This document shows, in pieces, positions 1-64,000 of a stretch of 64,000 bases of DNA. Origin of the DNA: Methanosarcina sp. 2.H.T.1A.6 (lineage in GTDB: Archaea > Halobacteriota > Methanosarcinia > Methanosarcinales > Methanosarcinaceae); NCBI RefSeq assembly GCF_000979455.1, contig NZ_JJOY01000030.1, positions 186,001-250,000 of the forward strand, written 5' to 3'. Below the pieces are notes generated by a model. The model did no database searches and was not told the DNA's origin. It saw only the letters and a list, made by a program, of their open reading frames with translations. Position numbers and translations under genes: made by a program. The stretch's first letter is position 1. Each line of letters starts with the position of its first letter.

Positions 1-153
1 TTTCAGGCAACCCTGTTGGTTCCCAAAAAGCTTATTAAAGCCAGAGTTCTATAGCGTGAAACGCGTTTACTCTAAAAGTTCAGGAATTTAACTGATAAAG
101 GATAATTTCCTTACTTATCTAATTTAATTAATTTAATAGAAGAGTTGAGAATT

Positions 154-903
154 ATGGCAATTCAGAAAGGCGATTTCATAAAGTTAAACTACACAGGTAG
201 ATTTGAGGACGGCAGGATTTTCGACACAACAGACGAAGAGCTTGCAAAAAAAGAAGAGATCTATAATCCCCGCGGACTTTACGGCGGAGACGTCGTTATT
301 GTTGGAGCAGGGCACACAATCGATGGCCTTGATGAAGACCTTGAAGGAAAGGAAGATGGTTACTCCGGTACAGTTTCAATCCCTCCGGAAAAGGCATTCG
401 GCCCAAGCAATCCGAGTCTCGTAGAGACCGTTTCCATAACAAAGCTCCCGGACAGAAATGTTCACCCCGGCATGCCTGTTGAACTGGACGGCAGAAGAGG
501 AGTTGTCAGCAGGGTTATCGGCCGCAGGGTCACTGTAGACTTTAACAGCCCCCTTGCAGGCAAGACTGTTAGCTACGAGTACACCATTGAAAAGATCCTT
601 GAGAATGATGTTGAAAAGATCCAGGGTATTCTTGCCCTCTATACCGGCATTCGTGACACGGAAGTCGAAATAGCTGATGGTGTCGCAAAGATCAATGTGC
701 CCACAGGCCTGACCTTCAACCAGCGCTGGCTCATGGCAAAGAACAGGGTGGCATCCGAACTCTTCAAGTACGCAGGTCTCACAGAAGTCCAGCTCATTGA
801 AAAGCTTACCGCCGAAGCTGAAGTCCCTGCACCTGCAGAGCCTGAAGTCGAGACTGAAGCCGAAACCGAAGTTAAAGAAGAGACTTCAGAGTCCCAGGAA
901 TAA
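154..903 (+). CDS. FKBP-type peptidyl-prolyl cis-trans isomerase (long archaeal/SlyD-like)
   Basis: Catalyses cis-trans isomerisation of Xaa-Pro bonds and probably acts as a cytoplasmic folding chaperone. The N-terminal part has the FKBP core (GDFIKLNYTGRFEDGRIFDTT), then the IF/insert-in-flap region typical of SlyD-like proteins (about residues 80-140, with GMPVELDGRRG and VDFNSPLAGK). A C-terminal extension of about 90 residues ends in an acidic Glu/Ala/Pro-rich tail. An in-frame TTG lies 9 nt upstream (145), but the ATG at 154 gives the usual MAIQKGD start. Length fits long archaeal FKBPs of about 26-28 kDa. It stands alone, followed by a tRNA gene. Family confidence is high; substrates are unknown. 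Confidence 0.93.
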   Translation: MAIQKGDFIKLNYTGRFEDGRIFDTTDEELAKKEEIYNPRGLYGGDVVIVGAGHTIDGLDEDLEGKEDGYSGTVSIPPEKAFGPSNPSLVETVSITKLPDRNVHPGMPVELDGRRGVVSRVIGRRVTVDFNSPLAGKTVSYEYTIEKILENDVEKIQGILALYTGIRDTEVEIADGVAKINVPTGLTFNQRWLMAKNRVASELFKYAGLTEVQLIEKLTAEAEVPAPAEPEVETEAETEVKEETSESQE

Positions 904-1042
904 TTATTTAACTGTAATTAACAGAAATGCGAAGAGTTATTTCTCTTCGCAAATTTTATATATAATAATCAGGTTCTCTGTATACGCGTCCCGGAATATC
1001 AGGACGGTTTGCCGGGATTTATCCGGAAAGCCAAAAAAAGTT

Positions 1043-1053
1043 ACATTTAAAAG
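1043..1053 (+). promoter_or_regulatory. TATA box of tRNA-Ser
   Basis: An AT-rich element containing TTTAAAAG lies about 25 bp upstream of the first tRNA base, the usual archaeal box A spacing. Assigned by position and composition only. Confidence 0.5.
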
Positions 1054-1067
1054 TCTATTTTCAACAT

Positions 1068-1153
1068 GCTGAGGTAGCCCAGCGGACTACGGCGCCGGTC
1101 TTGAAAACCGGTAGTGCTCACGCGCTACGGGAGTTCGAATCTCCCCCTCAGCG
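1068..1153 (+). tRNA. tRNA-Ser (anticodon TGA)
   Basis: The acceptor arms GCTGAGG (1068-1074) and CCTCAGC (1146-1152) pair perfectly. The anticodon stem CCGGT/ACCGG encloses the loop CTTGAAA, giving anticodon TGA (reads UCA). A long variable arm lies between the anticodon stem and the T arm GGGAGTTCGAATCTCCC, as expected for a class II tRNA-Ser. Base 1153 is the discriminator G. CCA is not encoded and there is no intron. Confidence 0.96.
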
Positions 1154-2020
1154 TAACTTCAAGGCTTTTTTAAAAAGATCTTTTTATTCCAATCAATGCC
1201 TATCTCCGATAGTTGCCGCGTCCCGCACTTCTAAAAAAGTAAGATCAGACTTTTACATCGGGAGACTGAAAATTTATACATCGGAAAGCTTCAGTTATCA
1301 CTTTTTCAGCTTACTGAAGTTTATATTGAACTTTGCCCCACTGTAATTTTAAGTTCGATAGAACCTTCTATCTGTTCAACAAAAATATTTATAAGCTGCA
1401 GGCCAGGGGAATCCGTGTTCCGAAAACTAAATTCCGGAATTAGAGTCAGATCTGTGCAGATGAACAGTTCTGCTTTTTCCAGCCTGCCGCATATGTTTTA
1501 AGAGAATTGGTTCAGAATAGAATAGGAATTGAGAGTTTAGGTTCTTTCCCAATATCCAAATATTTTTATCATCTAAAAATCCGTTTTTCCGTTTTTCTGT
1601 TTTTCCGTTTTTCCAAGTTTTTATATAACTTGTTAATTCTTAATTATTTTTATAATATTTAAAATTTTCTGAGAAAGTTATAGCGCAAATATATTTTGAT
1701 ACATATTCTTCAGTTAGCTGGATTCGATTCCAAAATCTAGTGATTTTTGCATTTCTTGATTGAAATTCTGAATTCGCAAGAAGAATCCGGCCTTTAATCA
1801 AAATCAGTATTCAAGCTCAAAAAACCGTGATCCAAAAATCTTACCACAAGAATTGTAACCAATTATAAAATCCAGTGATTTTTAATTTTACATTCATCAC
1901 TGGATTTTGGTACTGAGTCTTATTTCCTGTCCTTTTCTTATTCTCTACCTTTATCTACAATTTTTTATGGATATTCCTACGTCTGATTAACTTGATTTGA
2001 TCTGTTCTCACATATTATTT
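1154..2020. other. AT-rich spacer without a recognisable gene
   Basis: About 870 bp with no convincing ORF. Short pyrimidine repeats of the type GTTTTTCC occur near 1580-1615. An 11-nt phrase, AATCCAGTGAT or a close variant, recurs near 1733, 1870 and (inverted) 1897, so the segment 1733-1910 may hold degenerate repeats. Confidence 0.5.
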
Positions 2021-3277
2021 TTATTTATTAAAACCTGTAATAAATCTTGTATAAGGCAGGGTTTTTCCAGGGAATTTTCTGTGTGAGAAATTTCTTTTCA
2101 AGTTCAGTTCCATTGTCTGAACCTGGTATGAAATGAAAAATAACAGGGGAATAGCTATAAACACCATAATAACATCGCGTAAAATTGGAGAAACTATGAA
2201 GTTTGTTCCCGAGTTCCAAAGGGCAAAAAATGGTCTATGGAATAAATAAACACAGTACGAAGATGTAGCAATATACGTAAAGAATGAGCTTAAAGAACGT
2301 GAGAATTTCTCATTGACAAACTTCATCGCAAACGAATACTCCAATACACAGAACAAAATTACAAAAATATTTAGAAGTAGTGTGTCAATAAGGAACTGTA
2401 GTAAAAGCGGGTTAATACTCAATAAACCTGCCATACTGTCCAGGATAGATCTTACCATGGAAGAACCTATTGTGCCGCCACTCGCGGTATCAATGGTTAC
2501 GGAAACTCTTGGGTCCAGAAATAGAGACTCCCTCAATCCCATAACGATTGTCAGTACGAAGATGACCGGCAGAACTGCCAGCAGGACCTGGGCAAGGGGT
2601 GTTTTCACGGGGATCTTTACAGCTTTTCCAAACTGGCTTTCCTTGCAGGCAAGGACCCCAAAAACGAATATAAGGAAAAACATGAAAAAGCGGTGGTCAA
2701 TAATATTGAAAGTTTTTGAGATTAAAAAGAATCCGAGATATACAATGGTAGAGGAAAGTAAGAGGCGTTTTGTAGTCTTTGAGTACATAATGAGAAACGG
2801 ATAAATGGCATAGAAAATAACAATTAAACCTACAAAATAAAGCGTTAGCATAGGAGATGCATAAGCCGGAGCAAGCAGGATTTGCAGCCCAAGTACATGT
2901 ACAAATATATTAAAAAAATCGAATACATTTTCCGAATTGGGAAAAACAAAGCCCGAATTTAACCTCGGGGCAAATACGAAAAATACCAGTACAAATGTTG
3001 CCAGTGCAGCCCAGTAAAGGGGATAGATTCTAAGAAGCCTTTTTCTATAGAAATCGAATGCGTTTTGAAGTGAGTTTATCGAGTGATTATTGTAATATAT
3101 TAGGTATCCACTCATAAATATAAAGAGACCCAAACCCATGTTTGCAAAGTAAGGATCAAAGGCATAGAGTGCTAATTTCCCATAAGTAGAATATAAAAAA
3201 TTACTCAAGTGAGCTGGAATAATCATAATTATTGCTAATGCTCTTAAAAAGTCAAATGCAATTATTTTATTTTTCAT
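2021..3277 (-). CDS. Acyltransferase 3 family membrane protein (OafA/YrhL type)
   Basis: Predicted integral membrane O-acyltransferase that transfers acetyl or another acyl group to surface glycans or other envelope molecules. The N-terminus carries the family signature AFDFLRALAIIMIIPAH, with the conserved Arg and catalytic-type His in the first membrane segment. About ten hydrophobic segments follow over 418 residues, the normal size for the membrane-only form; there is no C-terminal SGNH domain. It is transcribed alone, leftward, with long AT-rich spacers on both sides. The substrate cannot be inferred, although modification of the cell envelope would fit this surface-protein-rich genome. 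Confidence 0.85.
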   Translation of the reverse strand: MKNKIIAFDFLRALAIIMIIPAHLSNFLYSTYGKLALYAFDPYFANMGLGLFIFMSGYLIYYNNHSINSLQNAFDFYRKRLLRIYPLYWAALATFVLVFFVFAPRLNSGFVFPNSENVFDFFNIFVHVLGLQILLAPAYASPMLTLYFVGLIVIFYAIYPFLIMYSKTTKRLLLSSTIVYLGFFLISKTFNIIDHRFFMFFLIFVFGVLACKESQFGKAVKIPVKTPLAQVLLAVLPVIFVLTIVMGLRESLFLDPRVSVTIDTASGGTIGSSMVRSILDSMAGLLSINPLLLQFLIDTLLLNIFVILFCVLEYSFAMKFVNEKFSRSLSSFFTYIATSSYCVYLFHRPFFALWNSGTNFIVSPILRDVIMVFIAIPLLFFISYQVQTMELNLKRNFSHRKFPGKTLPYTRFITGFNK

Positions 3278-3309
3278 TATATCAGTCCCTACACATATCT
3301 TAAAATTGT

Positions 3310-3540
3310 CCCAGAAGTTTACCTCATGAATTAATTTTAGTTACCCAGAAGTTTATCTTATAAATCAAAGTTGCGCTGGCGCACCCCGGAGCAAGCTGGC
3401 GGGGTATTCGACTGAAGTTAATTTAAACTACCCAGAAGTTATCTCAGGAATTAATTTAAGCTAATTTCATTGGTCATCGGTCAAGGAATTTTCTTGCCTA
3501 AAGGCTATCGATTTTGTACCAGAAGTATGCCTCAAATTTT
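3310..3540. repeat. Degenerate direct repeats containing CCCAGAAGTT
   Basis: Four imperfect copies begin near 3310, 3353, 3430 and 3518, each reading roughly (C)CCAGAAGTTTACCTCA followed in two cases by ATTAATTTAAG. They lie in the 578-bp spacer between the acyltransferase and the cupredoxin gene. A GC-richer fragment at 3367-3420 resembles 57513-57565. Confidence 0.55.
3367..3420. repeat. Dispersed repeat fragment (similar to 57513-57565)
   Basis: Shares the blocks TTGC(G/A)CTGGCGCAC and ATTCGACTGAA with 57513-57565 at the same spacing. The block GCAAGCTGGCGG also resembles the ACAAGCTGGCGG core of the larger repeat at 32929 and 52801. Much richer in GC than the flanks. Confidence 0.5.
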
Positions 3541-3855
3541 GTCCAATTAACCTCAAATCGATACCGTGCTCCATCTTATAAACTGATGTGTTTTTTGAAA
3601 ACTTTTGTAGAAATGGATGCGATTTATCATGATTCCTCACTTAACCGAAGACGCATGAAGCCCTATTTTATAACTAGAGGACAATAAAACGCGTAGAGAA
3701 AAAAATGATATGATTTGACATCAAATAGCCATCATTTAAAAATCTTATTGACATACAATAATCCCGAAAAAGAACTATATTCCGAATTTGGTAGGAATTA
3801 TTATAAAATCAAAACGTTATTTATAAAGCATTCTTATTTTGCATGGGGGAAAATA

Positions 3856-4356
3856 ATGAGAAGAGAATTGGTTATTTTGCTAGTCTTATGTAGCGTATTT
3901 CTGGCAATAGGATGCGCAGAGAATGGTGCCGAAGAGCCTGCAACTCCGGTCGAAGAAGTAACTCCCGCTGAAACCGTAACTCCGGTTGAAACCGTAACTC
4001 CAGTTGAAGCTGTAACTCCCATTGAAGCTATTACTTCAATTGAAGCTATAACTCCCGTTGAAACCGTAACTCCAGCTTCAAATGCAACGCCTGAAACCGG
4101 AGGGGAAGGCCAGACGATTGAGGTGTCAATCAAGGATTTTGCCTTCAACCCTGAAGAAGTCACAATATCAGCCGGAGATACCGTAAGATGGACGAACCTT
4201 GATTCAATTACCCATACAATAAAAGGTCCTGATTTTGAGTCTAATACACTCAGGGACGGAGACTCTTACTCTTTCGTGTTTACCAAACCGGGAGTCTATG
4301 AGTACGAGTGCTCGATCCATCCATCTATGAAAGGAACTGTTACGGTTACGGAATAA
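3856..4356 (+). CDS. Cupredoxin (plastocyanin-like) lipoprotein with Thr-Pro-Val-Glu repeat linker
   Basis: A predicted extracytoplasmic blue-copper electron carrier. The signal peptide ends in a lipobox (LAIGC), so it is probably lipid-anchored. It is followed by about nine degenerate TPVE/TPIEA pentapeptide-like repeats forming an extended linker, then a single cupredoxin domain of about 90 residues. Type 1 copper ligands are all present: His in SITHTI, then Cys, His and Met in YECSIHPSM near the C-terminus. An in-frame upstream extension exists (from 3715), but the ATG at 3856 directly precedes the signal peptide and has GGGGG just upstream. It stands alone. The redox partner is unknown. 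Confidence 0.9.
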   Translation: MRRELVILLVLCSVFLAIGCAENGAEEPATPVEEVTPAETVTPVETVTPVEAVTPIEAITSIEAITPVETVTPASNATPETGGEGQTIEVSIKDFAFNPEEVTISAGDTVRWTNLDSITHTIKGPDFESNTLRDGDSYSFVFTKPGVYEYECSIHPSMKGTVTVTE

Positions 4357-4772
4357 AGGCTTTGCAGGGCAAAAGAGTATTGAGATTTAAGGTACTGGAG
4401 TTGCTGGAAATCTTCATTTTAAGTTTTAAAAAACGGTTATTAATTTTTAGGATTTTATTTTATGCGAATTCTTTGTCAGTTGACTCATACTTTTTTTAAT
4501 TCAATATATAGGTTTTAACTTCATTATTGGGAAAATTGTTCTTTTATAAAGGTTCTTTGCTTTCAGGTAATTCTTCAGTCACTTTTTGCTAAAAAACAGC
4601 TGCATAGGAAGCGATTCAATTCAATGTTCTAAAAGTGATCATTATGGCACATATAATATAAAAATATATTACAAAGTATCAAAGTTTAAATAAAGAAATG
4701 AAGTAAAGCTTAACAGTATATAGACAAATATGTTTAAACTTTTAATAATTTCGATCTTATGAAGGAGTAACG
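4357..4772. other. AT-rich spacer, nothing recognised
   Basis: About 415 bp with no supportable ORF. AT-rich stretches near 4660-4740 probably contain the promoter of the downstream nuclease-like gene, but no single TATA box stands out. Confidence 0.4.
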
Positions 4773-5864
4773 ATGGATTTCATAGATCAAATTCAAGAAC
4801 TGGCAATAAGGATTCCAAAGCTACGGGAAAACATAAAAACCGAAGAGGCTACAAAAAATGCTCTTGTAATGCCTCTAATTAACATATTGGGCTACAACGT
4901 TTTTGATCCTGGAGAAGTAGTTCCCGAGTACACCGCAGACTTTGGAACCAAAAAAGGAGAAAAAGTTGATTATGCTATTTTCAAGGATGAAAAACCGGTC
5001 ATACTAATTGAATGTAAAACTATTGATGCTGACCTGGACAGAGAGCATGCTTCTCAACTATTCAGATATTTCAGTGTAACTGATGCAAAAATAGGAATCT
5101 TGACAAATGGTGTAGTCTATCGGTTTTATACTGATCTTGATTCTCCAAACAAAATGGACGATAAGTCTTTCCTTGAGGTCAATTTCCTGGATATTAAAGA
5201 ACCATTAATAAATGAGCTTAAAAGGTTCAGGAAAGAATCCTTTGATATTGATGATCTTGCTACTGTGGCCTGTGAATTGAAGTACACAAGAGAGATAAAA
5301 CAGATTCTTGCGAGAGAGATTAATTCACCCTCAGAAGATTTTGTAAAATACTTTGCAAAACAGGTACATAACGTGCCATTCACTCAGAATGTCCGTGAGA
5401 AATTTACAGGAATCACAAAGAACGCACTTGGCCAATTTATAAATGAAAAAATCAACGAGAGACTGAAATTCGCTATGTCAGAAGGACCTGTCGAAGTCAT
5501 CTCAGACAAAAATGACGGACAGGAAAACACTGATCTTGTGGAAGAATTGAGTGATGGTGTCGTGACAACGGAAGAAGAAATAGAAGGATATCACATAATA
5601 AAATCAATCCTGCGCTCAACCATTGATCCAAAAAGAATAGTAATGAGAGACAAAAAGAATTATTGTGGGATATTGCTGGATAATAACAATAGAAAACCCA
5701 TCTGCAGGTTGCACTTTAATACCAGGCAAAAGTACCTTGAACTTTTTGTCGATGAAGATAGAAAATCTGAAAAAACTCCAATTAACGAGTTGAACAATAT
5801 ATACAGTTATTCAGAGAAATTAATAGAAACAGTAAATAGTTACGAGAACGACGTCCAGAAGTAA
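4773..5864 (+). CDS. Solitary type I restriction HsdR-N-like PD-(D/E)XK nuclease domain protein
   Basis: The N-terminal 200 residues match the HsdR N-terminal domain family. The catalytic motif is intact: Asp66 (KVDYAIF), then Glu80-Cys-Lys82 (LIECKT), followed by the conserved QLFRYF. There is no helicase domain, and no HsdM or HsdS gene is nearby, so this is a stand-alone nuclease-like protein of 363 residues rather than part of a type I system. The C-terminal part (residues 270-355, EGYHIIKSIL...NYCGILLDN) resembles an extra domain common in such solitary proteins and may bind nucleic acid; that is inference. The start ATG has GGAG at 4762. A role in defence or DNA processing is possible but undetermined. 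Confidence 0.8.
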   Translation: MDFIDQIQELAIRIPKLRENIKTEEATKNALVMPLINILGYNVFDPGEVVPEYTADFGTKKGEKVDYAIFKDEKPVILIECKTIDADLDREHASQLFRYFSVTDAKIGILTNGVVYRFYTDLDSPNKMDDKSFLEVNFLDIKEPLINELKRFRKESFDIDDLATVACELKYTREIKQILAREINSPSEDFVKYFAKQVHNVPFTQNVREKFTGITKNALGQFINEKINERLKFAMSEGPVEVISDKNDGQENTDLVEELSDGVVTTEEEIEGYHIIKSILRSTIDPKRIVMRDKKNYCGILLDNNNRKPICRLHFNTRQKYLELFVDEDRKSEKTPINELNNIYSYSEKLIETVNSYENDVQK

Positions 5865-6066
5865 GGAACAGGGATAACATTACTGGTATTATGGATTTTG
5901 GAACGGAAAAATCTCTTATTCTAATACTCTGAAGAACCAACCCAAAAATGAAGGTCGTTTCGATTAGGCTTATCAAAATGGTCCGGCCAGTAAAAAATAA
6001 AAAACAAAACTTAAACATAGAGAAAATGGATCAATCATCAATTAATCCGGAAGAAAGAGGGGAACG

Positions 6067-6522
6067 ATGAATAAAAGAATATTAATATTTATTTTATTGT
6101 TCTTCGTTTGCATTGCCATACTAGCTGCGGGGTGCCTGGAAAATGAGTTTGTCAGGGAGAGGCAGGTAGCTACTTACCAGGATGTATACGAGGGGGAAAG
6201 TGAGAACTGGAAAGCAAAGTTTGTGCAAAACGTAACGGAATTTACCCTGCCTGCGGATGACGAAATACTTTATGATGTAGATGGTGAGATAATCCTTACA
6301 TATAAAGGCAATCTTTCAGAGTTGTCTTCCGTACAAGTAATTGAATATTCTTATGTGCGTAATTCGGGCGGAGGAGGAGGGACGGAGGCGAACCCCCACG
6401 AAAGGGTTTATGGGGGTAAATTTTCTTACGGCGGGAGTATGATAGACAGAAGTGAGGCATTCAATGTTATAGTTAGTCTGGACGGAAAAAAAGAAACAAT
6501 TGAAGTAAAAAAGATTGGATGA
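6067..6522 (+). CDS. Small lipoprotein of unknown function
   Basis: A 151-residue protein with a signal peptide ending in the lipobox AAGC (about residues 22-25), so it should be lipid-anchored outside the membrane. The mature part is mostly beta-prone, contains a Gly-rich stretch (NSGGGGGTEAN) and has no motif I recognise. A good ribosome site (GGAAGAAAGAGGGGAACG) precedes the ATG. It lies about 200 bp downstream of the nuclease-like gene and is probably independent of it. Confidence 0.7.
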   Translation: MNKRILIFILLFFVCIAILAAGCLENEFVRERQVATYQDVYEGESENWKAKFVQNVTEFTLPADDEILYDVDGEIILTYKGNLSELSSVQVIEYSYVRNSGGGGGTEANPHERVYGGKFSYGGSMIDRSEAFNVIVSLDGKKETIEVKKIG

Positions 6523-6696
6523 ACTTTGAAGATCAAATTAATTTTTAAGACCAATTAATTTTTGTGTGCTGTATTTTCTGAGATCTTATTTTAGACGCCT
6601 TCCGGGAAAAGCCGCTCATATCGGTGAGCGTAATAGGGCACTGGGACTGGAAATCAACTTACTTCCGATCGACAAAATAGAAAAGATTTTTCCCTC

Positions 6697-7602
6697 TTAC
6701 TTTTCCCCCACCTTTCCCCTCACAAAATCATAAATCATGCCTGCAACATTGACTTCGCAGCATTTTTCTATGCCCTCGAAACCAGGGGAAGAATTTGCCT
6801 CGCAGACTTTGAAGTGGTCGCCGTTGAAGAGAAGGTCGATGCCGGCTATGTCGAGTCCGAAGGTGCGGGCGGTTTCGGTTGCCAGCTGTTCTATCTCGGG
6901 GGTCATGTCGAATTTGCGGACTTCTCCGCCTCTGGAATAGTTGGACTTGAAACTGCCTGCGGGAGCGATTCTTTCCATGCAGGCGACTGCCCGGCCTCCT
7001 ATTACGAGGACGCGGAGATCCCTGCCGATGCTGGATTTAATGAACTCCTGAAGGATTATGTTTGCATTGGGGTTGGTTACATGGATCAGCTCCATGATGT
7101 CCCGTAAATTGTCATGGTTTTCCGAGAGGAAGATGCCTTTGCCCATGGAGCCGGAGAGGGCTTTTACTATAAGGGGGAAACCCAGGTATTTTTCAACCAG
7201 GTTTATGTTGACCGGGTTTTTGGCAAACATTGTATTGGGGGAGGAAATTCCTCTTTCGGCCAGGATCTGCTGGGAATAGAGCTTGTCCTTGACGGTATCA
7301 ATGCTCTGCGAAGAGTTAAAAACGCGAACTCCGAGGCGTTCCAGGTGGCGGATAACTGCAAGTGCGAAGTAGGTTGTGCCTGCACCCATCCTCGGCAGGA
7401 GAAAGTCCGGAAGGGGGACAACTTCCCCGTCCAGAAGAATGCTTTTCCTGTCATCTCTTGTTACAATAAGGTCGAACTGGTCGGGTTTTACAACCCTGAG
7501 CTCTATTCCCTTCTCACCCGCAACCTCGATGAAGCGGTGAATTTCGTACAGGTCGGGCCTTAATTCGGCAGCCGTGCTCTTGTAAAGAATCCATCCTTTC
7601 AT
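6697..7602 (-). CDS. RimK-family ATP-grasp alpha-L-glutamate ligase (MptN/CofF-like)
   Basis: An ATP-grasp ligase that would add L-glutamate or a similar amino acid to an acceptor carboxylate. Family features seen: SIDTVKDKLYSQQ before the ATP-grasp fold, the glycine-rich loop SGSMGKGIF, the hinge region ILQEFI, RDLRVLVIGG, and the metal-binding C-terminal signature GIDLLF...VCEANSSPGFEGIE. At 301 residues it has the size of archaeal MptN (tetrahydromethanopterin glutamate ligase) and CofF (F420 alpha-glutamate ligase). Methanosarcina makes tetrahydrosarcinapterin, which carries an extra glutamate, so MptN is attractive, but the sequence alone does not separate these paralogues. Monocistronic. 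Confidence 0.85.
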   Translation of the reverse strand: MKGWILYKSTAAELRPDLYEIHRFIEVAGEKGIELRVVKPDQFDLIVTRDDRKSILLDGEVVPLPDFLLPRMGAGTTYFALAVIRHLERLGVRVFNSSQSIDTVKDKLYSQQILAERGISSPNTMFAKNPVNINLVEKYLGFPLIVKALSGSMGKGIFLSENHDNLRDIMELIHVTNPNANIILQEFIKSSIGRDLRVLVIGGRAVACMERIAPAGSFKSNYSRGGEVRKFDMTPEIEQLATETARTFGLDIAGIDLLFNGDHFKVCEANSSPGFEGIEKCCEVNVAGMIYDFVRGKVGEK

Positions 7603-8198
7603 TCTTTCATCCGCTCCACCCTGTGGGAAAATGTTTCTAAATTTAGAGGAAGATGTGCATCTATTTGAAAAGCGTTTCCGGTATATAGAATTATGCTTAA
7701 AATCATGCTTAGAATCATGCTTAGAATTATGTTTTTCGCTGCTGAGTCCTGTATTTTGCAGGATTTTATCTTTTTACGATTTTTAGATTTATCGGTTTTG
7801 TCGGACATTCCGGAAACCAGGAAATGAATCTAAAAAAGTGAAAAGTTCCAAGAGAATTTATAAAGTAGAAAGGGTGAATTCTTGATGATGATCCGTAAGG
7901 TTCAGGCCCTGTCGGAATTGACTGTAACTTCTCGACCATGAATAGGAATCTGAGGATGTCGGATGAGGTCGTGAGATAGATATTCTTCGGGTCTCTGAAC
8001 TACTCCAGAGATTCCATCACACAGCTTATCACACAGCTTATCACACAGCTTATCACACAGCTTATCACACAGCTTATCACGCGAATGCCCATTCTTGCAG
8101 CGAGCTCATTAAACCCAGGGGCTTATAGTTAAAAGAAGAAAGTGGAAAGTAAGAAGAAAGTGGAAAGTAAGATCAGGAGGGAAAAAATCTCTCCGGAT
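7603..8198. other. Spacer with remnants and a tandem array
   Basis: Holds a short run of ATGCTTA(A/G)AATC units near 7690-7730 and a 24-bp exact match (7974-7997) to codons of the neighbouring TPR gene (9136-9159). A 12-bp tandem array lies at 8016-8080, and a doubled GAAAGTGGAAAGTAAG phrase near 8138-8172. The TPR-derived fragment suggests a decayed TPR gene copy. No intact gene is seen. Confidence 0.5.
8016..8080. repeat. Tandem array of 12-bp unit ATCACACAGCTT
   Basis: Five perfect head-to-tail copies (8016-8075) plus a partial sixth. Non-coding, downstream of the leftward TPR gene. Confidence 0.92.
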
Positions 8199-9395
8199 TT
8201 ACTGAATGTTCCCACCAATCTCAGAATATCTGGGGTCGATTTCCACAGCTCTTATATATGCGTCCTCAGCTTCGTCTTCACGTCCGAGGAAACTCAGGCA
8301 GACAGCTTTTCCAAACCAGGCATCTGCAGCATCCGGGTAAAGGTTAAGTGCCTTTTCATAAGTTTCCAGGGCTTCTTCAAAGCGTTTGAGCTGAGTCAGC
8401 ACAAAACCGAGGCTTGAGTAGGCTTCCAGATATTCAGGGTCAAGCTGTGTGGCTTTTCTGTACGCTTCGACAGCTTCTTCAAACCTCTGCACCTGGCTGA
8501 GGGTAAATCCTTTGTTATACCAGACATCGGAGTTTTCGGAATTTATTTCGATTGCTTTTTCAAAAGCATTAATTGCTTCATCATACCTTTCCAGGTTTTC
8601 CAGATCTATGCCCATATTATTCCAGGCATCATCATTTTTAGGATCAATTTCCACGGCTTTTTCGTAGGCTTTCAGAGCCTGCTTGTAACTGCCAAGGCTA
8701 TCAAGGTCCACTCCTTTGTAATACCAGGCTTCAAGAAAACCAGGATCGATCTCGAGTGCTTTATCGTATGCAATAATTGCTTCATCGTAGTTCCCCAGCT
8801 GTCCGAGAGCTATACCTTTTCCTGTCCAGGCCTCTTTATAATCCGAATTTTCCTCAAGGACTTTCTCATAGGCTTCAACAGCCTCTTCGTATTTTTCTGC
8901 CTGGCTGAGGTTCAGGGCTTTTCCATACCATGCATTAGGATAGTCCGGCCTGAGCTCAAGAGCTTTCCCATAGGCTTCGACTGCTTTGTCGTATTCTCCC
9001 ACCTGGGAGTAGGAAAAAGCCATGTTGTTCCAGAGGTCCGCATCTTCAGATTCAATCTCAACAGCTTTTTGATAGAGTTTGAGAGCTTCCTCGAACTGCC
9101 CAAGGTTTTCAAGAGCTGCAGCCTTATTATTCAAAAGATAGATATTCTTCGGGTCTCTGTCAATCGCCTTATCAAAGGCAACAATTGCCTCATTTAACTT
9201 GCCAAGCCTGAGAAGATCAAGGCCGCATTCATTAAGTTCGGCTGCAAGAATTTCGTTGCTGACTTCCTCCCTTGCCACACTCTCCGAGTCATCCAGTACA
9301 TACATATCATCGGAAACTGACCCCTCTCCGGTTTCAGTTTTGTCTCCATTTCCTTCTTTTGTGAAGGGTTCGTCCTTGTGTTCTCCAGAGTTCAT
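8199..9395 (-). CDS. Tetratricopeptide repeat (TPR) protein
   Basis: After an acidic N-terminal segment of about 45 residues, the protein is built of about ten consecutive 34-residue TPRs. They are recognisable by the W-x-N/G-K-G...L...Y-x-E-A-x-x-A-Y-x-K-A-x-x-x-x-P pattern, for example AWYGKALNLSQAEKYEEAVE. TPR solenoids bind partner proteins. There is no signal peptide or membrane segment, so it is presumably cytoplasmic. The ATG at 9395 is preferred over an upstream in-frame TTG (9437) because AAAGGA lies about 9 nt before it. A second TPR gene follows at 10.7-11.5 kb. No partner can be named. Confidence 0.88.
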   Translation of the reverse strand: MNSGEHKDEPFTKEGNGDKTETGEGSVSDDMYVLDDSESVAREEVSNEILAAELNECGLDLLRLGKLNEAIVAFDKAIDRDPKNIYLLNNKAAALENLGQFEEALKLYQKAVEIESEDADLWNNMAFSYSQVGEYDKAVEAYGKALELRPDYPNAWYGKALNLSQAEKYEEAVEAYEKVLEENSDYKEAWTGKGIALGQLGNYDEAIIAYDKALEIDPGFLEAWYYKGVDLDSLGSYKQALKAYEKAVEIDPKNDDAWNNMGIDLENLERYDEAINAFEKAIEINSENSDVWYNKGFTLSQVQRFEEAVEAYRKATQLDPEYLEAYSSLGFVLTQLKRFEEALETYEKALNLYPDAADAWFGKAVCLSFLGREDEAEDAYIRAVEIDPRYSEIGGNIQ

Positions 9396-9614
9396 GTCCA
9401 AATTTCCTTTACTGTCTTTTACAATTAAGACCCACAATTTTTCAAGTACTCGCGTTCGTTATCTACTTAAGTTTATTGTTCGTTATGACCTATACATCTG
9501 TCATTTATGGCTTTTATAGCCTCTCCCAAAAAGTAGTCTGAAAAGTCCAGAAAAGGGGAATAGAAAAAGAAGAAGGTCCGAAAAATTCAAAAAACGTAAA
9601 ATAGATCAGAAAAA

Positions 9615-10406
9615 ATGAACCAGATCAGGGAAACCATGGAAAGTGTCCGGAAGAATGTACAGCAAAATCGCCCGAAAACTCTGAAAGCTGTTCTCTTTGA
9701 TATGGACAATACTCTTTTTGATTTCGTAGCCGTAAAACTCATAGCATGCAGGGAGATCCTTTCCTATCTTGGAGAGGGGGATAAGAACCTTAAGAAGGAT
9801 CCCGCAGAACTTTTCAGGTACTTTCTCAGGGGAACTTACGGGTTTGAAGACTATGAAAACATAAAGGACTACATGCAGGAGAGAAAGCTTTTCACAGCGC
9901 AGGCATACAGACAGTGCTGTGAGATCTATGACAGGGAAAAACTGCAAAACCTCGAACTCTATCCGGGGGTCAGGGATACCCTTGAGGAACTGAAGAAACT
10001 TGGGCTCAGACTTGCAATAATAACAGACGCTGACAGGTACCATGCCCATGCAAGGCTTACAAGAGTCGGGCTTCTTGATTCCTTTGAGTTCCTTGTGTCT
10101 GCAGATATGACAGGTACGAAAAAGCCGGACCCTGCCCATTTTCTCTTTGCTCTTGATGCCTTCGGGCTAAAGCCGGAAGAAAGCCTGGTGGTGGGAGATA
10201 GCATCAAAAGAGATATGGCTCCGGCACACAGGCTAGGCTTAAAAACAGCATATGCATCCTATGGAGACTGGAGACCAACAGAGGAAACAGAACAATGCTT
10301 TGACTTTCAGCTCAACAAATTTCAGGATCTGATGGAATATATCGGCACCCTGAACAGCCCTCATGTTCAGACAGATCTGCAAAACAAAAATCAAATTGAT
10401 CCGTAA
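9615..10406 (+). CDS. HAD-superfamily hydrolase (subfamily IA)
   Basis: A cytoplasmic phosphatase-like enzyme with all four HAD motifs. Motif I is LFDMDNTLF (nucleophile Asp and acid/base Asp), motif II IITDAD, motif III the Lys in KKPDPAHF, and motif IV VVGDSIKRD. A helical cap of about 90 residues sits between motifs I and II. The length (263 residues) is typical. Initiation may really be at the ATG at 9636, which follows CAGGG at suitable spacing; the upstream ATG has a poor ribosome site. It sits between two leftward TPR genes and is transcribed alone. The substrate is unknown; phosphoglycolate-like or nucleotide substrates are usual in this subfamily. Confidence 0.88.
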   Translation: MNQIRETMESVRKNVQQNRPKTLKAVLFDMDNTLFDFVAVKLIACREILSYLGEGDKNLKKDPAELFRYFLRGTYGFEDYENIKDYMQERKLFTAQAYRQCCEIYDREKLQNLELYPGVRDTLEELKKLGLRLAIITDADRYHAHARLTRVGLLDSFEFLVSADMTGTKKPDPAHFLFALDAFGLKPEESLVVGDSIKRDMAPAHRLGLKTAYASYGDWRPTEETEQCFDFQLNKFQDLMEYIGTLNSPHVQTDLQNKNQIDP

Positions 10407-10440
10407 ATAAAAGTCCGGTTGGATAAGCTATAATAAAAAA

Positions 10441-10525
10441 AGACAAATAAAAGAGACAAATAAAAGAGACAAATAAAAGAGACAAATAAAAGAGACAAAT
10501 AAAAAAGACAGATAAAAAAAGACAG
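10441..10525. repeat. Tandem array of 13-bp unit AGACAAATAAAAG
   Basis: Four perfect copies at 10441-10492, followed by two or three degenerate ones (AGACAAATAAAAA, AGACAGATAAAAA). Lies just downstream of the HAD hydrolase gene, between convergent genes. No coding potential. Confidence 0.9.
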
Positions 10526-10656
10526 TTTAAAGATAAGGGAAAAAGATAATTATAGCCAATGTACCTGTCAGTTCCTGAACAAGTTTTTCTGGCTAACGGC
10601 TTTTTCTGGCTCCGTATCTACATATTCTCTGGAAAGATGCTCTATATTAAGGTTAC

Positions 10657-11535
10657 TTAAATAAGGTCTGAGTATATAGGGTTTATATCGACTGCCCTTT
10701 CGTAGGCTTCCATTGCTTTCTGGTGTTTCTTAACTCTGTCGTATACTATTCCTTTGCCAATCCAGGCTTTTGTAAAGCTCGGGTTGATGTCTATAGCCTT
10801 TTCAAAAGCTTCAAGCGCTTCTTTGTATTTCTCAAGGTCTCTCAGGGCAATTCCTTTGTTGTACCAGAACCTTGCATTCTCGGGATTTGCTTTGATCTTG
10901 TTGTCAAAAATCTCCACAGCTTTCTCAATGTATAATTTTGCTTCATCATTCTTCTCGAGCCAGCGCAGAGCGACCCCTTTGTTGTAAAGGGCTTTTCCGT
11001 TAGTTGGGTTTAACTCAAGTGCCCTGTTAAAAGCATCAAGAGCCTCCTGATAACTTTTTATTTTACAGAGCCCCATTCCTTTCTTGCACCATTCGCTTGC
11101 GCTCATGGAGCCCATGTCGTAGTTCTTTGAATAGAGCCGGATAGCTTTCTCAAGGTCGTCCATTGCATCTTCGTATGCTCTCATCTCCCTGAGAGCCATT
11201 CCCCTCCTGTACCAGACTTCAGGATCTTCAGGAGCCAGGGATACCGCCCGGTAGAATGCGTCCAGGGCTTCCTCGTATTGCATGAGACTCAGGAGAAGTT
11301 CAGCTTTGAAGCACCAGGTTTTAGCATCAGCAGGGTTGATCTCCAGGGACCTGTCAAAAGCATCAAGAGCATCCTCGTACCTCATGAGGCTTTTGAGAAC
11401 AATCCCTTTGCTAAACAGGATTTTTGCATTATCTGGGCTTATTTCCAGAGCCTTATCGTATGCATCCAGAGCTTCTGTAAACCTTTTTAGTTCATGGAGT
11501 GCAACGCCTTTATTATACCATTCATTCAAAGTCAT
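10657..11535 (-). CDS. Tetratricopeptide repeat (TPR) protein
   Basis: About 290 residues made of seven to eight TPRs from the first residues (EWYNKGVALHELKRFTEALD) to the end, several with the same FSKGIVLKSL/WCFKAELLLSL variants. The ATG at 11535 is preferred: it begins exactly at the first TPR and has AGGTGTGG about 8 nt upstream. An alternative GTG at 11586 would add 17 residues of Lys/Arg-rich sequence. It is homologous in architecture to the 8.2-9.4 kb TPR protein and probably arose by local duplication. Protein-protein scaffold role inferred from fold. Confidence 0.86.
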   Translation of the reverse strand: MTLNEWYNKGVALHELKRFTEALDAYDKALEISPDNAKILFSKGIVLKSLMRYEDALDAFDRSLEINPADAKTWCFKAELLLSLMQYEEALDAFYRAVSLAPEDPEVWYRRGMALREMRAYEDAMDDLEKAIRLYSKNYDMGSMSASEWCKKGMGLCKIKSYQEALDAFNRALELNPTNGKALYNKGVALRWLEKNDEAKLYIEKAVEIFDNKIKANPENARFWYNKGIALRDLEKYKEALEAFEKAIDINPSFTKAWIGKGIVYDRVKKHQKAMEAYERAVDINPIYSDLI

Positions 11536-12553
11536 AACTTTACCACACCTATTTGCCACACCTTTTTTGGGGTTACGTTTTTCCACAGCTTTACCACATT
11601 TACCTTGAACAACAATATACTTTCAGAGCATTAAATCGGTTTTGTACTTTAGTTCCTTATCAGAAATAAGGATGGAAAAACAGTTACGCATGATAATTTA
11701 CGTTTTATTCTTTTTTAAACATTTTGAAATATTCATAAACATAATTATTTTAAAAATAGAGTTTTCAAAACATACTCATTAGTAAAGTCGATATTTAGCA
11801 AATCTATGATATATTAGTAACTAAATTAATATATTTGATATTAGTCGACTAAAATATGATTTTGAAGGACTCAATATACACCTTGTTTCGTATAGATATC
11901 ATTTCAGTTCCGCTTTCGCCAAAAAATTCTTCAGGTTGTCCCTGAAAAGTAAATAGGTAAAGGCCGAGGAGATATCTTCGGGATAAAAAGAAACCGATTT
12001 CTACGCGCGACCTGTATAGAAATCATTACTTGTTACCCTAATATCGAAGTTGCGGCAGAGTTCTCAAGGAACTTCAACGAAGCTATGTAATTTTGACGGA
12101 AAATCTAATTTTAATGATAAATTTGATTCTAACGGGAAAATGTAATTTTAAAAGAATCTGTAATTTTAACGAAGAGACCCATTTTAAGAAGTGATCTAAT
12201 AGGATTTGTAAAAAGTAATCTTTAACAAAATAATTCAAAATTAACACAAGTATATCTGGAGAACTTCCAAACTAAATCCATATACACGTATTTCACGCAA
12301 TTTTGTAGTAAAAGTAATAAACATGGTTGATAAGCATATTAAGTGGATACAAGTAAAGAAGGCATCTTAAGGAGTGTGTAAATAAAAATATTAAGATGCC
12401 TCAAAGAAATCGGCCAAATTTCAAACCCCGGAACAATCTGTTAAAGTATGCAGAACCTGAAAAGGAGAAAGAAAAGAAAATTTCACCTTTCAATAAATCT
12501 GACTTCCTTATGACAGTATTACTGCTTATAAGAAAGTAAATTTCCTCCCGGAT
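11536..12553. other. 1-kb AT-rich spacer
   Basis: No ORF with coding character. Short echoing phrases such as TGTAATTTTAA/TCTAATTTTAA recur at about 12090-12190 with spacing near 28-30 bp, suggesting degenerate direct repeats. Near 11760-11870 a TTAGT-rich stretch contains related copies of ATATTAGT. The function, if any, is not visible. Confidence 0.4.
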
Positions 12554-13066
12554 TCAAATCCGGTTACGTCTCAGGATCATTCCGACTCTTGCTTTCAATT
12601 CCAGAGGATTAAAAGGCTCAGCAACGTAATCGTCAGCTCCTGATTTAAAGGCTTTAATACTATCTTCCGCTTTATCCCTTTCACTCAGCATCATAACAGG
12701 AACCCAACAGCACCTTGGGCTGGCTTTAAGCTGTCTGCAGATTTCAAAGCCATCTGTATTCAGAAAAGCCGTATCAAGCAGCACCAGGTCTGGTCTTTCC
12801 GTATTCACTGTTTCAAGGGCTGGAAAGCTGTCCGATGCATTGACAACGTTATAGTTTTCAGCATCAAGAACCTTCATAAGGGTCTGGTGGACATTATGCC
12901 TATTACCCATAATCAGGATTTTTTCCCTGATATCATGAAGGTTTGCAATCCGAACTTTTACTAACTCTTCCGAAACAGAAAGAGTTCGGGCAATATCTCT
13001 TTCGCTTATTTCAGGTTGTTCTTCAATAAGCTTTAAAATTTCACGGTCAAGATTAATGTTATGCAT
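12554..13066 (-). CDS. HTH-receiver protein with degenerate (pseudo-)receiver domain
   Basis: Residues 1-45 form a winged-helix-like DNA-binding region (EILKLIEEQPEISERDIART). Residues 49-168 form a CheY-like receiver. The phosphoacceptor Asp98 (LVLLDTAF) is present. The acidic pair that normally binds Mg is replaced by Gly54-Asn55 (ILIMGNRHN), and the conserved Lys in KPF is Glu150 (AEPFNP). Phosphorylation in the usual way is therefore doubtful. No kinase gene is adjacent. Start choice: the ATG at 13066 follows GGTGGAGGG at 3-4 nt, whereas the ATG at 13081 would lie upstream of that ribosome site. Domain order (HTH first) is the reverse of the common OmpR type. Confidence 0.85.
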   Translation of the reverse strand: MHNINLDREILKLIEEQPEISERDIARTLSVSEELVKVRIANLHDIREKILIMGNRHNVHQTLMKVLDAENYNVVNASDSFPALETVNTERPDLVLLDTAFLNTDGFEICRQLKASPRCCWVPVMMLSERDKAEDSIKAFKSGADDYVAEPFNPLELKARVGMILRRNRI

Positions 13067-13067
13067 T

Positions 13068-13078
13068 TCCCTCCACCT
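13068..13078 (-). promoter_or_regulatory. Ribosome-binding site that decides the start of the HTH-receiver gene
   Basis: Read on the minus strand the sequence is GAGGTGGAGGG, ending three bases before the ATG at 13066. The upstream in-frame ATG (13081) has no such site and would place this motif inside the coding region. Confidence 0.65.
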
Positions 13079-13302
13079 CATACAGTATATATTTTCTTAG
13101 GTATTAAACATTTCTCAAATTTTAAAACGAATAGAGTCGCTAAAAATGTACGCAGTGAAGCGAGAGGGAGCAGAGTTACCCAAATATTTAGGAGATTTCA
13201 TATGAATCGCCTGACTACCCAATACGGAGATAAGTTTATAACCATAAATAGCAAGTTAATATTGGAAATAAGAATCACTTACGGAGAACAGCCACCTCTG
13301 AG

Positions 13303-13593
13303 ATGATAACAATGGATCCACTTGAAAAAATCTTTGGAAAAACCGCACAGATGACCGTCCTTAAAAATCTGATCGGGCACCAGAACGAATCGACTTACCT
13401 ATCAGGGATAGCAGAAGAGACCGGTCTGTCTCACTCCAGTGTCTCAAGAGTCATTACCCCGCTAATAGAGTCGGGTATTGTCATAGAAAAACCTCTTGGA
13501 AAGCAGATCCGAACCTTTCAGCTGAATATGGAAAGCGACGCGACAAGGCTGATCATAGATTTTTACAATAAAATTAACCAGATGCTGGAATAA
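13303..13593 (+). CDS. Small winged-helix transcriptional regulator (ArsR/MarR-like)
   Basis: A 96-residue single-domain protein. The pattern AQMTVLKNLIGHQNEST...GIAEETGLSHSSVSRVITPLIESGIV, followed by a beta wing (IEKPLGKQIRTFQL), is a classic winged helix. A short C-terminal helix may mediate dimerisation. No metal-binding cysteines are present. It is divergent from the HTH-receiver gene across a 236-bp spacer, so the two could share or regulate that promoter region (inference). A second in-frame ATG lies at 13312. Confidence 0.82.
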   Translation: MITMDPLEKIFGKTAQMTVLKNLIGHQNESTYLSGIAEETGLSHSSVSRVITPLIESGIVIEKPLGKQIRTFQLNMESDATRLIIDFYNKINQMLE

Positions 13594-13761
13594 GCCTTAA
13601 AGCGAGTTCCCGAATGCGTAAGTTAGGGACAGGGCAATCTTACTGTCCCCTTTTTTAATTTTTACATGAATAGTGTTGACTTTACGATCCTGACAAAAAC
13701 CATAATTATAAGAACCGTGTTTCCAGACTGGGTTCCAGTTTGAGCCCTCTCTGGACAGTTA

Positions 13762-14679
13762 TTATTTAAGGCTTTCGATATATTCGTTTGCAGCCGTGGC
13801 TGCGATTGCTCCATCCCTCACCGCTGCTACAAGCTGCCAGATAGGAGTGTCGCGGCAGTCCCCTGCAGCATAAATTCCCGTCTCTGAGGTTTCCATCCAG
13901 CGGTTGGTCTTGATGAAGCCTTCATTATTCTTTTCCACACTAACTAATTCAGTATTCGGGTGGATGCCCACATAGATAAAAACACCATTCGTAGAAAGCT
14001 CCCGTGATTCTTTGCTGTTGAGATCTTGCAGGATAACTTTTTCTACCTTTTTAATCCCTTCACCGCTCCCGACTATTTCCAGGACAAGAGTATTGAGGAT
14101 GAACTCAATGTTTGGAGTTGCAGCCGCCCGGTCCTGAAGGACTTTTGCAGCCCTCAAACGGTCCCGCCTGTGGACAAGATATACCTTCTGGGCAACTTTT
14201 GAAAGAAGAAGAGCATCTGCAACTGCAGAGTTACCACCTCCCACAACAACTACAGTTTTGTTTTTGAAAAAAGGCCCATCGCAGATTGCGCAGTAGGAGA
14301 CTCCTTTGCTGATAAGTTCCTTCTCGCCGGGCACGTTCAGATACTTTGGATTTGCGCCTGTGGCAATGATTAAAGCTTTTGCTTCCAGGTCCCCGCTGTC
14401 CGTTGAGACTATTTTTTTTGCCCCTTCGGTCCGGGCCGAGATAACTTCAGTAATCCTGGTCTTAACCCCGGCTTCCTGAGCATGTGTTCGATATTTTTCC
14501 ATCAGTTCAAGTCCGGAAATTGCCGGAAAGCCGGGATAGTTTTCTACAATATCTGCCATGGAGATCTGGCCGCTGATCTCGCTCTTTTCAAGAATGAGAG
14601 TTTCAAGCCCGAAACGCACAGCGTAAATTCCCGCTGCAAGCCCTGCAGGCCCCCCTCCTATAATTATCAGGTCGTACAT
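13762..14679 (-). CDS. trxB: Thioredoxin reductase
   Basis: FAD- and pyridine-nucleotide-dependent enzyme that reduces thioredoxin. The N-terminal FAD site is IIGGGPAGLAAGIYA, the redox-active pair is CAIC (in YCAICDGPFF), the second dinucleotide site is VVGGGNSAVADA, and the C-terminal FAD motif is GIYAAGDCRD. The length of 305 residues is standard. The ATG is preceded by GGGAGGAAAG on the minus strand. It lies 54 bp downstream of a thioredoxin-like gene in the same orientation, making an operon in which reductase and substrate are co-expressed. The electron donor (NADPH or F420H2-type) cannot be read from the sequence with confidence. Confidence 0.94.
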   Translation of the reverse strand: MYDLIIIGGGPAGLAAGIYAVRFGLETLILEKSEISGQISMADIVENYPGFPAISGLELMEKYRTHAQEAGVKTRITEVISARTEGAKKIVSTDSGDLEAKALIIATGANPKYLNVPGEKELISKGVSYCAICDGPFFKNKTVVVVGGGNSAVADALLLSKVAQKVYLVHRRDRLRAAKVLQDRAAATPNIEFILNTLVLEIVGSGEGIKKVEKVILQDLNSKESRELSTNGVFIYVGIHPNTELVSVEKNNEGFIKTNRWMETSETGIYAAGDCRDTPIWQLVAAVRDGAIAATAANEYIESLK

Positions 14680-14733
14680 ACTTTCCTCCCATAAACAGAA
14701 AATGAATTCAAAAAATAAAGTTTTAACGCGCCT

Positions 14734-14976
14734 TCAAGTAATGCGGGCTATAGCATCTATTTTTTTAGGAAGACCCGTAAAAGCAGGTTCCCCATCAATA
14801 AGAGTTGTAGGGACACCGGCTATGCCGTACTTATCAATAAGAGCCTGACCCTCCGGAGTCTCTACATCAATTTCCTCGTACTCGAAATCGTATTCCGATT
14901 GAAGGTCTTTCCAGAACCTGCGTGTTGCCGGACATGCCGTACACCAGCTGGCATGAATAAGCGTAACCTTTACCAT
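14734..14976 (-). CDS. Small thioredoxin/glutaredoxin-like protein
   Basis: An 80-residue thioredoxin-fold protein with active site CTAC (in HASWCTACPA) and the cis-proline loop GVPTTLIDG. This size is typical of the short archaeal thioredoxins that resemble glutaredoxin in length. Its position immediately upstream of trxB, on the same strand, supports the idea that it is the reductase's substrate. Cytoplasmic. The CTAC motif differs from the usual CGPC. Confidence 0.9.
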   Translation of the reverse strand: MVKVTLIHASWCTACPATRRFWKDLQSEYDFEYEEIDVETPEGQALIDKYGIAGVPTTLIDGEPAFTGLPKKIDAIARIT

Positions 14977-15110
14977 AAAAATCCATCTCCAAAAACTGCT
15001 ATTGTAACCCTTATTTCTGTCATTAATTTATAAATATTAATACGTTGAGAGTATCCGTAAATCCAAAAATAGATTCACAGATTCCCTGGATAAGCCTGCG
15101 GCGCCAAAAG

Positions 15111-15118
15111 CTTTAAAC
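15111..15118 (+). promoter_or_regulatory. TATA box of dphB, leaderless arrangement
   Basis: CTTTAAAC lies about 26 bp before the ATG at 15141. In archaea, initiation falls at about that distance, so the mRNA would start at or within a few bases of the start codon. No clear Shine-Dalgarno site is needed or seen, apart from a weak GGGG. Confidence 0.55.
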
Positions 15119-15140
15119 CAATAAGCTCCTAAAGCGGGGT

Positions 15141-15941
15141 ATGCTCACATTTATAGGGCTTGGCCTTTTTGACGAATACGATATTTCCTTAAAAGGACTT
15201 GAGGCTGTCCGGGAAGCTGACCTTGTATACGCTGAGTTCTATACTTCCTGCCTCATGGGAACAAACCCTGAAAAAATGGAACAGCTCTACGGAAAGAAAG
15301 TCCATTTACTCTCAAGGGAAGACGTGGAACAGCAACCTGATTGGCTGGATGAAGCAAAAGACAAAAATGTTGCCTTCCTCACAGGTGGGGATACAATGGT
15401 CTCCACAACTCACGTTGACCTGCGCCTCAGAGCCGAAAAGCTAGGGATAGAAACCCGCCTGGTTCATGGAGCATCAATCGCCTCAGCCGTCTCAGGGCTT
15501 ACCGGGCTTCAGAACTACCGCTTCGGAAAATCCGCAAGTATCCCATACCCCTACGAAAGCCGGCGAGGAGCCAGGGTAATTTCGGAAACTCCTTATGATA
15601 CCATAAAACAAAACTCTGAACTTGGCCTCCATACCCTTGTCTTTCTGGATATTGATAAAGATAAGGGATATATGACCGTTAACCTTGCTCTTGAACTCCT
15701 GCTTGAGGTTGAGGCAAAAAGGAGAGAAAGTGTAATGGACAGGGCTGTTGCTGTAGGAATCGCAAGGGCAGGTTCGGAGAAGCCCGTGGTAAAAGCGGAC
15801 TACGCAGAAAACCTGAAGGGTTTTGATTTTGGAAAGCCTCTTCATATCCTGGTAGTTCCCGGAAAACTGCATTTCCTTGAAGCTGAAGCCCTGGTGAACC
15901 TTGCAGCCGGCCCCGAGGAAATAATGGAAGAGATGGAATAA
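15141..15941 (+). CDS. dphB: Diphthine synthase
   Basis: S-adenosylmethionine-dependent methyltransferase that methylates the modified histidine of elongation factor 2 during diphthamide synthesis. Family features: the N-terminal FIGLGLFDEYDISLKGLEA, the GGDTMVSTTH loop, HGASIASAVSGLTGLQNYRFG and IPYPYES. The length of 266 residues is normal for archaeal DphB. It is followed by a DUF357 gene 50-60 bp downstream on the same strand. Dph6, the enzyme of the last pathway step, is encoded 2.4 kb further on. Confidence 0.95.
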   Translation: MLTFIGLGLFDEYDISLKGLEAVREADLVYAEFYTSCLMGTNPEKMEQLYGKKVHLLSREDVEQQPDWLDEAKDKNVAFLTGGDTMVSTTHVDLRLRAEKLGIETRLVHGASIASAVSGLTGLQNYRFGKSASIPYPYESRRGARVISETPYDTIKQNSELGLHTLVFLDIDKDKGYMTVNLALELLLEVEAKRRESVMDRAVAVGIARAGSEKPVVKADYAENLKGFDFGKPLHILVVPGKLHFLEAEALVNLAAGPEEIMEEME

Positions 15942-15998
15942 GATCAAATAAAAAACCGATAAAATAAAAACTGCAAAAAGGACTCCCTGGTGGTCAAG

Positions 15999-16280
15999 AT
16001 GCCTGCCGATTTGAATGAAAAGGTCAACCGATATGAGGATATGTTAAAAAGAGCACTGCAGAAGGCAAAGTATGCTCCAATCCCTGATTCTCATATGCAT
16101 GCAGTAGCAGTGGATTACTACACAATGGCAGAAGCCTACTATAAAGATGGAATCTACTTTCTTGAGAACGGGGACCCTGTAAATGCCCTGGCTTCCTTCA
16201 GCTATGGGCACGCCTGGCTTGATGCCGGAGCAAAACTCGGGGTCTTTGCTGTGGACGACGAGACTCTTTTCACGATATAA
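15999..16280 (+). CDS. DUF357 family protein
   Basis: A 93-residue all-helical archaeal protein matching the DUF357 pattern: LNEKVNRYEDMLKRAL, AVDYYTMAEAYYKDGIYFLENGD, ALASFSYGHAWLDAGAKLGVF. The function of the family is unknown. An upstream GTG (15990) is possible, but the ATG at 15999 has GGTGGTCA directly before it as a ribosome site. It probably forms a transcript with dphB; gene-neighbour association with diphthamide or translation genes is seen here but its meaning is unproven. Confidence 0.88.
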   Translation: MPADLNEKVNRYEDMLKRALQKAKYAPIPDSHMHAVAVDYYTMAEAYYKDGIYFLENGDPVNALASFSYGHAWLDAGAKLGVFAVDDETLFTI

Positions 16281-16686
16281 GAAACCTGAAAGAACAGGAC
16301 TTGAATAAAAAAATTGGAATATAGTATAGGAATATAGTAACCCTTACATATATACAGGAATAGAAGGTAAGGAATCCTGTAAAAGAAAACCCGAAGGTTA
16401 AAAAGTTAATAACTAAAAAACAAACGCTAATAACTGAAAGCTGAAAAATAAAAGCTGAAAAATTAAAGAATAATAAAATATAATAAGTTGAAACTTATAG
16501 CTGAAAGTTGAGAATTTAAAAGCTTAAACTGAAAAACCATATCATAAGTAAAGTTTATAAATACAAACGCTTATTCGAAGCCAAAACAATTAATATCCTT
16601 TACTCTATTCTTTAGATTTTGTAATACTTTTCCCCACTCCGGGAATATTCTTAAAAACTTATACTAAATAACTACGGTGGATAATT
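16281..16686. other. AT-rich spacer with AGCTGAAA phrases and a promoter
   Basis: About 400 bp. The phrase (A)GCTGAAA recurs near 16437, 16452 and 16499, with relatives, as imperfect short repeats. A TATA-like AGTTTATAAATAC at 16551-16563 probably drives the downstream UPF0212 gene with a leader of roughly 100 nt. Confidence 0.45.
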
Positions 16687-17076
16687 ATGAAGAACTTTCA
16701 TGTGGTACTTGAAGCAGCTTGGTTGGTTAGAGATGTAAAAACGGCTGATGATGCAATAGGGGTTGCGATTTCTGAAGCTGGAAAACGCCTGAACCCCAAA
16801 CTGGATTTTGTAGAGGTTGATGTGGGAACTACGTCATGCCCGGCATGCGATGAGCCTTTCAGCAGTGTTTTCATAGCGGCAAATACCGCTCTTGTAGGAC
16901 TGGTTTTTGAAATGAAGGTTTTTGATGCCGAATCTGCGGAACATGCAGAAAGGATCGCAAAATCCGTCATCGGGAAGTCCCTCCGCGACATTCCTTTAAC
17001 AGTTGTCGAAGTAACGGAATTCGAACGGTCAAACGATAAAAGCGAACCGCAGCAGAAAGGTAAGGCAAATAAATAA
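16687..17076 (+). CDS. UPF0212 (DUF555) family protein
   Basis: A 129-residue archaeal conserved protein of unknown role. The family pattern is clear: [17 protein letters not shown], then [21 protein letters not shown] and a CPAC motif (about residues 53-56) that may bind metal or be redox active. The conserved core ends at about residue 117, and the remaining tail is charged. Monocistronic. Members occur only in euryarchaea, so the function is presumably methanogen- or euryarchaeon-specific (inference). Confidence 0.88.
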
Positions 17077-17353
17077 ACAGATTTCCTTCCCTTAACCTGT
17101 TGAAAATGCCGGGGCAGAGGAAGGCGTACCTTTACGGTTTTTTCGTACCGGTACGGCTTCTTATAAGACAGCTTTTCTATAGCCAGGGTTTAAATACCCC
17201 GGGCTAAAAAAAGAAGCACCTGTCACGGCATAAATTAATAAATCAGTAATTTTATCTTTTCCTGAGTTTTTACTTTACTTAACTTTCAAGAATATATTTT
17301 AATTCCACAAACTCCCGGGCCCCTCCCATACCCATAAAAAAAGAGGATACTGC

Positions 17354-18253
17354 ATGGACAGAGTAATTTCCGTAGTGGGGCATATCGCCCTTGATTACAT
17401 TGTAGATGTTGAAAAAATAGCAGGACTAAACGAGTCTTCCCCTGTAATTGACTATGAAGAATATCCTGGTGGTGGGGCTGCAAATATTGCAGTTGCCATT
17501 GCAAAGCTGGGAGGAAAAAGCCAGCTGATATCTCCTGTAGGTATGGATTTCTCAAGCTCGGGATATGAGAAGCTTCTTAAGGAAGCATGTGTTGACCTAT
17601 CCCGCCTTTACAGTATTGAAGACCTGAAGCTTTCCAAGGCTTTCATTTTCACGGATCGGGAAGACAACCAGACCACCTATTTTTACTGGGGAGCGTCCTC
17701 AAAATTCAAAGAGCTTGAGCCCGAACCTGCAGATTTTGTCCACCTGGCAACAGCAGACTGCGTCTACAATGCAAAGATAGCGCAGATTGCCGGCTTTGTC
17801 TCCTTTGACCCGGGACAGGACCTGGTGACTTACTCAAAAGAAAAACTCGAGACAATCCTTGCCCACACTGATATTCTCTTTGCAAACAAGCACGAAATCA
17901 GGCGAGTTTCAGAGATGACCGGAAAAACCTTTTCCGAGCTCAGGGCTATGATTGATGTTATTGTTGTTACATACGATTCAGAAGGCAGCAAAATTTACAC
18001 AGACAACGATGAATGGGCAATTCCTGTAGTTTCCGTAAAGGCTGTAGACCCTACCGGAGCAGGAGATGCTTACAGGGCGGGTTTTCTGCTGGCGTACACC
18101 AGGGGGTATTCCCTTCCCACATGCGGAAAAATAGGGTCAACTGTAGCTTCCTTTGCCGTGCAGACCCGGGGCTGCCAGACCGGCCTTCCAACCTGGGAAG
18201 AGATGAGATCTCGCTACGAAGCCAGCTTCGGAAAACTGGACGCAGAGAGCTGA
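17354..18253 (+). CDS. PfkB-family carbohydrate/nucleoside kinase
   Basis: A ribokinase-fold ATP-dependent kinase. The first PfkB signature is EEYPGGGAANIAVAIAKLGG (about residues 36-55) and the second, with the anion hole and catalytic Asp, is VDPTGAGDAYRAGFLLAY (about 235-252). The length of 299 residues is typical. Archaeal members include nucleoside kinases and ribose-1-phosphate kinases, so the sugar or nucleoside substrate remains open. GAGGA precedes the ATG. It is followed by dph6 on the same strand after 134 bp containing its own TATA-like element. Confidence 0.9.
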   Translation: MDRVISVVGHIALDYIVDVEKIAGLNESSPVIDYEEYPGGGAANIAVAIAKLGGKSQLISPVGMDFSSSGYEKLLKEACVDLSRLYSIEDLKLSKAFIFTDREDNQTTYFYWGASSKFKELEPEPADFVHLATADCVYNAKIAQIAGFVSFDPGQDLVTYSKEKLETILAHTDILFANKHEIRRVSEMTGKTFSELRAMIDVIVVTYDSEGSKIYTDNDEWAIPVVSVKAVDPTGAGDAYRAGFLLAYTRGYSLPTCGKIGSTVASFAVQTRGCQTGLPTWEEMRSRYEASFGKLDAES

Positions 18254-18387
18254 GGTCGCAAAAAATCCGTGGGACGCGGGCTGAAATGGGAAATACATAT
18301 AAAATGTTATATAAATAACTCCCGAACTATAATCCGCGAATTATAACCTGGAAGTACGAAAAAACGGAATTACAGAAGAGGATGCAG

Positions 18388-19059
18388 ATGAAAATAGCAG
18401 CACTGATTTCTGGTGGCAAGGACTCGGTCTTTGCCATCCACAAAGCCCTTGAAGAGGGACACGAGGTAACCCACCTCATCAGTATTATCCCCGCAAGGGA
18501 TGACTCCTACATGTACCACTCAATCAACCTCCATATGGTAGAACTGATCTCTGCTGCCAGTGAAATCCCGTTGATCCAGCAGCAGTCCAGCGGAATTAAG
18601 GAACTGGAACTGGACGACCTTACTCTTGCTCTGAAGAAGGTAAACGTGGATGGTGTGTCTGTAGGCGCTATTGAGTCGCAGTACCAGGCAAGCAGGGTAC
18701 AGAAGATCTGCGATTCCCTCGGGCTTAAAGTCTATGCCCCTCTCTGGCACAGGGACCCTGAAGAACTCCTGTATGAGATGGCAAAAGTTCTCGATATCAG
18801 GATCGTCAGAGTTGCAGCCAATGGAATGGACCAGTCCTGGCTTGGCCGCCCTATTAATGTGAACTCAATCGAAAACCTCAAAGCCCTGAACCGCAGGTAC
18901 ATGGTCCATATGGCAGGGGAGGGCGGAGAATACGAAACCGTAGTCCTTGATGCTCCTTTCTTCAAAAAACGCATCGAAATTGTAAAAAGTGAAGTTGAAT
19001 GGGAAGGCGATGCCGGCTCCTTAAAGATCCTGGATGCAAGACTGGTCGATAAGAACTGA
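18388..19059 (+). CDS. dph6: Diphthine-ammonia ligase family PP-loop ATPase
   Basis: Predicted to catalyse the last step of diphthamide synthesis on EF-2, ATP-dependent amidation of diphthine. An N-terminal PP-loop motif, SGGKDS, binds ATP. Further family signatures are HSINLHMVELISAASEIPL, GAIESQYQASRV, YAPLWHRDPEELLYEM and the C-terminal AGEGGEYET. The length of 224 residues matches single-domain archaeal Dph6. The ATG at 18388 is preferred over 18382 because AGAGG ends about 6 nt before it. A TATA-like ATATAAAATGTTATATAAAT lies at 18298-18317. Confidence 0.9.
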   Translation: MKIAALISGGKDSVFAIHKALEEGHEVTHLISIIPARDDSYMYHSINLHMVELISAASEIPLIQQQSSGIKELELDDLTLALKKVNVDGVSVGAIESQYQASRVQKICDSLGLKVYAPLWHRDPEELLYEMAKVLDIRIVRVAANGMDQSWLGRPINVNSIENLKALNRRYMVHMAGEGGEYETVVLDAPFFKKRIEIVKSEVEWEGDAGSLKILDARLVDKN

Positions 19060-19549
19060 TTTTTCATAACTGGCAGAAGCCCGAAAAAATATAGGTACTG
19101 CAAGAATATCCTGAAACCTCGCAGTATATGCGCATTTTTATATAACATAAGAGATATTTATTGTGTAAGGCATCTGAGAAAAAAATATTTTCTCGCTGTA
19201 AACCTCAACCAGCTTTTTTATCCCCCATACCCCCACACTTCCAATACTCAGATGCCCTATCCCCCAATACAATTTACTGATAATTCTATACACATTTTCC
19301 ACTCTGATTTTTCTCTTCATATCCTGTCTTCTCTTTGGAATGAAAGGACTGTGATTTGAAAAGTACTTTCATTTCTTTGTGCCTGTTATTTGAAGAATTT
19401 CATGTTTGTTTTTACTCAAAAAGATCACCTCCGTAAAGGTGGAAGACCCAAACATGATTACATATGGGAATATATGAAAAAATATGAAAACTGGTTTAGG
19501 GAATTTAACTCCCGCAGTGAACAAATTAAAACCAGTATTCATAAAATTA
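19060..19549. other. Spacer between convergent dph6 and purE
   Basis: About 490 bp, AT-rich, between convergent genes. A TATA-like run (TTTTTATATAAC, 19135-19146) is present. Small ORFs here (19138-19320 minus, 19390 onward plus) lack family features or overlap purE in antisense. No RNA gene is recognised. Confidence 0.4.
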
Positions 19550-19945
19550 TTAGGGGGTTTCGATTAAATCCAGAATTCTCAGAGCAAGGTGTGCACCGTT
19601 TGCTCCGTTGTCAATCCCTACACTTCCCACAGGTACTCCAGGAGGCATCTGGGCTATGGAGAGAAGAGCATCAAGCCCGCCAAGTTTTGCGCTTACAGGT
19701 ACACCTATTACAGGTTTTTTTGTCCTGGAAGCCACAACTCCGGGAAGGGCTGCCGATAGGCCTGCTATTGTGATAAAGACTTTTGCGTCTGTACCTGAAA
19801 CATAACTATCAAGCTCATCAGGGTTTCGGTGGGCAGAGATAACCATTACTTCGTAAGTGTATTTGCTCTTTTCAAGTACAGAAACCGCGCGGTTGGCGAT
19901 TGATCTGTCGGACTCAGAGCCCATAATCAGTGAAATGTCGACCAT
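19550..19945 (-). CDS. purE: Phosphoribosylaminoimidazole carboxylase catalytic subunit (PurE)
   Basis: Purine biosynthesis enzyme that forms CAIR, either from N5-CAIR or directly from AIR and CO2. Family features: [15 protein letters not shown] at the N-terminus, the catalytic [25 protein letters not shown] and PVIGVPVSA, then the [23 protein letters not shown] loop. At 131 residues it is slightly shorter than bacterial PurE. It is the last gene of an aroK-aroQ-purE operon, with 21 bp between aroQ and purE, and AAGGAG precedes the ATG. No purK is adjacent, so the class (N5-CAIR mutase or AIR carboxylase) cannot be decided here. Confidence 0.93.
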
Positions 19946-19966
19946 TTTTTACTCCTTTGAGGCAAG

Positions 19967-20254
19967 TCAGGGCAGGCTTCCCTTTCCACTTAATTCGTTC
20001 TGGCGTTCGATACTCATCCTGATAAGAATTTCGTAAATTTCCTTTACCGATCCTAAATCAAGGTTGAGCTCGGTTGCAATGTTTAATGCCCTGTTTATTA
20101 CAACCTCGTTTTGCTTACGGTCATTTATGGAGGTTCCATTTATTCTTTTTGATTCAAGCACTTTCTCAGCAAGGTTAACTCTTCTATCAATGAGGAAAAG
20201 GATTTCCCTGTCAATCTCCTCGATTTCTTTGCGGACAGCTTCAAGTTCACTCAA
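19967..20254 (-). CDS. aroQ: Chorismate mutase (AroQ type)
   Basis: Catalyses the rearrangement of chorismate to prephenate, the entry to phenylalanine and tyrosine synthesis. It is a 95-residue all-helical AroQ domain: EIEEIDREILFLIDRRVNLAEKV, with the active-site Arg and Lys in VLESKR, and EIYEILIRMSIERQNEL. The start is a TTG that overlaps the aroK stop codon (TTGA) and is preceded by GGGAGAGGT. The overlap indicates translational coupling with shikimate kinase, two steps of the same pathway. Confidence 0.92.
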   Translation of the reverse strand: MSELEAVRKEIEEIDREILFLIDRRVNLAEKVLESKRINGTSINDRKQNEVVINRALNIATELNLDLGSVKEIYEILIRMSIERQNELSGKGSLP

Positions 20255-21132
20255 GAGGACCTCTCCCTGTTAAAGGATATCGCATCTCTGTTATTTATAC
20301 TGGTCTCTATGACCTTTCCTTCCATACCGCAGCTTTCCCAGGCAGATTTAAGCTCTTTTACCTGCTCGGCCTTTACCAGTGCTGCGTAGGAAGGGCCGGT
20401 TCCGGAAAGGCTAACTCCTTTTACTCCGCACTCCAGAGCCCTGAGCATGTATTCCGTATCAAAACCAAGGGCTCCGCAGTAAAGAAAACCATTAAGTGTC
20501 ATTGCGCGCTCATATTCCCCTTCAAGGGCAAGCCCGTATGCCATTTCTACATAAGGTGCAATCAGCCGGGAACGTTTCACATTTGTGTCCGCACTGAAAG
20601 CCTTTTTTATCGGGGTAAATATCAGGACTTTTGAATCGGCTTCTTCGCGCCTGATAAGTTCCATATTTCGGTTATCAGTGACAACAATCCCACCTAAAAA
20701 GGAGGCACAGGCATCATCAAAAGCTCCTGTTACCGTAACTCCCACTTCTTTTGCAGCCCTTACCCCCAATTTTATGATCTCAAGAGGAGGCAGGATCTCA
20801 CCAACTGCACGGAGAGTTGCAAGGACTGAAGCGTTTGCTGCGGCACTGCTGCTCTTGAGCCCTCCTGCAAGAGGAATTTCACTTCCTGTCCTTATCGTAC
20901 CTTCAAGGTCAAGCCCGAATCGCTCAAGGACGAGTTCTACACAGCGTTCTATAAGGCGAGTGTCTCCTTCAGGCATCTCTTCAATTGAGCCAAAAATGCC
21001 AGATTTACCCTCTGAGAGTTCCACCTTTGCAAAGGTTTTTAAGTCTATCCCGAACGCTGCACCTTTCCATGTCGCTATGGCGTTTATTATGGTTCCAGCC
21101 CCGAAAGCGCAGGCACGCCCTTCAAGTGTCAT
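20251..21132 (-). CDS. aroK: Shikimate kinase, archaeal GHMP type
   Basis: Phosphorylates shikimate with ATP. It belongs to the GHMP-kinase fold used by archaea, unrelated to bacterial AroK. The ATP-binding motif PLAGGLKSSSAAANA lies at about residues 90-104, and the C-terminal SGTGPSYAALV is the second GHMP motif. The length is about 293 residues. A GTG lies directly before the ATG at 21132 and could also serve as start. It is the first gene of the aroK-aroQ-purE operon. Confidence 0.93.
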   Translation of the reverse strand: MTLEGRACAFGAGTIINAIATWKGAAFGIDLKTFAKVELSEGKSGIFGSIEEMPEGDTRLIERCVELVLERFGLDLEGTIRTGSEIPLAGGLKSSSAAANASVLATLRAVGEILPPLEIIKLGVRAAKEVGVTVTGAFDDACASFLGGIVVTDNRNMELIRREEADSKVLIFTPIKKAFSADTNVKRSRLIAPYVEMAYGLALEGEYERAMTLNGFLYCGALGFDTEYMLRALECGVKGVSLSGTGPSYAALVKAEQVKELKSAWESCGMEGKVIETSINNRDAISFNRERSS

Positions 21133-21361
21133 CACGTCCAGAATGCTCTGATCTTTAATATTTTTTACCTCTCTTCAGAGCAGAAAGTGAGGTAAACTTA
21201 AATACAGGGTTCAGGATTTTATTTGCCAAAAAGGAAGACGCCCCCAAATATACATAGTGAAGCCAAATTATATATATTGCATATTTATCTAAACACTAAT
21301 AAATACTATAAATATGGAGTGAGCATCATCTAACTTCCAGGCCTGGCCTGAGCAACCGAAA

Positions 21362-22370
21362 ATGGGGAATCCACATAGAGACCAGAAAAGTACAGCAGAC
21401 AGGCGGATCCACTTATATTATTTCTCTCCCTAAACAGTGGGCCGAAAAGGTAGGAATCGAAACGGGGATGAGAGTATCCATTCAGGCTCAGCCAGACGGA
21501 AAACTGTTGATTGACCCTATTCTGGAAGGACACACGATAAAAACGAAAAGGATCGATGTTACAGGCTATGAGGCAAAAGCTCTGGAAAGGGATATCATTG
21601 CTGCATACCTCTATGGTTATGACAGGATGGAGTTTACCTCAAAAAGAATACTTGCCGAGCAGAAACAGGTCATCCGGAAGGTGTGTTACAAGCTCATAGG
21701 CCCTGAAATCATTGAGGAAAGCTCAAACTGCGTGGTCATTCAGGACCTTCTTAACCCCAATGAACTCCATATCAAAAAAGGTATACACAGGATGTTCCTG
21801 ATTACAGGCTCCATGCAAAAAGATGCCATACGAGCCCTCAAAACTGTTGACCATGACCTTGCTCTTGATGTAAGCCAGAGGGATGACGAGGTCGACAGGT
21901 TGTGTCTTCTGATTTCCAAACAGTTCCGTTCCGTGCTTTGCGGAGGAAGAATGCCCGATTCCTCGGAAACAAGTATCGAGGAATATCATGATTTCAGAAT
22001 GGCGGCAAGCCCTATCGAAAGAATAGCAGACCATTCACAGAGGATTGCAAACGTTGCCTCAAAAATGCAGGAGCCATTCAGGGAAGACGTGATGGAAGTC
22101 ATAGAGGATCTCAGCAACACCTACATGGGACTTGTTAAGCAGGCAGTAGATGCCCTCTATAATGCTGACACCTCTCTTGCGAACCAGGTAATAGACAGTA
22201 TAGACGGGATGAGCTCGCGTGTAACGGACCTGCATGCGCATATTCTCAAACTTGAGTCCCATGAAATCATGATCTCCCTGGGGATGATCGTAGACAGTCT
22301 CTCAAGAATAGGAGACCTTGGTTCTAACATAGCCGAGATCGCCATAAATTCCGCGATAAGGGACAAATAA
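21362..22370 (+). CDS. AbrB-PhoU family regulator, start displaced by a 1-nt frameshift
   Basis: Archaeal phosphate-uptake regulator type: an N-terminal AbrB/SpoVT-like DNA-binding domain followed by a helical PhoU domain with the usual metal-binding-like patterns (EVDRLCLLISKQFR, MAASPIERIADHSQRIANVA, SRIGDLGSNIAEIAI). The conserved AbrB core (ETRKVQQTGGSTYIISLPKQ) is encoded from 21375, but no ATG, GTG or TTG is in frame until 21468, inside that domain. The ATG at 21362 lies one base out of frame. Removing one G from the run of four (21364-21367) would give an uninterrupted protein beginning MGIHIETRKV. Either a real frameshift, a base-call error, or a non-standard start explains this. The body is intact to the stop at 22370. 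Confidence 0.78.
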
Positions 22371-22829
22371 GGGAGCAAATAAAAATCATTTATATTTTTA
22401 AGATATGATGAATAAAAATAGGAAAAAATATAAAGGAAAGTACAGAACATCAGTACAAACATAAAAATTAAATAGAAAATGAAAAGAGTTACAGATGGGC
22501 TGAAAAGGTTCATTATAAAAAAGTTTTTTATAAAAAATATCAGGGAATCAGGCGATAAGAAGTAATTTATTTATATTCTGGTGTTATTTCACGGAGGCAC
22601 TTTCTATTTTTCACATAGAAAGAATGCAATGTTTGCTATTTATCCCAGGTATATCGGAAGGGAGATGTCAGTATCTCCAATTAATCTGATTTCCGCAGCT
22701 TAACAAATGGAAATTATTTATATGCATGGATCACTTTAATGAAAAGGTCACGAAAACACCAGTAAACCCATAAAGGAAAGCAATCCGAGAAATCCTTTGG
22801 TGTTATGCTTTTCCCAATGGAGGGAAGCC
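22371..22829. other. Spacer with two perfect hairpins and a promoter
   Basis: Contains the hairpin CTTTCTAT/ATAGAAAG (22600-22622, 7-nt loop) and a second, GGAGAT/ATCTCC, with a 6-nt loop near 22663-22680. A TATA-like TTATTTATATGC follows near 22704-22715. The hairpins lie upstream of that promoter, so they more likely belong to the 3' end of the PhoU-like transcript or to an unrecognised RNA. Confidence 0.4.
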
Positions 22830-23471
22830 ATGAATATGATAAAACGATTTAAGGTAAGCTTTTCAAAAGTGTTTAACAAACTGTTCAAGAAAAAAGGAGC
22901 ATGCATAGGCATCTACGGCCCCCCCAATGCCGGCAAGACCACCCTTAGCAACCGCATTCTCAGGGACTGGGTCGGAGGCGAGGAAACCATGGGCTCGGTT
23001 TCACATATTGCTCACGAAACCAGGCATGCAAAAAGAAGAAACGCAGTCACTATCGAAACTAACGGGCATACTATCAGCCTTGATATTGTGGACACTCCCG
23101 GGCTTGCGACAAAGATCGACTTCCATGATTTCATGGAACAGGGAATGAGTGACTCAGAATCAAAGAAAAGGTCAAAAGAAGCGACAGAAGGTGTAATTGA
23201 AGCTGTCAAATGGCTGGATGACCTTGACGGAGTCATACTGGTAATGGATTCCACCGAAAATCCTTATACGCAGGTAAACGTAACCGTTATAGGGAATATG
23301 GAAGCCAGAAACCTACCGCTTCTTATTGTAGCAAACAAAGTAGACCTTCCTGAAGCCGATCCCGGAGTCATAAAGGAAGCCTTTCCTCAACACCCTATGG
23401 TACCTGTTTCGGCGCTTGACGGGGTGGGAATGGATTCATTCTACGAAGCTCTGGCCAAACAGTTCGGGTGA
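22830..23471 (+). CDS. Era-like small GTP-binding protein
   Basis: A 213-residue P-loop GTPase with every G motif: G1 GPPNAGKTT, a switch I region around ETRHAKRRNAVTIET, G3 DTPG, G4 NKVD and G5 SALDG. The N-terminal basic helix (KRFKVSFSKVFNKLFKKK) may contact RNA or membrane. The ATG at 22830 follows GGAGGG at 5 nt; an upstream in-frame TTG (22797) is less likely. It is coupled to the following DUF2073 gene (overlapping reading frames or abutting ribosome site), a conserved archaeal pair of unknown function, possibly in ribosome or RNA metabolism (inference from the Era-like family). Confidence 0.9.
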   Translation: MNMIKRFKVSFSKVFNKLFKKKGACIGIYGPPNAGKTTLSNRILRDWVGGEETMGSVSHIAHETRHAKRRNAVTIETNGHTISLDIVDTPGLATKIDFHDFMEQGMSDSESKKRSKEATEGVIEAVKWLDDLDGVILVMDSTENPYTQVNVTVIGNMEARNLPLLIVANKVDLPEADPGVIKEAFPQHPMVPVSALDGVGMDSFYEALAKQFG

Positions 23472-23476
23472 TCAAA

Positions 23477-23836
23477 ATGCAGGGAATCCAACTTGATCTG
23501 ATATCCGAAGCCAGGATTTCTCAAATGGCTTCGATGGAAAAAGTTCGATACATAATCGATGAGGTGCGGAAAGGTAAAATCCTTGTGCTTGAAAAGGGTC
23601 TCAACCCTATGGAGGAAGCAAAACTAATTGAGATGACAATGTCAGCAATTCAGCCGGATGTGTTTTCAGGAATAGAGATGCAAAGCTACCCTGCAAACAC
23701 GGACGTTTCCCTGCTGGGAAAATTTTTCAAAAAACAGAGTAACAAGAGACTTACAGTCATAGGGCCCGCAAACCAGCTCAAAACTCTTAAAAAGGATAGG
23801 AATCTGATCAGTGCACTTGTCTCTGCAAGTAAATAA
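23477..23836 (+). CDS. DUF2073 family protein
   Basis: A 119-residue archaeal conserved protein: GIQLDLISEARISQMASMEK, VRYIIDEVRKGKILVLEKGL and EEAKLIEMTMSAIQPDVFSGIE match the DUF2073 pattern. There is no enzymatic motif. The GTG at 23468 overlaps the GTPase stop codon, but the ATG at 23477 is the better start because GGGTGATC forms a ribosome site immediately before it. Physical coupling to the GTPase suggests a shared complex. Confidence 0.88.
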   Translation: MQGIQLDLISEARISQMASMEKVRYIIDEVRKGKILVLEKGLNPMEEAKLIEMTMSAIQPDVFSGIEMQSYPANTDVSLLGKFFKKQSNKRLTVIGPANQLKTLKKDRNLISALVSASK

Positions 23837-23850
23837 ACGAAGTGGAAACA

Positions 23851-24363
23851 ATGTGTGCCCAGAAGACTCAAGACCTGGAAGCAAAAATATTCCCTCCCCA
23901 GTCTCTAGGTTCCTTTGAGATGGGCAGGAACGACGTTAACGTAGTCTGTACCTATGGGAAAATTGCAGTATGGTTCGGACGAAAGGTTCCTGATTATATC
24001 ATAGCGCAGGTACTCATAGGAATCTCAAAGGTAGACCCTTCTACAGTTCACGAGTTTGAGATTATCTGTGACTTTGATGAGATCACGGAGTATGAAAGCA
24101 AAGGGTACATACTGGTGTCCTATGGTAAAACAGCCGGCGGCTATCGTGTAAACTACAGTATTCCGTTTTCCAACAAAAAAGCCCTCTTCCATCTATCCAG
24201 GTTCGTACTTGAAGAACTCCATAAAGGAGAGGTACGTAAGGACTTCTACTGGAATGGGAATGACTGCGATATCCAGCGGCTCTACAAGGAATTCAGAAAT
24301 AATATTGACAACTGGGAATTAAAAGCTATTAATTATAAGACTGAGCCGCAAACAAACCGTTAA
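23851..24363 (+). CDS. Hypothetical protein downstream of GTPase-DUF2073
   Basis: A 170-residue soluble protein I do not recognise. It reads as an alternating beta/alpha domain (NDVNVVCTYGKIAVWFGRK, EFEIICDFDEITEYESKGY, GGYRVNYSIPFSNKKALFHL) and lacks cysteine clusters or nucleotide motifs. It follows DUF2073 by 14 bp and is thus probably in the same operon. A GTG at 23842 is an alternative start. The open frame continues for 68 codons past the TAA at 24361 and would encode a membrane segment, described separately. Confidence 0.7.
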   Translation: MCAQKTQDLEAKIFPPQSLGSFEMGRNDVNVVCTYGKIAVWFGRKVPDYIIAQVLIGISKVDPSTVHEFEIICDFDEITEYESKGYILVSYGKTAGGYRVNYSIPFSNKKALFHLSRFVLEELHKGEVRKDFYWNGNDCDIQRLYKEFRNNIDNWELKAINYKTEPQTNR

Positions 24364-24570
24364 AGTTCCGGCGCAGAACTGGATGAAAAGAAGCTTCCAG
24401 AGATTTATCCTGAAATCCTTACCAATAAGTTTAAGAAAACGAAAAAAGGTTATCTGGAAGGGATTTCAGGAATTATAATCTCAATAGTTCTAGTGTTTAC
24501 AGTCGTAGTCTCAGGAACTCCGCCAGTTTTGAGATTATTATTCAGTTATCCGGTAGAATTAAGTAAATAA
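24364..24570 (+). other. In-frame extension past a stop codon, with a predicted membrane segment
   Basis: Directly after the TAA of the preceding gene the same frame stays open for 68 codons to TAA at 24568. It would encode an acidic stretch (SSGAELDEKKLPEIYPE), a basic stretch (KFKKTKKG) and a hydrophobic helix (ISGIIISIVLVFTVVVSG). There is no ATG, GTG or good TTG start. It could be a former C-terminal domain cut off by a stop mutation, or chance. Confidence 0.3.
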
Positions 24571-24581
24571 AAAGTTAAGCA

Positions 24582-24622
<41 letters not shown>

Positions 24623-24662
24623 TTTATTGAGAACTCAACTCAATACTTTTTGGAGAACTTAT

Positions 24663-25277
24663 ATGAAAAAAGATCAGGTAAAAGACTGCGAAGATGTAAT
24701 CTCATCAATGGAATTTATCGTGGAAAACATCAACGAGGTGATTAAGCTGCTTGACCGCGAAGCTATAATATGCATGCTTCAGAAGATCCTGGGAGGGGAA
24801 AGGGTCTTTTTAATGGGAGCAGGGCGGTCCGGGCTTGTTGCCAAAGCTTTTGCAATGAGGCTAATGCATCTCGGGTTCACTGTGTACGTTGTAGGAGAGA
24901 CCACGACCCCCGCTGTCCGTCCACAGGATGTTGTGATTGCCATTTCGGGGTCCGGAGAAACCCGTTCCATAGCAGACCTGGGAAAAATAGTAAAGGATAT
25001 TGGCTCAACCCTCATAACTGTCACCTCCAAAAAGGAGTCCACACTCGGCAAAATCTCTGATATTGCCATGATCCTTCCGAGCAAGACCAAAAATGATCAT
25101 GATGTAGGCGGCTCCCTTGAAAAAAGCATGAGAGGAGATTACAAGAATTCACCTCCGCTGGGAACTGCTTTTGAAATCATCTCACTTGTTTTCCTGGACT
25201 CATTAATTGCCCAGTTGATAACGCTTACAGGTGCTTCGGAAGCAGAACTCAAATCCAGGCACACAAATATCGAATAA
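24663..25277 (+). CDS. hxlB: 6-phospho-3-hexuloisomerase
   Basis: A SIS-domain enzyme interconverting 3-hexulose-6-phosphate and fructose-6-phosphate. In archaea without a complete pentose phosphate pathway, this step with hexulose-6-phosphate synthase links hexose phosphates to ribulose-5-phosphate and formaldehyde. Motifs: GAGRSGLVAKAFAMRLMHLG and ISGSGETRS bind the phosphosugar; PLGTAFE is family-typical near the C-terminus. The length of about 204 residues is normal. The ATG at 24663 has GGAGAAC upstream; an in-frame TTG lies at 24627. The partner synthase is not in the window. Confidence 0.9.
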   Translation: MKKDQVKDCEDVISSMEFIVENINEVIKLLDREAIICMLQKILGGERVFLMGAGRSGLVAKAFAMRLMHLGFTVYVVGETTTPAVRPQDVVIAISGSGETRSIADLGKIVKDIGSTLITVTSKKESTLGKISDIAMILPSKTKNDHDVGGSLEKSMRGDYKNSPPLGTAFEIISLVFLDSLIAQLITLTGASEAELKSRHTNIE

Positions 25278-25404
25278 TGGATTGAGCATTGAATAATGGC
25301 TTTAAAATAACCGTTAAAATAACCGGGAACCGGAATAGTGGGTAACTTAAGAAAAAGCAGGATTTTAAAGGATATAATTTGTAGGGATATAAGGAGGGCG
25401 CAAC

Positions 25405-26517
25405 TTGAAGGAAATTAAGTTTTCAGAAAACGTATCCAGAATAGATACATCCGGAATCAGAAAGATTTTCGAAGCTGCAGGCTCAGATGCCATCAACCTC
25501 GGATTAGGGCAGCCTGACTTCGATACTCCCGAACACATAAAAGCCGCAGCAATCAAAGCCATAAATGAAGGTTTTACAGGCTACACCGTAGGTTCCGGAA
25601 TCCCTGAACTGAGGGAAGCCCTGAGCCATAAATTCCAGGAGGAAAATGGGTTTTCGGTTTCTCCTCAGGAAATAATTGTAACCTCGGGAGCATCTGAAGC
25701 CCTTACCATTGCACTTGCAGCCCTCCTCAATACGGGAGATGAGGTCCTTATCTCAAATCCCGGATTTGTGTCCTACAATGCCCTGACGGAGATCATGAAC
25801 GGAAAGGTGGTAAGCGTCCCCCTTGCAGAAGACCTTACTATGAAGCCGGAATCAGTTCTTGAGAGAATTACCCCTAAGACAAAAGCCATTATCCTTAATT
25901 CCCCTTCCAACCCAACAGGCGCTGTCTCAAGCAGGGCAGATATCAAAGCTCTTGCCGAGATTGCAGACGACCACAACATAACAATCATTTCTGACGAGGT
26001 CTACGAGTACTTCATCTATGAAGGCGAACACGTAAGCCCTGCCAGTTATTCGGATAATGTGGTCACTGTAAATGCAACCTCAAAAAGCTATGCTATGACA
26101 GGCTGGAGGCTCGGGTACCTGGCAGGCAGAAAAGAGTACATAGCCCAGATGCTTAAAGTGCACCAGTATATACAGGCGTGTGCAAACTCAGTCGCTCAGA
26201 AGGCTGCCTATGCCGCAGTGACCGGGCCAAAAGACTCTGTCAATGTCATGCGTGAAGAGTTCCGGAAACGCAGGGACGTGCTTGTAAAAGGGCTCAACGA
26301 CCTGGGGATGGAATGTGCTCTTCCGAAAGGGGCTTTCTATGCCTTCCCTAAAGTCTCAAACTCCGCAGAGGTCGCCTCAAAACTGATCTCAAATGGCGTT
26401 GTCGTTGTCCCGGGAACAGCCTTCGGAAGCGCGGGCGATGGTTACATAAGGATTTCCTATGCAGCTTCAATGAAAGATATTGAAAAATCCCTGAGCATAA
26501 TGGAAAAAGTGCTCTGA
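25405..26517 (+). CDS. Class I/II PLP-dependent aminotransferase
   Basis: An aspartate-aminotransferase-like enzyme of fold type I (370 residues). Features: GLGQPDFDTPEHIK near the substrate entrance, NSPSNPTGA with the conserved Asn, ISDEVYEYF with the PLP-contacting Asp and Tyr, and the Schiff-base lysine in SKSYAMTGWRLGY. The C-terminal YIRISYA carries the Arg that binds substrate carboxylate. The start is TTG at 25405, supported by the strong site AAGGAGGG. The amino acid specificity (aspartate, aromatic or other) cannot be settled from sequence. Monocistronic. Confidence 0.92.
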   Translation: MKEIKFSENVSRIDTSGIRKIFEAAGSDAINLGLGQPDFDTPEHIKAAAIKAINEGFTGYTVGSGIPELREALSHKFQEENGFSVSPQEIIVTSGASEALTIALAALLNTGDEVLISNPGFVSYNALTEIMNGKVVSVPLAEDLTMKPESVLERITPKTKAIILNSPSNPTGAVSSRADIKALAEIADDHNITIISDEVYEYFIYEGEHVSPASYSDNVVTVNATSKSYAMTGWRLGYLAGRKEYIAQMLKVHQYIQACANSVAQKAAYAAVTGPKDSVNVMREEFRKRRDVLVKGLNDLGMECALPKGAFYAFPKVSNSAEVASKLISNGVVVVPGTAFGSAGDGYIRISYAASMKDIEKSLSIMEKVL

Positions 26518-26914
26518 GACTTTTTTAATGAGAAAGATCTTTTTATTTCTCTTTTCGATTCATTTTTCCAATTCCTTTTCATTTCTCTTTTCTCTTCCTT
26601 TTGCTCAACTTTTCCTTTTCTTTGCTCCTCTATTTTTATTCAGTTCCCTGTTTATGGGAAAACACCGTTTACTTTGGGAGTATTTATATTGAGGCATCCA
26701 GATACCTTGATATCAAGAAAAGAGCTTTTTGCAATTATTTCACTGTCAGCTAATCGATATTATTTTACAATGAGCTTTTTTCAACCAGTGATATTTCCAA
26801 AAACATTCCTGCGCATTGGAGGTATTCACTGAAAGCCGTCTGTATCAAAAAATATGTGTCACAAATAAGGGGAATTTCTGGATGTTTCCACAAGAATAGC
26901 TTCGGAAGAAAAGG
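26518..26914. other. Spacer beginning with a long pyrimidine tract
   Basis: Roughly 26520-26645 is dominated by TTTTC/TTTCTC runs just after the aminotransferase stop codon, the kind of T-rich tract at which archaeal transcription terminates. The rest is ordinary AT-rich sequence up to the CcdA-like gene. Confidence 0.5.
26521..26645 (+). terminator. Probable T-rich archaeal terminator after the aminotransferase
   Basis: Repeated runs of four to five T separated by C over about 120 bp, immediately after the stop codon. Archaeal RNA polymerase terminates at such oligo-T stretches without needing a hairpin. Inferred from composition only. Confidence 0.45.
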
Positions 26915-27850
26915 ATGAAAAAGCGACCTATGTTCCCGCTGGCTGCAACTAAGGGAACTCTTGTATTCATATCTGTTTTTTTGTTGCTGAGCCCTGCTTC
27001 AGGTTCAGCGATCTCAACTCCAAACAGATCAAATAGCTATTTTTACGGAAACGCAAACACCGTAGAAGTTCTTCTGCTGGAATCCCTCGAAACTCCGGCT
27101 TTGCTTTTCACCCTGGAATCTTCATCTCCTTTAACAGGAAGTAAAGAAGGAAAAAATAACCACCTTGAGATAATGAGCCCCTTCTTAATCCTGGTTGCAG
27201 GCATCCTTGCCGGTTTTAATCCCTGCCTGCTTGCAGTAATGGCTTTCCTGGCTTCTGTCACCCTTGCCCAGCAGGGAGGAAGAAAAGAGATGCTAAAAAT
27301 TACCCTGGGCTTTTCTGCAGGAATTTTCACTATGTATATGTTTGCAGGGATAAGCATTTTGAGTACTGTCAGTTTCCTGCCTGAAGTCCGGAGTCATTTT
27401 ACGGCAATTACAATCCTGCTGACTACCTTACTGGGTCTCTGGCACATTTATGATGCCTACTGGCTGAGAACACATGCAAAATCGACCTTCAGGACTCCGA
27501 AATCCCTGAAGGACTTTATGAGCAGGATGGGGGAAAAAAACCTCCTGCTTCTGTCCTTCCTTGCAGGAAGCATGTTCTCCCTGGTCAAAGCCCCCTGCGT
27601 TGGAGCAATCTACCTCTCAATCCTGAGTATGCTGACAATAAAAACAGATATAGCAAGAGGAATAGCATACATGGGAATATACAACCTTGGACTTCTGCTG
27701 CCTGTAATGTGCCTTGGCCTTTTGCTGGCCTTCGGACTCAGCCCGAAAAAAGTCACGGAGTTCAGAGAAAAAAGAAGAGTGGAGATAAGACTGATAACAG
27801 GACTGATTCTTATTATCCTTGCCCTGTTGATGCAGCTCAGGATACTCTGA
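26915..27850 (+). CDS. CcdA/DsbD-like thiol-disulfide membrane protein
   Basis: Predicted to carry reducing equivalents from cytoplasmic thioredoxin across the membrane for cytochrome c assembly or extracytoplasmic thiol reduction. After an N-terminal signal-like helix and about 50 external residues, six to seven membrane segments follow. Two symmetrical cysteine motifs are present, NPCLLAVMAFL (about residue 105) and KAPCVGAIYLSIL (about residue 228), the redox pair that defines the CcdA fold. The length of 311 residues is longer than minimal CcdA because of the N-terminal extension. Monocistronic. Confidence 0.85.
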   Translation: MKKRPMFPLAATKGTLVFISVFLLLSPASGSAISTPNRSNSYFYGNANTVEVLLLESLETPALLFTLESSSPLTGSKEGKNNHLEIMSPFLILVAGILAGFNPCLLAVMAFLASVTLAQQGGRKEMLKITLGFSAGIFTMYMFAGISILSTVSFLPEVRSHFTAITILLTTLLGLWHIYDAYWLRTHAKSTFRTPKSLKDFMSRMGEKNLLLLSFLAGSMFSLVKAPCVGAIYLSILSMLTIKTDIARGIAYMGIYNLGLLLPVMCLGLLLAFGLSPKKVTEFREKRRVEIRLITGLILIILALLMQLRIL

Positions 27851-27875
27851 GTAGCCAGAAGAATATCTGAAAATA

Positions 27876-27951
27876 AGATTCTAACTAAAATCAGATTCTA
27901 ACTAAAATCAGATTCTAACTAAAATCAGATTCCAGCTAAAATCAGATTCTG
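27876..27951. repeat. Tandem array of 17-bp unit AGATTCTAACTAAAATC
   Basis: Three perfect copies followed by one diverged copy (AGATTCCAGCTAAAATC) and a partial one, lying between the convergent CcdA-like and NOG1 genes. Non-coding. Confidence 0.88.
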
Positions 27952-28029
27952 GCCTAAACAACAAATCCTGCATGAAACAGGGTTCTGGCTAAAACATATA
28001 CTGAAAATAAATACAGGTAAGATAAGGAA

Positions 28030-29043
28030 TCAGAAAGTGGATTCCTCATCCGGCTCTTCTGTTGAGGCCTCTTCTAAAGACTGACGACGCTTTTCTTCAA
28101 TCAGCTCCAGAAGCTTGCTCATTACCTCTTCTATTCCTTCTTCGGTAATTGTGGATATGTTCAGCTCAACCTCATCTATTTTTCTGAACTCGGGCCTGTC
28201 AGCTTTGTTGGCAACCACAAGCATAGGAAGGTTAAAGTTTTCCCGAATTTCAGCAAGCAGGCGTTTCTGGTCTTCAATCTCATATCCGCAGCTCTCGCTT
28301 GGGTCAATAATGAACATTACAACTGCATCCAGGAAGTGGATTGCGGTAATTGCCTGCCGTTCAATATTGTTTCTCTCAGCCATAGGGCGGTCAAGGAGGC
28401 CCGGGGTGTCCATAACCTGATAACGGACTCCATCCCGTGTGAAGTGACCTATGGTTACTCCTTTTGTTGTGAAGGGATACGGAGCAATTTCAGGGGTTGC
28501 ACCGGTAATCTTTGTAACAAAACTTGACTTCCCTACATTGGGATAGCCAGCGATTACAATCGTTGGCTCGTCCTGGACATCAGGGAGTTTTCGGAGAATG
28601 TTTCTGGCTTCATTCAGGAAGAGAAGGTCCTTATTGATAGACTTGACAATGGATGCAATCCTTCCGAAGGCTTCTTTTCGGACAGGCTCGGGAAGATCGG
28701 CATCCCGGATTTTTCCGACATAGCTTCTTGCAACTTCATGGATCTTCCGGCTTGCCCAGTCCACGGATGCCAGAGACATCTTGAGTTTCTCGACGCCTAC
28801 AAGAACGTCGGTCAGTTCATAATAGAATGTGGGCAACTGTTCAAAACTTGGAAAACGCCTGACTATATTTGCAAGGTTATCAGTGAAAATATTTGCAGCC
28901 GTCAGTACCATGGACTCATTGGCTCTGAGCCGGCTGTCCCTCCCCTCAATAGTTTTCCCGGACATAGCTCTTGCTGCCCGTTTAAAAGCTTTATTAGTTA
29001 ACTCCTCTGAAGTAGGAACTGTGTGAATTTTCTCAAAGATCAT
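28030..29043 (-). CDS. NOG1-type GTP-binding protein
   Basis: A cytoplasmic GTPase of the OBG/NOG1 group, implicated in large-ribosomal-subunit assembly. A helical N-terminal domain of about 160 residues (EELTNKAFKRAARAMSGKT, VDWASRKIHEVARSYVGKIR) precedes the G domain. The G domain shows G1 GYPNVGKSS, the G2 region YPFTTKGV, G3 DTPGLLDRP and G4 NKAD. The 337-residue length corresponds to the short archaeal form. It ends in an acidic Glu-rich tail. Monocistronic, convergent with the CcdA-like gene. Confidence 0.93.
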   Translation of the reverse strand: MIFEKIHTVPTSEELTNKAFKRAARAMSGKTIEGRDSRLRANESMVLTAANIFTDNLANIVRRFPSFEQLPTFYYELTDVLVGVEKLKMSLASVDWASRKIHEVARSYVGKIRDADLPEPVRKEAFGRIASIVKSINKDLLFLNEARNILRKLPDVQDEPTIVIAGYPNVGKSSFVTKITGATPEIAPYPFTTKGVTIGHFTRDGVRYQVMDTPGLLDRPMAERNNIERQAITAIHFLDAVVMFIIDPSESCGYEIEDQKRLLAEIRENFNLPMLVVANKADRPEFRKIDEVELNISTITEEGIEEVMSKLLELIEEKRRQSLEEASTEEPDEESTF

Positions 29044-29620
29044 AATATTCTAACCCTCTGGGGGCTCTTTTAATTTATATAAAGGTTTTTCTGAGTGAAG
29101 AAGTTTAACAGAACAATCTAAAGTCCGTAAGCAAAAGTTTCGCAAAAGTTCCTTAGCGGGTTTTCTTTGCTTTTCTTATCCGGATTATCTGAACAGCTTC
29201 AGTCCAAGCGTTTTCTGCCCAAAACTTACAATACCGGAATGATTGCCCGGAAACATCATAAAGTTCTGGTCTTAAAATACCGCAACATACGAAATATTAA
29301 TATAAGTTTGAAGTATTCTGACCTACTTCTCTTAAGATCGATTTGGAGCGGTATTTAATAACTGTAAAATTACTGTTTAATTTATTGTTGTCTATTACAT
29401 GATCAATAACCAAATTACAATTATGGTTCTATCAAGAGTATTAATTACAAATTATTATAATAACTTATCAGGAGTTTTAATTACAAATTATTATAATAAC
29501 TTAAATACAGACATGAAATAAGCTGTATTTCTAAGCAGAACCGGACTTTATTTATATTTGTAATTATAATTTGTATAAGGAATTTATAATCATTAATTAT
29601 GGCAAATTAGGTGATGCACT

Positions 29621-29739
29621 ATTCTTGATGTATAGATATTCTTGATGTATAGATATTCTTGATGTATAGATATTCTTGATGTATAGATATTCTTGATGTA
29701 TAGATATTCTTGATGTATAGATATTCTTGATGTATAGAT
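29621..29739. repeat. Seven perfect tandem copies of 17-bp ATTCTTGATGTATAGAT
   Basis: Seven identical head-to-tail copies without a single mismatch occupy 119 bp and end 47 bp before the preferred start codon of the HTH-CBS gene. Unit length is about one and a half helical turns, so successive copies face different sides of the helix. Position in front of a DNA-binding regulator makes an operator array or a leader element possible. Confidence 0.95.
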
Positions 29740-29749
29740 ATTATACATC
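29729..29749. promoter_or_regulatory. Inverted repeat at the end of the 17-bp array
   Basis: The arms GATGTATA and TATACATC are perfect complements separated by GATAT. The left arm is part of the last 17-bp unit. It could be an operator dyad or an RNA hairpin just upstream of translation initiation. Confidence 0.5.
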
Positions 29750-29786
29750 ATCCTGATACATGGTATATGAAATTGATGGTGGTAGT

Positions 29787-30662
29787 ATGGAACTCACTCC
29801 GATTCAAAAAGACATTATAATTACATTAATTAACCTTCAGCGGCAAAAAGATCGGGCAATTAAAGGGGAAGAAATTGCCGAAGTTATCCAAAGAAACCCT
29901 GGGACAGTCCGCAACCAGATGCAATTATTAAAGGCTCTTGGACTGGTCGAGGGTGTCCCCGGGCCAAAGGGAGGGTATAAACCAACCGGGGCAGCATATG
30001 ATTCTTTACGCATCCAGCAATTGAAAAACGAATCCGTTGTTCCGCTCTACAGGAATAATGTAATCGTTAATGGGGCAACAGCTGCAGAAATCAGCTTTAC
30101 GACCGTCCGGAATCCCGATGCATGTAACGGGGTAATCAGGGTAATAGGAAATATCAAGGACTTTGTAATGGACGATAAGCTTCAGGTAGGCCCAACACCT
30201 GTAAACCGTCTCATAGTCCGTGGAGAAGTTACAGGAAGGGACGACACCAATAACGCAATCCTTTTTAACATTACAGAAATGATCTCCCTGCCTAAAAAAC
30301 ATGTCAAACATTATATGAAGTATCCTCCGCTGCTTGTGAATTTCAATGCCAGTATTCAGGAAGCAACAAGGCTTTTTATCCGGAATAATGTGCACGGAAC
30401 TCCTGTGGAAGACAAAGGAAAAATCGTAGGGATAATTACTTACACTGATATCGCACATGCCATTGCACAGGGAAAACCCAATGTAAAGGTTAAGGACATA
30501 ATGACAAAAGAGCTGATAACTGTTGATGGAGACATGCAGCTCTATGATGTGGTAAAACTCTTCCATAAATATAACGTGGGAAGGCTTATTGTAACAATCA
30601 ACGGAGTTCCAAAAGGAACCCTGTCAAAAACCGATGTTTTGAACGAACTTGCAGTGTATTGA
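29787..30662 (+). CDS. HTH-CBS transcriptional regulator
   Basis: A 291-residue protein with three parts. Residues 1-75 are a winged helix (TPIQKDIIITLINLQ...KGEEIAEVIQRNPGTVRNQM). Residues 80-170 are a small beta-rich domain. Residues 178-290 are a CBS-domain pair (SIQEATRLFIRNNVHGTPV and IMTKELITVDGDMQLYDV) that commonly binds adenine nucleotides or SAM. It is probably a ligand-responsive transcription factor. The ATG at 29787 is chosen because GGTGGTAGT directly precedes it; the upstream ATG at 29760 has no ribosome site. A 17-bp repeat array and hairpin sit in its upstream region and may be its own target. Confidence 0.88.
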   Translation: MELTPIQKDIIITLINLQRQKDRAIKGEEIAEVIQRNPGTVRNQMQLLKALGLVEGVPGPKGGYKPTGAAYDSLRIQQLKNESVVPLYRNNVIVNGATAAEISFTTVRNPDACNGVIRVIGNIKDFVMDDKLQVGPTPVNRLIVRGEVTGRDDTNNAILFNITEMISLPKKHVKHYMKYPPLLVNFNASIQEATRLFIRNNVHGTPVEDKGKIVGIITYTDIAHAIAQGKPNVKVKDIMTKELITVDGDMQLYDVVKLFHKYNVGRLIVTINGVPKGTLSKTDVLNELAVY

Positions 30663-30772
30663 AACTGCAATATATTAAGGGCACGCCAGACCGGAGGACA
30701 GAAGTCCCGGGTCTTCAAACCCCCTCACCCTCTTTTAATATATCTTCTTAGCCTCTTCGATTCTTATTTTAC

Positions 30773-30839
30773 TTCTATATTTGCTTCTATATTTGCTTCT
30801 ATATTTGCTTCTATATTTGCTTCTATATTTTGCTTCTAT
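30773..30839. repeat. Tandem array of 12-bp unit TTGCTTCTATAT
   Basis: Four perfect copies flanked by partial ones. The last partial unit ends in TTCTAT, which abuts the MITE and is duplicated on its other side. Confidence 0.9.
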
Positions 30840-31091
30840 CTGTCTTTCCGCAGATGTCTTCAAAAAAATAACATTATTCTTGCTATCGTTTTTGGAGAAT
30901 TAGTCTAAAATTTGCAGTTATTATCTCAACTGAAGCTTAGGAAAATGGCTGCTAAAAGTTTTCAATGAAGGCAAAAAGCCGCAAATTTAGGAAAATATCA
31001 AAAACATACGTTTGGATAAACATGGAGTTTTCCCGAAAAAACGATAGCAGAAGAAATTGTGAAAATTGAACGGACATCTGCGGAAAGCCAG
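30840..31091. mobile_element. MITE copy 1 (252 bp, terminal inverted repeats, 6-bp target duplication)
   Basis: Left end CTGTCTTTCCGCAGATGTC; the right end read inverted is CTGGCTTTCCGCAGATGTC, one mismatch in 19. Further inverted blocks inside (GCTATCGTTTTT and its complement; TAAA(A)TTTGC and its complement) make an extended imperfect palindrome. Flanks carry the direct repeat TTCTAT (30834-30839 and 31092-31097). There is no ORF. A near-identical copy lies at 38408-38659 with about five base differences. Confidence 0.9.
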
Positions 31092-31128
31092 TTCTATTCC
31101 CCTTTTATCGTTTTTTAAATCTCTTTAT

Positions 31129-31443
31129 TCAGTCTCTTTTCATATTTTCGTGCCTGGAACTTAGCTCCTCTGCGATTTCATCAAGAGTAACGTTGTTTGC
31201 TGCAAGCATTACTAATAGATGGAAAATAAGGTCCGAGCTCTCTGAGACAATTTCTTTATGGTCTTCGTTCCTGACTGCAAGTATAGTTTCAACAGATTCC
31301 TCCCCCACTTTCTCAAGGATTTTATTCATACCTTTGCGGTGGTTTAAAAGTTTGCAGACATATGAATTTTCGTCATAATTCTCTTTGCGATCCAGAATGA
31401 TTTCATACACCCTATTTAAAATGGATAAGTCAGCCTCAGGCAT
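31129..31443 (-). CDS. hisE: Phosphoribosyl-ATP pyrophosphatase
   Basis: Second step of histidine biosynthesis: hydrolysis of phosphoribosyl-ATP to phosphoribosyl-AMP and pyrophosphate. It is an all-alpha MazG-like fold, with [17 protein letters not shown] and [17 protein letters not shown] carrying the Mg-binding Glu/Asp residues. The 104-residue length is typical of stand-alone HisE. It lies 70 bp downstream of the LeuC-type gene on the same strand, so both may share a transcript; they belong to different amino acid pathways. Confidence 0.94.
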
Positions 31444-31512
31444 TCTAACACCTTGTTCAAGATAAATAATTAGTTATGGAAAAACTCAAAAGAAGTAAAG
31501 CAGGAGGGTTTT

Positions 31513-32808
31513 TCAAACCTTCCTGGGGTCGGTAATTTCTCCTGTGAGAGCGGATGCTCCTGCTGTTGCAGGGGAAGAAAGGTACACAAATGAATCTGCA
31601 CTTCCTTCTCTGCCTTTGAAGTTGCGGTTGGAGGTCGCAAGGCCAACTTCTCCCGGACCGAGAAGGCCGAAAGAGCCGCCCATGCATGGTCCACAGCAGG
31701 GAGATTCTACTATTGCACCGGCGTTCATGAGTTTTTCAATATATCCGGCTTTTAACAGTTTCATGTATTCTGTCCTTGAAGCGGGCACAACAAGGAGGCG
31801 CACATCTTTTGCAACCGGTTCGTCACCCATGATATCCGCCATGAGCTTGATGTCTTCGAACCTGCCGTTGGTGCAGGAGCCCATAAAGATCTGGTCAATT
31901 TTCGTGCCTTCTACTTCAGTTACCGGCTTTACGTTATCAACATTGTGAGGGCAGGCTACCTGGGGTTCAAGGTCAGAGACATCATAATGCCTGACCTCCA
32001 GGTATTTAGCACCTTCATCAGACTTCCAGTACGGGTCAAGTTTGTAGCCCGGAATACGCTCTTTCAGGTATGCTTCGGTGACCTCATCGGCTTCAATGAT
32101 TCCTGCTTTTCCTCCCATCTCGATTGCCATGTTGGACATGGTCATGCGCTCAGGGACGGAGAGGGAGCGAATTGTCGAACCTGCATACTCGGCTGCCATA
32201 TACCTGGCACCTTCTACCCCGACATCCCCGATAAGATGCAGGATAAGGTCTTTGGAGTAAACGTGCTTCGGCAGTTTACCTTCGATTTCAAACCGGAAGG
32301 TCTCAGGAACCCTGAACCAGAGTTTGCCTGTAGCAAAAACGGCTGCCATGTCAGTGGATCCTATCCCGGTAGAAAATGCCCCTAAAGACCCGTATGCACA
32401 GGTATGAGAGTCAGAACCTACAATCAGGTCTCCTGGCAATACATGCCCTTTTTCGGGCAGGACCTGATGGCAGACTCCTTCATATACATCGTAATTTAAA
32501 ATGCCCTGCTCTTTCGCAAACTTCCTGAGCATGATATGGTTTTGTGCTGCATTAATTGAGTCTGCAGGGACCTGGTGATCAAAAATGATTACAATTTTGC
32601 TGGGGTCCCAGACTTTTTTATTTTCCTTGTCTCTCATGATTTCGTAAAAGCCCTGGACGGCCAACGGGCCTGTGATGTCGTGGGTCATTGCCAGGTTTAT
32701 TTTTGCCAGTACGAAATCTCCTGCTTTCACTGGAGTTCCGGAGGCCTTCGAAAAGATCTTCTCCGAAACGGTCATCGGGCGATTGTCACTACCAGACATT
32801 CCGGTCAT
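31513..32808 (-). CDS. 3-isopropylmalate dehydratase / homoaconitase large subunit (LeuC/HacA family)
   Basis: Aconitase-superfamily 4Fe-4S hydro-lyase large subunit. Its small subunit is not in the window. Substrate-loop and cluster motifs are present: [20 protein letters not shown], the cluster Cys in [10 protein letters not shown], and the CCGPCMGG pair of cluster cysteines. The length of 431 residues matches archaeal LeuC/HacA. In methanogens the two paralogues act in leucine biosynthesis or in the 2-oxosuberate (coenzyme B) pathway; the sequence visible here does not separate them. Other in-frame ATGs (32799, 32775) are possible starts. Confidence 0.93.
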
Positions 32809-33196
32809 GGGAATTACTGGCGCTTTCTAATAAATAAATCTAATTGATGATTCAGAACAGAAATGAAATTCAGGGCAGGAAGGGCAGAATTTTTCCGCCC
32901 TAGTTGCGCCGCCCGATGAAGGGCCACCAGACAAGCTGGCGGAGGCACTTATATTTAGTGTGAATTAAAAATCGGTGTCCAACATTAGGAAAGTATTCTC
33001 TCAGGTCAGGGGATATTTTTTCAGTATAGTCTCTCTTTTAATTGCGGTATTGGTTTTCCAATTTTGTTTTATCTGGCTGACAGGCCGGCCCAGTTCCATG
33101 TAGCGCGGGGGGAGGAAATGATAAATCTCCTCCTGGATTCCGGAATAGATCAAACAATTAATCAGGGACCAAGGGGGTATTCTGAAATCCCGTACC
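32809..33196. other. Spacer with long dispersed repeat
   Basis: Mostly occupied by repeat copy 32929-33172 (see separate entry). No ORF. Confidence 0.6.
32929..33172. repeat. Dispersed repeat, copy A (similar to 52801-53048)
   Basis: About 244 bp aligning colinearly with 52801-53048. Shared blocks in order: AGACAAGCTGGCGGAGG, then TGAATTAAAAA, CAGGCC(G/A)GCCCAG, ATTCCG(G/A)AATAGAT and ATCAGGGAC. No ORF and no clear terminal inverted repeats. Confidence 0.75.
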
Positions 33197-34012
33197 TCAA
33201 TCGATGATTTTTGAAATTCCTCTGCTGTCGTGGACTATATATGTACACATGTCTTTTTCCAGATTATTTCTTGCAATATCCGGACCTTCACTCCCTTTTT
33301 CAAAATCCTCGTATTTTTCGTACATGGCAAGAGTATCCTCAAGTTCCGAGATATATCTGGAAAGCAGGGTATCTGCAAGTTTTCGGCTCTCTTCCGCAGA
33401 AATGTGATCCCCAAGTCCTTCACATTCGCAGGTGTACAGTTTAAGCCCTTCAATGTAAAAAGGATAAGTACTGCAGAGCATCGGGCGCACAGGATAAATC
33501 CTGCACCTGTTTGTGTCATTTTCTAGGAACACGCAGTCTCCACTTCTTTTCCGCCTGAGCATCCAGCCATAGGTATGTATATTGCCCTCTGAATCGACAT
33601 CATCCTTCAGGAGATCAAATATCTCAGGGAATTCCGGAGAGGATCCTCCATTTGCTTCTAAAGCTCTGGAATAACCTCCTTTATCCCTGTCTTCTTCCTT
33701 GTCTCCGGTTTTCTCAGGCTGGCAGGCTTCAGGGATAAGAGGTCCTGCAACCTCAAGTTTTGAAAGCCCTGTATACTCCCGGATTTTCTCAATTTCCTGA
33801 GGAGTCAAAACTACACGGTTGTCCCCAAAAGCCCGTCTGCAGCATTTCCCGCAGTGCTGGCAGGAAAAACCTGTGTTTTCGATTTCGGCTGCAAGCTTTT
33901 CAGGGTCAAGTCTGCGAGCTAATTCTATTTCTTTTTTGAGGGCGGCAATAAGAATGATCTGATACTTTGTTTTTTCGGATTTTTGTTTACTGCCTGAACC
34001 TGGAATTTTCAT
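33197..34012 (-). CDS. YkgJ-family cysteine cluster protein
   Basis: Contains the zinc/iron-chelating YkgJ domain. The cysteine motifs are CQHCGKCC near residue 35 and the later CRIYPVRPMLCSTYPF plus CEC, which together can ligate a metal or Fe-S cluster. An acidic, variable insertion (about residues 80-130) separates them. The preferred ATG at 34012 gives a soluble protein of 271 residues. A longer frame from 34102 would add a hydrophobic stretch (LLFLYYIFLQPIAACVSLMY) that could be a membrane anchor, but it lacks a good ribosome site. The role of the family is not known. Confidence 0.82.
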   Translation of the reverse strand: MKIPGSGSKQKSEKTKYQIILIAALKKEIELARRLDPEKLAAEIENTGFSCQHCGKCCRRAFGDNRVVLTPQEIEKIREYTGLSKLEVAGPLIPEACQPEKTGDKEEDRDKGGYSRALEANGGSSPEFPEIFDLLKDDVDSEGNIHTYGWMLRRKRSGDCVFLENDTNRCRIYPVRPMLCSTYPFYIEGLKLYTCECEGLGDHISAEESRKLADTLLSRYISELEDTLAMYEKYEDFEKGSEGPDIARNNLEKDMCTYIVHDSRGISKIID

Positions 34013-34462
34013 ATACAGGTTCCTGTCCTGCAGGTACATCAAACTAACGCAGGCGGCGATTGGCTGCAAAAAGATATAGTATAGAAAGAGTAGACATATC
34101 AAAAAAGATCTTCAGGTTCAGCACCCATCTGGGGACCAAATTTCTCAAGATAGTTTATTTACAAGAATTGATAGAGGTAAAACTGCAAGCTTCCATAAGA
34201 TTTTTGCTTTTTCTTCTCTGTGATCTCGAATATATCCGGATAAAGTGCAACCTATCAATAGGATTTATTTTTTATTGTTCGGCATCTTGGACTTATAATT
34301 ATGATTTTATGGTTATTAAATGTTATTATTATTTAAAGAAATAAAATTTAATATTAAATAATTTAATTAATATTCGTGATATTTTTTACAATTTGAAATC
34401 CAGCTGGAGTAACAGGCCAGATATAAAAATTCCAAAGTCAAACATGTTTAACAACAGACTTT

Positions 34463-34678
34463 TATATCCTTAACTCCGACGAACTTGGGCATAGGTATTG
34501 AATATTGGCCTCATATTCCAAATCAGAAGGTATATTGCACTTCTTTTTTTTAACATAATGTATTCCCTATTAGAGGATGTAAAAAACAAACCAAAGTTTT
34601 TATGTTAGAGGCGATTGATAGTGGAAATATACAGATCGGAATTACTTATTCCCTATAGGTGGCGGAGTTAAGGATATA
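34463..34678. repeat. Possible small MITE or structured element with 16-bp perfect inverted ends
   Basis: TATATCCTTAACTCCG at 34463-34478 is repeated as its exact complement at 34663-34678. The 184 bp between have no ORF. No clear target duplication is seen, so it may be an old element or a regulatory structure. Confidence 0.5.
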
Positions 34679-34771
34679 TATTCGATGTAGGTGCACCGGG
34701 AGATCCTCTGAACGTAGAGCCTCTTTATAGATTACCACAATAATTTGAATATAAGTAACGTGAAGGGTCAT

Positions 34772-35093
34772 TTGGAAAGGTTAATATATTTGAAATATTG
34801 TGAAGAATATGTATATTTGTATTAAAAATTAGGCATAAACTTGAGATATGTTATGAGTATTAATGCTTGATGGATATATGTCAAAAATGAATCTTATCAG
34901 AGGCAGGAATCTGTTTGATCCCCCCATCTGCCATAAAATAGTTGCATGAGGTATTTTTTACTAAAGAATGGTGAAAATGTATTTATTCTGATTTTTTTGG
35001 CAACGGCCTTGATTCCTGTTACTCCTCTAGCAGGAACTGATTGTATACAGAACTCAGGAATTTTGTCTCTAACCCCGTACAGGAGGAAAATTT
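34772..35093 (+). promoter_or_regulatory. Promoter and ~300-nt leader of surface gene, duplicated at 39032-39342
   Basis: TTAATATATTTGAAA occurs at 34781 and 39041, 313 and 302 bp respectively before the proposed starts. Other shared blocks are CTATCAGA/CTTATCAGA, a GCAGGA(A/G)CTG phrase and the terminal ACAGGAGGAAAATTTACGA. The TATA-like block suggests transcription starts about 30 bp later, leaving a long untranslated leader. Confidence 0.5.
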
Positions 35094-35096
35094 ACG
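35081..35096 (+). promoter_or_regulatory. Perfect Shine-Dalgarno AGGAGG followed at 7 nt by ACG
   Basis: AGGAGG (35081-35086), spacer AAAATTT, then ACG (35094-35096) in frame with the signal peptide. The frame has a stop codon at 35070, and the first standard start (TTG, 35112) lies 25 nt from the site. The identical arrangement occurs at 39330-39345. Confidence 0.6.
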
Positions 35097-37952
35097 ACCA
35101 GAAAACTAATTTTGATATTGTTAACACTGATTCTGAGCAGCGGAGTCTGCCTTGCGGATAATTACGTAGGCGGAATCCCCCTCACCTCTGTCCAGAGCGG
35201 AACCGTAGACGGTGGTGTCTATGTTGACAGCTACTACGGAACAGCGGATCAGGGAATTAACGATGCAAAAACAATAGATCAGACATTTACCCTTCCGGAT
35301 AATGCCGAAGTCGAATGGGCAATGCTGCTCACTACCGTATATTGTGGTCACATGCAAAATAATTACTTGGGGACCGCAAACGTTAGCTTCAACGGTATGA
35401 CCCTTGGAAACGAAACCCTGAATATTCCTTTTTACTTCATTGTCAACGGAGGCAATGAGGGAGAAGCATACGTCCAGGTAAATGACCATGTAAACAGGGT
35501 AACCAGTGATTATATGATGTATTATGATGTCACGAACCTTGTAGAAGCCGGGGAAAACACCGCTGTAGTAAGCACGGCACCTCTCGATAGTTCCTTTGAC
35601 GGGCGGATAAAGCTGATAACCCTTGTCGTGGCTTACAATGACGGCAGCGGGAACGAGATCTGGTACCAGGTCAACCGCGGACATGACACGGATACTTATT
35701 ATGTAGAAGATTATCAAGGTGAAACTTACGTTGGAAGCACAGATTTTGAGGCAGCTTTGCCGGAAGGTTCTTCCCTGGCTGATGCAGAACTCACTGTTGT
35801 GCACATGGCAAGCACAGATGGAGCATACACTTTTAATGGTAATGATATCACCTCAGGCACGCCGCAGGGAACTTACTGCGGGTTCAATACATGGGACGTT
35901 AAAGACGATTTGGAATCCACCGGCAAAAACACCTTGACCTATAACCGGAATGCTGGATTCTACAAGTGTGCCCTTGGCATTCTGACGGCCGAATACACAA
36001 CATCATCTTCTGATGACACTTCTGATGACACCAGTGACGATACCTCTGATGACACTTCTGATGACACCAGTGATGATACCTCTGATGACACTTCTGACGA
36101 TACCTCTGATGACACCAGTGACGACACCTCTGACCTGGCTATACAGACGGTAAAAGTCTCGCACAATGGTTTAGCCAAAGCCTGGGACAAACTGAACAAC
36201 ACCGTAAGCGTTACTGTAATAAACAACGGTCCGGAGGATGCAGGCAGTTTTGCTCTCGAACTTTATTCTGATGACGCCCTTGTCGAAAGCAAGCAAGTTA
36301 CCGGACTTGCAAATGGGGCTACCGAAATGGTTGAGTTTTCCTGGAAGCCGGAAGAAATAAAGGATTATACCCTCAAGGCAGTTGTCGTCCCAAGTTCTAC
36401 CATAAGCGATACGGATGCGACAAATAATGAACTGAGTAAAGCCCAGACGGTGCTACATAACGGTTACGTTGGGGATAATCCTCTTGAAACTTATGCTCAC
36501 GGCACGGTTAAAGGAAACATTATTTATGATTATGGAAACAGCAGTTACAGCAATAAGGTATTTTCCGGAGATACATACGCTGTAAGCCACTCCCTGGAGC
36601 TTCCAGAAGGAGCAACTGTGAAATCTGCCCGGCTCTATAACTTCTGGACATGGAGTGCAACAGGTACTACTGGAGTTATTCCTTCCATGAGACTGCAGTT
36701 TGGAGATAGCCATCTAACCCCTGAAGCCGAATACGACGATCAGAAAGGCTGGGGATCACAGTATGACTACCCAACAGGGACCTGGGCTTATGACGTAACA
36801 GGGCTTGTGAACGGAAGCGGAACTTATACTACAGTGGTCACAAATACACATAGTGATGCCGGAAACTTTGTCTGTGTTGACGGAATCGCCCTGCTTGTGG
36901 TGTATGAAGACTCCTCTGGGAAGGAAATTGAATACTGGATCAACGAAGGCTGCGACATGGTAAGTACCATGAGTACTTCGGGTGGCCTGACTCCAGAGGA
37001 AGCTACCGCAGAAATTCCGTTTGAAGGATCCATAAATCTGAACAATGTAGAAGAGGCCCGTCTCTGGACTACAGTCCAGTCTGGAGGGCATGATGGGATA
37101 TCTCTGGAATTCAATGAAATGAACATTTCTGGGGTTTATGACTCGACTCCCTACTCTGATCTGGATATCGATGAAGCAAGGTCTGTCAGAGACAATCTCC
37201 TGGCGAAAAACAACAGGGTTAGAATAGTACCTCCCTTAGTTACGGATAACAGTGGCGATTATCTGGCTCCCTCAAATGCAATCCTTGTTGTCAGTTATAA
37301 AGATGGAGCATCTGTCACCCCTGCCCTTTCTCTCTCCGCAAGCCCCATCAGCCTGACTGTAGGCGAGGAGACTGAGGTTACGTATACCGTAACAAGTGAT
37401 AACTCCCCTGTTGAAGGAGCACTTGTTAACCTGAGCGGCTGTGCGACAGGTTCGGGAACGACCTATGCAAACGGGACTGTTGTGCTTGCGGTAAATGCAA
37501 GCTGCGAAGGAGCCATTAACGCAGAGGCCAGCAAAGACGGCTATGTCGGTGCAGAGCTTACCCAGCAGGCGATAGAAGCCTCCTCTTCGGAGTCCAATTC
37601 ATCTTCAACGGTATCGCTTAAAGTGAATATCATTCCTGCAGTTTCCCTGACGATCTCTCCGAATTCACTCGATTTCGGAACGGTCTCCCTGGGAACGCCG
37701 AGTGAGTCCTTGCCCCTGACTCTCCAGAACAACGGAGATACCAGTATAAAGGTTACTGCTGAAGTGAATGACCAGGAGAACGGTCCTTTCGAAACGGGAC
37801 TTCTGCTTGATCAGAGCATCTGGTCCATCTACAGTAAGGTCATAGCTGCAGAAAGTTCGGAAACCTCCGAAGCTCAGCTTGACCTTCCGGCAAACTATCC
37901 GTCTACAGGGGAATTCGATGGAAGCCTTATTTTTTGGGCAGAAGCAGCCTGA
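35094..37952 (+). CDS. Secreted DUF3344 surface protein with Asp-Asp-Thr-Ser repeat linker
   Basis: About 950 residues. A signal peptide (KLILILLTLILSSGVCLA) leads into a first DUF3344 domain (about residues 22-295). A low-complexity linker of ten SDDT units follows (36013-36130), then a CARDB-like domain (LAIQTVKVSHNGLAKA...), a second DUF3344 (from VLHNGYVGDNPLETYAHGTV to about residue 740, with EYWINEGCDM), an Ig-like domain and a final beta domain (LDFGTVSLG). It ends without a membrane anchor or sorting motif. The first standard start is TTG at 35112, giving no positively charged signal-peptide N-region; ACG at 35094 is better placed behind AGGAGG. Presumed cell-surface or extracellular; ligand unknown. 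Confidence 0.85.
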   Translation, partial: TTRKLILILLTLILSSGVCLADNYVGGIPLTSVQSGTVDGGVYVDSYYGTADQGINDAKTIDQTFTLPDNAEVEWAMLLTTVYCGHMQNNYLGTANVSFNGMTLGNETLNIPFYFIVNGGNEGEAYVQVNDHVNRVTSDYMMYYDVTNLVEAGENTAVVSTAPLDSSFDGRIKLITLVVAYNDGSGNEIWYQVNRGHDTDTYYVEDYQGETYVGSTDFEAALPEGSSLADAELTVVHMASTDGAYTFNGNDITSGTPQGTYCGFNTWDVKDDLESTGKNTLTYNRNAGFYKCALGILTAEYTTSSSDDTSDDTSDDTSDDTSDDTSDDTSDDTSDDTSDDTSDDTSDLAIQTVKVSHNGLAKAWDKLNNTVSVTVINNGPEDAGSFALELYSDDALVESKQVTGLANGATEMVEFSWKPEEIKDYTLKAVVVPSSTISDTDATNNELSKAQTVLHNGYVGDNPLETYAHGTVKGNIIYDYGNSSYSNKVFSGDTYAVSHSLELPEGATVKSARLYNFWTWSATGTTGVIPSMRLQFGDSHLTPEAEYDDQKGWGSQYDYPTGTWAYDVTGLVNGSGTYTTVVTNTHSDAGNFVCVDGIALLVVYEDSSGKEIEYWINEGCDMVSTMSTSGGLTPEEATAEIPFEGSINLNNVEEARLWTTVQSGGHDGISLEFNEMNISGVYDSTPYSDLDIDEARSVRDNLLAKNNRVRIVPPLVTDNSGDYLAPSNAILVVSYKDGASVTPALSLSASPISLTVGEETEVTYTVTSDNSPVEGALVNLSGCATGSGTTYANGTVVLAVNASCEGAINAEASKDGYVGAELTQQAIEASSSESNSSSTVSLKVNIIPAVSLTISPNSLDFGTVSLGTPSESLPLTLQNNGDTSIKVTAEVNDQENGPFETGLLLDQSIWSIYSKVIAAESSETSEAQLDLPANYPSTGEFDGSLIFWAEAA
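36013..36132. repeat. In-gene repeat encoding (SDDT)n
   Basis: The 12-bp units (TCTGATGACACT/AGTGACGATACC variants) encode ten consecutive acidic Ser-Asp-Asp-Thr motifs between two folded domains. The repeat could bind Ca2+ or act as a flexible spacer. Confidence 0.9.
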
Positions 37953-38407
37953 TAAGGCTGTTTCTCTATATGTATTTGATTAGAGAAACAGTGAAATTCA
38001 GAAAAGAATTCAAATCCCGGCCGAAAAAAGCTTTATTCCTTTTTATTATTTTTTTGGGTCTGCCATGTAAGTATGAAGAATATTGGGCAGAGTATCAGAA
38101 CATAATAAGCAGAGTACATAACTTTTTCTGACCTTACTTTCGCGCCTGAAGCCCTCCTTATACCGGAAATAAGAAATAAATCAGCGGCAATAGCTTTAGT
38201 TTGCCTGAAGCATATATGGGAAACTTTGGAAAATGAAGCAAATATGACAGGTAATTTCCATGCCGTGTCCGGAAGGAACAGGGCTTCTTAAGAAAGATTG
38301 GAGCACAAAAATTGTGAGGAATAATCATTTTTAAGGAAATGTTTGCTTATTTCTGGCCTTGTTAGATGGTTCTCCTTAGAATCCAAAAGAGTCTCATTGA
38401 ATTCAAC

Positions 38408-38659
38408 CTGTCTTTCCGCAGATGTCTTCAAAAAAATAACATTTTTCTTGCTATCGTTTTTGGAGAATTAGTCTAAAATTTGCAGTTATTATCTCAATTG
38501 AAGCTTAGGAAAATGGCTGCTAAAAGTTTTCAATGAAGGCAAAAAGCCGCAAATTTAGGAAAATATCAAAAACATACGTTTGGATAAACATGGAGTTTTT
38601 CCGAAAAAACGATAGCAGAAAAAATTGTGAAAATTGAACGGACATCTGAGGAAAGCCAG
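38408..38659. mobile_element. MITE copy 2 (252 bp)
   Basis: Same length and ends as copy 1 (30840-31091), with roughly five substitutions over 252 bp. It is flanked by a different perfect 6-bp direct repeat, TTCAAC (38402-38407 and 38660-38665). The different duplications show two independent insertions of the same element. No transposase is encoded in the window. Confidence 0.93.
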
Positions 38660-39031
38660 TTCAACGGATATTCGCGATTAATTTTTGAAGAGTAACCCCC
38701 CTGGATTAAGGATTGGTAGCGATTTGATTGTTAAATATTATTACTTTATTTAAAAATATTAATAATTTTTAAATAAGTATTTAAGTAATTAGCTTAACAA
38801 ATAGCCAGACTGATCACTAAATACGGAGTATTCAGGTTTTTTTCAAATTTTTTGCAGCAATCTGGTTAAAAAAGGAATATTGATTTAATAAAATGTGGTT
38901 ATTTTCCCGGGCTGAAAAGTTCCCAAAAAAGATACGTATTGAACCAACTAGCTCATTTTAAGGCTTTGAACATTATGAAATTGCCAGTTAATTTCCAGAA
39001 TAAAATAATTGTGCATACATTAAAGAAGCTT

Positions 39032-39342
39032 TTAGAAAGATTAATATATTTGAAAATTTGTTAATAAAATGGTTATTAGTATTAATAAATAGATGTAAAT
39101 TGGGAAGAAGTTATGGAGAAAATAATTCTGGAGATAGTCTGCAAAAGATAATCCTATCAGAAAAGGGAATAATCCAACGTTACCAGGCTTAAAAATTAAC
39201 TATGAGCGTTTTTCCAACTCACAATAGCAACAATTTGATTTTTTTTATCTGAAACCTATTGGATTTATGTTACTTCCTTGGCAGGAGCTGTTGTGTACAT
39301 AGCTCTGGGATTCTTTCTCCAAGACTTACAGGAGGAAAATTT
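39032..39342 (+). promoter_or_regulatory. Promoter and leader of the giant surface gene (paralogue of 34772-35093)
   Basis: TTAATATATTTGAAA at 39041 and the AGGAGGAAAATTTACG site at 39330-39345 correspond to the upstream region of the 35.1-kb gene, with conserved spacing of about 300 bp. Confidence 0.5.
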
Positions 39343-42300
39343 ACGAACAGGAAACTAATTTTGATATTGTTAACACTGATTCTGAGCAGTGGGATCTGTC
39401 TTGCCCTGCTTACAGGCACTGTAGCTGCAGATGACTGGGTAGGAGGTCTCCCGTTAACCACCGTCCAGACAGGAACAGTGACCGGAGACCTGTATATCTC
39501 CGGGAACCCGCCGTCCTCGTCATTCGTTACAACTGTGGACAGGACATTTACACTCCCGGAAGCTGCCGTGGCAGAGTCAGGCAGAGTCAAGTGGGCCCGG
39601 CTATATGTCTCAAGCTACTGCGGGCATATGCAGGATGCAAAATATATCACCTACACTACCAAGGCCGACTGGAACAACGACGGAACCTGGGACAACACCT
39701 GGACCGAGACTGACGAGGGGCAGCCATTCATTTACCTGCAGGGTGGGGACTATGGCGATGGCGGAAACGACAACAGCGAGTTTGCCGGGCACAGCACCGG
39801 GGAACCCTATCTGATGCTCAACGACCACACCAACCGTGTGACGAGTGACTACCTGAGCTGGTACGATGTGACGAACCTGATCCAGGAGGGTGAGGACACC
39901 ATAAAGGTTAAAGTGGACGCCACGGGTTCCTACGACGGCCGGATCAAGATAGTCGAGCTAGTTGTAGCATACGACGACGACTCCTCCACAACGCAGACCA
40001 CTTACTGGGTGAATGAGGGACACGACGCCTGCTCATATTATACGGAGGATAACCTGGATGAAGTTGCCACTGGAACCACCACGTTTGACACTACCGGGCT
40101 TTCCGACATAACCTCGGCTACACTCATCGCAGACTACATGGCGAGTAACAATGGGTACTACGGTTTCCCGACAGCAGAGAATGATTTCGTTGCATCAGAA
40201 AAAACCGGATCGTTTACAAACATAGGGCTCAACCGGGACAACCCTGAAGCGCAGGGCGACTACTCAGGGATTGATTCATGGGATGTGACCTCGTCAGTCT
40301 CCAGCAGCAGCGATGTTACGTTCGCCTATGCCAGGTACCTGCCGGCTACAGGCCTCGGACAATTCTACAAGATTCCCCTCGCATTCCTCGTGGTAAAAAA
40401 ACCGCTTCAATCAACCCCGGCGCCGACTGCCGAGTTCACCGCAAATCCTACCATAGGAGAAACGCCGTTGAACGTGTCGTTTACTGACCTGAGCACCGGG
40501 GCTCCCACTTCCTGGACCTGGAATTTCGGAGATGGAAGCACTTCTAATGAGCAGAATCCAATATATGCCTATAGTGCGGCCGGAACTTATGACGTTAACC
40601 TCACGGTTAGCAATGCTGGAGGAAGCGATTCTGAGGTAAAGACAAACTACATAACTGCAACAGTAGCACCAACAAATGACCTTACCATCTCAGGACTCGT
40701 CAACACCGTTCCGGCTTCGGCGGTCTTTGCCAGGGAAGCAAATACTGTGAAAGTAATGAATGTCAAAAACACCGGAACTGCCACCCTTACCAACATTTCA
40801 CTGTCCGTGTATGCAAGCGACGTATCCAGTGGGACAGTTCCCGTGAACACGACAACCATCGCATCGCTGGTGGGTGGAAAGACAACCACTGTAACCCTGA
40901 TCGACCCCACTATCCGCAACCTTGAAGGCGGCACCGTGACCTACACCGCAGTTGTTGACCCGGATAACCTTATCTCTGAAACTGACGAGACCAACAACAA
41001 AAAAATCAGTGCGGCCAAAGTGCTCAGATACAACGGGTATAAGGGTAAAGGTATCTACTGGGAAGGCGGAAGCAACATCACTACCAAACATACCTATGAT
41101 CTCCAGGGTAATCTTCTGTATTCCACGCAGCCTGATTCTGCTTACAAAGCTGTCGGATGGACTGACAGGACGGAAACCTGGACTGCCGAGGACCTTCCGA
41201 TCCCCATCGACTCCACAATAGAACAGGCATTCCTTTATTTCGCATACAACTGGGACCAAACGCCTGGCGGATATCCGTGGTTGAATCTTAATTTCAACGG
41301 GAACACAATTGATAACGGAAACCTCTCAACCGGAAGCGGAACCCTCTACAGGGACTGGAGTAATTTTGGCGGGTATGCTGATTATGAATATGGGCTCTGT
41401 GTCTACGATGTAACAGACAAGTTTAGCTCTGCCGGAAACAGCCTTGTAACTACTTCTGTTGGTAGCAACGTAAATGCATTGTATCCCAGCACGCTTGTCG
41501 TGATCTACCGGAACCCTAACGAAACCCGGAAGCAGATCTTCATTAATGAAGAATGCGACGAGCTGGGTTTATCTGCGTCCAGTTACGGTACCACTCTCGA
41601 AGAAGCTACAGCATATTCTCCTTTCACCGGCATGTCTATTGACGTGAACCAGGTTACAAACGCTATGTTGTACAGCTTCGCAGGAAGTGCAGGGCCCGAT
41701 GAAGGAAACCTGCTGTTCAACGGAAACACCGTGGCAACTCAAGCATGGCAGGGAAGTTCCAGATCAGGAAGCCCACTGGTCTTTAATGCTACGAACTACA
41801 TCAGCGAAACCGGAAACGAGGCAGGCATCCAGGGCACGACTAGTGGAGGCATGGACGCGCTCCAGCAGATCCTTGTTGTTGAATATCCTGAAGCAGCGCC
41901 GGTGGCTGATTTCTCTGCAAATGTGACCAACGGGGATGCTCCGCTTGAAGTCAAATTCACTGATGCATCAACTGGAACTATCGCATCCTATTCATGGGAC
42001 TTCAACAACGACGGTTCTATTGACAGTTATGAGCAGAATCCTTCACATACATACGCTTCAGCCGGTACCTATACCGTGAATCTCACAGTAACTGGACCTG
42101 GAGGCAGTGATTCCGAGGTGAAAACCGGATATATCACGGTTAGTGAACCTCTCCCTGAGGCTCCCGTTGCGGCATTTACAGCAACGCCGACTTCTGGGGA
42201 TGCACCTCTAACTGTCAACTTCACCGACCAGTCAACTGGTATTGTCTCGTCCTATGCTTGGGACTTTGATAACGACGGCACTCTCGACAGTTACGAACAA

Positions 42301-45300
42301 AGCCCATCGCATACCTACGAAACTGCGGGTACCTACAATGTGAACTTCACGGTAGCCGGGCCAGGAGGCAGTGATTCGGAGGTGAAGGAAGGATATATTT
42401 TAGTCAGTGAACCGCTTCCTGCCGCCCCTGTAGCTAACTTTACGGCAAATGTGACCAGCGGCAATGCTCCCCTGGATGTCCAGTTCACCGATGCTTCAAA
42501 TGGTATCGTTTCATCCTATGCCTGGGACTTTGACAATGACGGCAATGTAGATAGCACTGAACAGAACCCCTCATTTACCTACACGACTGCAGGGACTTAT
42601 TCAGTCAACCTTACGGTCACGAATGCAGGTGGAAGTGATTTCGAGGTTAAAGACGGATATATCATCGTAAGTGAACCTTTCCCAGTACCACCCGTTGCAG
42701 CTTTCACAGCAACCCCAACTTCTGGGAATGCCCCTCTTACGGTCAACTTCACTGACCAATCTACTGAGTCCCCGACCTCATGGGCTTGGGACTTTGATAA
42801 CGACGGCAGTGTAGATAGCACTGAACAGAATCCCTCATATATCTATGAGACCGTCGGTACTTACTCAGTAAACCTTACGGTCGCTAACGCAGGTGGAAGC
42901 GACAGCGAAGTCAAAACAGATTACATCGTTGTCACTGGTGGGAGTATCTCCCTTCCATGGCATGATTCCTGTGACTCGGTCGAGGGGTGGACGCTCACCA
43001 ACTGCGGGTTGATCAGCACCACGGTCTACGAAGGAGAGCACAGCATCGGCTGCACCCCTGCCTCGAAGGCCGCCTCCGCCGAGCGGACGATCCACATTCC
43101 TGCCGGAGCAAAGACACTGCGGTTCAACGCCGCTGCGGTGACAAACTCTTATGCGTATAACGAATGGGTGAAGGTGTACATCGATGGAGCTGAGCAATGC
43201 TCAATTCCCATCACCACTGGCGGGGCGGCGGACTGGAACCGGTATGCTATCGACCTCTCCGGCATTGCTCCAGGTGAGCATACCTTCAAGGTTCTAGCAT
43301 ACTGGAATACAGCCGGCTGGGACAACATTGGCTTCTACATCGACAACATCTGGATAATTGCAGACGAGGAGGTCCTGAGTGTCATAAACGTCACTCCGTC
43401 CGAGGCCGAGTTATCGGTCGGAGAAAACACAACCTTCTCTGCCGATGCGTACACCCAATACTGCGAACACCTGACAGATACCACCTTTACATGGTCTTCT
43501 TCCAATGAGACAGTCGGTACCATTAATTCTGTTACAGGTATCTTTTCCGCGCTTTCTGGAGGGATTACAGATGTGAAAGCAACTGCAGAAGGCGTCTCAG
43601 GCAGTGCCCAGGTGACCGTCAACAGCAGCAGTTCCGGCGGAGACAAAACGCCTGTTGCAAACTTCACGGCTGATGTCACATCCGGCAACGCTCCTCTCAC
43701 AGTCAAGTTCACCGACAATTCGACAAACTCTCCTACCTCCTGGGCCTGGGACTTCGAGAACGACGGTACTGTTGACAGCATGGAACCGAACCCCTCATAT
43801 ACATACTCTTCAGCCGGCACCTATACTGTGAATCTCACGGTCACCGGACCAGAGGGAAGTGATTCTGAAGTAAAAGATGGCTATATTGTAGTCAGTGAAC
43901 CTCTCCCAGCAGCACCTGTTGCAGGCTTTACGGCAACACCTACTTCTGGCGATGCCCCCCTCACTGTCAACTTTACCGATCAGTCCACAGGTACACCGAC
44001 TGAATGGTTCTGGGACTTCGGGGACGGTACCAGTGCTAATGAGCAGGATGCCTCACACACGTACACGTCAGCTGGCACCTATACCGTCAACCTTACAGTC
44101 ACGAATGCAGGCGGAAGCAACAGCATCCAGCTCGTCGATTGGATTACGGTGACCGAATCACCGACTCCGGCAGAACAGCCGGATGTCATTGTTTCAGCAA
44201 TCACACTGAATGCCAACGAAGTCTTTGCAAATGAGGCAAACAACATCTCGGCAAAGGTAGAGAATAGAGGCACAGGTTCTGCCGAATCCTTTACGGTCAT
44301 GTTTACTGTGAATGGTATTGACACGAATGTCACTGTTGATGGCCTTGAAGCGGGAGCAAATGCCACGTTCACGATAACCGACCCAACGATCAGGGCTTTT
44401 GGAGACAGTGTGACAATCACAGTCTCTGCAGATCCAGGGAATGAAATCGCCGAGTCCAGCGAGACTAACAACCAGATGAATATCACAAAGACCGTGGTTT
44501 ATAACGGGTACAAGGGCAAGCGGTATACCGATGGAAATGACCTGAACACACAGGCTGCTTTTGAAGGAAAGTACGAACTTGTTTACTCAGCCGGAAATAC
44601 GGAATATGCCGCAGCAAACTGGGCCGCAAAAACCTATGCATGGTCATCAACAGACCTCCCGATCCCTGCAGGAGCAACGGTCGAAAGTGCCAGGCTTTAC
44701 CAGTCGTACACCTGGAACAAGATGGCAAATGACCCGGCATTTACGATGTCGTTCAACAACAACATCATAACGCCGATTGCTACCTATAAGGACAGGAAGG
44801 GTTATGGTACCTTCGATTACCCTTGCGGGCTCTATGTCTACAATGTAACGTCATTGTTTGACCCCGCAGGAAACAGCATTACCGTCACCCCGGAGACCGG
44901 AAACAACTATGGAATCTACGGGGCGTATCTGGTTGTCGTCTACAATGATCCGAATGCTACTGAGAAAAAGATCTGGATCAATGATGAGTTCGATCTCCTC
45001 ACATCCAAAAATTCTTATGCCGTCAATAACGAGGAGGCTACGGCTTATGCAACCTTCAGTGACATAAATACGGAAGGAATTTCAAAAGCCACATCAATAG
45101 CCACCCTTTCCAGTGGAAGCGACGATGGTAAGAGTAAATTCTTTTTCAACGACAATGAGTTCACAGGTTTCTGGATGGATTACCAGCCAACGCCTCAGAT
45201 CGGTTTCTCCTCCTATAACGTGACCGAAGCCATTCAGAACGGAACGGATACTGCCAGGATACAGAGCTACGATACGGGCACCGGTGGAGATGTCATGTCT

Positions 45301-46497
45301 GCTATGAATGCCATTCTGGTGGTTGAATATGTCGGGACCCAAAATGAAACAGAAATTCCTGTTGCTGCATTTAATGCGACACCTACTTCAGGGGATTCCC
45401 CGCTTATCGTCAACTTCACCGATCAGTCTACAGGTACACCTACTTCGTGGGCCTGGGACTTCGAGAACGATGGAACCATTGACAGTACGGAACAGAATCA
45501 TACCCATATCTACCAAACCACCGGTACATATACGGTCAACCTTACGGTTGCCAATGAAGCCGGAAGCAACAGTACTGTAAAAACAGACTATATTATCGTT
45601 TCAGAATCTTCCACGCCGATACAACAGGAACCAGTTGCCGCGTTCACAGCAGACGTGACGGGTGGTACTGCTCCTCTCATGGTCAACTTCACTGACCAGT
45701 CTACGAACTCACCTACATCGTGGCTCTGGGACTTCGGGGACGGTACAACCTCTAACGATCAGACTGTTTCTCACACGTATACATCAGCTGGAACCTATAC
45801 TGTCAACCTGACGGTAGCAAACTCGGTCGGGAGCGACAGCGAAGCCAGAACTGATTACATCGTTGTCTCAACCCAGGAAATTCCTGATACAACAAAACCT
45901 GTGATTGAGTCGGTAGTTATGTTCCCTGCAAATACAACCGCAGGTTCCACTATTAATTTCAGTGTAAATGCAACTGATGATGTGGAAGTTACTGAAGTAA
46001 CAGCAGGAGAGATCCAGCTCACAAAAACAGAAGGCATCTGGCAGGGCAGCATAACTGCTCCTTCGTCACTCGGGGATTATTCCCTGCAGATCACTGCAAA
46101 GGATGCTGCCGGAAACATAGCAGAAACTTCGGTACCCTATCGTGTAGTTCAGCTTTCCGGTGGGGCTAATATTGCTGTTTCGCCAAGAGCCAGCAGTGTT
46201 GCAGCAGGAAACACAGTTTCTCTTTCTATCAAGGTGAAAAACACCCAGAACATCGATGACACCTTTAAAGTCCGCATCAGTGTCAGTGAACTTCCTGCCT
46301 TCTATCAGGCAGACCTTTCCTGGTTTAACTGGACTGAAAAGGTTGTAAGTCTAAAAGCAGGAGAGGAAATCCGGGTCCCGGTGGAAGTAACTGTTCCGGG
46401 TGAGACTGCAGCCGGACGTAAGCTTTTCAGGGCAAACGTGAAATCGGAAACGTCTGAGATCAGTGGGTTTGATACCGGGTACCTGGTAATATCCTGA
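39343..46497 (+). CDS. Giant surface protein: three DUF3344, two CARDB, nine PKD domains
   Basis: 2384 residues from the proposed ACG start; a TTG at 39259 is the conventional alternative. A signal peptide (KLILILLTLILSSGICLA) is followed by DUF3344-1 (39440-40410), PKD1 (40420-40665), CARDB (40675-41025) and DUF3344-2 (41030-41890). Next come PKD2-5 (41895-42940), a jelly-roll-like domain (42950-43370), a BIG2-like domain (43370-43635) and PKD6-7 (43655-44155). CARDB (44170-44500), DUF3344-3 (44500-45340), PKD8-9 (45350-45880), an Ig-like module and a terminal beta domain complete it. Several PKDs carry the Ca-binding-like loop DFDNDGTLDS. There is no C-terminal anchor. It is probably a long extracellular adhesin or sheath-type protein; the ligand is unknown. 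Confidence 0.87.
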   Translation, partial: TNRKLILILLTLILSSGICLALLTGTVAADDWVGGLPLTTVQTGTVTGDLYISGNPPSSSFVTTVDRTFTLPEAAVAESGRVKWARLYVSSYCGHMQDAKYITYTTKADWNNDGTWDNTWTETDEGQPFIYLQGGDYGDGGNDNSEFAGHSTGEPYLMLNDHTNRVTSDYLSWYDVTNLIQEGEDTIKVKVDATGSYDGRIKIVELVVAYDDDSSTTQTTYWVNEGHDACSYYTEDNLDEVATGTTTFDTTGLSDITSATLIADYMASNNGYYGFPTAENDFVASEKTGSFTNIGLNRDNPEAQGDYSGIDSWDVTSSVSSSSDVTFAYARYLPATGLGQFYKIPLAFLVVKKPLQSTPAPTAEFTANPTIGETPLNVSFTDLSTGAPTSWTWNFGDGSTSNEQNPIYAYSAAGTYDVNLTVSNAGGSDSEVKTNYITATVAPTNDLTISGLVNTVPASAVFAREANTVKVMNVKNTGTATLTNISLSVYASDVSSGTVPVNTTTIASLVGGKTTTVTLIDPTIRNLEGGTVTYTAVVDPDNLISETDETNNKKISAAKVLRYNGYKGKGIYWEGGSNITTKHTYDLQGNLLYSTQPDSAYKAVGWTDRTETWTAEDLPIPIDSTIEQAFLYFAYNWDQTPGGYPWLNLNFNGNTIDNGNLSTGSGTLYRDWSNFGGYADYEYGLCVYDVTDKFSSAGNSLVTTSVGSNVNALYPSTLVVIYRNPNETRKQIFINEECDELGLSASSYGTTLEEATAYSPFTGMSIDVNQVTNAMLYSFAGSAGPDEGNLLFNGNTVATQAWQGSSRSGSPLVFNATNYISETGNEAGIQGTTSGGMDALQQILVVEYPEAAPVADFSANVTNGDAPLEVKFTDASTGTIASYSWDFNNDGSIDSYEQNPSHTYASAGTYTVNLTVTGPGGSDSEVKTGYITVSEPLPEAPVAAFTATPTSGDAPLTVNFTDQSTGIVSSYAWDFDNDGTLDSYEQSPSHTYETAGTYNVNFTVAGPGGSDSEVKEGYILVSEPLPAAPVANFTANVTSGNAPLDVQFTDASNGIVSSYAWDFDNDGNVDSTEQNPSFTYTTAGTYSVNLTVTNAGGSDFEVKDGYIIVSEPFPVPPVAAFTATPTSGNAPLTVNFTDQSTESPTSWAWDFDNDGSVDSTEQNPSYIYETVGTYSVNLTVANAGGSDSEVKTDYIVVTGGSISLPWHDSCDSVEGWTLTNCGLISTTVYEGEHSIGCTPASKAASAERTIHIPAGAKTLRFNAAAVTNSYAYNEWVKVYIDGAEQCSIPITTGGAADWNRYAIDLSGIAPGEHTFKVLAYWNTAGWDNIGFYIDNIWIIADEEVLSVINVTPSEAELSVGENTTFSADAYTQYCEHLTDTTFTWSSSNETVGTINSVTGIFSALSGGITDVKATAEGVSGSAQVTVNSSSSGGDKTPVANFTADVTSGNAPLTVKFTDNSTNSPTSWAWDFENDGTVDSMEPNPSYTYSSAGTYTVNLTVTGPEGSDSEVKDGYIVVSEPLPAAPVAGFTATPTSGDAPLTVNFTDQSTGTPTEWFWDFGDGTSANEQDASHTYTSAGTYTVNLTVTNAGGSNSIQLVDWITVTESPTPAEQPDVIVSAITLNANEVFANEANNISAKVENRGTGSAESFTVMFTVNGIDTNVTVDGLEAGANATFTITDPTIRAFGDSVTITVSADPGNEIAESSETNNQMNITKTVVYNGYKGKRYTDGNDLNTQAAFEGKYELVYSAGNTEYAAANWAAKTYAWSSTDLPIPAGATVESARLYQSYTWNKMANDPAFTMSFNNNIITPIATYKDRKGYGTFDYPCGLYVYNVTSLFDPAGNSITVTPETGNNYGIYGAYLVVVYNDPNATEKKIWINDEFDLLTSKNSYAVNNEEATAYATFSDINTEGISKATSIATLSSGSDDGKSKFFFNDNEFTGFWMDYQPTPQIGFSSYNVTEAIQNGTDTARIQSYDTGTGGDVMSAMNAILVVEYVGTQNETEIPVAAFNATPTSGDSPLIVNFTDQSTGTPTSWAWDFENDGTIDSTEQNHTHIYQTTGTYTVNLTVANEAGSNSTVKTDYIIVSESSTPIQQEPVAAFTADVTGGTAPLMVNFTDQSTNSPTSWLWDFGDGTTSNDQTVSHTYTSAGTYTVNLTVANSVGSDSEARTDYIVVSTQEIPDTTKPVIESVVMFPANTTAGSTINFSVNATDDVEVTEVTAGEIQLTKTEGIWQGSITAPSSLGDYSLQITAKDAAGNIAETSVPYRVVQLSGGANIAVSPRASSVAAGNTVSLSIKVKNTQNIDDTFKVRISVSELPAFYQADLSWFNWTEKVVSLKAGEEIRVPVEVTVPGETAAGRKLFRANVKSETSEISGFDTGYLVIS

Positions 46498-46784
46498 AAT
46501 GTGTGGTTAAGTGCAAAGAAATGTTTGTTCCCGTGAGATTATTCATGGGAATTTTTTGATTTTTTATTTATTTGTATTTAAGAGTCTGAAAATATATCAA
46601 AACTTCAGGAACAGGTTTTCCTGAATTGCCTGTCATTTGAATAATTTACAATTCGTGACAAAATATGAGTTTAAGTTTATCGCCAGCAGCTTTTTTCGAG
46701 TTGGATTAACGGTAGCTCTTTCGAGTTGGCTTAATGATGGCTCGAATTATTGCTGATTAGTGAAAATCGTTTGAGGTGAAATTA
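46498..46784. other. Spacer with short direct repeat
   Basis: The phrase TTTTTTCGAGTTGGATTAACG is echoed about 32 bp later (CTCTTTCGAGTTGGCTTAATG). Otherwise AT-rich. It probably contains the promoter of the PEF-CTERM gene. Confidence 0.4.
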
Positions 46785-47303
46785 GTGGTAAAAATAGGTG
46801 TTTTATTTGGTTTGTTAGGTTTGCTGCTTCTGGCTAATACCTGTTCAGCTGCCGGACTTACATTATCAGTAGTTGCAGAAAATGGTACAATCTCGGTGCA
46901 GCCTGGGCAATCAATAAGCTATATAGCAACTGTGAGTGATGATGAACTTATTGAACCTGAAGATGTTCAATTTTCAATAAACAGGACAAATCAAGAGCCT
47001 AATTGGAATCCAGACTGGAATTACAAATTTAATCCCTCAAAAGTTAGACTTGAGAGCCAGACAGAATCCAAATCTTCAATCTTAACGTTTGATGTTCCTG
47101 AGGGTACAACTCCAGGAGTTTATTACCATACGATTCAAATTAATGCATCTAGCGACTTTGAACAATCAGTGGGAATAAAAGGTAGAATCACGGTAAATGT
47201 GATTAACACCAATGTCAACAATATCCCTGAATTCCCCTCAATTGCATTGCCTGCGGTTGCAGTCCTTGGTCTGGTAGCTATCATTGGACGTAAAAAAGAA
47301 TAA
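46785..47303 (+). CDS. PEF-CTERM sorting-signal protein
   Basis: A 172-residue exported protein: signal peptide (KIGVLFGLLGLLLLANTCSAAG), one beta-sandwich domain, and a C-terminal tripartite signal of motif PEF (IPEFPSIALP), hydrophobic helix (AVAVLGLVAII) and basic end (GRKKE). This matches the PEF-CTERM signal recognised by the archaeosortase of the ArtC type, which is expected to cleave and anchor or release the protein. The GTG at 46785 follows GAGGTGA at 5 nt, so it is preferred over the GTG at 46776 that lies inside this ribosome site. No archaeosortase gene is in the window. Confidence 0.85.
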   Translation: MVKIGVLFGLLGLLLLANTCSAAGLTLSVVAENGTISVQPGQSISYIATVSDDELIEPEDVQFSINRTNQEPNWNPDWNYKFNPSKVRLESQTESKSSILTFDVPEGTTPGVYYHTIQINASSDFEQSVGIKGRITVNVINTNVNNIPEFPSIALPAVAVLGLVAIIGRKKE

Positions 47304-48113
47304 GCATGTCTGAAGCTTTGAAAAAATAGAGTGTACAATCCTGTGATTTATAATTCTGATCGGGGAGATTCATTTTTGCTCCCCTGTTTATTTCTGGCTA
47401 TGGGTGAAGTAAAATTACTTTATTAGTATTCGGTTAAGATATTATCTGTAAGAAATATGTTGATTTCATTGCTGTTTCTTTAAACCCATAATGTAAGTGA
47501 AGAATGCGTCCCCCCGTTTTTTCATAATTTGGAGCCGGTCCTCTGTTTACTATTTTTAGAAATTGATTCACCAGGTCAGATAAACTGATCCGAAAAATCG
47601 AAGATTGCCAACGGTTTTCCAGACGACATGTCAGGAAATATTCCAAAAAAGATTTAATTGAGCAGAGGTACAGAATTTTTCTTGCTCTATCCTTGCACCT
47701 GATATTCTCCACCTGCCTGCACTTACAGGTGAAGAATATCCAGTGTTGCAAGTTTACTTCATTGATTTAGGAGGCGTTTTCCTTTATTGTGTCTGTTCGT
47801 ATAGACATATGAATATACAACAATCTTATATTTAACACTTTTCTTTACGATGATAATATTAAATATTATTATAAAAGACATTTGTATTACTTGGAGGGAG
47901 GTTAGGGCAATTCACTTTTGTTCTTCATAGTACATTCATCCTAACGAATCATCAAAGTTATCCCCCTTGATTTCGTGACATTGTCATGCGAGTTTCACAC
48001 ACAAACATTGCTATTCATGTATGTCACCAGTAGGATTACCTCAAAAGGCAGAGGTAGCACAGTGGCGTAATTCATAGCATAGATTCTTGTCACTCCTGGG
48101 GAAAGTAGGTTTT

Positions 48114-48176
48114 AACTGAAGATGTTATACTGAAGACGTTATACTGAAGATGTTATACTGAAGATGTTATATTGAA
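48114..48176. repeat. Tandem array of ~14-bp unit TGAAGATGTTATAC
   Basis: Four consecutive copies with one-base variants (GATG/GACG, ATAC/ATAT), ending in a diverged GAAGGATG. Non-coding, about 200 bp upstream of the NikR-like gene. Confidence 0.85.
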
Positions 48177-48308
48177 GGATGTTTTCAACAGAGATGCTTC
48201 GGGATTCCAGTCAAACCCTATTTTTATTACCCATCAGTGATATATAAGAACCTTCATACCAAACAACTTTTTTATTTTAGATAGCAAGTGAAAAAAACAT
48301 ATATAGTA

Positions 48309-48316
48309 ATACGTAT
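48309..48316. promoter_or_regulatory. Palindrome ATACGTAT beside the TATA box of the NikR-like gene
   Basis: It lies a few bases after ACATATATAG and about 56 bp before the start codon. An operator for the encoded regulator itself is possible but untested. Confidence 0.3.
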
Positions 48317-48371
48317 CATAACTAAAGTAGAATTATTCAAATGAATTTGAAATTACCTGGTGGGTGATATA

Positions 48372-48794
48372 ATGGAAACAGAACTTATGAGGATAGGGGT
48401 TTCTCTTCCCGATACTCTTCTTGATAAATTTGACGGGATTATTGAAAACAGAGGTTATTCTTCCCGCTCGGAAGGCATAAGAGATGCCATTAGGAGTTAT
48501 ATTTCCTATTATGAGTTGATGAATGACATTAAAGGCCATCGTGTCGGAACAGTCGCGGTTATTTATGATCACACAAAACGCGGGCTTTCAAATGCCATAA
48601 CTGATATTCAGCATCACTATTCTCACCTGATAAAGTCCTCCGTGCATATTTATCTTGATCCTGGCGACTGTTTTGAAGTAGTCGTTCTGGACGGGAGTGG
48701 CGAAGAAATTGCAGAGCTTGCTGAAGCTATGATGGCTCTCAAAGGGGTAAAGTTCTCAAAGCTCACAACTATAGAATCGAACGAAAATATCTGA
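48372..48794 (+). CDS. NikR-like ribbon-helix-helix metal regulator with altered metal site
   Basis: A 140-residue protein with an N-terminal ribbon-helix-helix ([32 protein letters not shown]) and a C-terminal ACT-like NikR domain. Of the four classical nickel ligands, His81, His92 and Cys100 are present ([20 protein letters not shown]). The position of the fourth, two residues after His92, is Tyr94 instead of His. Metal specificity or affinity may therefore differ from canonical NikR. The ATG at 48372 follows GGTGGGTGAT. It stands alone, with no nickel transporter adjacent. Confidence 0.9.
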
Positions 48795-49186
48795 CCTTTT
48801 CATATAAGACGCAAACCAATGCTTCGGAGCCTTAAAGAAATCAAACCTGATAAGCAGGTGAAATTCACTCCTATTTATTTTCCAGTGAGGTTGAGGTTTG
48901 CGTTTTCATTTAGTTAAAACATTTAACTAATGATTTTGAATAACTCTAATTTTTTAATAATTAAGTCTTAATAGATGACAATTTTTTCAAATAAAATAAC
49001 ATTAATTAGAAAAATTGATATACAAATAATATATAAAGTATGACAAAAATCAAAATTTGTGAGAACTTGTGTCCGGTTTGAATATCCTGAAAACGATTCC
49101 GCAAATATTTCTAAAAACCCGTGACCTGTGTCGTTAAAATTGGAAGAAGCTCAAAATAACCGAAATTGAAAGGGGACTGGAGTAAT
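48795..49186. other. Spacer with inverted repeat and promoter
   Basis: GACGCAAACC (about 48808-48818) and GGTTTGCGT (about 48894-48903) form an inverted pair 75 bp apart downstream of the NikR-like gene. A TATA-like AATAATATATAAAG lies near 49025-49040. Nothing else is recognised. Confidence 0.4.
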
Positions 49187-50932
49187 ATGTTGTCAAAGGT
49201 CAGGAAATTGATCAGATTTTCCCTGTTCGTTACAGGGGTATCGCTTCTTATTATGTACATTTCTCCATGCATGGCAACTTACAATTTTGAAGGTACCCCT
49301 GAACAGGACGAGCTGGTTGAAGTCATATCAGGCACGGTAAAAGGCGGGCTGTACATTGACGGAGGTGACGGTCTTAAAAAAACTCCTTACGTTAAGGAAT
49401 TCAATGTCCCGGGAGATTCCGTAACATGGGCAAAGGTATATGTAGGGGTATGGGGGGGGACAGAAGCGAAAAAAGGAACTCTGGATCTTACGGTTGGCGG
49501 GAAAAAGTTTGAAAGTCTTGATCTGGAAGGCAAAGCGGATAAGGGGGACGATGAGGATCAGAATCCTGCGACATATTGTTCAGGGCATGGGGTATACTGG
49601 GTTGCCTATGACGTAGGCACAAACCTGAGTACCGGGCCCGTAACAGTAGAAGCCAGAACGGAAGGGGACATTGATGGTAGGGTCTACGGCATAGTCCTTG
49701 CTGCAGTATATGAAGATAAAGAAGGGCAGAATACAAAGTACTGGGTTGAAGAAGGAAACATAAACCTTCACGGCAAAGGGTGGAGTGAAGGCCTGGAGTC
49801 AACACATGATGAAGCATATGCGGACTTCTCTGGAAAGGTTGATGTGGATAAGTACAAGACTGCAAACCTTGCTGTAGTGTACCTCTGCGGCAGTCCGGGG
49901 CTTGAAGATTCCCTCTACTTTAACGACGAGCAGCTCTCGGACGGGGAGAATAAGAACGACATAGCAAATTCAAAAAGTTATTTTGATTTAAAATTCTTTG
50001 ATGTAATGGACTTTCTTGCAGAAGATGACAATGAGCTCAAGTTTCAAAGAGACGATGAAGATTATGTGCATCCGGTGCTGGCTGGTCTGAGTCTGGGAAC
50101 TGGAGAAGAAGGAGATTCTGACCTTATAGTCTCCGGGATTACCCTACCAGTTCTCTATGCAGGGCAAGACAATACTATAAAAGCAGACATCAAAAACATA
50201 GGAAAAGACTCTGCATATGGTTTTCAGGCAGCACTTTATGCTGATGAGGAAATTGTATCCACGGCTCCAGTATCTTCTCTTTCGGATGGTAAAAGTAAAA
50301 CAATTGAGTTCAACTGGAATCCTGCCAGTGACGGAGAGAAATCCCTGAAAGTATATGTTGATTACACGAACAAGAAAAAAGAACTTTGTGAAATAAACAA
50401 CTGGAACACCCCTTTTCTAGCTAAGATTGTAGATCTAACCCCTCCTGAGCTTGAAATTGAAAACCCGGAAGATGGAGGCCTTGTAGACGCTGGATACCTC
50501 ACAGTCAGCGGAACGGTTAAAGACACAAACCGGAACCTCACAGTAGATGTTAACGGTCAGAAAGCCCTGCTTTCAGGCGAGAGCTGGAGCGCAAACGTAC
50601 CTGTGGTTTCCGGCTCCAATAAAATAGTTGTTTGTGCGGTAGACGGGAAAAACAACACCGGAAGGGAACTCATCCTCGTAGAGGGAAAAGCTTCATCCCT
50701 TTCAGACTTCAAGCAATACTCAGGGTCTGATAATGAAACAGAACCCGTTTTCAAACCATCCCCGGGGTCTGATAATGAAACAGAACCAATCAACCAGGCA
50801 ATTCTAACTTCTCAGAATGGAGAGAAGGAAATACAGACCGTACAGACAGGTTTCTCTGAAGTTTACGGAGAGATAGGGTTTATTTCTGCAGTTTTATTCA
50901 TAAGGTTTCGAAACAGGGGGAAACGGTCATGA
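49187..50932 (+). CDS. DUF3344-CARDB surface protein with C-terminal membrane segment
   Basis: 581 residues. The signal peptide (KLIRFSLFVTGVSLLIMYI) is followed by a DUF3344 domain (about residues 35-310; subgroup signature YWVEEGNINLHGKGW). A CARDB domain (SDLIVSGITLPVLYAGQDNT...), a short Ig-like domain (SGTVKDTNRNLTVDVNG), a doubled SGSDNETEP linker and a C-terminal hydrophobic stretch with basic end (IGFISAVLFIRFRNRGKRS) complete it. The ATG at 49187 follows GGAG; an upstream in-frame TTG (49166) is less likely. Its stop overlaps the start of the next gene by 4 bp (ATGA), indicating a two-gene operon. It is closest in layout to the 55.5-57.3-kb protein. Confidence 0.88.
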   Translation: MLSKVRKLIRFSLFVTGVSLLIMYISPCMATYNFEGTPEQDELVEVISGTVKGGLYIDGGDGLKKTPYVKEFNVPGDSVTWAKVYVGVWGGTEAKKGTLDLTVGGKKFESLDLEGKADKGDDEDQNPATYCSGHGVYWVAYDVGTNLSTGPVTVEARTEGDIDGRVYGIVLAAVYEDKEGQNTKYWVEEGNINLHGKGWSEGLESTHDEAYADFSGKVDVDKYKTANLAVVYLCGSPGLEDSLYFNDEQLSDGENKNDIANSKSYFDLKFFDVMDFLAEDDNELKFQRDDEDYVHPVLAGLSLGTGEEGDSDLIVSGITLPVLYAGQDNTIKADIKNIGKDSAYGFQAALYADEEIVSTAPVSSLSDGKSKTIEFNWNPASDGEKSLKVYVDYTNKKKELCEINNWNTPFLAKIVDLTPPELEIENPEDGGLVDAGYLTVSGTVKDTNRNLTVDVNGQKALLSGESWSANVPVVSGSNKIVVCAVDGKNNTGRELILVEGKASSLSDFKQYSGSDNETEPVFKPSPGSDNETEPINQAILTSQNGEKEIQTVQTGFSEVYGEIGFISAVLFIRFRNRGKRS

Positions 50933-52572
50933 GCAGAAAGCTGAGCAAAAAGCTGAGCAAAAAGCTGAGCAAAAAGCTGAGCAGAAAAAATCGTTTCTGT
51001 GCAATTGTAGCTCTTTTCATTGCATTGTTTCTGCTCGCAGGCCTTACGCCTGCATCGGCAAATGAAGACGACTGGGACAACCTGGCCGTTACCCTCGGAC
51101 TTGAAAACTCCATAGTCTCCAAAGATGGGTACGCCCTGGAAGCACTGAAATTTGACGGTTATGGCATGGTCTGGGTTCAGGTCATGAAAAACGGCACAGT
51201 CCTTGGGGATGCGGTTCTGGAAAATAACAGTTCAAGCTGGTGCTATATGGACAGCAGGAATATAAGGCTGAAGGCACACAACGTCACTGATCAGAGAACC
51301 CTTCCGATGTTTAGCAGCCTCTATTCCCCAAAAGCAGAGGTCATTTTTGAAACAAAAAGAGATATTGAAGATAACGTGATTCTGGAGCTTGACCTCGAAG
51401 AGGACAAAGATGAATACCTCCTTAGTGATGAGATAATCGTTGACATGGAGCTTAGAAATACCGGAAAGGTAAAAGCCGAGAAAATAAAGCTTGAGTTAGA
51501 CCAGGAAGGGCTCCTTATCATGGAAGGATGCCCGGAGGACGTAATGCTTGATAAAGGTTCAAAAAAGTCCTGTGAACTCCGGTTTAAGTTTCCAGAAAAG
51601 GTAAAAGAAAATTATAACATAACAGTAAAAGTAAACTGGGAAGATAGTTCTGGTGAGCACTTCCTTTCCGAAGCTGTAGAAATAGAGGTCGCCGAACCTC
51701 TGAAAATCTACAAAAACACAGGTTCAGAAGGCTTTTCAGGAAGTCCAGTGTATGTTACACTCTCCGTGAAAAATGTCCAGGACAGAGTGGTGAATGTCCG
51801 GCTGCTCGACCTGTTGCCGGCAACGTTCACGGTAATTAATACCTCTGATTCAGAGAGTAATAACCTGAGCTCGAATAGCTCGTCTTATTTAAGCTGGGGG
51901 TTTGTGCTGGCTCCGGAAGAAAAAAAGACCTTTTCTTACAGTATCATATCCGAGCAACCTGGAGCCCACCGGGTGCCGCAAGCTCATGCATACTCAAATT
52001 TATGCGGGCAGCTCTACACTGAATGTTCCGATTCCGAGAATATAATCACTATATATGAAAATATATCATACTGCCAGTACAGTAATGAAACCCTGACAGA
52101 AGTGACCCTGGCTTCAGGGGCTGACCTCTCAGCTTATCTGGATAAAAATGGATGCGCTCTGCTGGATATCCGGGTAGAAAATAGGGCACTCGATGCTTTT
52201 GTATTCATTCCAAAGGGTACAAGGCTGCTTGATAGCCAGAAAGAGCCCCTTAAAGCAATAACAATAAAAGAGGCAGACCAGCCGCTCCTGCCAGGCACCT
52301 TATACCCGGCGGGGAAATGTTATTGTAGGCTTGAGCCTGAAGGAGTGGAATTAGATCCTTTTGTCAGGCTCAGCCTGGGCTTAAATAACTCGATGAAGGG
52401 CAACTTCCCATCCATATACCGCTATGATGTGACTAAACATACATGGACTCTAATTGACAGTACTCTCAATGAAAACAGAATTTCAGCCAGGCTTACTAAC
52501 TTCTCCGTGTATGCAGTTCTTGCAGAACCTCCGGCGGAAGTAAAATTGCATGTTGACCTGGTTCCTCCGTAA
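50929..52572 (+). CDS. Secreted protein with CARDB/DUF11-like domains, function unknown
   Basis: 547 residues, translationally coupled to the preceding DUF3344 gene. The N-terminus consists of four KLSKK-type repeats encoded by a 12-bp DNA repeat (50937-50984), giving an unusually long, Lys-rich n-region before the signal helix (AIVALFIALFLLAGL). The mature part has beta domains typical of archaeal surface proteins: a CARDB/NEW3-like module (DEIIVDMELRNTGKVKAEK), a DUF11-like one (YVTLSVKNVQDRVVNV), and a C-terminal module (SMKGNFPSIYRYD) common in such proteins. It has no membrane anchor at the C-terminus. Presumed partner of the protein encoded upstream. Confidence 0.75.
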   Translation: MSRKLSKKLSKKLSKKLSRKNRFCAIVALFIALFLLAGLTPASANEDDWDNLAVTLGLENSIVSKDGYALEALKFDGYGMVWVQVMKNGTVLGDAVLENNSSSWCYMDSRNIRLKAHNVTDQRTLPMFSSLYSPKAEVIFETKRDIEDNVILELDLEEDKDEYLLSDEIIVDMELRNTGKVKAEKIKLELDQEGLLIMEGCPEDVMLDKGSKKSCELRFKFPEKVKENYNITVKVNWEDSSGEHFLSEAVEIEVAEPLKIYKNTGSEGFSGSPVYVTLSVKNVQDRVVNVRLLDLLPATFTVINTSDSESNNLSSNSSSYLSWGFVLAPEEKKTFSYSIISEQPGAHRVPQAHAYSNLCGQLYTECSDSENIITIYENISYCQYSNETLTEVTLASGADLSAYLDKNGCALLDIRVENRALDAFVFIPKGTRLLDSQKEPLKAITIKEADQPLLPGTLYPAGKCYCRLEPEGVELDPFVRLSLGLNNSMKGNFPSIYRYDVTKHTWTLIDSTLNENRISARLTNFSVYAVLAEPPAEVKLHVDLVPP

Positions 52573-52619
52573 TTTTGTCGTCCCACCCGAATTGCGCCTC
52601 GCCCGAATTGCGCCTCGGG

Positions 52620-52782
52620 AGTACGCGGTCCTTTTCGCTCCGCTCAAGAGGACTAAGCTACTAAATAACAGGCTTTATTTCCCGAATTGCGTCTTGGGAT
52701 CACAGTAAATCGAAGATTCACTGGGAGTTGCGATGTAATCGCAACAGTACGCAGCCCTTTTCGCTGCGCTCAAGAGGGCTAA
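52620..52782. repeat. 37-bp direct repeat pair
   Basis: AGTACGC(G/A)G(T/C)CCTTTTCGCT, continuing with CGCTCAAGAGG(A/G)CTAA, occurs at 52620-52656 and 52746-52782 with four substitutions. GC-rich compared with the flanks. Confidence 0.8.
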
Positions 52783-52800
52783 TTTTTGGGAAGGATCATC

Positions 52801-53048
52801 AGACAAGCTGGCGGAGGAGCTTATGTTTACCTCTGAATTAAAAAGCGATTTCCGGGGTCAAGAGAATTAATTTTCATGCAAGGTGAACATTTTGCCGTAG
52901 TATTCGATTTCTTTTAGTTATGTTACATGTACAGCTATTGTTTTTTTGGCTGGTGGCAGGCCAGCCCAGACCCTGTGCGGTGCAGGGGAGATAACTGAGA
53001 GATTCCTTCTATGGATTCCGAAATAGATTAACCAATTTATCAGGGACA
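52801..53048. repeat. Dispersed repeat, copy B (similar to 32929-33172)
   Basis: Colinear with copy A in both start (AGACAAGCTGGCGGAGG) and end (ATCAGGGAC), with diverged middle. Lies 3' of the secreted-protein operon. Confidence 0.75.
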
Positions 53049-53194
53049 AAACACAATATAATAAACTGCAAATGCTTTCTCAACTGGATTTAGCAGGTTC
53101 CTTCGGGTTCGATTCCTTCCTCAGGAGGGGGGAAATATCTGTGGGAACAGATGCAACTTTCTATCAATCCCGCGCCTCAGGTTCAATCAGTAAG

Positions 53195-53202
53195 CTTTAT
53201 AT
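53195..53202 (+). promoter_or_regulatory. TATA box of HTH-ACT gene, leaderless
   Basis: CTTTATAT is centred about 23 bp before the ATG at 53221, so transcription should start at the start codon itself. No ribosome site is present upstream. Confidence 0.55.
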
Positions 53203-53220
53203 CGGAGACTCAATTTAATT

Positions 53221-53733
53221 ATGATTTCTATGTGGCAGACACTACTCAAAAAGTTCGAAAAATACCCGGCACAGGCAAAAGTACTTAAGTTACTCTTTGA
53301 ACGCGGGTTTCAGGTGAACGAGGAAGGAAAGGTAACTTCCGGAAGCATCGAGATAGCACACACCCAGCTTGCAAAGGAAGTAGGGGTTGACCGGAGGGTG
53401 GTTGACGCGACCACAAAGACCATCATTTCTGACGAACTCCTGAGCACTATATTCAAAAATGTTCATTCAATCCCTTTTCTCAGAGACGTTGCCCCTGCTC
53501 TCGGGCTCGGGGTAATTATCATCATCCCTGAAGACGCTGCTCACGTTGGCATCCTTGCAGAAGTTGCAGGCCTGATTTCAAAACACAACGTAAGCATTCG
53601 CCAGGCCGTCTCAGATGACCCATACTTTACGGACAGTCCCAGGCTCACCATCGTTACCGACCACAAGGTCCCCGGAGACCTTGTTGACGATATCCTTAGT
53701 CTGCCCTCAGTAAAAGGAGTAAGCATCTACTGA
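53221..53733 (+). CDS. HTH-ACT regulator of amino acid metabolism
   Basis: 170 residues. The N-terminal helix-turn-helix region (SIEIAHTQLAKEVGVDRRVVDATT) is followed by an ACT domain (VGILAEVAGLISKHNVSIRQAVSDDP...LTIVTDHKVPGDLVDDIL) that in relatives binds an amino acid. It is likely a ligand-responsive transcriptional or allosteric regulator, cytoplasmic. It matches a widespread archaeal family annotated as regulator of amino acid metabolism. It is convergent with the ABC-ATPase gene and does not obviously belong to the surface-protein island. Confidence 0.85.
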   Translation: MISMWQTLLKKFEKYPAQAKVLKLLFERGFQVNEEGKVTSGSIEIAHTQLAKEVGVDRRVVDATTKTIISDELLSTIFKNVHSIPFLRDVAPALGLGVIIIIPEDAAHVGILAEVAGLISKHNVSIRQAVSDDPYFTDSPRLTIVTDHKVPGDLVDDILSLPSVKGVSIY

Positions 53734-53828
53734 AAAAATTCCATTTTTACAAAATCAGAGTTTAATGAAAATTGGACTGTAATTGCAGCTTTTTGAGAAT
53801 GCCAGCCCGAAAGGGGAAAAGCAGAGAC

Positions 53829-54512
53829 TCAAAAAGCCCCGTCAGTGATTTTTCCATCCTTTAGCTTTATCACCCTGTCCGCAGTCCTGGCCATCTCAGG
53901 GTCATGGGTAGTAACAACAAAACTTACCCCCTGCTCCCGGTTGATTTTTCTCATAAGGTCCGTGATCTTTTTTCCGGTGCTGGAATCAAGGTTTCCTGTC
54001 GGTTCGTCTGCCAGAATAAGCCTGGGGCTGTTTGCAAGTGCCCTTGCTATGGCAACTCTTTGCTGTTCCCCGCCGGATAACTCGGAGGGCAGGTGATGCA
54101 TCCTATCCCCAAGCCCGACAAGGTCAAGAAGCTCAGCTGCCCTCTGTTTTTGCCGGGAACGGGAAACCCCGCTAAAGTACATAGGGTAGCAGACGTTCTC
54201 CAGGGCATTCATTGTAGAGATCAGGTTAAAAGCCTGGAATACAAAACCTATTGTCTGCCTGTGCAGCCGGACAAGACTGGAAGAATTCCTGTAGTCAACT
54301 TCGGTGCCCTCGATGAAAACCCTGCCCGAGGTAGGCTGATCCAGACAGCCAACAATGTTAAGCAGGGTGGATTTTCCCGAGCCCGAGGGCCCCATAAAGG
54401 AAACAAAACCTCCCTCTTCAATCTTCAAAGTTACTTCCTTGAGGGCTTCCACGCGCAGCCCTGAATCGAACGTATAACACTTAGATAAGTCCCTGGTTTC
54501 AACGATAGTCAT
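53829..54512 (-). CDS. ABC transporter ATP-binding protein, LolD/MacB type (orphan)
   Basis: A 227-residue ATPase of the LolD/MacB/FtsE subgroup. Walker A is GPSGSGKST, the Q-loop region VFQAFNLI, the signature LSGGEQQR, Walker B LILADEPTGNLD and the switch His TTHDPE. Its relatives work with FtsX-like permeases to move lipoproteins or substrates outside the membrane, yet no permease gene is adjacent. The ATG at 54512 lies 25 bp after the stop of a DUF3344 gene on the same strand, with AAGGGATCCGGA upstream, so it is probably the third gene of that operon. A link with export or positioning of the DUF3344 proteins is inference. Confidence 0.9.
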   Translation of the reverse strand: MTIVETRDLSKCYTFDSGLRVEALKEVTLKIEEGGFVSFMGPSGSGKSTLLNIVGCLDQPTSGRVFIEGTEVDYRNSSSLVRLHRQTIGFVFQAFNLISTMNALENVCYPMYFSGVSRSRQKQRAAELLDLVGLGDRMHHLPSELSGGEQQRVAIARALANSPRLILADEPTGNLDSSTGKKITDLMRKINREQGVSFVVTTHDPEMARTADRVIKLKDGKITDGAF

Positions 54513-54536
54513 TCCGGATCCCTTTCCTGCAAACAA

Positions 54537-55520
54537 TCAGCTGTCTCCCTCCGGAGTTTCAGGCTCTGCAAATTCAAGTACAAGTATTTCATTTGTTACC
54601 AGAAGGTAATCCCCATTATCCTGAATACTGACAAAATTCCCTGCAGACTCCAGATAAGCCCCCACAGGCCTCTCATCCAGAGCAACCTGGACAGTTTCGT
54701 TTGTCTGATATATGTTCTTCCAGCTTTTTCCCCCTCCAAACAGGAGCTGTATGAGATCTCCAATAACCGGTATACTCCTGGTTTTCTCATTAAAGAAAAG
54801 CTTGTTCCGGGCTCCTGCGCCTGAACTGTAGCCCCCGGAAGGAGAGACTGTTATCAGGCGTGCATCTGCAACATTCTCAGAGTCAATATCTCCCTCAAAG
54901 TAAGCGGTCGTTGTGGCCATTTCGGGATCTATTCCGTATTCGGCATACAGCATGTCGCAGCCTTCGTTGATCCAGTATTCGATCACCGGTAACTCCGAAC
55001 CTTCATAAACGAGCAGAAGCCCTATGCCCTGCACGCAAAAGGTACTACCGTTCTCGTCCGCATTCACCAGCGAGATAGAATAGTTGCCTGGTTCGGAAAT
55101 TTTCCCGCTCAGGTCATAAGCATGCGTGCCTGAAAAAAAATCGTACCTGGATACAAAACCCTTTGTATCCGTATACATCTGTCCCCCTTGAAGAGGCACA
55201 ACCGTCCCAGAATGTACAAGAGAAGCAGTGAATTCCGGATAGATGCCTTCAAGCCCTTTTTTGCTCCAGACCCAGTAAACATAAGCCTTTGCAACTTTTA
55301 TAGAACTTCCGGCAGGGGGTTTGATATTAAAGTTAACCTGATAACTATCATTGTATTCAAGCTCCCCGCTGTACCTGCTGTCCCCCAGAGAAAAGTCAAG
55401 AGCCCCATGGTTCCCATCATGGAGGACAGTCTGCAGGGGTTTGTCTCCGGCATATGAAGCCGAGGCCGGGGTGATGAGAAGCAGGAGATTAAATAAAATC
55501 ACAACTTTTCTCAAATTCAT
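54537..55520 (-). CDS. Single-domain DUF3344 surface protein
   Basis: About 327 residues: a signal peptide (KVVILFNLLLLITPASA) and one DUF3344 domain filling the rest (DKPLQTVLHDGNHGALDFS, YVYWVWSKKG, VIEYWINEGCDML, ILVLEF at the end). There is no membrane anchor or linker. The ATG at 55520 has GAGGATA upstream and lies inside the 3' end of the preceding gene, overlapping it by 32 bp, so the two are co-transcribed and probably translationally coupled. Closest in signature to the second DUF3344 of the 35.1-kb protein and to the 57.9-kb protein. Confidence 0.88.
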   Translation of the reverse strand: MNLRKVVILFNLLLLITPASASYAGDKPLQTVLHDGNHGALDFSLGDSRYSGELEYNDSYQVNFNIKPPAGSSIKVAKAYVYWVWSKKGLEGIYPEFTASLVHSGTVVPLQGGQMYTDTKGFVSRYDFFSGTHAYDLSGKISEPGNYSISLVNADENGSTFCVQGIGLLLVYEGSELPVIEYWINEGCDMLYAEYGIDPEMATTTAYFEGDIDSENVADARLITVSPSGGYSSGAGARNKLFFNEKTRSIPVIGDLIQLLFGGGKSWKNIYQTNETVQVALDERPVGAYLESAGNFVSIQDNGDYLLVTNEILVLEFAEPETPEGDS

Positions 55521-57291
55521 TGTTATCCTCATCCGACTCGATTATGTTATTATGCTCATCTACCTTCACGTTGAGGGTGTGCTCACCCTTCAGAGTATTA
55601 ACCCTGATCTGATTCTCAATTGAAGTCTGGCCTGCCAGTTCCGGAATATTCAGGACCGTAACACTTTTCCCATCAAGATAGAGATTTACTTCAAAGTCCC
55701 GGGCTGAAGCTTCTCCGCTGTTCATAATCTTCACAGGGATAGAGTAGGCAGGTTTTTCTGCTGCATGGGTTTCCTCAACACAGCCGCTAAAAGCTGCTAT
55801 TATGAGTACTACAAGTAAAAGCAGGAGAAGAGGTTTTTTTCGCCGGATTCCGAAAAGAGAAAGGAAAGAAAGAAAGATTAGCGAAGCTGATGCAGTCTCT
55901 TCCTGAGCCTCGATTGTCACGGGTTCTCCGAGGGAAACAAAAAGGTCAGGCTTTGACCTGACACTGGCATTTAATTTACAGGCATTATTTTTCTTATCCG
56001 ACTCTTTTATCCTGGTTTCGGGGTCCACGGAGAGTTCAAGCAGGTGCTCTCCTTTGACTGCAGGCCATGAGAACGTTGATTTGTACACTCCGGAAGCCTC
56101 CATCCGGATAGGGAACGTTAAAACCTCACTTCCGTCCACCCGAAAGCTTATTGTACAGTTCTCTTCGCAGATTCCTCCGGGATTGTTTATTGTAAAGGAA
56201 ATTTCCGCCGGTTTTTCATCAACCAGCTCCTGTTCATAGATGTTCATCTCAGGGTAGAGGTCCGGAAGTACGGAAGCTGTATTCTCAGACGTCAAGACCA
56301 GGGCCGCCAGGACAGGGTGCAGGTAGTCTTCCCCTTCCTGAATACCGATTTCTCCGTCCCCATCCAGGTCAAGCCCTCTCACAAAAGACACGGAATTACT
56401 GGATCCGGAATTACTGGCCTGCAAATAATCGAGCACGTCAAAATGCTCAATATCAAAGTAGCTGGATGAAAAACCCTCATCTCCACAGGCATCAAAGCTC
56501 ACCTCATTAGCAATGTCCATTGCTTTTCCGCCATAGCTATCAGACAGATACTCAGGGGAAACTCCAGACATTTCTCCGTTGAATTCCAGATAATCAGGCA
56601 AGCCTTTTGACCCGGTAAGATATACTACCGAAAGTTTGGCGGCCTCTATGCTGCTCAACGCCTGCCCGGAGCTGAAATGGACGTCCGTACGGTCATTGAC
56701 ATTTGCCAGGTTGCCACTCCAGCCCTTCCCATGAAGGTTTACGTTCCCGCTCAGGAGCTGGTAGGAAACCATGGGCTCTTTTGGGTTTTCACAGGCTGTA
56801 GCAAGCACTGCGCCATAGACTCTCCCGTCCAGCTTGTTCCCCGGCTCGCCGCTGCTTGTAAGGATCTCCACTGTATTTTCCCCGGTTTTAGTAATGTTGC
56901 TGACGTCATAGGAAACCCAGTAAACCCCATGACCTGCACAGTATACATCCTCATTTTCGTCATTGACCCCGGCAAGTTGCAGTTGCTCAAGCCTTTGCCC
57001 ATTAAACTCAGGCCGGACCCAGCCTTCATAGTTTTCAGTACCTCCCCAGATTCCGATATACAGGCGAGCCCAGCGAAGAGTGCCTTCTGGCACATCAAAT
57101 TCCTGGGTGTAAGGGGGAAAAGAAAGCCCATGCCCTCCATCTATGTAGACCTCCCCTCTGAATGTACCCTGGGCATCCGGAGCAAGGGGTATGCCTTCAT
57201 ACGAGTATCTGGCCCCGGCGGGAGGGATTGAGGGTAGAAATGAGAGCAGGAGGATAAATAGTACGGTTATCTTTACAGGATCTATTTTCAT
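55489..57291 (-). CDS. DUF3344-CARDB protein with internal membrane hairpin and lipobox, then a second CARDB
   Basis: 600 residues. The signal peptide (KITVLFILLLSFLPSIPPAGA) precedes a DUF3344 domain (to about residue 350; subgroup signature NVNLHGKGW) and a CARDB domain (about 350-450). Then come a hydrophobic stretch ending in GIRRKK, immediately a second hydrophobic stretch (PLLLLLLVVLIIAAFSGC) shaped like a lipoprotein signal with Cys at the lipobox position, and finally another CARDB domain. This looks like a surface protein joined in frame to a lipoprotein. By the positive-inside rule the RRKK would be cytoplasmic and both CARDBs outside. First gene of a three-gene operon with the 54.5-kb DUF3344 protein and the ABC ATPase. 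Confidence 0.87.
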   Translation of the reverse strand: MKIDPVKITVLFILLLSFLPSIPPAGARYSYEGIPLAPDAQGTFRGEVYIDGGHGLSFPPYTQEFDVPEGTLRWARLYIGIWGGTENYEGWVRPEFNGQRLEQLQLAGVNDENEDVYCAGHGVYWVSYDVSNITKTGENTVEILTSSGEPGNKLDGRVYGAVLATACENPKEPMVSYQLLSGNVNLHGKGWSGNLANVNDRTDVHFSSGQALSSIEAAKLSVVYLTGSKGLPDYLEFNGEMSGVSPEYLSDSYGGKAMDIANEVSFDACGDEGFSSSYFDIEHFDVLDYLQASNSGSSNSVSFVRGLDLDGDGEIGIQEGEDYLHPVLAALVLTSENTASVLPDLYPEMNIYEQELVDEKPAEISFTINNPGGICEENCTISFRVDGSEVLTFPIRMEASGVYKSTFSWPAVKGEHLLELSVDPETRIKESDKKNNACKLNASVRSKPDLFVSLGEPVTIEAQEETASASLIFLSFLSLFGIRRKKPLLLLLLVVLIIAAFSGCVEETHAAEKPAYSIPVKIMNSGEASARDFEVNLYLDGKSVTVLNIPELAGQTSIENQIRVNTLKGEHTLNVKVDEHNNIIESDEDNNEFEKSCDFI

Positions 57292-57926
57292 AGCCGTTCA
57301 CTTTCTTACCAGAGTGAAATTTAAACCTAAAGGGAAGTTTAGACTGCCTCTGGTTTTATATTTTGATATATTCCTTAACCTGAAGTGTAATCAATATGAC
57401 AAATTTCGCACCATTAAATAATTACAGCGAAGTAAAGGTTATTAAATATTACTATTTTTCTTTTTTGTGTGAAATAATAAAAATGGAAATTCCGGGCCGA
57501 GCTAAAAAACTCAAAATTGCACTGGCGCACTCCAAAGCAAACTACCGGTCATTCGACTGAAATAAAGCCCGGAAAACTGTCAATAATTTTATTGAGTTCC
57601 CACGTGAATAGATTATTCAGATTTGTCATGAGATTATTTGGTTGAAATATGAACCTAAATACAAAGAACTATATGCATAAATTAAAAAATAGTAACAATT
57701 AATGTTATAACATACTTACAAATACTTATTTTTTAAAAGAATATATATATAGAGCAGATTATAGGAGTACTAACCAAATTTGTTAAAACAGAGTTTTAGA
57801 GACATTTTGCACGGGGATAGACAGGGGATATTGAGATAAGGAACATCAGAGACTACAGGTAAAATTTTGCAGGCGGGAAGACGGAATATGCAAGCTGGAA
57901 GCATAGAACAGAAAGGGACCCTAAGG
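57292..57926. other. Spacer between divergent surface genes
   Basis: AT-rich promoter region for both flanking genes, with TATA-like AGAATATATATATAG at about 57739-57753. Contains repeat fragment 57513-57565. No ORF. Confidence 0.5.
57513..57565. repeat. Dispersed repeat fragment (similar to 3367-3420)
   Basis: AAAATTGCACTGGCGCACTC and ATTCGACTGAAATAA match 3367-3420 at the same spacing. Confidence 0.5.
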
Positions 57927-59174
57927 ATGACTTATGGGATAAAAAAGGACCTAGAGATAAATACGGAGCAAAGAGCAAAAAACAGGCAAACAAAAAGAAT
58001 TTGCAAAGGCAGAAGGGAAATATCAAGTCGAGTAGGGAATACGCTCTGTCTGGCGGTGGGACTATGTAGCCTGATGGCTGTATTGTGTTGCCTGATGATC
58101 ACACCTGTCTTTGCCCAGTCTCCAGAGAATAATGGCTATGTGGCAGACAAACCTCTTGAAGTGTACAGCCATGATACGGTTCAGGGAGACCTCTTCTATA
58201 CTGTAGGGAACAGCTATTACAGTGGAAAGGTCTATCCCGGGGACGTATATTCTGTGAGCCACAATGTCAACTTGCCGGAGGGGGCAACCGTGAAATTTGC
58301 AAGGCTCTATACCTACTGGACCTGGAGTGCCGAAGGAGTCACAGGGAGGTATCCTGAGATGAACCTTAGCTTTAATGGGGAAAGGCTTGAACCTGAACGG
58401 GAATACAGTGACAGGAAAGGCTGGGGCATTTATGATTATCCTACGGGTACCTGGGCTTACGATGTGAGTGCGTACGTTTCCGGTTCGGGCACCTTTAGCA
58501 CGGACATTGAAAACACAGGCTCCGGTACTCCTTATGTCTGCTTTGATGGGGTGGGTTTGCTTATCGTATATACGGACCCGAACGGGAAATATATCGAATA
58601 CTGGATCGGTGAAGGAGCTGACGAACTCAATTCCCAGATAGACGAAAACGGAAACCCACTTTACTATGCTACCTCAAACCAGACGATCTGTGAAATGCTC
58701 AGGCCCACGCTGCAGCTCCCTGTCCTCAGCGCTACTCTCTGGACGGTCACTCAATCCGGGAACTGGGAGGATAATGCCCTTCTGGTTAACGAGGAAAAGT
58801 TCCCCGGAATCTGCAATGGCAAACCTTACCCTGACCTGGATATTGACGTAAGAGAAGTCAAGGACTACCTGAAATCCGGAGAAAATTCAATTCTTTTCCA
58901 GGCTGCAGGAGATTATGTGGTGCCTTCAGGGGCTTTCCTTGTGCTTGAAAAAGACTCTCTGGCAGAAGAAGCGCAGGCCTCCCCAGGGGAACCGTCGGGG
59001 AATCCGGGAGAAAAAGATATAACTCCGGAAGCTTCCGGCACAGAAAGTTCCGGAACTGAAACTTCCGGAACCGAAGCAGAAAAAGCTCCAGGATTTGAAT
59101 TAATTTCTACTCTTGTCCTTTTAACAGGGGGAAAACTGGCTGCAGGGCACCGAAAGCAGAAAGCCCGAAGATAA
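57927..59174 (+). CDS. DUF3344 surface protein with PGF-like C-terminus
   Basis: 415 residues from the chosen ATG (57927, with AAGGG upstream); ATG 57888 or TTG 57867 would extend it. A long basic N-region precedes the signal helix (LCLAVGLCSLMAVLCCLMI). One DUF3344 domain (GYVADKPLEVYSHDTVQGD to PSGAFLVLEK, with IEYWIGEGADEL) is followed by a Ser/Thr/Glu/Gly-rich linker (EASGTESSGTETSGTEAE). It ends with APGFELISTLVLLTGGKLAAGHRKQKARR-like sequence arranged as PGF, hydrophobic stretch and basic tail, as in PGF-CTERM proteins cut by archaeosortase A. The hydrophobic stretch is weak, containing Lys, so sorting is uncertain. Confidence 0.85.
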   Translation: MTYGIKKDLEINTEQRAKNRQTKRICKGRREISSRVGNTLCLAVGLCSLMAVLCCLMITPVFAQSPENNGYVADKPLEVYSHDTVQGDLFYTVGNSYYSGKVYPGDVYSVSHNVNLPEGATVKFARLYTYWTWSAEGVTGRYPEMNLSFNGERLEPEREYSDRKGWGIYDYPTGTWAYDVSAYVSGSGTFSTDIENTGSGTPYVCFDGVGLLIVYTDPNGKYIEYWIGEGADELNSQIDENGNPLYYATSNQTICEMLRPTLQLPVLSATLWTVTQSGNWEDNALLVNEEKFPGICNGKPYPDLDIDVREVKDYLKSGENSILFQAAGDYVVPSGAFLVLEKDSLAEEAQASPGEPSGNPGEKDITPEASGTESSGTETSGTEAEKAPGFELISTLVLLTGGKLAAGHRKQKARR

Positions 59175-59206
59175 AGGGCTCCTTTTTTTCGGGAGGGCAT
59201 TCTTTC

Positions 59207-60070
59207 TCAAACCGGGACTGTCCCCCCGAATCCCGTGTAGCTCAGATAGATTCCACCTGCCGTAAAAAGGACTGTGTATGCCAGAAAAAGGTAATCATTC
59301 CTTTTCAGCCTGAGTTCGTTTACGTAGGTCCTGTGCCTGTTTGCCCGAAAACCCCGGGTGTCGGCAGCTACTGCGAGTTTTCGTCCTGCCCGGAGTATAT
59401 TGACCACGAGGGGGACGAGGATGTATCTCAGGGCTTTTGCTTTCGTGCAGACCCCACCTTTTAACTCAAGTCCTCTCGCCTGCATCGCGTTGAGGATCAG
59501 GCCGCTTTCTTCGAGCATTGTGGGGGCAAAACTAACTGCAGAAGAAAGCATGAATGCAATTTCGTAAGGGAGCCCTATCCTGTAATTTTTCCCTCCGAGC
59601 CTTATTTCAAAAAAGCGGACAAAGGCGGTGATCAGCCTGCCAGGATGGCTTGTGGCAAGCACCAGCATTGCAGCGCTCAATGATGTCATAAAACGGAAAG
59701 ACTGATAAAGCCCGTAGACAGCCCCGTCCGCATAGAAATAGACTCCTCCTGTAAGCGGGCCCAGCAGGGGGAAGGAAGGAGGAATGAGGGTAAACAGCGG
59801 ATCTCGGGCCCAGTAATAGAAAAGGGCCTGCGAGAGAATAAAGCTCAGCCCAATACTCCCGAAGACAATGAGCATTGCCTTTATCCTGCTTTTTGAGGGC
59901 CTCAGGATGAGCCAGAAGGGCAGGGTTGAGACGAATAATACCACCAGCAGATAAGGAGTCCCGAGTACGACACTCAGTACCGAAACCCCGAAAAGCCAGA
60001 GCAGTTTCACTCTCGGGTCCAGCCTGTGAAGCAGGCTGTCTTTTTGTTCATAGCGAAAAAGCCATTTCAA
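59207..60070 (-). CDS. ECF-type transporter transmembrane subunit (EcfT/CbiQ family)
   Basis: The coupling membrane protein of an energy-coupling factor importer. The N-terminal DSLLHRLDPRVKLLWL is the family start motif. Several membrane segments follow, and two Ala-Arg-Gly-type coupling motifs, NAMQARGLELKGG and AVAADTRGFRANRHRT, contact the ATPase pair. The length of 287 residues is normal. It is divergent from the fused ATPase gene across 110 bp, an unusual arrangement since EcfA and EcfT are mostly co-directional. Confidence 0.9.
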   Translation of the reverse strand: MKWLFRYEQKDSLLHRLDPRVKLLWLFGVSVLSVVLGTPYLLVVLFVSTLPFWLILRPSKSRIKAMLIVFGSIGLSFILSQALFYYWARDPLFTLIPPSFPLLGPLTGGVYFYADGAVYGLYQSFRFMTSLSAAMLVLATSHPGRLITAFVRFFEIRLGGKNYRIGLPYEIAFMLSSAVSFAPTMLEESGLILNAMQARGLELKGGVCTKAKALRYILVPLVVNILRAGRKLAVAADTRGFRANRHRTYVNELRLKRNDYLFLAYTVLFTAGGIYLSYTGFGGTVPV

Positions 60071-60180
60071 ACCACAGGTCCTCCTTCAGGAGCATTCATA
60101 CAAAAGGGAATAATAGTCAAACTATTTCTTACTTTTCATAATGATTTTAAGCTAAAAGGTCTAAGAAAAAGATAGATAAC

Positions 60181-62061
60181 ATGAACCCCACAACAGACAC
60201 ACTTTCACACATCAGGCTTGAAAACCTCACTTACAGCTACCCATACTCGGATTTCCAGGCCCTTTCGGATGTGAATCTTGAACTTAAAAAAGGGGAATTC
60301 GTGCTCCTGGTAGGTCCCAGTGGCTGTGGAAAAAGTACTCTTGTACGTTGCCTTAACAGGCTGGTACCCGAGATTTCAGGAGGCAGTTTTTCAGGGCGCG
60401 TCTTGCTCCGGGGAAAAGACCTCAAACACGAAAAAGTCCATAAGCTGGCCCTTGAAGTAGGGATGGTGTTCCAGAACCCTGAAACTCAGCTGTTCTCCCT
60501 GACAGTGGCCGAAGACCTTGCCTTCGGGCCTGAAAACCTCGGCCTGTCCAGTCCGGAAGTAAGGTCCCGCGTGGAAACAGCGCTCAAAGAGGTGGGGCTG
60601 GAAAGGTTGAGGGACCATTTTATCTTCACGCTCTCAGGAGGGGAAAAACAGAGGACTGCAATAGGAGGAAATCTGGCTATGCAACCGGAAATCCTGGTCC
60701 TTGACGAGCCTACCTCTGACCTGGACCCTGCCGGTACCCGGGAGGTGCTTGAGCTGCTCAGGCGGCTGAATGCGGAAAAACAGACCACCCTCATACTGAT
60801 AGAACATAAACTCGATGCTGTATTTGAAATGGCAGACCGCATGCTTGTTATGGACAACGGCAGGCTAATTCTTGACGGAAAACCTTTTGAAATCCTGTGC
60901 CGCGAAGAAGAAAAACTCCGAAGCCTCGGGATCCACCCTCCCCAGCTCACCGAGATTGCCAGCCTCCTGGGCCTGGGCTCAGAAACTTCAAATGTCCCTG
61001 CCTACGAAACTCTCCTGAAACGCCTGACTGAACTTCTGCAGGCGTCTGAGGCAGAAAACCAGCTCGGAAGCCAGGAATGGGCAGAATCCGAAATTCCCGC
61101 TTCTATGTTGCAGCCTCCGGAAAGCCTCCCCCATGTCCGGGTCGAGAACCTCTGCTACAGGCATGAAGACGGTTCGGAAGCCTTTGAAAACCTCAACTTT
61201 GAAATCAAACATGGAGAGTTTCTTGCCCTGCTCGGGCACAATGGGGCGGGAAAGACAACCCTGGCAGGTCACCTGATAGGATTTTGCAGGCCTGCCTGCG
61301 GAAGAGTCCTTCTCAATGGAAAAGACATAAGCAAGTATTCCACAGCTCAGCTTTCAAAGCAGGTAGGCTACCTTTTCCAGAACCCGGACTCTCAGATCTT
61401 TACAGACAGCGTGCTTGAAGAAGTTCGTTTCGGGCTTGAGAACCTGGGAATGTCCGAAGAGGAAATCAAAAGGCTGGCAAATTCTGCCCTGGAAATGATG
61501 GAACTTTCGGCTTACATAAAAAGGCACCCTCACGCCCTCTCAAGAGGACAGCGCCAGCGTCTGGCAGTAGCCTCCATTCTTGCCCTTGAACCGGACTTGC
61601 TGGTCCTGGACGAGCCGACCACAGGGCAGGACAGGGGGCACATCCGTAATTTCCTGGATAAGATTCGGGAGCTTAACAGGCTCGGGAAAACGGTGATTCT
61701 CATAACCCATGACATGGAGCTTGCAGCAGAGTATGCGGAAAGGGTTGTCGTGATGAAGCAGGGAAAAATCCTGCTGGACGGCCCGACAGCAGAGGTATTT
61801 TCAAGCCCTGAAGAACTGGGTGCAGCCGGGCTTATCCCTCCGCTCCCTGCAAGGCTTGCCCTGGACCTCAGAAAACAGGGAATTGACACCCCCAGGCTGC
61901 TTACTGTTTCCGATCTGAAAAACTTCCTCCGGGCTCGCTGCCCTGAGCTGCCGGATTGCAGGAAAACGGAAAAAACTGCAGAAGAAATAGAAGAAATAAC
62001 TGCAGAAGAAATGGAAGAAATAACTGCAGAAGAAATGGAAGAAAAGGTAAGCCTCTTTTAA
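60181..62061 (+). CDS. Fused double ATPase of ECF transporter (EcfA1-EcfA2 / CbiO-CbiO)
   Basis: 626 residues with two complete ABC domains. First: Walker A GPSGCGKST (about residues 43-51), Q loop FQNPETQLFSLTV, signature LSGGEKQR and Walker B LVLDEPTSDLD. Second: Walker A GHNGAGKTT, FQNPDSQIFTDSV, the altered signature LSRGQRQR, Walker B LLVLDEPTTGQD and switch His ITHDME. The tail carries three EEITAEEMEE-type repeats. It should power the divergently encoded EcfT. Its stop codon overlaps, tail to tail, that of the next gene. The transported substrate is unknown. Confidence 0.93.
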   Translation: MNPTTDTLSHIRLENLTYSYPYSDFQALSDVNLELKKGEFVLLVGPSGCGKSTLVRCLNRLVPEISGGSFSGRVLLRGKDLKHEKVHKLALEVGMVFQNPETQLFSLTVAEDLAFGPENLGLSSPEVRSRVETALKEVGLERLRDHFIFTLSGGEKQRTAIGGNLAMQPEILVLDEPTSDLDPAGTREVLELLRRLNAEKQTTLILIEHKLDAVFEMADRMLVMDNGRLILDGKPFEILCREEEKLRSLGIHPPQLTEIASLLGLGSETSNVPAYETLLKRLTELLQASEAENQLGSQEWAESEIPASMLQPPESLPHVRVENLCYRHEDGSEAFENLNFEIKHGEFLALLGHNGAGKTTLAGHLIGFCRPACGRVLLNGKDISKYSTAQLSKQVGYLFQNPDSQIFTDSVLEEVRFGLENLGMSEEEIKRLANSALEMMELSAYIKRHPHALSRGQRQRLAVASILALEPDLLVLDEPTTGQDRGHIRNFLDKIRELNRLGKTVILITHDMELAAEYAERVVVMKQGKILLDGPTAEVFSSPEELGAAGLIPPLPARLALDLRKQGIDTPRLLTVSDLKNFLRARCPELPDCRKTEKTAEEIEEITAEEMEEITAEEMEEKVSLF

Positions 62062-63149
62062 AGCCTTGCCCCGCTCATTTTTACGGCCGTATCGTAACCA
62101 AGCAGTCCTCCTATGAGCCCCCCCGCACACGCGAATGCGAGCTGAAGCCCTATATACCAGGGTGCATAGGAGATTTTCCACTCAACAGGTGCATAGAGCA
62201 TGTAAAAAACAAGAGTTGAGACCACACCTCTTGATACGCCGTAGATTACAGCAGTCAGGCGCCTATCGGCATAATCCATCCTGAACAGGAAGACCTGGAG
62301 GTCAACAACAACCCCTTCGGCAAGGTAAAAACCCAGCCACATTATATGGGAACCCCAGACAACCATGCTGATGAGCAGGACACAGGTAAAGAGCAGGGTT
62401 GCAGTCCCGGGCTTTCGGACCAGCTGCAGGGCCACAACCATAAGGACGACGGTGGGAATTGCAATGACCAGCCCGTCAAACCAGCCCAGGTTGATGAGCT
62501 TGCTCAGGTACCGGAATACCACGGCAATAACGGCAGCGAGGAGTGCTATAGTTATCAGGTCAACGGTTGAAAAGAGGTCAAGAGCCCCGGAATGTTTTAT
62601 TGCAGCTAAAATGCCGACAAAAAGCAGGAGGCTTGCCAGGATCGTAAAATAAGTCATCCAGGAGGGCGGGGGGATGATGCTGACCTTATGTTCACTTTTC
62701 TGCACCCCTTCGGAGTAGACGGCTTGAAGCGTGAAAGCGACCTGTTTTTTGAACTCGATAGAGGCAGGAGGTTTTACGTCCAGAAGGAGGCTTGCACTTT
62801 GTCCGGGAGCCAGGTCTCCGATTTCAGCCGTAATTTTCTGTCCTTCTTTTGTTATGAGATACGGCTGGGTAGAGAGGTCGGTTTCCAGGCCTTCCGGAAC
62901 TTTGATGAATACGGTTATGTTGTATAGGGGCTCAGTTCCCGGATTCTCAATGTTTACCCGGGCCCTCTCCCAGGAATGTCCCGCTACAAGGACATCAGGA
63001 GCCAGGTTATTGTCAAGGGGAATCTCCAGGCTGCACCCGAGGGAGGAAGCAGATGAGCCTGAAACTGCCTCTGATGCAGAAACTCCGGGAGCCCAGGAAA
63101 CTGCCAGGACAAGCACAAGAATTAATATGAAAATCCGTCCGTATTTCAT
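62058..63149 (-). CDS. Membrane protein with extracytoplasmic NEW3/CARDB-like domain; candidate ECF substrate-binding component
   Basis: 363 residues. The signal peptide (GRIFILILVLVLAVSW) precedes an external beta domain (about residues 45-160: RARVNIENPGTEPLYNITVFIKVPEG, LAPGQSASLLLDVKPP). Six to seven membrane segments follow (about 165-355). The C-terminal part (GFYLAEGVVVDLQVFLFRMDYADRRLTAVIYG...GGLIGGLLGYDTAVK) has the size and Gly-rich helix pattern of ECF S components. It overlaps the fused ATPase gene tail to tail by four bases and is followed upstream on the same strand by a DUF3344 gene. S-component function is inference from context; I do not recognise a vitamin- or metal-specific family. 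Confidence 0.72.
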   Translation of the reverse strand: MKYGRIFILILVLVLAVSWAPGVSASEAVSGSSASSLGCSLEIPLDNNLAPDVLVAGHSWERARVNIENPGTEPLYNITVFIKVPEGLETDLSTQPYLITKEGQKITAEIGDLAPGQSASLLLDVKPPASIEFKKQVAFTLQAVYSEGVQKSEHKVSIIPPPSWMTYFTILASLLLFVGILAAIKHSGALDLFSTVDLITIALLAAVIAVVFRYLSKLINLGWFDGLVIAIPTVVLMVVALQLVRKPGTATLLFTCVLLISMVVWGSHIMWLGFYLAEGVVVDLQVFLFRMDYADRRLTAVIYGVSRGVVSTLVFYMLYAPVEWKISYAPWYIGLQLAFACAGGLIGGLLGYDTAVKMSGARL

Positions 63150-63238
63150 GTTTTACCTCTTAATCATCCCTCTTTTTCATCACTCTCTTTTTCATCGCTC
63201 GCTTTTGAATTCAGGTCAGGAGGTTATTTCCTCAAACC

Positions 63239-64000
63239 TCATTTCCTCCTGAACCTCAGAACAACCGCCAGGCAGGCCAGAAGAGAGACAATGATTACTG
63301 GAAGAGGGACCTGTCCCCCTTTTGCGGTTTTTTGCTCATGGAGCTTGAGAAACTCGCTATCCGATTCCGAGTCGGAAACAAGGACTGCAACACAGGGATG
63401 GAGATAGCCTTCATCGCCCCGCTCGAAGCAGAGGGTGCTTTCCATACCTTTCGGGGAAACCAAAACCGAATACAGGTCAAAGTACTTGCCCTGGGCGGAA
63501 CTCCCCACATCGCTTCCGATGTTTACGGAATCGAAGTAAAGTTCATCCCTTTCTCCTTCGGTGCCTGCCACAAGCATGGCATAGAGGCTTGCATTTTTTC
63601 CGGGGGATGTGCCTTTAAAGGTGCTTGTCACACTGTCTTTTTTATTCGTATAGGTAAGGGCGTAGTTGCCTTCGTTTATCCAGAACCTGACCGGAGGCAG
63701 AGAGCTGTTTTCGGAAACGGATGCAAGGGTGATGCCGTAGGGTCCCCCTCCTGGGTTTTCAGATAGGACCGAGACTTCATTTAACCCGGCACGAAGGGAA
63801 GTATTGGCATCAAGGCAGTAGAGGGCTATCCCCCAGGCCGAAACGTAATCAGGCTCCTGCCTTATAGCAATTTCATTTCCATTGACCGTTACGCGGATAC
63901 TGTCCCCGCTGTCGTAGTTCCAGACAGGCACATAAAGCCTGGCATACCTTACCTCTCCGGAAGGCAGTTCGAAATACTGGAGGTAAGGGTTTTCCCCCGT
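63239..64000 (-). CDS. DUF3344 surface protein with C-terminal membrane anchor (5' end beyond window)
   Basis: The reading frame is open to the window edge, so the start and signal peptide are missing; the first in-window residues are TGENPYLQYFELPSGE. The remaining 253 residues are a DUF3344 domain (GEVRYARLYVPVWNYD, VRFWINEGNYAL, DELYFDSVNIG) with a C-terminal anchor (VPLPVIIVSLLACLAVVLRFRRK). It lies about 90 bp upstream of the candidate S component on the same strand and is probably in its operon, the most direct physical link between DUF3344 proteins and the ECF genes. Confidence 0.85.
   Translation of the reverse strand, partial: TGENPYLQYFELPSGEVRYARLYVPVWNYDSGDSIRVTVNGNEIAIRQEPDYVSAWGIALYCLDANTSLRAGLNEVSVLSENPGGGPYGITLASVSENSSLPPVRFWINEGNYALTYTNKKDSVTSTFKGTSPGKNASLYAMLVAGTEGERDELYFDSVNIGSDVGSSAQGKYFDLYSVLVSPKGMESTLCFERGDEGYLHPCVAVLVSDSESDSEFLKLHEQKTAKGGQVPLPVIIVSLLACLAVVLRFRRK

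Follow-up and report, generated by a model that had tools for sequence, protein, structure and literature searches.

At two sites in a 64,000-nucleotide stretch of the genome of Methanosarcina sp. 2.H.T.1A.6 (hereafter the window), the place expected for the start codon of a large surface-protein gene, behind a perfect Shine-Dalgarno (SD) sequence, is occupied by the triplet ACG. Is this ACG an initiation codon, or does translation of these genes begin elsewhere?

Two DUF3344 genes with ACG behind the Shine-Dalgarno sequence

The motif AGGAGG-AAAATTT-ACG (AGGAGGAAAATTTACG) occurs in exact copies at positions 35081-35096 and 39330-39345, as stated in a first-pass annotation of this DNA. A motif search yields no third copy in the window even if 2 mismatches are allowed, shuffled sequences average 0.17 matches, and the excess over chance is settled by the orthologues described below. 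Throughout the 4.07-Mb genome, the ACG form is present solely at the two window sites, and the corresponding ATG form, AGGAGGAAAATTTATG, once. The reading frame of each ACG encodes a signal peptide and continues through an intact gene for a DUF3344 surface protein (PF11824; Pfam matches of 487.6 and 648.4 bits, respectively, against a curated cut-off of 27.2). The features are as follows:

34964..35080, + strand: 5' leader of gene 1, homologous in 25 family members (alignment A1), containing TTCCTGTTA and ATTTTGTCTC
35070..35072, + strand: TAA stop codon in frame with ACG 35094, barring an upstream start
35081..35086, + strand: SD sequence AGGAGG of gene 1, with few changes across 29 genes
35094..35096, + strand: ACG, proposed initiation codon of gene 1
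35094..35159, + strand: signal peptide of gene 1, TTRKLILILLTLILSSGVCLAD (boundary estimated by eye)
35094..37952, + strand: gene 1, DUF3344-CARDB-DUF3344 surface protein, 952 codons from ACG
35112..35114, + strand: TTG, rejected as an alternative to ACG in gene 1
39259..39261, + strand: TTG 84 nt 5' of ACG, not conserved and rejected as the start of gene 2
39330..39335, + strand: SD sequence AGGAGG of gene 2
39343..39345, + strand: ACG, proposed initiation codon of gene 2
39343..39429, + strand: signal peptide of gene 2, TNRKLILILLTLILSSGICLALLTGTVAA (boundary estimated by eye)
39343..46497, + strand: gene 2, DUF3344/PKD/CARDB surface protein, 2384 codons from ACG
39361..39363, + strand: TTG 3' of ACG, rejected as the start of gene 2

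Gene 1 contains no ATG, GTG or TTG between the TAA codon and ACG 35094, and its first standard codon is TTG 35112, which is located 25 nt from AGGAGG and 18 nt 3' of the ACG, entails the loss of the charged N-region and is missing in several orthologues. In gene 2, TTG 39259 is the sole standard start upstream and TTG 39361 the first one downstream. The sequence agrees with the earlier description of the stop codon at 35070 and of TTG 35112. The signal peptides had likewise been placed correctly in frame, but the peptide quoted for gene 1 (TRKLILILL) lacked one residue, the N-terminus being T-T-R-K-L-I-L-I-L-L (ACG ACC AGA AAA).

The two genes belong to a cluster of DUF3344-related genes that extends from 35094 to 59174, with further DUF3344 matches at 49598-49942, 54822-55460 (minus strand) and 58113-58961. 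The upstream regions of the cluster genes at 49166 and 57867 were both read and are devoid of AGGAGG-ACG. Between its N-terminal domain and CARDB, the gene 1 protein harbours about ten SDDT repeats (36050-36200); a related acidic repeat is found at this position in the orthologue of genome G001, and the region probably represents a length-variable linker.

The codon and its neighbourhood in related genes

Protein and pattern searches, together with fetched stretches, covered 31 Methanosarcina genomes. Leader and signal-peptide start are shared by 29 genes, which come from 11 ACG-bearing Methanosarcina genomes and the ATG outgroup G022. The homologous codon is ACG in 24 of the 29 genes, at a spacing of 7 nt from the SD sequence (8 nt in one case), and at exactly this codon the remaining five carry ATG, likewise at about 7 nt from the SD sequence, which answers the question raised at the outset whether orthologues replace ACG by ATG. 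A sequencing error as the source of the ACG is ruled out by its presence in 11 separately sequenced genomes. A pattern with seven spacer nucleotides and ACG matches 20 sites in 11 of the 31 genomes and none in a reversed control; with the codon left unconstrained, the remaining family members found carry ATG.

The phenomenon is narrowly distributed. None of 81 genomes from 13 other genera of the Methanosarcinaceae contains the cassette, and a wider pattern for ACG starts in unrelated Methanosarcina genes returned 2 isolated extra matches versus 3 in the reversed control. Since a survey sample of 462 kb (about 224 genes) shows a strong SD sequence followed by ACG at spacing 7-8 in the DUF3344 cassette family only, and in no unrelated gene, the putative ACG start is family-specific, confined to the Methanosarcina cassette family and no genome-wide rule.

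Within the family, copy number and architecture vary. Genome G001 contains three ACG genes, and G004, G005 and G026 each have an ATG copy (470-551 codons) close to an ACG copy (838-967 codons). In G004, G026 and G028, the cassette is also found at the head of fusions in which CARDB-like sequence replaces the N-terminal DUF3344 domain. The ATG-type tandem copy of G003 (L152, 2872-3255) is a pseudogene with a broken frame and an SD sequence degraded to GGGAGA, and an intact ACG copy is located nearby.

This truly broken copy, albeit of the ATG type, is what might be cited for the view that the genes have lost their ATG and now persist as silent, decaying copies. Yet, the ACG genes are long and uninterrupted, and their ACG is old and invariant. 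Since dN/dS between orthologues amounts to about 0.12-0.25 over hundreds of codons, they are, by this measure, constrained proteins under purifying selection rather than wreckage, and decay is highly improbable.

A further regularity concerns the third base of the codon. When the codon is mapped onto the mature-domain tree, its first and third bases are unchanged throughout and base 2 changes twice (C/T), while codon -1 occurs as TTT, TTA, TTC, TTG, GTT, CTT, TCT, TCA or ATG. If ACG were merely a threonine codon, its third base would be expected to drift. The comparison was drawn for the 15 ACG genes whose codon -1 is no start codon, with 27 conserved four-fold degenerate codons of the mature domain as controls, and it presumes similar evolutionary rates for leader and mature domain. 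Each of the 27 controls changed at its third base between one and six times (mean 3.7), among them five threonine codons with 2-5 changes each, versus none at ACG; codon 11 of the signal peptide, which is mostly ACN, shows seven. The comparison loses force through gene conversion among leaders, a likely event in this genome, but cassette codons 2-20 do vary despite it.

The argument from threonine drift bears directly on the alternative that a standard codon nearby, i.e., TTG at +18 or +24, an upstream TTG or codon -1, is the actual start and that ACG is an internal threonine codon or untranslated. This alternative draws on TTG at +18/+24, which many relatives share with the two window genes, and on codon -1, which is a standard start in 9 of the 24 ACG genes (ATG in G003b, G004b and G028b, TTG in six). 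None of these codons is conserved, however; TTG 35112 and 39361 as well as the upstream TTG 39259, use of which would have refuted the reading of the first-pass annotation, were rejected. The charged N-region that a start at +18 would drop is included in the ATG orthologues. Codon -1 is highly variable, and it would lie at spacing 4 after AGGAGG, where the 462-kb sample contains no ATG, GTG or TTG among the codons listed; ATG follows AGGAGG mostly at spacing 6-9.

Three genes are particularly telling. G007_5193, G024_7981 and G024_3820 contain an in-frame stop at -24 and no standard start between this stop and the ACG, and their next standard start is found at +99, +123 and +51, respectively, i.e., beyond the signal peptide or at its end. 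Moreover, no upstream start in any frame of G024_7981 and G024_3820 stays open up to the ACG. Judged from the reading frames, no ATG, GTG or TTG is able to supply the signal peptide in these three genes, which thus combine ACG at a normal SD spacing with the absence of any other usable start. Taken over the family, a nearby standard start as the general explanation is unlikely; in the nine genes with ATG or TTG at codon -1, the start may nonetheless have shifted by one codon.

Ribosomes might also enter from a short upstream open reading frame by frameshifting or readthrough, such that ACG would again be an internal threonine codon. The -1 frame of gene 1 is indeed open from -157 to +65 and includes ATG and TTG codons, but the upstream open stretch is unconserved in every frame and is closed or startless in most relatives. 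The indels in the leaders of relatives are not multiples of three, which also argues against translation through the leader. Frameshifting from an upstream frame was rejected on these grounds and is the most far-fetched of the routes considered.

All 29 genes trace back to a single cassette and hence do not count as 29 independent cases. The most parsimonious history, as reconstructed from the sequences, comprises at least two changes between ATG and ACG: an old one that separates G022 (ATG) from all others, and a single reversion to ATG in tandem copy A within the group G003/G004/G005/G026. Part of the likeness among the 29 genes may stem from gene conversion. Between gene 1 and gene 2, the first 25 codons are 85% identical (35094-35170 versus 39343-39420) and the mature parts 45%, which suggests that the two genes exchanged the cassette or underwent gene conversion. 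The choice put forward initially, ACG as a start codon or descent of both genes from one ancestor, is therefore not exclusive: the options are compatible, and both appear to be true, one leader/signal-peptide cassette having been inherited. The accompanying claim, that an ACG inherited in this way argues for function, gains support from the comparative evidence, according to which the ACG would be kept by selection.

The leader itself contains a conserved element, TTCCTGTTA, followed by a partly complementary stretch (alignment A1, columns 75-127), and single-sequence folds of several family members form a hairpin in the TTCCTGTTA region. In an RNAalifold consensus, a candidate stem that would hide the SD sequence (UUCUUUCUCU/AGGAGGAAGA) has 93% of its cells paired, a value reached by 26 of 500 shuffles; just one pair is changed on both sides, and covariation is not significant. 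An Rfam search of the leader region gave nothing above chance.

Initiator tRNA and a proposed mechanism

The explanation we favour, with a probability of roughly 80%, is that translation of both genes, like that of most of their relatives in Methanosarcina, is initiated at ACG, and that this codon is used weakly, by the methionine initiator tRNA and with the aid of the SD sequence. In every genome with ACG genes, initiator-type tRNA arms contain the anticodon CAT only, and ARAGORN places two tRNA-Met genes at the CAT-arm sites of the genome studied here. A dedicated initiator tRNA with a CGU anticodon was rejected accordingly. An initiator-like anticodon arm with CGT, GGGCTCGTAACCC, occurs once each in G006 (L161) and G029 (L162); ARAGORN predicts no tRNA at either site, and neither genome has ACG genes. 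Given that initiator arms carry CAT only, ACG would be read by ordinary initiator Met-tRNA with a mismatch at the middle position.

According to the proposed mechanism, the perfect AGGAGG 7 nt upstream of ACG would position the 30S subunit, and the normal initiator tRNA (anticodon CAU) would start at ACG despite this single mismatch. The product would be a large DUF3344 surface protein, exported by means of an ordinary Sec signal peptide of the form M-[TNSD]-R-K-hydrophobic. As the initiating residue lies inside the cleavable signal peptide, the start could not be read from the N-terminus of the mature protein. Archaea and eukaryotes have the initiation factors aIF1, aIF1A and aIF2 in common. 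Archaeal aIF1 destabilizes complexes on non-AUG codons (PMC6237735), and in an E. coli reporter the output of ACG was 0.1-1.5% of that of ATG (PMC6925171). AGGAGG at start-like spacing is uncommon among the genes of the 462-kb sample, and the perfect SD sequence plausibly compensates for the poor start codon.

We infer from the conserved codon and its setting that translation would begin with methionine at ACG, that initiation would be weak, and that this weakness would be the cause of its retention, acting as a built-in brake in most lineages. Some lineages would later have regained a standard start, either by a change of the ACG itself to ATG, in one tandem copy, or through TTG or ATG at codon -1. 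The step from a conserved ACG start to a regulatory brake is a longer one, and we infer it tentatively: ACG might be kept since start-codon stringency of the aIF1 type sets the output of the surface proteins, allowing cells to raise or lower them jointly, with ATG and ACG tandem copies differing in level. We consider this regulatory role possible, though doubtful.

Editing offers another route to the same protein. If the C of the ACG codon were converted to U in the mRNA, the ribosome would meet AUG, as is the case for ndhD and psbL in land-plant chloroplasts, and the exchange partner of ACG among the relatives is exactly ATG. However, neither an enzyme nor a target context can be named for such editing, and we know of no C-to-U editing of mRNA in archaea. 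AUG start codons created by C-to-U editing are established in chloroplasts, but neither in bacteria nor in algal chloroplasts has this type of editing been observed (PMC9845219). Editing is thus very unlikely here, and direct initiation at ACG remains the preferred reading.

Comparison with known start codons

Archaeal start codons are listed as AUG, GUG and UUG in a review (PMC7531240), and Ribo-seq added CUG for small open reading frames of M. mazei (PMC11456600); ACG is absent from the main text of both papers. In the literature searched, which was covered partially and included few subscription papers, no conserved ACG start is reported for archaea, and DUF3344 in Methanosarcina is mentioned once in passing. 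If true, a conserved natural ACG start extends the archaeal set of start codons in a genus with working genetics, and provides a direct test of the tolerance of aIF1/aIF2 for a middle-position mismatch in archaea. Gene finders restricted to ATG, GTG and TTG would then miscall the starts of a large surface-protein family, and perhaps of others. ACG and ATG tandem copies within one genome represent a ready-made comparison.

In domain content and export signal, the proteins described here resemble other DUF3344 (PF11824) surface proteins of methanogens; a standard start is generally available in the DUF3344 genes collected from other methanogens, whereas ACG is limited to one Methanosarcina clade. 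The edited chloroplast starts of rpl2, ndhD and psbL (PMC9845219) likewise show a genomic ACG where homologues have ATG, and the Methanosarcina case differs in that archaeal mRNA is not known to be edited in this way.

In both of these comparisons the likeness lies in the sequence; two further systems resemble the proposed mechanism. The bacterial genes infC and pcnB use the rare start codon AUU as a brake and resemble the Methanosarcina genes in that a poor start codon is conserved within a strong context; codon, domain of life and gene type are different, and autoregulation by an initiation factor is not in evidence in Methanosarcina. Near-cognate initiation at ACG occurs in eukaryotes, e.g., in yeast ALA1, where it is weak and employs the methionine initiator tRNA with its CAU anticodon, as proposed here. 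Compared to these eukaryotic starts, the Methanosarcina site is positioned by an SD sequence, would be the sole start of its protein and belongs to an archaeal surface-protein family.
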